This document shows, piece by piece, positions 1 through 32,447 of a DNA stretch of 32,447 nt. The stretch is from a virus. The position numbers were made by a program, and so were the translations under genes. Each line of letters starts with the position of its first letter. The stretch's first letter is position 1. The notes below the pieces were generated by a model, which saw only the letters and a list, made by a program, of their open reading frames with translations, had not been told where the DNA came from and searched no databases. The stretch covers positions 1-32,447 of IMG/VR virus record IMGVR_UViG_3300024518_003356; one strand, given 5' to 3'.

Positions 1-439
1 TCGAGTCGTAGAGCCCCTGAACCAACTGCAGGCTCGCCCAGACCGGATAGGCATGCAGATACCAGATCCCGGGGTTGGGTACCGTATAGGCGAGGTCGTG
101 GTCGACTGGTCCGCTGTTCGAGGCTCGCGAGCACATCTCAAAACCCAGCACCGACACGCCAGCAGCGACAAGCTGGCGGATCGTTTCGCCAGTACCGAGA
201 TCTTCCAGACCTTCGTCGCCCTGCGTGTGGCCCTGATGGACGATCACGAGTTCGGTCGCGCCTTCAACTTCGAAATGCCAGCCATACGAGACCCAACCGT
301 CATCCATGTCAATCGTGTATCGATCAGCATTGAGGCCGGTCACCGGCGACGAGACGTCAGTCTCGAGGACGAGACTGGGCCCCGGCAGGTCGAACAGAGT
401 CCAGCCGAATACGAGACGTTGCAGGTCGTCGCGCGTCAT
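1..439 (-). CDS. alpha/beta-hydrolase-like virion-associated protein (3' end outside window)
   Basis: Open frame of 146 residues running off the left edge with no stop; it starts at an ATG that shares one base with the stop of the fibre gene (TGATG). Residues 64-71 (ELVIVHQG followed by H71) and the following helix-strand pattern (ETIRQLV, then GVSVLGFEM near 94-102) resemble the first half of alpha/beta hydrolases, with an HxGH-type strand-turn before a G-rich loop. The nucleophile elbow would lie in the missing part, so activity cannot be judged. Being translated directly after a tail-fibre gene suggests a receptor- or polysaccharide-modifying esterase, or a fibre accessory factor. The family assignment is by eye and tentative; the existence of the gene is well supported by overlap and codon pattern. 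Confidence 0.55.
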   Translation of the reverse strand, partial: MTRDDLQRLVFGWTLFDLPGPSLVLETDVSSPVTGLNADRYTIDMDDGWVSYGWHFEVEGATELVIVHQGHTQGDEGLEDLGTGETIRQLVAAGVSVLGFEMCSRASNSGPVDHDLAYTVPNPGIWYLHAYPVWASLQLVQGLYDS

Positions 440-3276
440 CACTGTACCTGCTTGATGCTCATGCGGGGCATGTAGCCCTCGCTGGTCTCGGTGTTCTGTG
501 CCGCGCCTTCGCTGTGGTGCGCGTATAGCTCTACATAGTCTCCGCTAGTGAGATCCAGGACCGTCGACCTCGACACAGTGACTACCATATTTGACAGGAC
601 GGAGAAGCCCGCCGCGTATCTGACATCAACCGTATTGACTCGGATTGCAAGTAGAACGCGCTCACCGTCATCAATACCCGGAATCGCGACGAAAGCGTCC
701 ACTGTGTACTGATCAGTCGTAGCAACATCAAAACGGTCATTTGTTACAACGTCCGCGATTCCACCGTTATCGAAGACTTCTGCGTCAAATGCAATCTTGG
801 TCCAGGTGCCAGTGTTGATTGACTGGGCGGCGGTTCTCGTCATCTGGGCTGAGTCGAGAGAGCTACCGCCAGCGCCGACCTCGGTGAGAGTTGCGCCGTT
901 GCCAACGTAGAGCGTGTCGGCGTCAGCTTCCCAGCAAACTTGCCCCTCGGCCGTCCCACCAGCGCACGCGGTCGCATGCTGCGGGAGGATCAGCCCCTCG
1001 GTCGCTGTCGAGGCATCAGAGCCGCTCAGGTTGAGCAGGTCGGTAGCCGCGATCGTGATGCTGGAGCAGTCACCGGTCGAGCAGGAGAACACATCTGTGA
1101 TGTCACCACTGCCCGCCCCGCATGCCTGCCATTCCATCGTGGTCCCGGTCGCCTCGTAGGTCAGGCACTCTTCATCACCAGGAGCGTCGGTGTCCTTCAG
1201 GTCAACCGCGTCGATGCAGTCAATGCAGTCGAGGTCTTCGACGCTCGCGACCCCGCTCGACCAGCTCACGTCCCCGTGATCCGCGTCGGCCATCTCGGCT
1301 GCTGCGATGTCGGTGCCCAGATCGGCCGAGACAGTGTCGCCGTCGCTCGTGAGACCGGTGCCGAGTGCGAGGTATTCAAGCTGCGTCGTGACGGCTGAGT
1401 CGACCGCCACGAGATGCCCAACCGTTGCTGTGTCGGCCGCGTCGTTGAGCGCCACGGTCCCGATATCGTCCTCGGCTACTCCCCCGCCAGAGGTTCCCCC
1501 GGCAGCGGTTGAGGGGATCTGTCCGCGCAAGTCCTGCTCGTTGACGCTGGTCCATGTACCGCTCGACGCAGTGGTGTATTTCATCGTCCAGCGGGACAAC
1601 AGAACGCCAGTTCCGACGAAGGATGTCGGGATCGTGTAGACGTCGCAGTCATTCGCATCAGTGGTGGCATCTGCGTCGCTGCCATAGGTGCAGGTCGGCA
1701 GGTTGATCATTAGCTTGGAATCAGTCCCGAGTTCGGAAACGACGAGCCAGATCACCAGAGAGAAACGACGGTTATTGGTGATCGCCGTGCCGTCGTTGAT
1801 CTCAAGGATCGACGACAAGTCAGTGACCCGGTCGTAGGGCTCGATCCCTCCATCGCCCGAGCTGGGATTGACGATCCAGTATTCCTCGCTAGGGTTCGCA
1901 AGAGCGTCAAATACATGCTCATGCATCTGCAGGGCAGTGCCGCTGCCATGAGTCAGTAGGACATTGTCGACGCCGCCGCCGTTCGGAGTGATCGCGTAGG
2001 TTTGCGCACCACCAGTCCACCAAGTCGCCGGTTGGTGGCGGATCCAAAAGCCAGTGTGCCCGATGTGCCCGGTGTTGGCGCTGTCATAGAGGTGATCGGT
2101 CCAGAGATGGACCTTGAGGGGCCCTTGGGCGGCTACCTCAACGTCAGTCTGGACCAGGAACGTCCCGATCGGGGCATATTCAGTGCCGGGCCAGCCAGAG
2201 GTTGAGGCGGTTAGTGTTTTGTTGGATTCAAGGACGTAGACGTAGTTCATCGCTGGGACTGTCGCGGTTCCTTCGGTCAAGGTAACAGTCGTCGCTGGGG
2301 TCGCATCGTAGGCATAGTCGCCGGTCGAAAAGAAGAACAGGATGTCGCCGCCGCCACTCGCCTCCATCGTGACGATGACGTCCCCTGCCGACTCGCTGAC
2401 AGTCGCCGAGATAGAGGTCTGAGTGGTCCCGTTTGCGATCTGGAGAAGCTCAATCTCGTCGGCACCGCTAGGCTCGTGCTCGGCCTTATGGGCTTCCTCT
2501 TCCAGGTCAGCGGTGATGTCGGTCCCGGCGTTTGCCGTATCGCATCCACCTTCCCCGTCCTGGTAGGTCGTTGATCCTGTGCAGTCTGGACTCGGCCCTG
2601 TGTCCACGGTCGCCGTATGGTGATCCGTGGCGCCGACCCCCGTTAGGGAGGCATGGGCGCGCTCCTGAAGGTCAGCGAGATCGATAACAGCCTCGAGTTC
2701 CGCTTCAACCCCTAGAGCGTTGAGTTCGTCAGCGCTCACTCCATCCGTGGAGATCTCGCCAGCGCCAACGGTCGACAGGGCCGCCAGAGTACCGCTATCC
2801 GTAACGTCGGTGAGAGAGTGCGTGTGAACGCCTCCACCATCACCCTGCAGAACAAAGGCCCCCGCCTCACAAGCCATCAACTGCTGACCAGCCGTCGCAT
2901 CGGTGTCAACGTATAGCTGTCCGACCGTGCAGGCCGGTGGCGTTGTGCCGTTTTCGACTTCAATGCCGCCGCCACCGAAATCGTGCTCACCGGTCCAGAC
3001 ATAAGCAGCGCCCACGTCGACCCCGCCGACCGTGTGCGTGATCTCGCCCCACGTAGATGACGCGCATCGCCACAGCTTGTCGGTGTCCTCCGTCAGCCTG
3101 ATGTCGTCTTCAGCATCCCCGTCGCACGTAGGCAAGGATGCAAAGTCTGCGGCATTACCCTTCCACTCACCGGCTCCGTAAGTACCAGGTGCAATCCCGC
3201 CAATCCCCTGCCCGAAAACGGGAATGGCGACCGCGAGGATCGCCGTAAAAACGAGCAATGGATTGATGTATTTCAT
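439..3276 (-). CDS. large tail-fibre / adhesin-like protein with N-terminal signal sequence and C1q-like end
   Basis: 945 residues, low in lysine and rich in G, T, S, A and D, as is typical for phage fibres. The first 22 residues form a Sec-type signal: MKYIN, a hydrophobic core (LLVFTAILAVAIPVF), then a small-residue exit (FGQG). Residues ~40-230 contain short repeats of the form 'HxSLT', 'GTDIxAxxxE' and acidic cysteine pairs (DCIDCID further on). A central beta-rich part with many aromatic residues (~300-560) looks lectin-like. The last ~130 residues, beginning near AQSINTGTWTKIAFD, have the jelly-roll pattern of C1q/TNF-like trimerising tips. The start overlaps the preceding gene by ATGA. 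Likely role: host attachment. A cleavable signal is unusual for a virion protein and may be read as a membrane-like or chaperone-contact N-terminus instead. Confidence 0.75.
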   Translation of the reverse strand: MKYINPLLVFTAILAVAIPVFGQGIGGIAPGTYGAGEWKGNAADFASLPTCDGDAEDDIRLTEDTDKLWRCASSTWGEITHTVGGVDVGAAYVWTGEHDFGGGGIEVENGTTPPACTVGQLYVDTDATAGQQLMACEAGAFVLQGDGGGVHTHSLTDVTDSGTLAALSTVGAGEISTDGVSADELNALGVEAELEAVIDLADLQERAHASLTGVGATDHHTATVDTGPSPDCTGSTTYQDGEGGCDTANAGTDITADLEEEAHKAEHEPSGADEIELLQIANGTTQTSISATVSESAGDVIVTMEASGGGDILFFFSTGDYAYDATPATTVTLTEGTATVPAMNYVYVLESNKTLTASTSGWPGTEYAPIGTFLVQTDVEVAAQGPLKVHLWTDHLYDSANTGHIGHTGFWIRHQPATWWTGGAQTYAITPNGGGVDNVLLTHGSGTALQMHEHVFDALANPSEEYWIVNPSSGDGGIEPYDRVTDLSSILEINDGTAITNNRRFSLVIWLVVSELGTDSKLMINLPTCTYGSDADATTDANDCDVYTIPTSFVGTGVLLSRWTMKYTTASSGTWTSVNEQDLRGQIPSTAAGGTSGGGVAEDDIGTVALNDAADTATVGHLVAVDSAVTTQLEYLALGTGLTSDGDTVSADLGTDIAAAEMADADHGDVSWSSGVASVEDLDCIDCIDAVDLKDTDAPGDEECLTYEATGTTMEWQACGAGSGDITDVFSCSTGDCSSITIAATDLLNLSGSDASTATEGLILPQHATACAGGTAEGQVCWEADADTLYVGNGATLTEVGAGGSSLDSAQMTRTAAQSINTGTWTKIAFDAEVFDNGGIADVVTNDRFDVATTDQYTVDAFVAIPGIDDGERVLLAIRVNTVDVRYAAGFSVLSNMVVTVSRSTVLDLTSGDYVELYAHHSEGAAQNTETSEGYMPRMSIKQVQ

Positions 3277-3827
3277 CCTCGCACCAGCTGCCCAACGGCA
3301 TCGAGAAATGGGTCAAGCATCTGGGTTACCACGTGGTAGATCCGAATCTCAGACTTGCCGCCCTGGAACCACTCGGTCTCGAGAGCAGCAGAAACCTTTT
3401 CCCGCTTGACGCCCCGTTCGGAGTCAACGATGTGAAATAGGGGCTCGCCTGCGGCGGAGAGCTCGGCAGCCTCGAATTGAGCACGGAGCCACTGCTGATG
3501 AATCTCGTCGCTGGCAACCTGGGCTCCGTCGAAATATTGACCGAATCTCGGTTGAAGAAGTCCTTGCCCATATTCTCTTGGGCGACCAGTGACGCGCCGG
3601 TATCCGTAGAGCTCGATATAACGAACTCCCCGCAGGAGATGGACCTCCTGTTTTGGGGTTTCATTCGCTCCGCCGTCGTCGAAATTGCCGGTCAGATCTG
3701 CAAATGCGGTCTTCCCAGCGTGACGAATGAGATAGGTGATGCACTCGGCAATGGGATCGCTCGTGCCATAAACGATCGCCGTCGTTTTTCCGGTGCCATC
3801 CTCAATCTCGTCGGCAGAAAAGGCCAT
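3273..3827 (-). CDS. head-tail connector, gp6/DnaT-like family
   Basis: 184 residues. The pattern of small helical segments with a central 'QEVHLLRGVRYIE..YGYR' and 'LQPRFG', then a long helix 'SDEIHQQWLRAQFEAAEL', matches the phage gp6-like/DnaT-like family, which in HK97-type phages forms the ring joining portal and tail (the DnaT name in databases is historical). The position downstream of capsid and one small gene, just before the fibre gene, fits a head-completion role. It overlaps the following fibre gene by four bases (ATGA), implying translational coupling. No catalytic motif is seen. Family assignment is by pattern recognition, not by a search. Confidence 0.6.
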   Translation of the reverse strand: MAFSADEIEDGTGKTTAIVYGTSDPIAECITYLIRHAGKTAFADLTGNFDDGGANETPKQEVHLLRGVRYIELYGYRRVTGRPREYGQGLLQPRFGQYFDGAQVASDEIHQQWLRAQFEAAELSAAGEPLFHIVDSERGVKREKVSAALETEWFQGGKSEIRIYHVVTQMLDPFLDAVGQLVRG

Positions 3828-3830
3828 CGA

Positions 3831-4229
3831 TCAGACCCTCAGCGCCTTGTTGTAGGCACCCTGTCTCGCCAATTCGCGCTTGACGTCAGTTTCGAGCATC
3901 TCAGCAGTGAGATTCGGGTCGGGCTGATTGCCCTTTACCGCTGCGAACTGCGCCCTCCAGTAGATGAGGTTCGCCTCCCCGCCACTCATGCCGACCGGCT
4001 TCCACCTTCCCGCCGCGATGCCATTTTCGACATCGTAGGCAGGAATGATGCCAGTCATTCGTCGACCGGTCTTGTCGACCTTCCACTTGTGCCCCCAGCG
4101 GGTACAGGTCGAGCCCGCATCGTACTCACGACTGGGACTGATGCACTCGCAGTTCGTGTCCCGTGGTCCCACCGGGGTGGCCTTGGGTTTGGGCGTTGTC
4201 GAGCTAGTCTTGATTGCCGCTTTTGCCAT
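3831..4229 (-). CDS. small head-associated protein of unknown function
   Basis: 132 residues from the ATG at 4229, chosen because AAGGAG lies 7-8 bases upstream; the frame is open further upstream to 4349, but that extension would overlap the spacer and the end of the capsid gene without a ribosome site. The N-terminus is basic and proline/threonine-rich (residues 2-22), followed by a small cysteine/histidine cluster (NCECIS near 27-32, TCTRWGH near 42-48) that could bind a metal. The C-terminal half is helical and charged. It sits between the major capsid gene and the connector gene, a usual place for a head decoration, stabilisation or completion protein. No family recognised. Confidence 0.6.
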   Translation of the reverse strand: MAKAAIKTSSTTPKPKATPVGPRDTNCECISPSREYDAGSTCTRWGHKWKVDKTGRRMTGIIPAYDVENGIAAGRWKPVGMSGGEANLIYWRAQFAAVKGNQPDPNLTAEMLETDVKRELARQGAYNKALRV

Positions 4230-4279
4230 ACTGTTTCTCCTTGTCGTTCCTGGGTTTCGACTCGAAAAGTGAGTTCCAC

Positions 4280-5221
4280 TTAGCTCTGGTTGACGCTGGT
4301 CAGTCGGGCAAGACCACGGCGATTGAATTGGGCGAAGTTGACGTACCACTTGATGCGGTGGATCACTTCATCTTTCGTCTCCGACGTCCCGACGGACTCG
4401 ACCTGAATCCCAGCGGGAACACCCTCTGGATAGATCGCACTCACACCCAGCTTCCGACTGCCATCATCCCAGCAACCGGCGTAGAGCGACGTCAGTGCTC
4501 CGGTGGTTGTGGCGGCACCGTTGGCCGTCTCCGTGATGGTGATGTAGTCGTTTCGAAACAGGGGAATCCCGTCGTACATCAGGACGGTACGCTTCAGGCC
4601 GTTCGGCAGGGTGATCACGTCGGTCGGTGCAGCACCACCAAGGGCGCGATAGAGCGCCTTGTATTTGCGCAACATCGAGCGATGAGCCACGATGAAATCC
4701 ACCTCGCCATCCTTCGCGATCACCAGATCGAGCAGCTCGTCGATGAGGGCAAACGTCAGGGCCTGCCCAGCCGATGCTGTCGTGTACTGGCTGGAGTCGC
4801 AGAGCGAATGCAGCGAGTTCATGTTCGGGCTCGAACCATCGCCGACCGCGACCTGATTCTGAAAGGTTCGTCCAATGGTTTTCGACTTCGAGCTGATCTC
4901 CTGCGCGGACATGTCCACGCCATCCGAGGAGCCCTGAGCCTGAACGAGACCGTCCATGTCGACCTGGCCGATGATTTTCGAGGCCGTGAAGGTGGTCGCC
5001 GTTGCGGTGCTCGGTGTCCGGTGGGTGATCGAGTCGCCTACCGAGTACAGGCCAGCATCGCCGAGTGCGTTCTCCCGGTTGACAGTGACTCCGTCGCCAG
5101 AGTAGCCGTCCATCGGCATGAATTGGAACCAGGGATTGACCGTGATGATGTCTTCGGCAACACCTCGAACCAGGTCATCTTGGACGAACTTTGTGAGTTC
5201 TGCGAGTGTTTGGGTCGACAT
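4280..5221 (-). CDS. major capsid protein, HK97-like fold
   Basis: 313 residues, directly after the scaffold gene. The sequence shows the order typical of HK97-fold capsid proteins: an N-terminal helical arm (residues 1-25), a glycine/aspartate-rich strand section with polar loops (QFMPMDGYSGDGVTVNRE), a long spine helix (residues ~165-190, ALTFALIDELLDLV), then 'DFIVAHRSMLRKYKALYRALGG', where the fold's P-domain helix would be, and a beta-rich C-terminal A-domain with 'YDGIPLFRNDYI'. A GGAG ribosome site lies 8 bases before the ATG. No protease gene is seen between scaffold and capsid, so maturation may not need a phage protease encoded here. Hundreds of copies would form the shell around the packaged DNA. 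Confidence 0.85.
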   Translation of the reverse strand: MSTQTLAELTKFVQDDLVRGVAEDIITVNPWFQFMPMDGYSGDGVTVNRENALGDAGLYSVGDSITHRTPSTATATTFTASKIIGQVDMDGLVQAQGSSDGVDMSAQEISSKSKTIGRTFQNQVAVGDGSSPNMNSLHSLCDSSQYTTASAGQALTFALIDELLDLVIAKDGEVDFIVAHRSMLRKYKALYRALGGAAPTDVITLPNGLKRTVLMYDGIPLFRNDYITITETANGAATTTGALTSLYAGCWDDGSRKLGVSAIYPEGVPAGIQVESVGTSETKDEVIHRIKWYVNFAQFNRRGLARLTSVNQS

Positions 5222-5274
5222 TGAAGTCTCCAGAGAGCACTTCAGAACGGACCCGATACTGAATCAGAACTTCG

Positions 5275-6114
5275 CTATACGCGCTGGCCTGCCCGCTTCT
5301 GTAAACCGCGCTTGATCAGCGCAACACCGGACAACTGACTACCCTGCAAGGGAGTTCCTGGCCGAGCTTTCTGTCGTGGCCCACCGGGCTCAACAAACCA
5401 GTTCGTTTCCCCACCTTCACGGATAGATTCGAGGTCATCTCGAATCGAAAGAGGCTTCCCTTCGGCATTCAAAACGGGGATCAAGTCACCGTCTTTGGAT
5501 GCCTCGAGATCAGGCTTGACTGGGATCAGCTTGTCGTCGACCTTCGCCATCTTCCAGGTCGAATTCACGTAGCGCAACACGTCCCGGACTGACCGGGTGT
5601 TGACGTCGCCAAGAGCAGCGATTGCCGTGTGCGTTCCGTTCACGATCTTCTCCTCGGTCAGGTCCCCCAATAGGGCATCCCGGTCGGTGGAGAGGTCCGC
5701 GTTGGTCTTCCTGAGAGAGGTCAGGATATGGTCGACGTGGGGAGCGTCTGTTCGCAGGATATTGACTTCACGCCCATCAATCTCGATGGCCTTGAGTCTT
5801 TTCGTCATCAGCTCCGTCACGCGCTCGTCATCCTCACCGGCGTCGAGTCGTTCTTGGAGCTCTTCCAGTTTGCGTTGCTGTACTGCGGCCTCAGCCGGGG
5901 TCAAACCACCGCGCATCGAAGACTGAAACTTCTCGAGTTCCTTCTTGAGCGCCGTATTTGTTTTGCGAAACTCATCAACGTCGCCCTTCGGCCGCATCCC
6001 CTGCACGTCGAGCACGAGAACACCGTCTTTCTCGACAATGTCGCCAGACTCTTGCAGCGGTTTTGCCCACTCAGGCAGGTCGTCGACTGATTTCCAGGTG
6101 GTTGGGATCGCCAT
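5275..6114 (-). CDS. phage scaffolding protein
   Basis: 279 residues, acidic and strongly helical. Residues 45-115 are a heptad-rich coiled coil (DEFRKTNTALKKELEKFQ, then a run of Q, R, K, E and L up to the ERLDAGEDD segment), typical of internal scaffolds that guide capsid assembly and then leave. The C-terminal 40 residues are basic (ends with KRGLQKRAGQRV), as expected for the part that contacts the capsid shell. It lies directly upstream of the major capsid gene, with a 53-bp spacer, which is the standard order. AAGGAG precedes the ATG at a normal distance. No protease motif is visible, so this is a pure scaffold rather than a scaffold-protease fusion. Confidence 0.8.
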   Translation of the reverse strand: MAIPTTWKSVDDLPEWAKPLQESGDIVEKDGVLVLDVQGMRPKGDVDEFRKTNTALKKELEKFQSSMRGGLTPAEAAVQQRKLEELQERLDAGEDDERVTELMTKRLKAIEIDGREVNILRTDAPHVDHILTSLRKTNADLSTDRDALLGDLTEEKIVNGTHTAIAALGDVNTRSVRDVLRYVNSTWKMAKVDDKLIPVKPDLEASKDGDLIPVLNAEGKPLSIRDDLESIREGGETNWFVEPGGPRQKARPGTPLQGSQLSGVALIKRGLQKRAGQRV

Positions 6115-6131
6115 CGGTGAATCTCCTTCTA

Positions 6132-6290
6132 CAGTCGGTCCCCGACTGCGTGTTTTGCCCCCGGCAAAAATGGAACGATGGTCGCCGCATGCTGCCGATT
6201 CGAGCTCTCTGAGCTCGACATTCGACCCAGCCGAAAGGGCATGCGTTGCGACTGAATTCTCATATCGGATTTACTATGCCAGATCGGCAT
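6132..6290 (-). promoter_or_regulatory. cluster of four perfect hairpins in the leader of the scaffold-capsid genes
   Basis: The 209-bp gap between the 49-residue gene and the scaffold gene holds four perfect inverted repeats: CAGTCGG/CCGACTG (6132-6148, 3-base loop), TTTTGCC/GGCAAAA (6153-6169, 3-base loop), CGAGCTC/GAGCTCG (6201-6217, 3-base loop) and ATGCC/GGCAT (6276-6290, 5-base loop). The first ends only a few bases before the scaffold ribosome site. None is followed by a T-run on the minus strand, so these are not ordinary terminators. They may stabilise or process the abundant capsid mRNA. No convincing promoter is visible and there is no gene in the gap. Confidence 0.5.
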
Positions 6291-6323
6291 GGAATTGCGC
6301 AAGAGCAGCGAGACGAGAAAAGT

Positions 6324-6473
6324 CTATGGTTCCTTGCTGGCGGCCTTTCGCTTGGCGGCTTGCTCGTCTTCTTTTTTGATGAGAGCCTCGATGTCGCTTA
6401 GCCGGTCGGGCGTTCGCTTCGGCCAGTCGGCATTGGCTAAACTTTCGTCTGGTCTTGCTGTGTCTTTTCCCAT
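6324..6473 (-). CDS. 49-residue protein coupled to the MuF-toxin gene
   Basis: Short frame whose ATG shares a base with the TAA stop of the MuF gene (TAATG), so it is translationally coupled. The protein is charged: an N-terminal half with ARPDES and NADWPK, then an alanine/lysine/glutamate-rich helix (residues 26-47). The 14-residue N-terminal block is nearly identical to the C-terminal block of the protein at 31833-32315 (12 of 14 residues), which confirms that this is the coding frame and not the overlapping 72-codon frame. Function unknown. The position is where an immunity protein of a MuF polymorphic toxin, or a small head protein, could be encoded; neither is shown. Confidence 0.7.
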   Translation of the reverse strand: MGKDTARPDESLANADWPKRTPDRLSDIEALIKKEDEQAAKRKAASKEP

Positions 6474-8977
6474 TATTCACCCTGTAGTCCAAATGCGGTT
6501 TTCAACTCGTCAAGCATGCGCGCAAATCTATCTAGATACCGTGACTTCATCCACTTCGACAATGCGGTAATTCCACTCTTGCCCATGATGACGAATTCGT
6601 ACTCATTGAGACAGCCAAAACCCGTCCAGGCATTCGAGAGAATGTGCTCGACGGGAACTCGGACGGCGTGAAGATGTTGCATCCCACTTGCCGACCAAGT
6701 GAACTCAAGGGCGGCGCCCTCCTGGACGGCGAACGACGACAACGGCTGTAGTTCAAGGCTATGGAAGCCAGCGTATTGCCTTTCGTAGCCTGCTCCGCGA
6801 AACAGATTTACATGCGTGATGCCACGCTCCTTGAACCAATCCTGAGTCGCATCGTACATTGCGTCCAAGAATGCGTCGTACACGTCAGCGTTCCGCTTAA
6901 GCAGACGGTTGACATCGCGCATGAAATACGCGCTGCTTTGAAGGTGACTGATCTGACTGCCCTTCAGGCCGAATTTCTTTCTCGCCGCGAGTTGCATTGC
7001 GACGGCGTAGATATCGGTATCGCCGCTGGTGTCGGCCCACTTGTAGATCATCCCCTCCACTTTGGGCTTCAATTCCGCCGCTGTCCAGCCTGCTCGATTA
7101 TTCGCCGCCCTCGCCATCCTCGATGACAAATCATCCGCAATGTGGATCTTTGCATTCCGCCTGGTGACGGAACCGTTCACGTTCACTCCGCCCGTATACT
7201 GCTCGACCGCACGGTTCCTTTCTAACTTATTCCACTCGCCACTGAGCATCGAGTCCTCAAGAGCCTCATCGTCAAGCGGCTTCACTTTTCGGTGGTCCCG
7301 CTCTCTGGACTTGCTCGCTGCCTTGGGTTGTACCTTGGGGCTTCTCTTTTTGAAGACTTTCTCGAGTGCCTTGACTTTCTTCATGACGAGATCTCGTGGA
7401 TGACCCGGTGGCATGTCAAGAACTTTGGCGAACAGCCTGTCTATCTCTATCCGCAAGCGCTTGAGCGGAATTGCTTCGGCCTCCATAAGCGCGAAGGAAA
7501 GCTCCTTTTCGGACAGGAGCAGCGACTCTTTTTTAGCAAGAATCTTCTTCAGCCCCTCGAGTTCGCGCTTGATCCACGGTTTAAGCGGCGAATCTGTTTT
7601 AGCAAAGGCTTTGGCGCTGCCCTTGGCGTACTTGACGGCATTCGCAAGCTCTCCGGCCGTCATGTTCTCGGCCTTTGTCAGCTTGGCTGCCAGCTCGGCT
7701 TCTTGGGTCAGAAAGAACTTTTGTGACTCCGCAAGTTTCTGTGCCGGACTTGCCTTCGAGGGGGCGGGCTTCTTCTTGGCCTTGACGAAGATTTTGTCTA
7801 TGGCATTGGCATTCGCCGCGAGCTTTTGCTTGAGTTTCGTCGCTGACTGGAGCTTGGCCGCCTTAGCCTTGACCATCGCAGTGAGCTCCTTCAGTGTCCT
7901 GGTCCCACCGGATTTCGTGATCACGTCGCCCAGGGTGATCTCACCGTCCCGGTAAAGCTGAGCCTTCCCCTTGCCAAGAATGGCGTTCTGGGTGGCGGCA
8001 GGCTGCTTCGCGAACCAGTTTGGGCCGTTAAGGCGAGCTGGCACCTTGCCGTCGAATCGCTTCTTGACCGACGGCAGAGCCTTACTGTCCTGGAGCCCCA
8101 TCTCTTCCCAGGACTTCACCCACGGGTTGATGATCGATCGGCAGGCAACGTGACGCGGTGCGCCGCCGTTGTATTCGAGGCCGTCGACAGGGATGAGCTC
8201 GCCGCCCTTCTTTCCGAACAGCCACCTCGCACCAGCATAGACAACACAGACCGGGGTTGTTCGCTTGTCGAGTGCAGAGACCTGGTAGAGACCCTTGAGA
8301 GGTCCCTTTTTGCCCGAGTTTTCCTCGAAGACCTTCTTGCGAACATCGTTCATCACGTTAGTGACGCTCGTGCGTGTGAACGCTTTCGCCCAGTTCCGAG
8401 CACCCGGGATAACGCCCTTGTGCAGGCCGCCGCCCTTGATGCGCCGTGCGATCTCGTCTATGCCCTCGCCACGGATGACGCCCATCTGAATCTGTTGCTG
8501 AATCCCTGCCCGCACATCAGCGGCCTGCTTTGTCAACCAGTCCTTGGCATAGACGGCTCCACTTTCAGGACCAAGGTTCATGAGCGAGCCCTTTGAGATT
8601 CGCTCCAGCAAGTCGGGCGAAAGGCTTGTGGTGTTGACGTCAGCCATTCCGGACGGGATGTATTTCTTCAACTCCTTGTTCGAGAAGCCGAGCTCAAAGG
8701 CCGCGACATCCTTCAGCCCTTCCGCAAAGACGCGCTGGTATTCCGGCCCCAATGTCGCAAAGGTGCCGTTGATCTGCCGGGAGAGTGTCTTCATCCGAGC
8801 AACGCGCTGGGTCAACGCAGCGGGGGACGTGGGGTCGATCAGCTTGAGCTGGCCCAAGATCTCGGACTGCACCTGCTCGAGGAGGCTGAAGATTCGCTGG
8901 GCAATCGCCGCATCGAACTTCTTCATGTCGACCAGATGGCCGGTCATTCCCTTCCGGATGCTCTCTGGAATCGCCAT
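6473..8977 (-). CDS. MuF-like minor head protein fused to a C-terminal ADP-ribosyltransferase-like domain
   Basis: 834 residues. Residues ~195-290 are a phage Mu F / SPP1 gp7 domain: a helical 'RTSVTNVMNDVRKKV', then ALDKRTTPVC (235-244) and HVACRS (276-281), the conserved pattern of this minor head family. Residues ~300-590 are a long lysine/alanine-rich helical linker. Residues ~600-834 form a separate domain with the three landmarks of arginine-type ADP-ribosyltransferases: NLFRGAG (R727), LSSF (S747-S748) and NEYEF (E792-x-E794), in the right order and spacing. MuF proteins enter the head near the portal and can be ejected with DNA, so such fusions could act in the infected cell or as a polymorphic toxin. 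The MuF part is secure; the transferase part is a motif-based inference. Confidence 0.75.
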   Translation of the reverse strand: MAIPESIRKGMTGHLVDMKKFDAAIAQRIFSLLEQVQSEILGQLKLIDPTSPAALTQRVARMKTLSRQINGTFATLGPEYQRVFAEGLKDVAAFELGFSNKELKKYIPSGMADVNTTSLSPDLLERISKGSLMNLGPESGAVYAKDWLTKQAADVRAGIQQQIQMGVIRGEGIDEIARRIKGGGLHKGVIPGARNWAKAFTRTSVTNVMNDVRKKVFEENSGKKGPLKGLYQVSALDKRTTPVCVVYAGARWLFGKKGGELIPVDGLEYNGGAPRHVACRSIINPWVKSWEEMGLQDSKALPSVKKRFDGKVPARLNGPNWFAKQPAATQNAILGKGKAQLYRDGEITLGDVITKSGGTRTLKELTAMVKAKAAKLQSATKLKQKLAANANAIDKIFVKAKKKPAPSKASPAQKLAESQKFFLTQEAELAAKLTKAENMTAGELANAVKYAKGSAKAFAKTDSPLKPWIKRELEGLKKILAKKESLLLSEKELSFALMEAEAIPLKRLRIEIDRLFAKVLDMPPGHPRDLVMKKVKALEKVFKKRSPKVQPKAASKSRERDHRKVKPLDDEALEDSMLSGEWNKLERNRAVEQYTGGVNVNGSVTRRNAKIHIADDLSSRMARAANNRAGWTAAELKPKVEGMIYKWADTSGDTDIYAVAMQLAARKKFGLKGSQISHLQSSAYFMRDVNRLLKRNADVYDAFLDAMYDATQDWFKERGITHVNLFRGAGYERQYAGFHSLELQPLSSFAVQEGAALEFTWSASGMQHLHAVRVPVEHILSNAWTGFGCLNEYEFVIMGKSGITALSKWMKSRYLDRFARMLDELKTAFGLQGE

Positions 8978-8994
8978 GCGGGAATGCTACACCC

Positions 8995-9051
8995 AAAAAG
9001 GACGGTCCCCCTGGGTACTCAAAGAGGTGCGACCTTCTTTTCTCCAGGGGG
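8995..9051 (-). promoter_or_regulatory. structured leader upstream of the MuF gene
   Basis: Inverted repeat CCCCCTGG (9007-9014) / CCAGGGGG (9044-9051) enclosing a second small hairpin AGGTGCGACCT (9025-9035). On the minus strand the outer stem is followed about ten bases later by a short T-run (8995-8999). It could be an inefficient terminator or a leader structure controlling the head operon. The rest of 8978-9233 holds no convincing gene; it also contains GTTGACC/GGTCAAC arms at 9176-9182 and 9202-9208. Confidence 0.4.
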
Positions 9052-9233
9052 CAAGCCGCTCAGATATGAGCTAGCGAATATCGCAACCGAGCATTCAAGA
9101 GTGACGAATCTGGCCCGGCGTGTCACGTTCACCGGACCATTTCTCGGCTGGGATTCCCGAACCTTACGCATCGCGGTTGACCCCCTGTCACTTTCGGGAA
9201 CGGTCAACTGGAGCCTGAGCAGCGAAACTATAT

Positions 9234-9286
9234 CCCAAAAACAAGAAAACCCGCCACAACAACATGGCGGGCCTTCAAGAGTGAAG
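9234..9286 (-). terminator. intrinsic terminator after the lipoprotein pair, preceded by a second small hairpin
   Basis: On the minus strand, stem CCCGCCA/TGGCGGG (9250-9271, 8-base loop) is followed by TTTTCTTGTTTTT. Immediately upstream lies a small hairpin with arms CTTCA and TGAAG (9273-9286). The same composite (small CTTCA/TGAAG hairpin plus GC stem plus T-run) occurs at 10303-10347. Confidence 0.8.
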
Positions 9287-9325
9287 AAAGAAACCAAAAA
9301 CCAAAACCAAGACCTCTGGACTCTA

Positions 9326-9799
9326 TCAGAGCCTGTTGTGGTATCTCGGGATCGAACTCATTCCGCTGCTCTTGGGCTCGAGCGGAAGCTGGAAAAGGTA
9401 GCTTTGCCCGGATGCGCTCGATTCCTTACCACAGATCTCATAGGCCTTAGCCACTGGCCCATGGAGTTTCCCTCGTCCATCCTCCTCGGTGATCGATAGC
9501 GAGATGCTCACCCCAATTGCGCCCGCCTGAGTGGCACAGACTCGCTGATAGTCCCAGGTGACAGACGATTTCCCAGCTGCACTTTGAGGGTTCAGAAATT
9601 TCGATTCCCACCGGTAAACAAGCGGCGGAATGCCCGCGAATTGCTGGGCGACACACTCCAGGATGTTTGGCGCCGCTACAAAGCACTCGAAGTCGATCTC
9701 GGTATCGGGACCGGTCAGGTCAGTCGGATTGTCACCATCGCAGCCGAGCAGCGCGAAAGACGACAGCAGGCACACAAGCAAGAGGATCTTCTGGGTCAT
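9326..9799 (-). CDS. predicted lipoprotein of unknown function
   Basis: 157 residues. The first 20 residues are a lipoprotein signal: MTQK, hydrophobic ILLLVCLLSSFAL, lipobox LLGC with the lipidated cysteine at 20, followed by acidic residues (DGD), which in Gram-negative bacteria favours retention in the inner membrane. The mature part has further cysteines (C38, C49, and others near 108 and 143) and looks beta-rich, possibly Ig-like. The start overlaps the stop of the neighbouring lipoprotein gene (TGATG), with GGAGAG upstream. With its partner it is bracketed by two terminators inside the late region. Possible roles are superinfection exclusion, lysis accessory or moron-encoded surface change; nothing in the sequence decides. 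Confidence 0.7.
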   Translation of the reverse strand: MTQKILLLVCLLSSFALLGCDGDNPTDLTGPDTEIDFECFVAAPNILECVAQQFAGIPPLVYRWESKFLNPQSAAGKSSVTWDYQRVCATQAGAIGVSISLSITEEDGRGKLHGPVAKAYEICGKESSASGQSYLFQLPLEPKSSGMSSIPRYHNRL

Positions 9800-10251
9800 C
9801 AGTCTCTCCGTATTTCAAGGATTTCGAGGTAGGTGATGGGGATCGGTTCGCCGAGTATCTCCTCGATTTCACTGGCGCCGTCATCCCCGAAAGTAAGGGC
9901 GGGGATGTTGAGGAGCTCGGAGATGTTCAGTCGGCCAGACTTCCAGACAGCCTTGTTGATCCAGACGGGATCGTGATCGCGAAAGCGAGCGCAATCTTCT
10001 TCAATCAGCCCGGTGCAAACCGCAGGGACGTCGAGCCCGCCGATATGAATGAAAAGGACTTGTGCTGAGATCGATTCGATCTGTCGTAGGTCAGTCGCGG
10101 ACCTTATGACAACCGCCTCTTCATCAGTCACCATCAAGGCGTTGCCCTTGTCGTGGGTCAGTCGATTCTTGATCGAGCCAGCAGTCCCGGTTCGGCAGCC
10201 AACCGAGAACACGAGCAGCAACAGGGTGGCAATAAGTGTCAGGCGATTCAT
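9799..10251 (-). CDS. predicted lipoprotein of unknown function
   Basis: 150 residues from the ATG at 10251, chosen for the strong GGAAGGGAG site just upstream; the frame stays open to 10326 but lacks a ribosome site there and would cut into the terminator hairpin. Lipoprotein signal: MNRLT, hydrophobic LIATLLLLVF, lipobox SVGC with cysteine at 19. The mature part is mixed alpha/beta, with no recognised motif; residues ~55-75 (VLFIHIGGLDVP) form a hydrophobic strand. It is the first gene of a two-gene unit translated by start/stop overlap with the next lipoprotein gene. No family recognised. Confidence 0.7.
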   Translation of the reverse strand: MNRLTLIATLLLLVFSVGCRTGTAGSIKNRLTHDKGNALMVTDEEAVVIRSATDLRQIESISAQVLFIHIGGLDVPAVCTGLIEEDCARFRDHDPVWINKAVWKSGRLNISELLNIPALTFGDDGASEIEEILGEPIPITYLEILEIRRD

Positions 10252-10302
10252 TGGTCTCCCTTCCTTTTGGTAGTTCGCAAGACACGCTATCAGAAGAAAA
10301 GG

Positions 10303-10347
10303 AAAAAGGCCGCTGCGATTACCCACAGCGGCCCTTCAATAGTGAAG
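10303..10347 (-). terminator. intrinsic terminator after the portal gene
   Basis: On the minus strand, stem GGCCGCTG/CAGCGGCC (10308-10333) is followed by TTTTTCCTTTT. It is preceded by a small hairpin with arms CTTCA and TGAAG (10334-10347), identical in arms and position to the element at 9273-9286. It lies about 60 bp downstream of the portal stop and 50 bp upstream of the lipoprotein start. Confidence 0.85.
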
Positions 10348-10405
10348 AGATTCGCGATTTTGACCTGCTCATAACCAATCGAACCGCCGAATCCCTGTGG
10401 CTTGT

Positions 10406-11899
10406 TCAGGAGTCCTCGTCTTTTTCCTCGTCCTCATTCTCGTCTTCAGCGTCCTCGCCTTCCCTGGGTGGAAGCGAGTTGGCCTTGAGGGACTCCTCAA
10501 TATCTTTCCGCCGTTGACGGGCAGCAGCCGCCGCCGCTTCAGCATCGAATTCCTCGGTGTAGACGCCCAGCCTTTTGGCCTCGGGAAAGTAGACCTCGGG
10601 CTCGAGCTCGCCGTTTTGGTAGTCGGCCTGGATGATCCTGGCCCGGTCCAAGTCGCGCTCGCGTGGGCCGAAGTTGGCGTGAAAGCCAAGCGTGAACCGG
10701 TCTGGCTGACTGCCGATCTGAGCAGCGATTCGCCAGGCCGTCTCCCAAGAGTCTTGCCAGCCAAAAGTCCAAGCCTGCGACGTAGTGACCGACTCGGCCA
10801 TTCGGGCAAGCTCGCCAGTGGCGGTGACGGCTGCCGCCGCGTCGCCTCGATCAATGTTGGGCTTGTGGCCCATGATCTCGGCTTTGCGGGCAATGTTCTC
10901 GATCTCACGGAGACTCAGGTCAAAGCTCGAGCCCGAATGCTCCAGAAACGAGAATTTCGCTTGAGCATTGTTGGTCCACCACAACCCCTTGTAGGAGACC
11001 TTCGTCATCTTCTTGACGGTCTCTTCGTCAACGCCAACCGCGATCCTCTGTGGGACGTTCGCCATATGCAATCCGAAGTCCAGGTCGCTGGTCTTGTTGA
11101 TCCATACCCTATTTAGCACCGCTAGGTCGTGCATCGGCGGATAGCATTCCCAGGGAACTCCATCCTCGGGATTGTTGCCGGTGTACAGGGGCACGAGGGG
11201 AATCTTGGTCAGTGGATCAAGGTAGCCACCCAGGTCCGCAGTCGGGGTCTCGTTCCACGGGCTGTCGGCCTTGTATCGCTCCTCGTGCTCGTAGACCTCC
11301 CAGCGGGCATATTTTTCATTGCTATTCGATGTCGGCTCGCCGTCGTAGAAGATCCAGACCTGCTCGGCTTCTTTCTTGATCCACGGCTTCTCTTCATCGC
11401 GGTCGAGCTCGGTCATCATCACGCGAATGGGAGCACCAGATTCGCGCTCATCGAGCACCGATTCTCCGGGAAGAATCCGGATCACTGGGCGCCCAAGAGC
11501 GGGGTCCCAGACCGGCCAGAGGTAGTTTAGTCCGTAGCCAACCGAGGTGATGCACGAGGAGCGAGCAACGTGGCGAAAGTCCCGCCCCGAACCATCGATG
11601 TCCTTCGCCCATTCACCAATGACGGCAGGGGTGTCATCCGACCAGCCAATCGCTTTCGTGAATGGCTGCCCGCCGAGCAGGTCGCAGGCTGACCAGTAGA
11701 ACGGCGTCAACCAGAGAGCTTTGACCCTCCAGTTGTAGTCCGCGTCCGCTTCTTTTTCGTGCTTCCAGAGATGTGCTTCGCGAAGCTCCTGAAGCTCTAG
11801 CACGCCACCACGTAGATCTCGGGGAAGCTCCCGATACCGCTCCATCGCGGCCCATGCCGCCGATGGAGTGGCTACGTGCTGTTTTTGTGAGCGGGCCAT
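10406..11899 (-). CDS. portal protein (DUF4055-like)
   Basis: 497 residues. The pattern 'ALWLTPFYWSACDLLGGQPF', then 'GSGRDFRHVARSSCITSVGYGLNYL' (the segment usually written as lying after the wing of the DUF4055 portal family) and 'YPPMHDLAVLNRVWINKTSDLDF' fits phage portals of this type, and the gene sits between large terminase and the MuF/scaffold/capsid genes as expected. The last ~60 residues are an alanine-rich helix followed by a very acidic tail (EDENEDEEKDED). Twelve copies would form the channel through which DNA enters and leaves. There is no good ribosome site; the stop of the preceding gene is five bases away, so translation is probably coupled. A terminator follows. Confidence 0.8.
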   Translation of the reverse strand: MARSQKQHVATPSAAWAAMERYRELPRDLRGGVLELQELREAHLWKHEKEADADYNWRVKALWLTPFYWSACDLLGGQPFTKAIGWSDDTPAVIGEWAKDIDGSGRDFRHVARSSCITSVGYGLNYLWPVWDPALGRPVIRILPGESVLDERESGAPIRVMMTELDRDEEKPWIKKEAEQVWIFYDGEPTSNSNEKYARWEVYEHEERYKADSPWNETPTADLGGYLDPLTKIPLVPLYTGNNPEDGVPWECYPPMHDLAVLNRVWINKTSDLDFGLHMANVPQRIAVGVDEETVKKMTKVSYKGLWWTNNAQAKFSFLEHSGSSFDLSLREIENIARKAEIMGHKPNIDRGDAAAAVTATGELARMAESVTTSQAWTFGWQDSWETAWRIAAQIGSQPDRFTLGFHANFGPRERDLDRARIIQADYQNGELEPEVYFPEAKRLGVYTEEFDAEAAAAAARQRRKDIEESLKANSLPPREGEDAEDENEDEEKDEDS

Positions 11900-11904
11900 C
11901 TAGG

Positions 11905-12426
11905 TCAGTCGATCAGAAAGTCCGCAAGCCCCAACGCAACATGGCGATTGAGCGCAGCCTTGTAGGCGTTGGCGAGCGCCTCGTTGGTCGCCTGATTCGA
12001 GCCGTCAGCTGTTGTGATGAGCGCCACTGTCAGGGCACCTTCGCCACCCAGAGCTCGGTGGGGGGTCAGGTTCGCGACGTGGGTGTTGAAATCGGCCTTC
12101 AGCTGGTTGTTGATGGCCTGGCACTCGGCCAGATCAGCAGGCTCGGCTGGTGAGCTCGTGAATCCCGCTGGCTCGTCCATCGCGGCATCAGCAGCGGAGT
12201 GGATTCCGGTGTCCAGACCATGCAAGACCTGAATGTCGGAACAGTCCTTCACCAGGGTTTTCAAGGTGGCGAGATCAGAAGCGTCTGCGGCAGTGACCGT
12301 GTCGCCGTCGTTGTTGTAGTGGGGGCAAAGCCCAGCCGCCGCCAACAGTCCGTAGATCGGGTCAAGAAGCCAGTCGGGGATTTCGTGCAGGGCGGGTAGG
12401 TCGCGGACGCGAAGGGTGTCAACCAT
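11905..12426 (-). CDS. hypothetical head-module protein with repeated NxH-type helices
   Basis: 173 residues from the ATG at 12426, preceded by GAGGAG at 8 bases; an upstream ATG at 12453 in the same frame has no such site. The C-terminal half has a recurring 'LKADFNTHVANLTPHR...' and 'LANAYKAALNRHVALG' pattern, helices ending in N-x-H that are seen in small phage virion proteins of unknown role. Residues 35-50 contain a polar, acidic turn (YNNDGDTVTAAD). The gene lies directly before the portal gene (5-bp gap) and is likely co-translated with it. It may be a structural or packaging accessory protein. Confidence 0.65.
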   Translation of the reverse strand: MVDTLRVRDLPALHEIPDWLLDPIYGLLAAAGLCPHYNNDGDTVTAADASDLATLKTLVKDCSDIQVLHGLDTGIHSAADAAMDEPAGFTSSPAEPADLAECQAINNQLKADFNTHVANLTPHRALGGEGALTVALITTADGSNQATNEALANAYKAALNRHVALGLADFLID

Positions 12427-12525
12427 GTCGGACTCCTCGGAGTTTGAGCCCACCCTGGGACGCCGGGCTGTGAAATTTCGAGGAAAGTATGACGAAAAAG
12501 TTATTCCTGCGCAAGAACGTTGCGT

Positions 12526-12753
12526 TCACCTCTTCTCGGGCAATCGGATGTCCATGTCGAGCCTGGCACCGATACGGAGGCACGAAACGCAAACTTGAGG
12601 ATGGCCCGATGGCCCAGCGGGCGTGAAAAGAGGAACGCCCTTCCTGTCACAGACGGGACAGGAGGGACAAACCGGGACGGGAGATCTCACGTCAGTCGAT
12701 CCTTTTCCACCCAGAAAATTCGAAAGCAAAACCACATCACTGACCTTCATCAT
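12526..12753 (-). CDS. small zinc-knuckle-like protein
   Basis: 75 residues starting six bases after the large-terminase stop, with GAGG upstream of the doubled ATG. Cysteines are arranged as CPSCPVC (residues 29-35) and CVSC (near 55-58), a typical four-cysteine zinc ribbon or rubredoxin-like knuckle, with a short basic C-terminus. Small zinc proteins of this kind sometimes accompany terminases or HNH proteins in packaging operons. The start overlaps no other gene and the frame fills an otherwise empty gap. No family recognised. About 100 bp without a gene separates it from the next gene. Confidence 0.6.
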   Translation of the reverse strand: MMKVSDVVLLSNFLGGKGSTDVRSPVPVCPSCPVCDRKGVPLFTPAGPSGHPQVCVSCLRIGARLDMDIRLPEKR

Positions 12754-12758
12754 TCACC

Positions 12759-14213
12759 TCAAATTCCCATCGCCGCCCCACCAGTGACTTGCCCGCCCGA
12801 GAGGCCCATCGACGAGGCGTCAAACCCGTGATCTGTGTCGCATTTCAGCAGAACCTCGGTGTCGTTGGGATCATGGACCAGGAACGGCACGGTCTGCCAC
12901 CAATAATTGCACTTCTTCGACACGTACAATCCCTCGCGCTCGAAGTCGCCAGCCGAAGCCAACATTCGCTTCATTCGTAAACACCGCGCAGCCCTGCGCC
13001 CCTTCCTGGCCGGGGTCCAGACCACTCCCTCGGAGGCGTAGTCATCAGCGATGGTGAGCTCTTGCCCGAACTGGTTCGCGTGCCCATGATGCGAGAAGCA
13101 CGCATCGTCGGCAACGCCTCGAGCCGGGATTCTCCACCGGTCAGCCAGCGACAATATCGGCCCCGAGATTTCGGGAACCGTCCAACCAAACGAAGCCGCC
13201 AAGTCAGTGGGTCGGTGGCAGGCATACTCGTCGAGCATGAGGATCGAATCAGCCGGGTAGAACCGCCCGTCCGGTCCAATTCCGCCTGGCGATCTTGCCA
13301 TCACGTAACACACACTCGGGTGCATGGTCCCGTGATCGAAGGCCAACCAAAACTTCCAGTCCAGCGGCTGCCACGTATCCCAGCCATCGGGCAGTGGCCA
13401 GTTGATCTCGATCTTCTGGTTGTCGAGCACGGCGGCGAAGTATGCGCCCCTCGAGATATTCCAATTTCCGGTGATCCAAGCCTTGAGCAGGTCGTCGTCG
13501 TGACCGCACGAGATCGCAAGGTTCGCCAGGTAGTCCTCACCGAGATATGGGTTGTCGACATAGGTCGATGGACACGATTGCCACGTTCGTGAGGTGTGGA
13601 TCTCTTTGTTGCCCAGCTTGATGGTCTTGTCGATCTGAAACGGCTCCCAAATATCATGCCCAGTGATGAATCGCTGAGCAATCCACTGGTGCCCTATTCC
13701 ACCCGGATTCGCGTTCATCATCAGCAGCGTGGGCACAAAGTCGTCGCGAAGGTTCGACAGCATCAAGTCGATATTCTCGGGTCGCGCCCACTGCTGAGCC
13801 TCGTCGATAAACAGGTCGGTGAATGAACGGCCCTGATACGCGGTCTCGTAGTACTCGCGGCCAACCCGCCCATCAGGGAGGATGCCGAGCTCGATGTAGC
13901 TACCGGTCGGAACGTGCCACACATGCTCTGAGCGATTCAACCGGTGGGCGCCGATACCCCAATAGCGATTGAAGATCTGACGAAAGGTTGTGATCAAGTC
14001 GTTCATCGACTTGTAGGGACCCTTCCGGAGAATCAGGATGCGAGCTCGCTCCTTGTAACGCATCGCACGGACGGCGACTGCTTGGGCCATGGCCTCAGAC
14101 TTTCCGCCTCCTCGACCGCCACCGAGAAACCGAGAAACGTGCTCGGGCAGTCCGTGAACGGACTTCTGGAAGACGGTGTAGGTGTAGGGGCGCTCCTGTC
14201 GAACAAGCCTCAT
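12759..14213 (-). CDS. terL: terminase large subunit (packaging ATPase and nuclease)
   Basis: 484 residues from the ATG at 14213. Walker A GGGRGGGKS (31-39) and Walker B DLFIDEA (D137, E138) define the packaging ATPase; 'LLMMNANPGG' is the coupling motif. The C-terminal half has the RNase H-like nuclease acidic residues, first in WLAFDHG and later in the ADDACFS segment. It cuts concatemeric DNA and drives it into the prohead through the portal. The longer open frame to 14324 is rejected because it would overlap the small gene at 14224-14451, whose codon use is better. There is no strong ribosome site at 14213, and coupling to the preceding stop 11 bases away is likely. Confidence 0.9.
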   Translation of the reverse strand: MRLVRQERPYTYTVFQKSVHGLPEHVSRFLGGGRGGGKSEAMAQAVAVRAMRYKERARILILRKGPYKSMNDLITTFRQIFNRYWGIGAHRLNRSEHVWHVPTGSYIELGILPDGRVGREYYETAYQGRSFTDLFIDEAQQWARPENIDLMLSNLRDDFVPTLLMMNANPGGIGHQWIAQRFITGHDIWEPFQIDKTIKLGNKEIHTSRTWQSCPSTYVDNPYLGEDYLANLAISCGHDDDLLKAWITGNWNISRGAYFAAVLDNQKIEINWPLPDGWDTWQPLDWKFWLAFDHGTMHPSVCYVMARSPGGIGPDGRFYPADSILMLDEYACHRPTDLAASFGWTVPEISGPILSLADRWRIPARGVADDACFSHHGHANQFGQELTIADDYASEGVVWTPARKGRRAARCLRMKRMLASAGDFEREGLYVSKKCNYWWQTVPFLVHDPNDTEVLLKCDTDHGFDASSMGLSGGQVTGGAAMGI

Positions 14214-14223
14214 GTCGACAGTC

Positions 14224-14451
14224 TCAGTGTTCACCCTTGTCTGGCAGAGCCGACGGCGGCCTGCACCATCGACAAGCGCAGTCGCCCTCTGCATGCTTCT
14301 CCGCCATCTCAGAACCAACTCCATGATCGCGCGGCGGATTGGAGTGTCTCGTTCGAACTCGCTTCATCAGCTCATCGACAACGCGATCGCCCTCTTCCGA
14401 GATCGGGAGCGTTGCCGCCACCATGCGAATCAACTGGATGAACTTCCTCAT
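14224..14451 (-). CDS. small hypothetical protein in front of the large terminase
   Basis: 75 residues. The N-terminal half is an amphipathic helix (LIRMVAATLPISEEGDRVVD), followed by basic residues and a C-terminal CACRWCRP motif that could bind a metal. Its codon pattern is more protein-like than that of the competing upstream extension of the terminase frame, and it ends 11 bases before the terminase ATG. An intrinsic terminator stem ends about 26 bp before its start codon, with the T-run almost touching it, so it must be reached by readthrough or by an internal promoter. No family recognised. Confidence 0.6.
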   Translation of the reverse strand: MRKFIQLIRMVAATLPISEEGDRVVDELMKRVRTRHSNPPRDHGVGSEMAEKHAEGDCACRWCRPPSALPDKGEH

Positions 14452-14465
14452 GTCGTCAGCCTATA

Positions 14466-14509
14466 AGAAAAAGAAAGGGACTCCGGACGAAACCATTGCC
14501 CGAAGTCCC
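14466..14509 (-). terminator. intrinsic terminator directly before the terminase genes
   Basis: On the minus strand, GGGACTTCGG pairs with CCGGAGTCCC (14477-14509, ten pairs with one wobble, 13-base loop) and is followed by TTTCTTTTTCTTA. The next gene starts at 14451, leaving no space for a promoter. The upstream 14510-14612 shows nothing notable. Confidence 0.8.
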
Positions 14510-14612
14510 CGCGCTTTGCCGATTTCGAATAGCTCCGTACCGAACCACGTTTCGCTGTAGGAAACAGGCAGGAGCCGGTCGAATTCATTTTGGCCTTCGG
14601 CTCAACCAACAC

Positions 14613-14861
14613 TCAAGGGATTGTGATTCCGAAATCCGTCAGCCTTTTGCGGTGTCCCGGTCCCATCCACCAATCGAGGTCAGCAACGCCCACCGGGACC
14701 GGGGTACAAAGAATTTCTTCCCGATCTTGTCCCGTCAAAGTCCAGACGAGAATAAGCGCATCGTACTGATCCTTGACCGCCTCGATAAGAACGATGCTCG
14801 AAACGGGACAAATGACGGGACCGTCCTTGGTGGCAGTACCAACCCAACTAGAATCTCTCAT
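14613..14861 (-). CDS. small hypothetical protein, third member of a tandem paralog set
   Basis: 82 residues from the ATG at 14861, with AAGGAG upstream and a four-base ATGA overlap with the preceding gene; the longer open frame to 15053 only repeats that gene in another frame. Residues 21-51 (SSIVLIEAVK then DALILVWTLTGQDREEIL) align with the cores of the two upstream genes at the positions of IExE, a hydrophobic strand, a G-turn and IL. The C-terminal end, from CTPVPVG onward, is different. It is last before a strong terminator. Function unknown; probably a small beta-rich fold. Confidence 0.6.
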   Translation of the reverse strand: MRDSSWVGTATKDGPVICPVSSIVLIEAVKDQYDALILVWTLTGQDREEILCTPVPVGVADLDWWMGPGHRKRLTDFGITIP

Positions 14862-15154
14862 GGCTTCTCCTTGCCGGATGAGTCGACACTTCGAACAACC
14901 CTGACCGGTGGCTGCCGCTTGGGGCCCTCTTTGGATTTGTACACAATCAAGTCGTTTTCTCCCAGGATCTTGCGACAGATCGTCTCGCCTGCGGCATTGG
15001 AAAACCTGACGATCAGGAAGTAGAGCTTTGGCTCTATTTCCATTTCGATGCAAGCAATCTTGTCGTCACCATTCATCGTGTCGCCCAGCGCGAATATCTC
15101 GTCCCTGGTATCGAGCGCTCTAATTGCATTGGGTTCGCGGTAGATCGTCGTCAT
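14858..15154 (-). CDS. small hypothetical protein, tandem paralog
   Basis: 98 residues. The core, residues 22-72, contains LGD, IEMEIE, a hydrophobic strand (LYFLIVRF) and RKILGENDLIVY, matching its upstream neighbour (LGD, IEAELE, LVFLRLV, RKILGPDDCLIY) with about one gap. The final 25 residues are basic and absent from the neighbour. It overlaps both flanking genes by ATGA, so the three are translated as a unit. Three such duplicated small genes between the terminase subunits are unusual. No family recognised; no enzyme motif. Confidence 0.65.
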   Translation of the reverse strand: MTTIYREPNAIRALDTRDEIFALGDTMNGDDKIACIEMEIEPKLYFLIVRFSNAAGETICRKILGENDLIVYKSKEGPKRQPPVRVVRSVDSSGKEKP

Positions 15155-15417
15155 GATAAATGCCTGTTGTCAGCATAGATGAGGCAATCATCTGGCCCCA
15201 GAATCTTCCTCAAAAGCGTCTTCCCATTTGTGCTCACGAGGCGAAGAAAGACCAATCCGCCAGCTTCAAGCTCAGCCTCGATAGAGCCAATCGTGGACCC
15301 GTTCCACGGGAAACGATCGCCCAGGGTGTGAACAATCATCGGCTCGCCGCTGATTCTTCCAAGCCATACCGACTCAATCACGTATTCATCTTGATGGATG
15401 GAACTGCCGCTACTCAT
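15151..15417 (-). CDS. small hypothetical protein, tandem paralog
   Basis: 88 residues. An N-terminal polar segment (SSGSSIHQDE) is followed by VWLGRISGEPMIV and the shared core: TLGD (31-34), IEAELE (46-51), LVFLRLV (55-61) and RKILGPDDCLIY (70-81). The core is the same as in the next gene, showing duplication and divergence. Four-base overlaps join it to the genes on both sides. It may form beta-rich oligomers, but nothing indicates a partner. Confidence 0.65.
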   Translation of the reverse strand: MSSGSSIHQDEYVIESVWLGRISGEPMIVHTLGDRFPWNGSTIGSIEAELEAGGLVFLRLVSTNGKTLLRKILGPDDCLIYADNRHLS

Positions 15418-15605
15418 CGGTTGATCCTCCGCGACTTTCGCGCCGCCCGATTCTTGAGGCGTCTGATGCGACGGTAGCGTTTTTCGCTTCCGGTTGCGTT
15501 GCGCCAGGCGTCCTGCCCGTGGTCATACGCCAAGCCCCGCCGCTCGCGGCTGCTGATCTTTCCTGCCCTGCTGCGTTGAATCTGTTTGAGCCTCAATTTC
15601 TTCAC
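15414..15605 (-). CDS. very basic small protein
   Basis: 63 residues from a GTG at 15605, preceded by AAGGGGAA five bases away; a TTG at 15626 in the same frame would add seven residues but lacks a ribosome site. The product is rich in arginine and lysine (ends with RRLKNRAARKSRRINR), as in nucleic-acid-binding peptides or ribosomal-protein mimics. Its stop overlaps the next start by ATGA. It may bind DNA or RNA in packaging or regulation. No family recognised. Confidence 0.55.
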   Translation of the reverse strand: MKKLRLKQIQRSRAGKISSRERRGLAYDHGQDAWRNATGSEKRYRRIRRLKNRAARKSRRINR

Positions 15606-15670
15606 TTCGATTCCCCTTTTCTCCAAAATTGATCCCTAACGAGCGATCGGCCGCTAATGCGGCGAAACAT
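15602..15670 (-). CDS. possible 22-residue coupled peptide
   Basis: Short frame starting at an ATG 11 bases after a full AAGGAGG site and ending in TGA that overlaps the GTG of the next gene (GTGA). The product is basic (begins MFRRISGRS). The strong ribosome site and overlap support translation, but the length makes it uncertain; it may serve only to couple translation of the following gene. A small GCCGC/GCGGC hairpin lies inside it. Confidence 0.35.
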   Translation of the reverse strand: MFRRISGRSLVRDQFWRKGESK

Positions 15671-15708
15671 ACGCCAACGCACCTCCTTGTGATCCTGGGT
15701 CAGCGTGG

Positions 15709-16320
15709 TCAGTTCTCGGGACTAGTTTGGGACGTTGCGCCTGGCAACCTGCCCTCCCTTCGCAGTCTTGCGATCATGGCCGCATGCTCCTCGGTGGAGA
15801 GGGGCTTCGGAATCATAATCTTCTCCTCGACCTGTAACGCCTGCACGGTAGAGGGCTCTCCGCGTGAGACCCTCTCGAGATTGGCGGCAGCTGTCAGTAG
15901 GTTTGGAACGACACCGAGCGACAAGCCCGGCACGTCAAAGTCCTCGCCGTTGGACTGGGTGATGCGGGTCTGCACCTTTCGCAAAGTGGCCTTGAGTTTC
16001 AGCGAGCACAACTGGATCGCTTCGCTTGCAACCTCCGCATGCTTCTCCGCCATTCGAATCACGGTCCGCGAGAGAGCTCGCTGGCGTAGGCGATCCTGGT
16101 GATCGTCCCAGTCCCCAACGCGGTCTCGCCAGTCGTGTTTCGATGCCCACTTCTGGACCATTCGCACGTAGCTGGGCTTCCGCTCAAGAAGCCTGACCAC
16201 TTCGGCATGAGTGCGGCGCTCGACGGGCATGTCTCGGTAGGTGTGGAACGCCCGGAAGGCAACCCCTGACTCGTTGAGCCGCCTGTCCCACGGTCTGCGA
16301 TGTTTGTCGTCGCGTTCCAT
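15709..16320 (-). CDS. terS: probable terminase small subunit (HTH DNA-binding)
   Basis: 203 residues. Residues 36-70 hold a helix-turn-helix with the pattern 'VVRLLERKPSYVRMVQKWASKHDWRDRVGDWD', the KxxW-type motif found in phage small terminases and related HTH proteins that recognise pac or cos. A central coiled-coil segment (RALSRTVIRMAEKHAEVA onward, residues ~82-115) would form the oligomer ring. The C-terminus (TEEHAAMIARLRREG) may contact the large subunit. It lies upstream of the large subunit in the same transcription direction, though six small genes separate them. There is no clear ribosome site. The role is inferred from HTH type and location. Confidence 0.65.
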   Translation of the reverse strand: MERDDKHRRPWDRRLNESGVAFRAFHTYRDMPVERRTHAEVVRLLERKPSYVRMVQKWASKHDWRDRVGDWDDHQDRLRQRALSRTVIRMAEKHAEVASEAIQLCSLKLKATLRKVQTRITQSNGEDFDVPGLSLGVVPNLLTAAANLERVSRGEPSTVQALQVEEKIMIPKPLSTEEHAAMIARLRREGRLPGATSQTSPEN

Positions 16321-16363
16321 TGCCGTAAAAACTACCAGGAAATCAGCCGGGGATAAAGCGCTC

Positions 16364-16714
16364 TCAACTTCGGTCGCCCCGCCATGATCTGAAGTACATC
16401 AGCATCCTCGGATCCATGAACTCGCCATTGAAGTTCACCGCCCTCGGAGAGATATATATATCCGCCGCAGGGAAGCCCTTTTTGAATTTGACCTCATTGG
16501 TGATGTCTCCCATGGTCCGCTGCATCCAGCCCTTTGCGGCCTTCATCTCTCCGGGCTCGGTGAACCGGGGTGAGATGATAATCACCTCGAACAGCAGAAC
16601 CGCTTCAGCGAGGAAGGACCTTGCTCCCAGTATCGTGTCTCCTATGCCTCTGATATCGCCCCCCCCTGAGACCAAGCAATCCTCGAGTACCACTGCGAGT
16701 CGCGACTTGTTCAT
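16364..16714 (-). CDS. HAD-family-like protein with degenerate active site
   Basis: 116 residues from the ATG at 16714, which has GAGGATCGG upstream; an ATG at 16756 would add 14 polar residues. The order of motifs fits small phage HAD phosphatases: VVLEDCLV (8-15) where DxDG would be, FEVIIISPR with S48 (motif II), a helix GEMKAAKGWM, and ADIYISPRAVNFNG (84-97) where the family has DDRA. The nucleophile aspartate is replaced by V9, the second aspartate by E11, and the metal-binding DD by S89-P90. The fold is likely kept and catalysis lost. It may be a binding protein. It is first in the terminase-region unit. Confidence 0.6.
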   Translation of the reverse strand: MNKSRLAVVLEDCLVSGGGDIRGIGDTILGARSFLAEAVLLFEVIIISPRFTEPGEMKAAKGWMQRTMGDITNEVKFKKGFPAADIYISPRAVNFNGEFMDPRMLMYFRSWRGDRS

Positions 16715-16864
16715 TTCCGATCCTCTTTCCTTTTTGGTTTTGGTTTCTAACGTCATTTGCAGCCGAGCGATGGAGCGCGAGATCCTCTTTCTTCAAACTC
16801 TAGTAAGAGAATAATTTCCTCTACTTCCCTTTCTTCTTCTTCTTTTGGTTTTAATTACCCCCAA
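16715..16864. other. AT-rich noncoding region with long pyrimidine tract
   Basis: No gene is supported. The plus strand has TTTCCTCTACTTCCC, a CTTCTTCTTCTTTT tract and TTTTAATTACCCCC, i.e. an almost pure pyrimidine stretch of about 40 bases (16815-16850) next to iterons. It resembles an unwinding or regulatory region. Confidence 0.4.
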
Positions 16865-16900
16865 GACCCCTTGCATGACCCCTTGGTAGACCCCTATTTG
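16865..16900 (+). repeat. three 12-bp iterons
   Basis: GACCCC starts at 16865, 16877 and 16889, a perfect 12-bp period; the first two units share GACCCCTTG. TTTGCAT follows the third unit and TTGCAT ends the first. Tandem short direct repeats beside an AT-rich tract are typical of replication-initiator or regulator binding sites. Confidence 0.55.
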
Positions 16901-16913
16901 CATATAAGTCCCG

Positions 16914-17047
16914 CAAGTGGCTTTGTTCACAACACTTGAAAAGTGGAAATGCCCATTTCGTCTTTTCTTTTACGCAAAAGGCCGAAAAAAGGGGGTGCGT
17001 ACTTTCAAGTTACGTGAAAGTTACGGGCCAAAAAAAGGCCGTAACTT
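16914..17047. promoter_or_regulatory. overlapping inverted repeats in noncoding region
   Basis: Three palindromes: CACTT/AAGTG (16933-16945), ACTTTCA/TGAAAGT (17001-17021) and AAGTTACGG/CCGTAACTT (17018-17047, A-rich loop of about 8-12). The last two share bases and cannot both form, as in attenuators. On the minus strand the third stem carries TTTTTTT in its loop rather than after it, so it is not a standard terminator for the upstream gene at 17082. Confidence 0.5.
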
Positions 17048-17081
17048 GGCCAGTAAATGGGGTCCTGGTAATTGGGTACCG

Positions 17082-17729
17082 TCATTTCTCGTCCGTTTGG
17101 GCCACGACTTGACGTGCTCTGGCAGCGAAATCGATGAGATTCCCGCCCCTTTTCGACTTGCGTTTGAGCTCCCGCTGCTTGCGCTCGGCGACCTCTTTCT
17201 TGACAGCCTCTATCCTGCCCGGTAGGGAGTTGAGGGTCTTCATCAGATTCCGGTGAAGAGCCTTCTTTGAGATGTCTTTCTTGGTCTGGGTTTTCAATTT
17301 CTCAGCGTTCATGATCTCCAGATATTCCTCGAGTCGTGCTAGGGCATGGTCCCTTGCCTTCTCCGGATCTTGATGCTGGAGATGCCCCTCGGCTTTGTAG
17401 CCGGACCCGACGATTGTGCTCGCATTCTTGTTGATGGCAGCGTGCAGATCCGGGACCCAGACCACTTCAGCATTGGAGGATTCCATAAGAGTTCCGATCT
17501 CGACAATCATGCCAGCAGCGGCGTTCATTCCTGAGCTATACGCCTCGACCGCCCTTTTCAGCTGTGCGAGCTCCTGCATTTGGGTCGACATTGTTCGCAA
17601 GGATCGGGCCGCCCAGGTGGCAAACCACTGCGGTTCCGCCTCCTGCGTGAAGGCGCTTTCCGTCTTTGCGAGGTCGGATGCTGCCTCGACTAGCTCGGTG
17701 ATTCCGATGGGAGACTTGTTCTCGGTCAT
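17082..17729 (-). CDS. hypothetical helical protein
   Basis: 215 residues, largely alpha-helical. Residues ~40-85 form a coiled-coil candidate (TMSTQMQELAQLKRAVEAY), with a mid segment of hydrophobic strands (AAGMIVEIGTLM; AEVVWVPDL), and the C-terminal 70 residues are strongly basic and helical (KKEVAERKQRELKRK, then a G-rich hinge). It overlaps the preceding gene by ATGA and belongs to the leftward unit controlled from the 18107-18216 region. No family recognised. Early leftward position suggests a regulatory or host-interaction role, but there is no direct evidence. Confidence 0.65.
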   Translation of the reverse strand: MTENKSPIGITELVEAASDLAKTESAFTQEAEPQWFATWAARSLRTMSTQMQELAQLKRAVEAYSSGMNAAAGMIVEIGTLMESSNAEVVWVPDLHAAINKNASTIVGSGYKAEGHLQHQDPEKARDHALARLEEYLEIMNAEKLKTQTKKDISKKALHRNLMKTLNSLPGRIEAVKKEVAERKQRELKRKSKRGGNLIDFAARARQVVAQTDEK

Positions 17730-18106
17730 GGTATTTCCCTCGCAATCCTGCGCAGGTTTTGGATAGGAAGGAAGGTTCCAAGAAGGTCCTTGTCGTGCTT
17801 CTCAATCTTCCGCTCGAGGACCCTGCGCTCGGCCTTCTCGGCGCGACCTCTGGCGATGGCCTCGTCGGCCTTCCGTGACGGACTGCGGTAGTCGTTTCGA
17901 CGTCTCATGGGAGCGGCCAGATGCACTTCAATCCTCCGCCAGCCACGCTTGAGCTCCCGATATCGGCGGTGCTGCCACTGCACGATCTTGCGCGCCAGCT
18001 TCTTTTTCCCGAGCTCGGTTCTCTCCTTCGCGACGAGGAGGTCGTACTGCACGGAAGCCTCCTTTGTGGACCGGTTCCAGAGCTTGTGACACCGTTTCTT
18101 TCTCAT
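17726..18106 (-). CDS. basic helical hypothetical protein, first gene of the leftward unit
   Basis: 126 residues from the ATG at 18106, preceded by a strong AAGGAGG at six bases; the longer frame to 18178 would run through the operator region. Very rich in R and K throughout (MRKKRCHKLWNRSTK at the start, KKKLARKIVQWQHRRYRELKR in the middle), helical, with no transmembrane segment. It probably binds nucleic acid. It faces the RHH gene across a 110-bp divergent control region and is therefore the first gene under that region's leftward promoter. No family recognised. Confidence 0.65.
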   Translation of the reverse strand: MRKKRCHKLWNRSTKEASVQYDLLVAKERTELGKKKLARKIVQWQHRRYRELKRGWRRIEVHLAAPMRRRNDYRSPSRKADEAIARGRAEKAERRVLERKIEKHDKDLLGTFLPIQNLRRIAREIP

Positions 18107-18216
18107 GATTCCTCCTTGAATTACCAGATCAGTACCCAGTAATTGTACAGGAACTGGTAATTTTTGTATATAATCCATTCAGGCAAACGCCTCGACCACC
18201 AACCAGGGAGACCAAG
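18107..18216. promoter_or_regulatory. divergent promoter-operator region
   Basis: Inverted repeat ATTACCAG (18120-18127) / CTGGTAAT (18154-18161), plus a third related half-site ATTACTGG on the minus strand (18144-18137). Rightward: -10 TATAAT at 18169-18174, directly beside the right arm, with a weak -35. Leftward: TACAAT with TATACA 17 bp upstream, both within the repeat area. An RHH protein binding the half-sites would cover both promoters. The RHH gene follows at 18217. Confidence 0.65.
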
Positions 18217-18384
18217 ATGAAGACGATCAACATCCGCATCGACGAGAAGCTGTTGCGCAACTTTGACGCTACTGTCGAGAGTCTCGGCGCCAAGCGGGCG
18301 CCGGTCATCCGCCTTCTGATGCGGGACTATCTCACCACAAGCGCAGATCTCTTGAGCAAGCGCGAGGCTCAGCGAACCAAATGA
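18217..18384 (+). CDS. ribbon-helix-helix (CopG/Arc-type) repressor-like protein
   Basis: 55 residues. KTINIRID at residues 2-9 is the DNA-contacting ribbon, followed by helix A (EKLLRNFDATVESLG), the turn AKRAP and helix B (VIRLLMRDYL), the classic RHH arrangement. AGGGAG precedes the ATG by about 8 bases. Such dimers bind short inverted or direct half-sites; the repeats just upstream are good candidates, which would make this an autoregulated switch between divergent units. The C-terminal tail (residues 41-55) is polar. The stop overlaps an ATG (ATGA) that opens a 16-codon frame. Confidence 0.8.
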   Translation: MKTINIRIDEKLLRNFDATVESLGAKRAPVIRLLMRDYLTTSADLLSKREAQRTK

Positions 18385-18431
18385 AGGACGAAGAGCGAGA
18401 GGCGATCGCACTCTCGTGGGGCTGGGTCTGA
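18381..18431 (+). CDS. possible 16-residue peptide coupled to the RHH gene
   Basis: A 16-codon frame starting by ATGA overlap with the RHH stop and ending at 18431 (MKDEEREAIA then LSWGWV). It could be a leader peptide before the hairpins that follow, or chance. There is only indirect support. Confidence 0.2.
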   Translation: MKDEEREAIALSWGWV

Positions 18432-18439
18432 AAAGTGAA

Positions 18440-18501
18440 ACGGCCCCCCCAGGGAAAGAAGGGGAGCCGTCTCGGGCAGAACCTCTGAAACCACCTCAGA
18501 G
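18440..18501 (+). promoter_or_regulatory. two hairpins between the RHH gene and the next gene
   Basis: ACGGCCCCC pairs with GGGGAGCCGT in part (ACGGC 18440-18444, GCCGT 18466-18470, with C- and G-runs inside), then CTCTGA/TCAGAG (18483-18501). No T-run follows on the plus strand, so termination is not clear; they may be leader or processing structures. The rest of 18385-18559 has no supported gene. Confidence 0.45.
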
Positions 18502-18559
18502 AAAGGGAAAGTCCTAAGCCAAGGGGAGCTCGTGGACAGGAGAAACATATCACGGAGAA

Positions 18560-18910
18560 ATGAACTTGAACAAGAAACAACCATATTCGACCCTAGTACC
18601 TGACTCCCTTCGAAGGACGATCGTACTCGCCGCCAAGAAAAACAAGATGACAATCAACGGACTGTGCAATCTGGTCCTGGGCCAAGTACAGGGCAGGATC
18701 GCCTCGGTAGTGACCGAGAACTTTCCGCAATGTCGATCTTTCTACCAAACAAAGTGGGAGCGGATCTCGCTGTCGATCAGCAAGGAAATCTACGATGAAA
18801 TCGTGGAGGTCAGTCGCTTGACCGGCATTCGAAGACAACGAGTTGTGGGCGTGATCCTCATCGCCAACGGCAACTACCTTTGGGAAAACTCGGGACAGGA
18901 CAAAAGCTGA
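18560..18910 (+). CDS. protein with two RHH-like segments
   Basis: 116 residues. Residues 7-40 (PYSTLVPDSLRRTIVLAAKKN, then TINGLCNLVLG) and residues 67-105 (WERISLSISKEIYDEIVEV, then GIRRQRVVGVIL) each look like strand-helix-helix units, i.e. two RHH-like modules in one chain separated by about 25 residues. Tandem-RHH proteins act as one-chain DNA-binding 'dimers' in some plasmid and phage regulators. It lies downstream of the RHH gene and two hairpins, at the start of the rightward operon, which fits a regulatory role. GGAG occurs twice before the start. The domain reading is by eye only. Confidence 0.6.
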   Translation: MNLNKKQPYSTLVPDSLRRTIVLAAKKNKMTINGLCNLVLGQVQGRIASVVTENFPQCRSFYQTKWERISLSISKEIYDEIVEVSRLTGIRRQRVVGVILIANGNYLWENSGQDKS

Positions 18911-18949
18911 CCGCGAGTTGGGTTCGGAATCTATAAAGGGAAAAACGAG

Positions 18950-20644
18950 ATGAAAAAGAAGAACACAGAAGTACCGATTCAGATCAATGACATCGACGGC
19001 ATTGGTCAATTTGCCTTGGTCCTGAAGCACGGAGTCACTGAGTTGTGGGGCGGAAACGGGGAGCGGAAAACGCGAGTGCAAGCGGGCATTCTGGATGCAA
19101 CATCGCGGAAGCGAGATGTTGAGATTGGGATCTCGGACGCGAAAAGGGACGGCAAGGATGCCTTACTCGGCAGCGTGTCCGTCGCCGGAAGAACGCTCCA
19201 GATCTCGCGATCGGGAGCCGTTCAGCGGTCGGGCAAGCTGCTCACGCCCCTTCAGATCGTCGACCCGTCTCCCATCGGCCGACTCATTGACCCTGGGCAC
19301 GTAGCCGAAGAGGCGAAGCGGAAGGCCCAGCTAAGAGCGTTTCTCGAGCTGGTTCCACTGAAGGCGAAACGGGAATACCTGAAGTCGATCACTGGTGGCG
19401 ACAAGGCCGTACTCAGCCAGCTCGAGGCCGATCTGGAAGAGCGATCAGTCGACGACTTGCTGGTGGCCACCAAGCGGATGCGGACGATGGTGATGAAGGA
19501 AGCCAACCGGCTCGAAGCACTCACCGAGGACGCGGATGACGACATCCTGGGCACCGACGGCATTCTTGAAGATCTGACGAATGAAGGCATGCGGGTCTCG
19601 GAGCTCGGCAAAAGGAAACTTCAACGGGCATTGTCGACGCCAATCGACGAAGAGGCAATCGAGAACCTGGAGCTGGAGCGCCGTCAAAAGGATCGCCTTG
19701 CCGGTGAGGTATCAGCACGTCGCGATGAATACCTGGAAGCAGTAGCGAAGCAAGAAAAGCTCAAGAATGAGATCGGAAAGCGACCCAAGACGTCCACCAA
19801 AAAGATGGATCTTCACAAGGTCGAGCTCGTCAAGATCGCCGACAAAATCGAAGTCACAAAGGAGGCAATCGAGAAGCTCGAAGATTCAGTTCTTGAATTG
19901 AAACGGGGTTTATTTGCGCAGGAAACCAAGGAAGACCATCAGCAAGAAATGCTGAATACCGAAAGAATCGCATGGGAAGCGACAGTCGAAACTCAGGAGC
20001 AGTGGGACAAAGCCAGCGCCTTCCTGAACGAGGAACTGGTGGAGGTCGGGGCCGATCACGTAGACATCGCGATGCACGAAGCTGCCGCCGCCGATGTCGC
20101 GGTGAAGATGGGCAACCTGTCCACGCGATACGGCAAGGCCCTTGAGCGCCGCGTTCTCCAGGTTCGCTCGCGCTCCAAGTCTCAGAAAAGAGCAGAGGTG
20201 CTACGGGAAATCGAGCACGAGGCTTGGACCCGGCTGGGCGAGCTGGTCACGAGAGAATCGCGGATCCCGGAAATCACAATCTCACAAGGCTGGCTCGCCT
20301 ACGTCGATCCAGAGACAAAGGAAGTTCACGACTGGAACTCCAAATATGTCTCCGACGGGCAAAGGTGCGGGGCAGCGATGAGACTCGGCGCCCGGTGCGC
20401 CCGGTCCGTCACCTCGGGGAATGTCGATCCAATTCTGATGATTCCCGGTCGCATCTGGGAAGGGGCATTTGACCTCCAAATGAAACTCCAGGTGGCCGAG
20501 ATCTGCCGGGTGGAAAAGGTGTTCGGCATTACCGAGGTTGCATCATTCCAAAACCACGGACTCCACTCCGTTGAGGTCGGGACAGTGGCATGGGTTGGGC
20601 AATACCGGGAACTTCTCAAGGCTGCCGAAAAGGCTATTTCATGA
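18950..20644 (+). CDS. SMC/Rad50 (SbcC)-like protein with altered nucleotide-binding motifs
   Basis: 564 residues. The N-terminus has the AAA/ABC-ATPase pattern of phage Rad50-like proteins: a strand, GVTELW, then GGNGERKT (34-41), a Walker A in which the usual last glycine is R39. Residues ~115-440 are a long coiled coil with a break near KEIGKRPKT-type turns. The C-terminus has an ABC signature VSDGQR (467-472) and a hydrophobic strand PILMIPG (494-500) where Walker B would be, with P499 in place of aspartate. It overlaps the next gene by ATGA. Together with the exonuclease and annealing protein downstream it suggests DNA recombination or end processing. Whether it hydrolyses ATP is doubtful. 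Confidence 0.65.
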   Translation: MKKKNTEVPIQINDIDGIGQFALVLKHGVTELWGGNGERKTRVQAGILDATSRKRDVEIGISDAKRDGKDALLGSVSVAGRTLQISRSGAVQRSGKLLTPLQIVDPSPIGRLIDPGHVAEEAKRKAQLRAFLELVPLKAKREYLKSITGGDKAVLSQLEADLEERSVDDLLVATKRMRTMVMKEANRLEALTEDADDDILGTDGILEDLTNEGMRVSELGKRKLQRALSTPIDEEAIENLELERRQKDRLAGEVSARRDEYLEAVAKQEKLKNEIGKRPKTSTKKMDLHKVELVKIADKIEVTKEAIEKLEDSVLELKRGLFAQETKEDHQQEMLNTERIAWEATVETQEQWDKASAFLNEELVEVGADHVDIAMHEAAAADVAVKMGNLSTRYGKALERRVLQVRSRSKSQKRAEVLREIEHEAWTRLGELVTRESRIPEITISQGWLAYVDPETKEVHDWNSKYVSDGQRCGAAMRLGARCARSVTSGNVDPILMIPGRIWEGAFDLQMKLQVAEICRVEKVFGITEVASFQNHGLHSVEVGTVAWVGQYRELLKAAEKAIS

Positions 20645-20970
20645 ATAGTCAGCAAGTGGAACAAGGCGAAAACAGAAGCAGAGAAATCCCCGGTTGGTAC
20701 GGAGCACCACCGACGACCGTTTCGGTTCGGAAATACGCAAACGGCGGCGATGCGCTGGCGGGATTCTCAGAGCGCGGGCCAGAGTTCACTGCCTCGGTTT
20801 TCCTAGAGGGAAAAGACCCTGGCGAAGGATTTATTTGGCTCAGAACCTGGGGCGGGCTTGGGGGGCTCCCCTACCACTTACGTGATCACGGAATCGTAGA
20901 ATTTACCGGCGAAACAACGCCCGTGGGGCCCTATGGCGTGGAAGCAAAACTCGCAAAACTACTGATCTGA
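20641..20970 (+). CDS. hypothetical protein in recombination operon
   Basis: 109 residues, starting at the ATG that overlaps the SMC-like gene's stop (ATGA). Residues 20-60 have short strands (VSVRKYANGG; FTASVFLEG), followed by GFIWLRTWGGLGGLP and a terminal helix (YGVEAKLAKLL). Probably a small alpha/beta protein. No motif recognised. Overlap with the SMC-like gene and closeness to exonuclease genes point to a shared unit. The frame upstream to 20590 is a shadow of the previous gene. Confidence 0.6.
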   Translation: MNSQQVEQGENRSREIPGWYGAPPTTVSVRKYANGGDALAGFSERGPEFTASVFLEGKDPGEGFIWLRTWGGLGGLPYHLRDHGIVEFTGETTPVGPYGVEAKLAKLLI

Positions 20971-20986
20971 ACCAAAGGAGAACAGC

Positions 20987-21370
20987 ATGGACGACAATCA
21001 GGGATTCGAGCCGGACGACTTCATTGAGGACGACTTCCACTCGATGTCACCACTTCGACGGATCCAGGCAGAACACCTGACATGGGCCCAGCGAAACTTC
21101 CCCGATCAAGAGCCCTGGCATTCCTTCGTCGGGATGAGCGAGGAGCTTGGCGAGGCAGGGCACGCATTCCTCAAAGCCACACAGGGCATTCGGGGCCACG
21201 AAAACCACGAGGAGGAGCTCGTCGACGCACTGGCCGATATGATGATCTATATGATCAACTTCGCCAACCTGATGGGCATAGATCTCCATGATGCCCTCGA
21301 GTCAACCTGGGACAAGGTGAGACAGCGCGACTGGCAGGAGAAACCCGATACGGCCCACCAGGAGAGCTGA
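20987..21370 (+). CDS. MazG-like nucleotide pyrophosphohydrolase
   Basis: 127 residues. SEELGEAGHAFLK (residues 51-63) and HEEELVDALADMMIY (residues 73-87) give the ExxE and ExxD metal-binding pairs of the MazG / all-alpha NTP-pyrophosphohydrolase superfamily; the final 'VRQRDW' is also typical. Members hydrolyse NTPs to NMP and pyrophosphate; phages may use them to tune nucleotide pools or to counter host alarmone signalling (known of the family; not shown here). The RBS is AAAGGAGAA, spaced normally. The first 20 residues are acidic and non-conserved. One base separates its stop from the next start. Confidence 0.8.
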   Translation: MDDNQGFEPDDFIEDDFHSMSPLRRIQAEHLTWAQRNFPDQEPWHSFVGMSEELGEAGHAFLKATQGIRGHENHEEELVDALADMMIYMINFANLMGIDLHDALESTWDKVRQRDWQEKPDTAHQES

Positions 21371-21371
21371 A

Positions 21372-21683
21372 ATGAAACCGACTCTCATTGAGCGCGAGAT
21401 CATCGAAATGCGGCAACGAGGCGTGCCGTATCGCGTCATCGAACAGAGAACGGGGGTGAAGCGGGGTTCCGTCTACGGAATCGCCATGAGAGCTGGACTC
21501 GTCGGAAAATACGTCAAGCCCCTGAAACCAAGGTGCACAAGCTGCAATAAGCGTCGAGGTGACTCATCACCACTGTGCGATCGGTGCAAAAAGGACCGGG
21601 CACCTCGTGTGGAGAACGGGGAAATGCCAATGACAGAGGAACAGGCAACCCTGATGCTTGCCAAGATGGGACATCGTCGATGA
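21372..21683 (+). CDS. helix-turn-helix protein with C-terminal zinc ribbon
   Basis: 103 residues. Residues 6-40 form an HTH of the type found in transposase and phage regulators (EREIIEMRQRGVPYRVIEQ, then GVKRGSVYGIAM). Residues 55-72 have CTSC and CDRC, ten residues apart, a four-cysteine zinc ribbon. The C-terminal helix TEEQATLMLAKMG is polar. Likely a sequence-specific DNA-binding regulator or a recombination helper. Its stop overlaps the next start by ATGA. Confidence 0.65.
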   Translation: MKPTLIEREIIEMRQRGVPYRVIEQRTGVKRGSVYGIAMRAGLVGKYVKPLKPRCTSCNKRRGDSSPLCDRCKKDRAPRVENGEMPMTEEQATLMLAKMGHRR

Positions 21684-21757
21684 CATACCTCATCGGAATG
21701 TGCATCGTACTTTTCTTGTCCGAGATCGCCTTCGAATTCTGGATGGGAAGGGAGTAG
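21680..21757 (+). CDS. 25-residue single-span membrane peptide
   Basis: Starts within the ATGA that ends the previous gene. Residues 2-19 are hydrophobic (TYLIGMCIVLFLSEIAF), enough for one membrane helix, followed by a charged end (MGRE). The stop is three bases before the next gene. Translational coupling and membrane character suggest a real microprotein; the role could be host membrane effect, exclusion or holin-like action, but nothing decides. Confidence 0.5.
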   Translation: MTYLIGMCIVLFLSEIAFEFWMGRE

Positions 21758-21760
21758 GCA

Positions 21761-22126
21761 ATGAATAAAGTCGCTGCAGTCGAAGTCCTAATCAAGGAAC
21801 GCCATCGGAAGTGGGAAGCCGTTTGCCTGATGGACAAGGCAATTCAACTTGCGCTAGATGAAATCGCTCAGGATGAGCTGGGCTTCTTAGCCAAGGCCAA
21901 GCTGCACGTAGAGGTCGCAAACCATAGCCACAAGCTCAGTCCACTGAGTGTCACTCAGGTAACAGGATCGATCATCGCCAGCGAGGTGGTGGCAACAGTC
22001 CGCGCTGTCGATAAATACCACCAGGAGACGAGATTCGACGTAGCCCTTGGCATCCCAACCGAGGCCCTATACGTCGCTGAACCAATTCCGTCACCGGCAG
22101 GACTAGCGGATGAAGGAATAGACTGA
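21761..22126 (+). CDS. hypothetical protein
   Basis: 121 residues. The N-terminal 60 residues are helical and charged (VEVLIKERHRKWEAVCLMDKA), the middle has a helix of small residues (TGSIIASEVVATVRAV), and the C-terminus is proline-rich. GAAGGGAG precedes the ATG. It lies between the membrane peptide and the exonuclease gene; 32 bp separate it from the GTG start of the exonuclease. No family recognised. Confidence 0.55.
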   Translation: MNKVAAVEVLIKERHRKWEAVCLMDKAIQLALDEIAQDELGFLAKAKLHVEVANHSHKLSPLSVTQVTGSIIASEVVATVRAVDKYHQETRFDVALGIPTEALYVAEPIPSPAGLADEGID

Positions 22127-22158
22127 ATTTGAACCAACCACCACACAAGGGGAACAGG

Positions 22159-22989
22159 GTGAGCAAGCAAAGACCGTTTTGGATAGAAAAGCCTCCGGCA
22201 TGGGAACCGAGCTCGGAGGAATACTTCAGTCGCCACGATCTGAACGGATCGGGCGCCATCGGGGACTTTCGGAAATCGCGACGCCTCTACGAGGCCAGGC
22301 ACATCAATCGGACACTAGAGTTCCAGGCTTCGGAGGCAATGGTTCTGGGATCGCTGGTCGACGGGATGATCACTGAGCCCGATGAGATCGACCTGCAATA
22401 TGCCGTTACGGATGCCTATCGACGCGGAACCGCAAAGTGGGCAAAGGACGAGATGGCACACCCAGGGAAAACCCTAGTGAAGCGTGAGCTCTGGGACAAG
22501 GCCGAGCTCATTGTGGAGCGGCTGCTCGAGAATCCGATCAGCGCGGGGATTCTTACCGGAGCGGGGCGGTCCCAGGTTTGTCACAAGTGGACCGACCACG
22601 GGGTTCCGTGTCGCCTTCGAATTGATCGAGTTTTTGAAACGCCAACCGGTCTTCCGGTTATGGTGGATCTCAAGGTTTGGCGAGACAGCTCGCCCGAATG
22701 GATCGCGAAGGACATCTACAACCGGGGAACCCACCTCCAGATGGCTCTCTACGAAAGGGGATTTATTAAGCACTGGGGCGTGCCGCCAATCGTCATGCTG
22801 GTGTTTGCCGCCAACACCGAGCCCTACGAGGTCGCGACATTTCAGCTGCCCGAGTCGTTTTTGAAGATAGGAAGGGAACACGTAGAGGGAACCCTCATCG
22901 AGCTCGGCAAGTGCCTCGAGTCGGGCGACTTCTCGAATCCGTGGGAAACGCAGATCACCTCAATAGAACCGCCCAGGTGGGCCAGATAG
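22159..22989 (+). CDS. PD-(D/E)XK exonuclease (RecE/exonuclease VIII-like)
   Basis: 276 residues with a GTG start preceded by AAGGGGAACAGG; a TTG ten codons earlier is in frame but poor. Motifs of the RecE/Cas4-type nuclease fold: a G-rich helix MVLGSLVDGM (D68 in the place of the family's histidine), RLRIDRV with D156, VDLKVW with D170 and K172, and the QxxxY helix HLQMALYERG (Q194, Y198). It would resect double-stranded ends to give 3' single strands for the annealing protein encoded next. The pairing of nuclease and annealing protein is a standard phage recombination set. Confidence 0.75.
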   Translation: MSKQRPFWIEKPPAWEPSSEEYFSRHDLNGSGAIGDFRKSRRLYEARHINRTLEFQASEAMVLGSLVDGMITEPDEIDLQYAVTDAYRRGTAKWAKDEMAHPGKTLVKRELWDKAELIVERLLENPISAGILTGAGRSQVCHKWTDHGVPCRLRIDRVFETPTGLPVMVDLKVWRDSSPEWIAKDIYNRGTHLQMALYERGFIKHWGVPPIVMLVFAANTEPYEVATFQLPESFLKIGREHVEGTLIELGKCLESGDFSNPWETQITSIEPPRWAR

Positions 22990-23003
22990 AAAAGGAAAGA
23001 AGA

Positions 23004-24140
23004 ATGAGCGAACAAGCCAACGACAAACTCCTGCTTCACGGTGAGTCAACGGACTCGGCCGTCACGGATCTGGCCGCCAGCTCTCAGACAGCCGAAGCCA
23101 CATCTATGGTGCAGTCAGCCGCAGTGATGGCGAAACGGTTTCCACGCAACGAAGAGGCGTTCTTCCAGGCGATCACGCGGTCCTGTCAGCGGTCAAGGTT
23201 CGCCGAAGGCGCCAGCTATGCCTTCAAGCGAGGAAAGACCAAGAATCCCGTCACCGGCAGGTGGGAAGACAACGTGATCACCGGTCCCTCGATCAAACTC
23301 GCACGGGAAGCCAAGCGGCTGTGGGGAAACATTCGAACCGGTCTCGAGATACTCGTCGACGAGGCGGGAGACGGCACCAGCCGGAACCCTGGCCTTCGCC
23401 GGATTCGCGGCTGGGCATGGGACCTTCAGACAAATACGTTCGAGTCATTCGAGGACAGCTTTCAGAAACTGATCCAACGAAAGGTCGGGAAATGGCCCAA
23501 TCAGAAAACCGAGTGGGTGATTCCCGACGAGCGCGATCTCCGGGAGCTCACCTTCCGCAAGGGCGCCATCTGCCAGCGAAACGCAATTCTCGCAGTACTG
23601 CCTCCCGACATGATCGATGATGCGAGAGAGGTGGCCTACGGCACTCTCAAGTCCGAGGTTGAAAAAGACCCAGACTCGGCAAAGAAGAAAGTCCTGATCG
23701 GCTTCAACGTCCTCAATATCTCATCCGAAATGCTGGAGGAATATCTGGGGCATCCATTGCGACAGATCTCGCCCGCTGAGATTATTCAGCTTCGCGAGAT
23801 CTACGCCTCGATCAGAGACGGAAATTCAAGCTGGGCCGAGTACACCGGCGAGGCCGATGAGGCGCAAAAGCCCAAGGACATCGTCGGCAAGGCCGACATC
23901 CCCAAGGCCAAGGCGAAGCCCAAAGCCGCAGGGCCACCGTGGAAAACAATCGCCAAGAAAGATCTTGCCAGCATCGTGAAGCGGCTCAAGGCGCTGGGCG
24001 TCGACGAGCGCGACCTCCTCGCGACGGCACAGGTTGACGAAGAAGTGAGCAAGCTGGCCGATCTCCCACTGGATGAGCTGGACAAGATCCACGACATTCT
24101 CGACGCCCAGGAAGAACGCTCTGGCAAACAGCTCGACTAA
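23004..24140 (+). CDS. putative single-strand annealing protein (recombinase partner)
   Basis: 378 residues from the ATG at 23004; the longer frame is not supported. Residues 44-75 (KRFPRNEEAFFQAITRSCQ and AEGASYAFKRG) are followed by VITGPSIKLAREAKRLWGNI (91-110), RGWAWDLQTNT (about 134-144) and FRKGAICQRNAILAVLPPDMI (about 190-212), which together match a phage family found beside PD-(D/E)XK nucleases and considered single-strand annealing proteins. The C-terminus, after a proline/lysine-rich linker, has a helical hairpin (DLASIVKRLKALGVDERDLL). It would bind resected single strands and anneal them. The function is inferred from the neighbour nuclease and pattern. Confidence 0.65.
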   Translation: MSEQANDKLLLHGESTDSAVTDLAASSQTAEATSMVQSAAVMAKRFPRNEEAFFQAITRSCQRSRFAEGASYAFKRGKTKNPVTGRWEDNVITGPSIKLAREAKRLWGNIRTGLEILVDEAGDGTSRNPGLRRIRGWAWDLQTNTFESFEDSFQKLIQRKVGKWPNQKTEWVIPDERDLRELTFRKGAICQRNAILAVLPPDMIDDAREVAYGTLKSEVEKDPDSAKKKVLIGFNVLNISSEMLEEYLGHPLRQISPAEIIQLREIYASIRDGNSSWAEYTGEADEAQKPKDIVGKADIPKAKAKPKAAGPPWKTIAKKDLASIVKRLKALGVDERDLLATAQVDEEVSKLADLPLDELDKIHDILDAQEERSGKQLD

Positions 24141-24155
24141 TAGGCACCAGCTGCC

Positions 24156-25304
24156 GTGTCCAGCAAGCTAGATCTATTCTCCATGCCGCTTCACATCGAA
24201 GCGCTATGGAGATCAACAATGGGATGGGGGGCCGATGCACAGCTGCTGTATCGGCTCCTCATTGAGGTTCACTGGATCCAACGAGGGATCCTGCCAAGGG
24301 AAACAAAGAAACTCCGGTTGTTGAGTCGCCTTGACTGGTCGACACGACATTTCAACCGGGTCTTTGCCGAGATTCAAGACTGCCAATGGGGAGCGAAGTT
24401 CAGGGAGGACAAGCACGGTCTCTACAACCAGAAGGGACGGGACATGCTGCTGGCGGCATGGGAGAGCCGGGTCAACGTTCGCGTCGGAAAGCTGCGTCAA
24501 TGGGGATACCAGACATGCCGAGAAAGGGACCGTCCGAACAAGCTCGGGAACGGCTGGGTCCGGATCTGCCCGTCATGTCACGTCGATCTATGGACCGACT
24601 TCGAGAAGATCCCGTGGCTAGAACGACAGATATTCCCCGGCAAAACGGCGCCCGAAAGGCCGCCGCCAATCGCCGCTAAAAAGGCCGCCGAGCCGCCGCC
24701 AGTGGTGGCTCGGTCAGCGTCAAATTACGTGCTCGAAATTGAGGAGATCGTGCAAGAGACGCTGGAGACGAATCGCATCTTCTCGGCGGAAGAAACCAAG
24801 CTCGTCGAGGAGCTGGGCGAGGATGGGATTCCCGTCGAGGTCGTGGGCAGAACCATTCGCGACACCCTGCGGCGGTTCAAGCTGGAGGATCCGAACAAGT
24901 CAATCGGGACGATCAAATATTTCCTCGTGGGCAAACAGGGCGGGGCAATCCGCACGGCGTGGCGAAAAATCCAGCGGCTGCAAGAACCCGAGCAGCTCTC
25001 AGTGTTGCTCCCTGAGCAGGACGCCGTCACCGTTGTCGAAAGCGAAGAGTGGGGGAGAATCCTCGAGGAGCTCGCCAAGCTACTCACCAGCGAGGAGCTT
25101 GAGATCTGGTTCAGGCCACTGCGGGTCGTGACCGAAGAAGTTTCCACTAATGGCAAGGGCAGTCAGATCAAGGTCGCTGCTCCGACGCGAAGTATCGCCT
25201 CGATAATTCAATGCGATTTCTACGACGTGCTCACCGAGGCAGCCGGTGGGTCGACTGTCGAGATCGAATCACCCAAAGAGGAAAGCCCACAATGGGAAAT
25301 GTGA
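24156..25304 (+). CDS. putative replication-initiation protein with DnaA domain-I-like C-terminus
   Basis: 382 residues; GTG at 24156 is the most upstream start, an ATG nine codons later is equally possible, and neither has a strong ribosome site. Residues 1-100 have the helical pattern of DUF1376-like replication proteins (LLYRLLIEVHWIQRGILPRE, then LDWSTRHFNRVFAEIQDCQWG). CREK-type cysteines near residues 120-146 include ICPSCH, a possible metal site. Residues ~295-370 (WGRILEELAKLLTSEELEIW, then FRPLRVV, QIKVAAPTRS) resemble the N-terminal helical domain of DnaA, which contacts DnaB helicase and DiaA. The gene may load the host helicase at the phage origin. Its stop overlaps the next gene by 13 bases. 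Confidence 0.55.
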   Translation: MSSKLDLFSMPLHIEALWRSTMGWGADAQLLYRLLIEVHWIQRGILPRETKKLRLLSRLDWSTRHFNRVFAEIQDCQWGAKFREDKHGLYNQKGRDMLLAAWESRVNVRVGKLRQWGYQTCRERDRPNKLGNGWVRICPSCHVDLWTDFEKIPWLERQIFPGKTAPERPPPIAAKKAAEPPPVVARSASNYVLEIEEIVQETLETNRIFSAEETKLVEELGEDGIPVEVVGRTIRDTLRRFKLEDPNKSIGTIKYFLVGKQGGAIRTAWRKIQRLQEPEQLSVLLPEQDAVTVVESEEWGRILEELAKLLTSEELEIWFRPLRVVTEEVSTNGKGSQIKVAAPTRSIASIIQCDFYDVLTEAAGGSTVEIESPKEESPQWEM

Positions 25305-25867
25305 CCGTGCTCCTTGAGAAATCGGCATTCACGCCAGAGCTTGACAAAGGATCGGCAGCCTATATCCAGACCGTCTATTCATCGGACGCGCTGATGCTGG
25401 ACGGCGGCATCGTAGAGATGCGAATCACGAGGCCCAGCAACAACTGGTACCAGAATTTCCACTCGCTTCTTTTCCCTCCGACTGAGGTACGAAAGCACCT
25501 CATCGCCTGGCACGCGGAGGTGTGGACCACGAAAAACAAACTCCCAGAACTCAAGTCAGAGGATCCATTCCCCTACACCGCGAGAATCGAATTTCCGCTT
25601 GTCCACGGACTGCCCGCAGCGCTGATCTCGGGCATGCTCAGCAAGGCACTGGAACATCTTCGTCTAATCAACAAGCACTTTCACAGCGACCGCCTCAGCG
25701 CTGGTGACGAACTCCTGTGCTCATGGGGCGGAGGATTCAAGGCCGACTCCCTCGATAGCGTGGCCGGTGCTAAGCTGAATATCAATCACGAGAGAGCCCA
25801 GCTCTCGTTCCGCGTCATTTCGACCGAGAGCGAGATCGCCAACATGGAGCTCCCGGTCCCTGCCTGA
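25292..25867 (+). CDS. hypothetical protein
   Basis: 191 residues from the ATG at 25292, overlapping the previous gene by 13 bases and preceded by AGAGGA. The sequence is mixed alpha/beta: strands near residues 3-9 and 40-46, 'NNWYQNFHSLLFPPTEVRKHL' around 50-70, helix 'ALISGMLSKALEHLRLINKHF', and a C-terminal beta segment. Nothing recognisable. It may be a replication accessory protein by position. Confidence 0.6.
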   Translation: MGNVTVLLEKSAFTPELDKGSAAYIQTVYSSDALMLDGGIVEMRITRPSNNWYQNFHSLLFPPTEVRKHLIAWHAEVWTTKNKLPELKSEDPFPYTARIEFPLVHGLPAALISGMLSKALEHLRLINKHFHSDRLSAGDELLCSWGGGFKADSLDSVAGAKLNINHERAQLSFRVISTESEIANMELPVPA

Positions 25868-25881
25868 AAGGACCATCCTCC

Positions 25882-26694
25882 ATGCACCCGACCAGCGTGA
25901 TTCTCGCCGACGGGCTCCTCCTCAATCCACTGGTGCCCCAGGCCGCCGAATTGGTGTCCTGGGGATACAACTACTGGGAACAGCCAGACTCGCCACCGGA
26001 TCCGCCGCCGAGCTGGGACTTCGCTCCATACGAATGGCAGAACGTCCAGCTGCTCATTTGTAGCCGAGTCTTTATGCCGAGTGAATCGGGCAGGGATCAC
26101 CCCGTGACGCTGAGGGTTGCGGTCATCCCTGGCACAAACGAGCTCCGGGACTGGAAAGCGAATTTTCACCTCGTTCCAACGAAGGTCGGCGGATTGGTCG
26201 GGCGATACCGGCGAGGCTTTGCGCTGGGCGGTGCCTGGGCGTGGAGCGTTCTGGATCATCATCGCGGCGGCGGGGATGTTCTCGGGATCTTTGGTCACTC
26301 CTATGGTGGGGCCATGACGGTGACGGCAGCGGCTCACGCGGTCCGCGACGGCGCCGAGTCTAGGCTTGTAGCCGTCCTACCGTTTGCTGCTCCGAGATCG
26401 ACGTCCAGGGCCGCTACGAAACTCCTGAACAGTAAATTGCCAGCTCCCGTAGCCCAGCAGTTCATCCTCGGGTTCGATGCGGTGCCCTGGGCCGTTTTGC
26501 CCCTTTGGTGGACAAGGGCCTTTGAGGTCGTTTACGTGAGTTCAGACGGAACAGCCCGAAGCAAATACCGGTTCGGCGCCGAGCTGAAACGAGCGATCAC
26601 AAAAAGAGGATTCCAGTCCGCTGGTGACCACGGAAGCGAGCGATACCGGGCATGGGCGAGGTCGCTACCAGCCGCAATACCCTTCGAGGCATAA
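25882..26694 (+). CDS. class-3-lipase-like serine hydrolase
   Basis: 270 residues. IPGTNELRDWKANF (82-95) fits the oxyanion-hole 'GTxxxxDW' segment of class-3 lipases; RYRRGF is the equivalent of the 'HxGF' loop; FGHSYGGA (137-144) is the nucleophile elbow with S140; FDAVPW (198-203) supplies the likely acid D199 in the family's 'DxVP' position; and DHGSERY (249-255) supplies H250. A full triad in the right order strongly suggests an active alpha/beta hydrolase. There is no signal peptide, so it probably works in the cytoplasm on host lipids, or is released at lysis. It closes the long early operon. Confidence 0.75.
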   Translation: MHPTSVILADGLLLNPLVPQAAELVSWGYNYWEQPDSPPDPPPSWDFAPYEWQNVQLLICSRVFMPSESGRDHPVTLRVAVIPGTNELRDWKANFHLVPTKVGGLVGRYRRGFALGGAWAWSVLDHHRGGGDVLGIFGHSYGGAMTVTAAAHAVRDGAESRLVAVLPFAAPRSTSRAATKLLNSKLPAPVAQQFILGFDAVPWAVLPLWWTRAFEVVYVSSDGTARSKYRFGAELKRAITKRGFQSAGDHGSERYRAWARSLPAAIPFEA

Positions 26695-26731
26695 GCGCCT
26701 CTCTATATGACAAAGGCGCGGCTGCTGGATC

Positions 26732-26800
26732 TTTTTTGCGCAAGACCATATACTTTTCGCGCAAACCTGCCTATAATTCCCTCATGCCAACAAACCAAGG
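26732..26800 (+). promoter_or_regulatory. repeated promoter-like element, copy 1
   Basis: Six T (26732-26737) run into a TTGCGCAA palindrome (26736-26743), then CCATATAC (26746-26753) and, exactly 26 bases later, TATAAT (26772-26777). The downstream leader ATTCCCT...AGGGAAT can form a 7-bp stem. It precedes the gene at 26811. Weak stem GCGCCT/AGGCGC lies just upstream. Confidence 0.75.
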
Positions 26801-26810
26801 GAATAAAGCA

Positions 26811-27101
26811 ATGACACCGAAGGCCACCAGAAAGTTGCTAGTCAGCGAAAAGATCGATCGCGAGATGACGTTGACTGTTGAGGACGGAAGAGAAGTTGGA
26901 GAAGACAATGCAACGATGGCCATCGATCAGGAGGCAGACCGAGACGGAAGCAAGCTCGAACACTATTGTGGGTATCTCAACAATGTCGAATGCATGTTGT
27001 TAGAGGGTGACTGCCGAGTGCACGAGGTTCATCGGGCAGCCACTGAGAGATTCGAGGAAATCCTGAGAGAGAACGGAATTACCGTTATCGAGGATCTGTA
27101 G
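26811..27101 (+). CDS. hypothetical acidic protein (accessory cassette 1)
   Basis: 96 residues from the ATG preceded by AAGGGAAT; an in-frame ATG at 26784 lies at the likely transcription start, so leaderless initiation cannot be excluded. The product is acidic and helical with few hydrophobic residues: TLTVEDGREVGED in the middle and HRAATERFEEILREN near the end. Two cysteines (residues 65, 74) and H80 cluster. First gene of a two-gene cassette opened by promoter element copy 1. No family recognised. Confidence 0.55.
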   Translation: MTPKATRKLLVSEKIDREMTLTVEDGREVGEDNATMAIDQEADRDGSKLEHYCGYLNNVECMLLEGDCRVHEVHRAATERFEEILRENGITVIEDL

Positions 27102-27125
27102 GTAAGAGGAAGAAGGAGAAGCGAG

Positions 27126-27389
27126 ATGTCTACAACCTGGAAGAATAGAAGTGGCGAGACGGTCGGAGTTCGGAGTTGCCGAGCGAAGGCCGACGGCGGC
27201 GGAAGTCGCTGGACTTGGACGACAAATCCTGTGCGAGCGATGAATCGTGACCGCGGCGAAGTCCAGGACGAGGCAGGCGGTCCCTGGGTGAACGTCCGAG
27301 ACGTGGTCGCAGCATGTAAGGAGGTCGTCAACGACTCCGATCGCAGGGTCCCCAGCGTCGAGGAGTGGTGTGAAAAGCGGTGGCCCTAG
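27126..27389 (+). CDS. hypothetical protein (accessory cassette 1)
   Basis: 87 residues. AAGGAG is near the ATG. It is rich in tryptophan (six) and charged residues; GGGSRWTWTTNP around 24-35, and a C-terminal helix VVAACKEVVND. No motif known. It ends 28 bases before an intrinsic terminator, so it closes cassette 1. No family recognised. Confidence 0.55.
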   Translation: MSTTWKNRSGETVGVRSCRAKADGGGSRWTWTTNPVRAMNRDRGEVQDEAGGPWVNVRDVVAACKEVVNDSDRRVPSVEEWCEKRWP

Positions 27390-27416
27390 GCCACTTCCCC
27401 CGCAAACGGGAACAAG

Positions 27417-27440
27417 AAAAGGCCCTTCGGGGCCTTTTTT
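27417..27440 (+). terminator. intrinsic terminator of cassette 1
   Basis: Stem AAAAGGCCC/GGGCCTTTT with tetraloop TTCG, followed by six T at 27435-27440. It is strong and nearly symmetrical, so it may work in both directions. The T-run leads into the next promoter element. Confidence 0.9.
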
Positions 27441-27450
27441 CGTATGCAAA

Positions 27451-27510
27451 CGCGCAAAAAGTTGATCACGGCCATATACTTTTCGCAAACACGGGCCTAT
27501 AATTCCCTTC
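27451..27510 (+). promoter_or_regulatory. repeated promoter-like element, copy 2
   Basis: CCATATAC (27472-27479) and TATAAT (27498-27503) spaced 26 bases apart, as in the other copies, and the leader CCCTTCATGGCAACA. The GCGCAA box is displaced (27452 onward) by about 23 extra bases relative to copies 1, 3 and 4. It opens directly onto the HNH gene. Confidence 0.7.
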
Positions 27511-27882
27511 ATGGCAACAACACGAAACTGGAACGGGATGAACTGGATCCGCCAAGAAAAGCGGCTCGCCATCTACCTCAGAGACGGTCTAGCTTGCGCC
27601 TACTGCAAAGCGACACTCGAGGACGGCATCACGCTCACCCTCGATCATTGCAAGGCCCACAGCCACGGCGGGACCAACCACGAGACGAACTTGGTCACCT
27701 GCTGCAAGCGGTGTAACAGCTCACGCGGAAACCGGCCGATGGCAGCCTTTGCCAGGGTCGTCGCCGAGTACATCAACCACGGTGTCACCGCGAAAAGCAT
27801 TCTCGACCACATTCGCAACTGCCGCCGCCGCAAGCTCGACATCACAGAAGCCAAGGCGATCATCAGTCGCCGGGAAAACTAG
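27511..27882 (+). CDS. HNH endonuclease
   Basis: 123 residues. CAYC (29-32), LDHCKAHSHGG (44-54; H46), N60 and CKRCNSS (65-71) give the HNH fold with two structural CxxC pairs. It hydrolyses DNA using a metal; phages use such proteins as homing enzymes, in packaging, or as defence. The ATG at 27511 lies at the expected transcription start; M10 at 27538 has GGAACGGG upstream and may be the real start. It is the first gene of cassette 2, not near the terminase, so an accessory or mobile role is more likely than packaging. Confidence 0.8.
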   Translation: MATTRNWNGMNWIRQEKRLAIYLRDGLACAYCKATLEDGITLTLDHCKAHSHGGTNHETNLVTCCKRCNSSRGNRPMAAFARVVAEYINHGVTAKSILDHIRNCRRRKLDITEAKAIISRREN

Positions 27883-27891
27883 GAGAACAAA

Positions 27892-28152
27892 ATGAGCGCA
27901 ATCACTCCGGAATCCGAAGCGGCCGAGATGGCTTACTCGATGTCCCAACCCACTTGCAAAGAATGCGGTGGCGGTCTGAACAACCTCGATGAGTGCCGCG
28001 AAGGCATTCATTTTCACTGCAAAGTGGAGTGCGAGCGCTGCGGAGAAATGGGCGCGTGGTCTGACTGGCGAGAACCATCCACCGGAGATTTCGCACCGAC
28101 GTTGTGCGAGAAGTGCGCGAATGCAGACGGCCTCTGTTGCGGTCTCGCTTGA
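27892..28152 (+). CDS. zinc-binding small protein
   Basis: 86 residues. Cysteine/histidine pairs: CKEC, HFHC, CERC and CEKC, i.e. a double zinc-ribbon or LIM-like arrangement (residues ~22-77). AGGAG precedes the ATG. Such small zinc proteins often bind nucleic acid or host proteins. Second gene of cassette 2, 9 bases after the HNH gene. No family recognised. Confidence 0.65.
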   Translation: MSAITPESEAAEMAYSMSQPTCKECGGGLNNLDECREGIHFHCKVECERCGEMGAWSDWREPSTGDFAPTLCEKCANADGLCCGLA

Positions 28153-28189
28153 AACAGAAAAGCAGAACAAAAACCAAGGGAGAAATGAA

Positions 28190-28390
28190 ATGACCCAGGA
28201 CCAACGAGACGAAATTGTCGCCATCGCCAACGATGCGGCCATTGAACTGAATTGTCTCCTCGATGCCCTAGCGGCGGTCGACCAGAAAGATCTCGTCACC
28301 TTCGGGCGGGAAATTCCGGAACAACTCCACGGGCTCTCCCGGAAAATCGAACGGCAGAGGAACCCCGTCGCGCACAGGGGAGCGAGATGA
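28190..28390 (+). CDS. small helical hypothetical protein
   Basis: 66 residues, helical throughout (QDQRDEIVAIANDAAIELN; CLLDALAAVDQKD), with a basic C-terminus. AAGGGAG lies upstream; between them is a second ATG whose reading frame stops at once (ATGAAATGA), so ribosomes may first meet a two-codon frame. Overlaps the next gene by ATGA. No family recognised. Confidence 0.55.
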   Translation: MTQDQRDEIVAIANDAAIELNCLLDALAAVDQKDLVTFGREIPEQLHGLSRKIERQRNPVAHRGAR

Positions 28391-28602
28391 GATTCAGGAA
28401 CCACACCGAAGTTCTGTTCGGACATGTCATCGCCGATCACCAAGTTCTTCACTTCGATTCGCGGGAAATCGAGACTCTCGAGAGAGCAACGAAAATCCTA
28501 GAAACCGCCCGCGATCTTGTCGACGAAATTGACCTAGAGCTAGCCATTGACCTCGGGTTGGCCGAGTCAATTCTCCTTGACCTAACGGGGGCACTCGACT
28601 AA
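28387..28602 (+). CDS. small hypothetical protein
   Basis: 71 residues, starting in an ATGA overlap. N-terminal strands (VLFGHVIADHQVLHF) are followed by two acidic helices (EIETLERATKILETAR; EIDLELAIDLGLAES). Probably a small alpha/beta protein. No family recognised. Confidence 0.55.
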   Translation: MRFRNHTEVLFGHVIADHQVLHFDSREIETLERATKILETARDLVDEIDLELAIDLGLAESILLDLTGALD

Positions 28603-28615
28603 GGGAGTGAAGGCC

Positions 28616-28825
28616 ATGTCTGAGCTCTACAAAAGCCCTCGCGGGCAGTGGGTGACACCGACGAAAGCCAAGCGGCTGATTCGGCACATGTCGCGCCGTC
28701 TGCACCTCCTCGGCGACCACTCCGCCGCTTACTTCATTGACAGTGGCTGGCGGCGAGTGGCAGCCCGCCCCGCGACGTGGCTCAAACTCAACCAGCGATT
28801 GCAAACAAGGGAAGACCTGAGATGA
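28616..28825 (+). CDS. small basic hypothetical protein
   Basis: 69 residues from ATG 28616 (a GTG nine bases upstream is also possible); GGGAG is nearby. Basic and arginine-rich: KAKRLIRHMSRRLHLLG, with two tryptophans in the C-terminal half (WRRVAARPATW). It may bind nucleic acids. Overlaps the next gene by ATGA. Confidence 0.5.
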   Translation: MSELYKSPRGQWVTPTKAKRLIRHMSRRLHLLGDHSAAYFIDSGWRRVAARPATWLKLNQRLQTREDLR

Positions 28826-29121
28826 AATACATCGAAACCGAGACCGGCTGCGACGATCACTGCTGCCCTGGGTGGGTACCCAATTTCGACTACGACTCGA
28901 TCGAGCGATGCGACAGTTGTGCGGTGTTCGAGACCGACAATGACGCAGCAGAGTTCGTCGCGAAGACCGAGTCGAGAGAGGTCGTGACGTGGGTCATCTG
29001 CGAGACTATTCAACTCATCCTGGAAGATGCAGATCCGAAGCGAGACCTCTGCAACGTCTTCCAAGAGCACCGAGCCGCCGCTGGCGAGGCGAGATTGAGA
29101 TGCCTCCACAACAGCAAATGA
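28822..29121 (+). CDS. cysteine-rich hypothetical protein
   Basis: 99 residues. The N-terminus has CDDHCCPG (residues 10-17) and CDSC (30-33), a possible zinc site, followed by an acidic helical C-terminal half (VICETIQLILEDADPKRDL). Translation is coupled by ATGA overlap at the start. No family recognised. Confidence 0.55.
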   Translation: MKYIETETGCDDHCCPGWVPNFDYDSIERCDSCAVFETDNDAAEFVAKTESREVVTWVICETIQLILEDADPKRDLCNVFQEHRAAAGEARLRCLHNSK

Positions 29122-29375
29122 AGGTTCAACTCTGGGTGTCGAAGCGCGTCAAGCTGGCGCTCATCCTCCATCCCTCGACGCTGTACCACAATGGATGGCG
29201 AATCACCTACTGGGACGAGCTTGGCCCCTCCGGCCACACCGAGCATTCGTCATTCGACGACGCTGTTGCCGATCTGAGATCGCAAATTGGACCATGGCAG
29301 GGGTGCCCTGAATTGGACCTGCCGGGCACTGAGTGCACCTGCGAAAAGGTCGCCGTACCACCAGACTGGATGTGA
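29118..29375 (+). CDS. hypothetical protein, last gene of cassette 2
   Basis: 85 residues from the ATG that overlaps the previous stop (ATGA); an ATG six codons earlier at 29100 is also in frame. Beta-rich N-terminal half (QLWVSKRVKLALIL; GWRITYWDEL), histidine/aspartate loops, and a C-terminal ECTCEK motif. It is followed after 10 bases by an intrinsic terminator. No family recognised. Confidence 0.5.
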   Translation: MKVQLWVSKRVKLALILHPSTLYHNGWRITYWDELGPSGHTEHSSFDDAVADLRSQIGPWQGCPELDLPGTECTCEKVAVPPDWM

Positions 29376-29385
29376 GCCCTTGAAC

Positions 29386-29436
29386 CCCCTTCCGTACCGC
29401 CAGCCTAGCTGGGCATACGGAAAGGGGCATTTTTTT
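29386..29436 (+). terminator. intrinsic terminator of cassette 2
   Basis: CCCC-TT-CCGTA pairs with TACGG-AAA-GGGG (29386-29396 with 29416-29427), enclosing a smaller GCCAGC-type stem, followed by seven T at 29430-29436. The T-run forms the upstream end of promoter copy 3. Confidence 0.85.
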
Positions 29437-29490
29437 GCGCAAAGCCATATACATTTAGACGAGATCAGCCTATAATTCTCTCATGCCAAT
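29430..29490 (+). promoter_or_regulatory. repeated promoter-like element, copy 3
   Basis: T-run, TTGCGCAA (29435-29442), CCATATAC (29445-29452) and TATAAT (29471-29476), with the same 26-base spacing; leader ATTCTCTCATGCCAA. The terminator and promoter share the T-run. Confidence 0.75.
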
Positions 29491-29512
29491 CACCAACCAC
29501 AAGGGAATCAAC

Positions 29513-29692
29513 ATGAGAGCACCAAGCGAACAGACCGCAGACAGCGTGGTGAGAGTCAGCAATCCGGACGAATGCACTCTCCCCGGTTTGGTTGGCCGGA
29601 TTGCCCGCGCGAGCCTCAAATATCACGGGTTTTATTCCTACACCGACGCGGATGGTCAAAAAGTTCTCGTCAAACTGGAGACCTCGAAATGA
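29513..29692 (+). CDS. small hypothetical protein (cassette 3)
   Basis: 59 residues from the ATG with AAGGGAATC upstream; an in-frame ATG at 29483 sits at the promoter start. Mixed helix and beta: DECTLPGLVGRIARASLKY then a short strand pair (GFYSYTDADGQKVLVKLE). Overlaps the next gene by ATGA. No family recognised. Confidence 0.5.
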   Translation: MRAPSEQTADSVVRVSNPDECTLPGLVGRIARASLKYHGFYSYTDADGQKVLVKLETSK

Positions 29693-29931
29693 CCTCCAGA
29701 ACCAATCCGAGCGTTGAAAAAGTTCATCAAGCAAACATGGAACAAGCTCAGCGGCTGCTCGAAAGCATCGATGCGAACTTGGACATTCTCAATCCTGGCC
29801 GCAGTGGAGTGAACTGGGCTCATGCAGGAAGTTCTCGGCAGTTGGTCGACGACCTCACGGTCGCGATGGCATCGCTGATTGGCGTCGAGCCCAATGAAAT
29901 CCCGGCAATCATCAATGAAGTGTACGCCTGA
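29689..29931 (+). CDS. small helical hypothetical protein (cassette 3)
   Basis: 80 residues, helical, amphipathic (VEKVHQANMEQAQRLLESID; LVDDLTVAMASLIG). Starts in an ATGA overlap. Fifteen bases separate it from the OB-fold-like gene. No family recognised. Confidence 0.55.
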   Translation: MTSRTNPSVEKVHQANMEQAQRLLESIDANLDILNPGRSGVNWAHAGSSRQLVDDLTVAMASLIGVEPNEIPAIINEVYA

Positions 29932-29946
29932 AAGAGAGACTAGAAA

Positions 29947-30870
29947 ATGACACGCACCGATCTTCATCGACCCGCCGAAATCGCGCCAGCCGACTACGAC
30001 TATCTCTTCAGCTACTACTACGGCCGATTCTCATGGAACACGGCTCTGCTGGCGGCCGTACGAACCGGCGAGCCACAAAGTGAGCCCACCTGGGGCGTAG
30101 ACCCCGCCACCGGCAACGACTGCATCATCGGGTCCCGACAGGTGACAAGCCCCTGGGGAAAGCTGCCATTCTTTGAAAAAGAGGGCTTCGGTGGCTGCGA
30201 CATCTGCGGGGCAAACTACCTGGCAGGGGCCGCGTTCCTTCATCGCCCTTCGGGCGAGGTCATCACAATTGGACACATCTGCGCCGACAAGATGGACGTC
30301 CACTACGACAAAGGCGACTGGCTCGAGAACCAGCGGCGCATCGCCAAGCTCCGCAAGACGTCCAAGTTCATCCAGGAACGACTAGCCAAGAAGCAGAGGA
30401 CCAAGACCCAGGCCGCCGAGTTCCTCGCCGAGAACGAGGGGCTAGAGGACGCTTTGAAAACCGACCACTACATTTCCCAAGATCTTGCCGCGAACCTCGC
30501 AAAGTGGGGTGGCCTATCCGAGAAGCAGGTCGCCCTCGCCTTCAAGCTTCAGACAGACGCGAACAAGCCCGTTGATCCCAATGAGCCAGTCGACGTCAAA
30601 CCCCCCGAGGGGCGAGTTGTGATCACCGGCGAGGTTCTTTCCATCAAGGAGCGCTTCGACGACTATGGCTCCACCATGAAAATGACGATCAAGTGCAAAT
30701 CTGAACTCGGCCAGTTCCGCCTCTGGGGAACCTGCCCAGCGGCAATCGTCAGCAGCGCGCCAAACCGCGGGGACATGGTCCGGTTCACCGCGACGATCAA
30801 GCCAAAAGAAAACGGGTTTGGCTTCTTCTCTCGCCCCACCAAGGCAGCGGTGCTGGCGCCAACTGTATAG
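29947..30870 (+). CDS. zinc-binding protein with C-terminal OB-fold-like domain
   Basis: 307 residues. GGCDICGAN (82-90) with H99 and C112 forms a likely zinc site in the N-terminal third; a basic helical part follows (RIAKLRKTSKFIQERLAKKQ). Residues 222-307 (GRVVITGEVLSIKERF, then GSTMKMTIKC, FRLWGTCP, GDMVRFTATI) are a five-strand beta pattern typical of OB folds, which bind single strands. The protein type is common in actinobacterial and other phage genomes without known function. It may protect or repair single-stranded DNA. No catalytic residues seen. Confidence 0.6.
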   Translation: MTRTDLHRPAEIAPADYDYLFSYYYGRFSWNTALLAAVRTGEPQSEPTWGVDPATGNDCIIGSRQVTSPWGKLPFFEKEGFGGCDICGANYLAGAAFLHRPSGEVITIGHICADKMDVHYDKGDWLENQRRIAKLRKTSKFIQERLAKKQRTKTQAAEFLAENEGLEDALKTDHYISQDLAANLAKWGGLSEKQVALAFKLQTDANKPVDPNEPVDVKPPEGRVVITGEVLSIKERFDDYGSTMKMTIKCKSELGQFRLWGTCPAAIVSSAPNRGDMVRFTATIKPKENGFGFFSRPTKAAVLAPTV

Positions 30871-30891
30871 AAAAGGGCGTGTCACGGGATC

Positions 30892-30945
30892 TTTTTTGCG
30901 CAAAGCCATATACTTTTCGCAAGTATCAGCCTATAATTCCCTCAT
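30892..30945 (+). promoter_or_regulatory. repeated promoter-like element, copy 4
   Basis: Six T (30892-30897), TTGCGCAA (30896-30903), CCATATAC (30906-30913) and TATAAT (30932-30937), with the 26-base spacing again and the leader ATTCCCTCATCGCAA. Upstream GGATC is shared with copy 1. Confidence 0.75.
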
Positions 30946-30976
30946 CGCAACAACCGCTAAGCAAAGGGAACACACC

Positions 30977-31387
30977 ATGAAACGCCAAGAACAAACCCCG
31001 ACGATCTTCACCAAAGACGACAGCGCCCAACTACAGCAGCTCCTCAGCAAGCTCCGGGATGCCGCAACCGACGCAGTCGACAAAGCAACTGCTGACAACT
31101 ACGACCGGATGAAGGACTTCTTCGTCGAGCCTGGCGCTGACACTGACAGCCCAGAATATGCATCCTTCAATGCTTCTTGGTCCACCCAGAACGACTTGAA
31201 TCACGCCAACAACCAACTCGCCGGCAACGCTGCCTGGCTCGCCAGGGACATGGTTGAGCTCGTCACTCGCATCGCCGAGGGCGGCGCAGTGTCCACCGGA
31301 ACGTCAACGCTCTATTCGAACGTTGTTCAAGGGCAAGCCGAAGTCGCGGCCCTCACCCGGATGACCGAGATTCTCGGACGAGGTTGA
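30977..31387 (+). CDS. helical hypothetical protein (cassette 4)
   Basis: 136 residues from the ATG preceded by AAAGGGAA. Helix 1 is SAQLQQLLSKLRDAATDA, helix 2 NDLNHANNQLAGNAAWLARD, and a final helix VVQGQAEVAALTRM; the middle is acidic (EPGADTDSPEY). Likely an all-alpha protein. No family recognised. First gene of cassette 4. Confidence 0.6.
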   Translation: MKRQEQTPTIFTKDDSAQLQQLLSKLRDAATDAVDKATADNYDRMKDFFVEPGADTDSPEYASFNASWSTQNDLNHANNQLAGNAAWLARDMVELVTRIAEGGAVSTGTSTLYSNVVQGQAEVAALTRMTEILGRG

Positions 31388-31458
31388 TCAATTCAAAGTG
31401 GGCCGTCAATCTCGGCGGCTCCTTTTGAGCGGACCAACCAGAACCAAGGGGAACCAAA

Positions 31459-31836
31459 ATGCGCGTAACACTCGAAAATCCAGCAACCCATCACGCTATC
31501 AACCTGCACAGCTGGGAAGACGAGGATGACTTTCGTGCCGAGCTTTACTGGTTCCACGGTGACAAGGATGAGTACCAAGAGCAGGTCGACATTGCCTACG
31601 AAGGCAAGTTCGGCAACAACCCAAAGTTCACCATCAACTGGCGGGCGCTCGGATCGCAAGACCTCGAACTCACCGAGCAATACGCCGCCCTTCTCACCTT
31701 GGCCACTCGCATCGCAAGACGCACGGAATCCAAGATTGACTACTACGGCTGCTTCAACCAAAAGCTTCTCCCAATCGATCATGCGGTCAAGGTCCTCAAG
31801 GAAATGGGCTGGGGCTTGGTGAAAGGACAATCATGA
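31459..31836 (+). CDS. hypothetical protein (cassette 4)
   Basis: 125 residues, RBS AAGGGGAA. N-terminal beta segment (MRVTLENPATHHAINLHSW), acidic linker, then a helix ALLTLATRIARRTESKID. Aromatic residues are frequent. It overlaps the next gene by ATGA. No family recognised. Confidence 0.6.
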   Translation: MRVTLENPATHHAINLHSWEDEDDFRAELYWFHGDKDEYQEQVDIAYEGKFGNNPKFTINWRALGSQDLELTEQYAALLTLATRIARRTESKIDYYGCFNQKLLPIDHAVKVLKEMGWGLVKGQS

Positions 31837-32315
31837 AACAGAGTCACCGCCTCATCGAACTTTGCGAATCGCACATGGCGAGAATTATCCACAAAATCGG
31901 TCACCTAGAAGAAGGGCCCCCTCTTGATTTCCGCAATCGAGAAGAGCTCCGTCTTTTAGCGGATGATCTCCGCAAGGCAGCCAATCGATTTGAAGGGGAG
32001 ACACCGCCCACTTACATGGTCACGGACTTCAATAGGACCGCCATTTATGGGATCGGGAACTCTCGCGATGAGGCTATGGAAGAAATCCAAGAATGGACGA
32101 ATGGGGATTGTGGCGAGATGGAAGTGCACCAATGCACTAGAAAGTTGTACGAGAAAATCGTGGACATCGGTGGTTGCGGGATCGCATGGGAATTCGATGA
32201 CGAAGGTGTCGCGTGCCTTCGAGTCGACGTAGAGGTAGCAAGGCCAGATGAGTCGATCGTCAATGCCGACTGGCCCAAACTCAACAAGCGGAATCGCCGA
32301 GAATCGGCTGTCTAA
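31833..32315 (+). CDS. hypothetical protein with C-terminal tag shared with the 49-residue late protein
   Basis: 160 residues. N-terminal helical hairpin (residues 1-50), a beta/alpha middle, cysteines near 92-102 and 116, and a C-terminal tail in which ARPDES and NADWPK appear around residues 137-150. The same block opens the protein at 6324-6473 (12 of 14 residues identical). This points to a shared interaction peptide. The gene starts in an ATGA overlap. Function unknown. Confidence 0.6.
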   Translation: MKQSHRLIELCESHMARIIHKIGHLEEGPPLDFRNREELRLLADDLRKAANRFEGETPPTYMVTDFNRTAIYGIGNSRDEAMEEIQEWTNGDCGEMEVHQCTRKLYEKIVDIGGCGIAWEFDDEGVACLRVDVEVARPDESIVNADWPKLNKRNRRESAV

Positions 32316-32425
32316 GGCGCGAACTGTTCCGCATGTGCTAGCCAAGCGGCGGATCAGAAGAGTAGCCGAGAACGAAAGTCACAGTGATCCAGCGGCAATC
32401 TAGAAGGGAACCAAAGGGGAAACAG

Positions 32426-32447
32426 ATGGGAACAGAGAATCACGTCC
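32426..32447 (+). CDS. start of a further gene, cut by window edge
   Basis: ATG at 32426 preceded by AAGGGGAA, the same ribosome-site style as its neighbours; only seven codons are visible (MGTENHV). The 110 bases before it hold nothing recognised. Confidence 0.4.

Follow-up and report, generated by a model that had tools for sequence, protein, structure and literature searches.

A repeated promoter-like element heads four cassettes of small genes in the genome of an uncultured bacterial virus

Four copies of one intergenic element in the rightward arm

The window analysed here is a whole 32,447-base virus record from IMG/VR (IMGVR_UViG_3300024518_003356) that belongs to an uncultured bacterial virus. 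Structural genes (terminase, portal, Mu F-like and capsid) form a leftward arm starting at about 18.1 kb; the rightward arm, which runs to the end of the window, holds genes of replication and recombination together with small accessory genes. Named genomes among the relatives of the terminase are mostly Pseudomonadota, a distribution that hints at, rather than shows, a Gram-negative host. In the structural arm, an 834-aa protein (6473-8977, - strand) begins with a Mu F-like domain and continues in a long C-terminal stretch, where the motifs LFRG, LSSF and NEYE have, by eye only, the look of an ADP-ribosyltransferase-type domain; genes of the same arm also contain a 22-base direct repeat (14286-14307 and 16032-16053, 95% identical). 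Between the arms, at 18115-18216, lie divergent overlapping promoters with AATTACCAG...CTGGTAATT repeats that adjoin an RHH-like gene at 18217. The leftward promoter of this pair reads TATACA-N17-TACAAT and is followed by AAGGAGG and an ATG at 18106, and the region looks like an autoregulated early/late switch.

Scanning the window for CCATATAC-N18-TATAAT with zero mismatches returned exactly four sites, at 26746, 27472, 29445 and 30906 (copies A, B, C and D), all within the final 6 kb of the rightward arm, on the + strand, intergenic and facing the next gene. An initial annotation had placed a repeated element at these four coordinates, with a constant register of 26 bases from CCATATAC to TATAAT, and both statements were borne out, the register being exact in 4/4 copies. 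In shuffled windows, allowing up to three mismatches, the pattern was matched 0.35 times on average, and none of 100 shuffles reached five matches. Both CCATATAC and CCTATAATT occur in the window only at the four copies. We also scanned the window with a matrix of 42 columns built from these copies, which scored 57-63 bits; the next best site scored 1.3 bits, about 56 bits lower and a value that random sequence also reaches. The number of copies is therefore exactly four, with no weaker ones elsewhere in the window, and the motif search through the rest of the genome that the annotation had proposed adds none. The gaps that hold the copies measure 106-137 bp. The remaining gaps of the rightward arm are at most 77 bp long, with the single exception of one of 175 bp near the start of the arm, and the copies thus sit in all but one of the five longest gaps that separate + strand genes. 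Coordinates of all parts are given in Table 1.

Table 1. Parts of the four copies and the cassettes downstream of them (start sites predicted from geometry)
Feature	Position	Strand	Details
Copy A upstream element: T6 tract and dyad TTGCGCAA	26732..26743	+	-52..-41 from predicted start
Copy A CCATATAC box on -35 position	26746..26753	+	hexamer TATACT 26749-26754
Copy A CCTATAATTCCCTCA	26770..26784	+	-10 TATAAT 26772-26777; predicted start A 26784
Copy A putative leader, 27 nt, AAGGGAA ribosome-binding site	26784..26810	+	gene ATG 26811; in-frame ATG at +1
Cassette A: two small genes, 26811-27101 and 27126-27389	26811..27389	+	family match: none
Intrinsic terminator ahead of copy B, AAAAGGCCC-TTCG-GGGCCTTTTTT	27415..27440	+	-16.5 kcal/mol, z -2.9; T6; outside repeat
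Copy B upstream element: A5 tract and partial dyad TTGATCAc	27456..27469	+	dyad 27462-27469, -48..-41
Copy B CCATATAC box	27472..27479	+	
Copy B CCTATAATTCCCTTCA	27496..27511	+	-10 27498-27503; predicted start 27510-27511
Cassette B: HNH endonuclease 27511-27882 and six small genes	27511..29375	+	HNH leaderless or starting 27538
Intrinsic terminator ahead of copy C	29385..29437	+	hairpin 29385-29427, -26.1 kcal/mol, z -3.5; T7 run shared with copy C upstream element
Copy C T-tract and dyad TTGCGCAA	29431..29442	+	
Copy C CCATATAC box	29445..29452	+	hexamer TATACA 29448-29453, 4/6 to TTGACA
Copy C CCTATAATTCTCTCA	29469..29483	+	-10 29471-29476; predicted start 29483
Cassette C: 29513-29692, 29689-29931 and 29947-30870 (307 aa)	29513..30870	+	
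Copy D T6 tract and dyad TTGCGCAA	30892..30903	+	
Copy D CCATATAC box	30906..30913	+	
Copy D CCTATAATTCCCTCA	30930..30944	+	-10 30932-30937; predicted start 30944; +1..+3 = ATC
Cassette D: 30977-31387, 31459-31836 and 31833-32315	30977..32315	+	probably extends past contig end

The cassette proteins of the four copies are unrelated to one another, and the possibility that gene and promoter had been duplicated as one unit was ruled out on the ground that these proteins are not paralogous. The 307-aa protein of cassette C carries a zinc-finger-like CxxC motif, and towards its C-terminus it is similar to proteins of Microbacterium phages that bear an ssDNA-binding annotation (37% identity, with 47% of the query covered). 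Directly ahead of copy A, the accessory arm encodes a class 3 lipase-like protein (25882-26694, + strand; Pfam Lipase_3, above cut-off).

Conservation follows the geometry of a promoter

Positions within the element are counted from a predicted start that was set from geometry only, by taking TATAAT as -12 to -7. This start, 7-8 nt past TATAAT, coincides in copies A, C and D with the A of a conserved CAT. The repeated unit is a promoter-like stretch of about 56-68 bp, and identity falls to chance level beyond about -56 to +12. All 19 columns of two blocks, -38..-31 (CCATATAC) and -15..-5 (GCCTATAATTC), are invariant across the four copies, and only one of the nine columns of the mid-spacer (-24..-16) is kept. 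Since both blocks are invariant and the spacer between them is nearly randomised, CCATATAC seems to be under specific selection; flanks at chance identity and non-paralogous cassette proteins further argue that it is the element itself that has been kept. The evidence comes from four copies in one genome for which close relatives were not found; by their divergence, the copies look old enough to have scrambled neutral positions while selection held both boxes.

The -10 hexamer matches its consensus in 6/6 positions and lies at a 17-bp spacer, within the 16-18 bp that characterise sigma-70 promoters. At the -35 position, on which CCATATAC lies, the hexamer is TATACT, which agrees with TTGACA in 3/6 positions (TATACA, with 4/6, in copy C), and the copies total 9-10 of the 12 consensus bases of the two hexamers. 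The annotation had found no good -35 box at the usual distance; the hexamer is weak indeed, but CCATATAC is itself the -35 region, 17 bp from TATAAT. A promoter scan of 17.5-32.4 kb gave five sigma-70-like sites against 4.4 expected, that is, no excess, and among the four copies only copy C passed its rule. C-38, C-37, A-34 and T-33 are dispensable for a normal -35 box, yet they are constant in all copies. This invariance of non-consensus bases suggests a reader of CCATATAC that replaces or supplements ordinary sigma-70 region 4.

Upstream of CCATATAC, an A/T tract is present in 4/4 copies at about -54..-47. The annotation had reported T6 followed by TTGCGCAA in three copies; this stands for A, C and D, where the two occupy -52..-41, but copy B has a partial counterpart, as TTGATCAc in the same place makes an 8-bp TTG-N2-CA(A) dyad centred at -44.5 common to all four copies, although the partial match in B could be due to chance. 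Such a dyad fits a small dimeric DNA-binding protein. TTGCGCAA is also found inside genes, at 4665, 6295 and 18253.

In copies A, C and D the predicted leaders are 27-33 nt long and unstructured, with AAGGGA-type ribosome-binding sites before the ATG; sites of this type also precede genes that lack the element. We considered leaderless translation as the role of the conserved ATG at +1 and rejected it for the element because copy D carries ATC there. The annotation had described a terminator-promoter module, a description that does not hold: strong hairpins lie upstream of B and C only, they are unlike each other in sequence and fall outside the conserved unit, the hairpin near copy A is weak and some 12 nt away from the T-run, and copy D has none. 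Where they are present, the strong terminators insulate copies B and C. Merging of the terminator T-run into the promoter is seen at copy C but not at copy B, where the run ends 31 bp before CCATATAC.

Possible control of the four operons

The elements are probably dispersed copies of one phage promoter, each driving an operon of small genes, with an extra protein that co-controls all four. Under this reading each copy would start rightward transcription of its operon 7-8 nt after TATAAT, and in copy B the start site would coincide, exactly or nearly so, with the beginning of the HNH gene. The main sigma factor of the host would most likely read TATAAT at the normal 17-bp spacing, and the poor but invariant CCATATAC, the A/T tract and the TTG-N2-CAA dyad at -44.5 would most likely be bound by a further, probably phage-encoded protein that activates, or times, the four operons together. 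The annotation's view of four related promoter-like elements as a co-regulated set is supported as likely, since each of them heads small genes. The repeats would group about 15 small genes, mostly uncharacterised, into four operons, mark phage genes that are turned on jointly, and offer a short candidate binding site for a possible phage regulator.

As to the nature of that regulator, the annotation had suggested that a phage activator or an unusual holoenzyme recognises CCATATAC or the palindrome. A sequence-specific factor at either site is plausible because the bases are invariant and the spacer has drifted, but an unusual holoenzyme is unsupported: the -10 and the 17-bp spacing are those of ordinary sigma-70, and the window, on a contig that may be incomplete, yielded no match to sigma-70 region 2 or 4. 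A more specific version, which we put forward tentatively, is that CCATATAC and the dyad form the site of a new phage-encoded activator that redirects host polymerase to promoters devoid of a proper -35, thus defining a middle-gene regulon of four operons in a phage lineage that may have no studied member. Candidate regulators are two RHH-like genes, at 18217 and 18560 (the latter only weakly RHH-like), and a helix-turn-helix/zinc-ribbon-like gene at 21372. All three are below curated cut-offs, and the gene at 18217 has no match above them. No evidence links any of these genes to the element, and the promoter region of the gene at 18217 bears a repeat different from it, which counts against the reading set out above, as do the small number of copies, all from one genome, and the promoter scan that gave no excess of sites.

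The four copies might instead be plain early promoters used by the host sigma-70/sigma-A holoenzyme alone, TATACT/TATACA being a lineage-specific or weak -35 and the A/T tract an UP element. The optimal spacing, the perfect TATAAT, the overall consensus score and the presence of the tract in every copy all favour this simpler explanation, as does the occurrence of TATACA-N17-TACAAT in the leftward promoter of the structural arm, although that sequence shares bases with the rightward -10 and its presence may be incidental. What makes it somewhat doubtful is that the non-consensus bases, together with a CC outside the hexamer, are invariant despite a nearly randomised spacer. The dyad might also be a putative operator for a repressor that shuts down the four operons together, for instance during lysogeny or at a late stage of infection. 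It adjoins the -35 region and persists partially in copy B, and the window encodes the two RHH-like proteins already mentioned, a class that often binds short palindromes. We consider this unlikely, given that the proteins scanned included no recognisable integrase or clear immunity repressor and that TTGCGCAA also occurs within genes.

Least probable by far is that the repeats serve mainly as recombination linkers, or mobile boundary elements for the shuffling of cassettes, with promoter activity as a secondary trait. Copies A and D share 85% identity across 67 bp, the copies sit at cassette boundaries and the phage encodes a homologue of exonuclease VIII (RecE-type), as such a role would have it; conservation, however, tracks promoter contacts rather than a continuous block of homology, and no rearranged relative appeared among the relatives searched.

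Comparison with other phages

MotA-dependent middle promoters of phage T4 combine a perfect -10 with a phage-specific box in place of the -35 region. The element described here resembles them in its perfect -10 and in having a box at the -35 region, and differs in the box and in the spacing; nothing like MotA or AsiA was noticed in the set of proteins scanned. Closer in layout are the extended start-associated sequences (ESAS) of cluster K mycobacteriophages, first described in PMC3203893. In one of these phages, Adephagia, seven intergenic ESAS copies of 46-47 bp contain SigA-like hexamers 17-18 bp apart and an inverted repeat (PMC11373665). The likeness lies in several intergenic copies of one element with -35/-10 hexamers and an inverted repeat. 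In ESAS, however, this repeat is imperfect and of 15-17 bp, and the element is paired with a 13-bp SAS that lies at the start codon (PMC3203893, PMC11373665), whereas here the dyad at -44.5 measures only 8 bp, the SAS is replaced by ordinary AAGGGA-type ribosome-binding sites and the host is presumably unrelated. T4-like phages have promoter early stem-loops (PeSLs), repeated promoters that lie between small accessory genes and are in some cases accompanied by a stem-loop terminator (PMC4503421), and a similar motif is described for the haloarchaeal virus HGTV-1 (PMC3950731). Multiple copies between small accessory genes are a shared trait; a stem-loop within the repeated unit is not, two copies having none and the other two unrelated ones. 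No relative with the right arm was found in which gene shuffling among related phages, the role ascribed to PeSLs, could be followed. In our comparison the element would work like ESAS, yet it lacks the ESAS inverted repeat and SAS as well as the PeSL stem-loop. Given the absence of these defining features, it is best filed as an independent case of repeated intergenic phage promoters.

Searches for the element itself gave no match in 84,980 GTDB genomes (strict 24-base pattern) or in Rfam. In IMG/VR, exact patterns of 16-18 specified bases gave no match, or else chance hits that lay in AT-rich DNA or lacked a -10, and BLAST against phage and plasmid records gave none, or one match at E = 5. 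The sequence of the element is thus in no other record searched, and its wiring principle is already known from other phages. Relatives reached through single proteins, with up to 51% identity for the protein encoded at 23001-24137 and up to 56% for the terminase, have just those genes, or the packaging block, in common with the window and are without the right arm and the element. The closest by terminase is an 87-kb viral contig (IMGVR_UViG_3300037755_000987), 70% G+C in the part examined, which has TerS, TerL (56%) and portal (48%), and not the right arm, in common with the window. On this comparison, the packaging block is common to phages of very different base composition.
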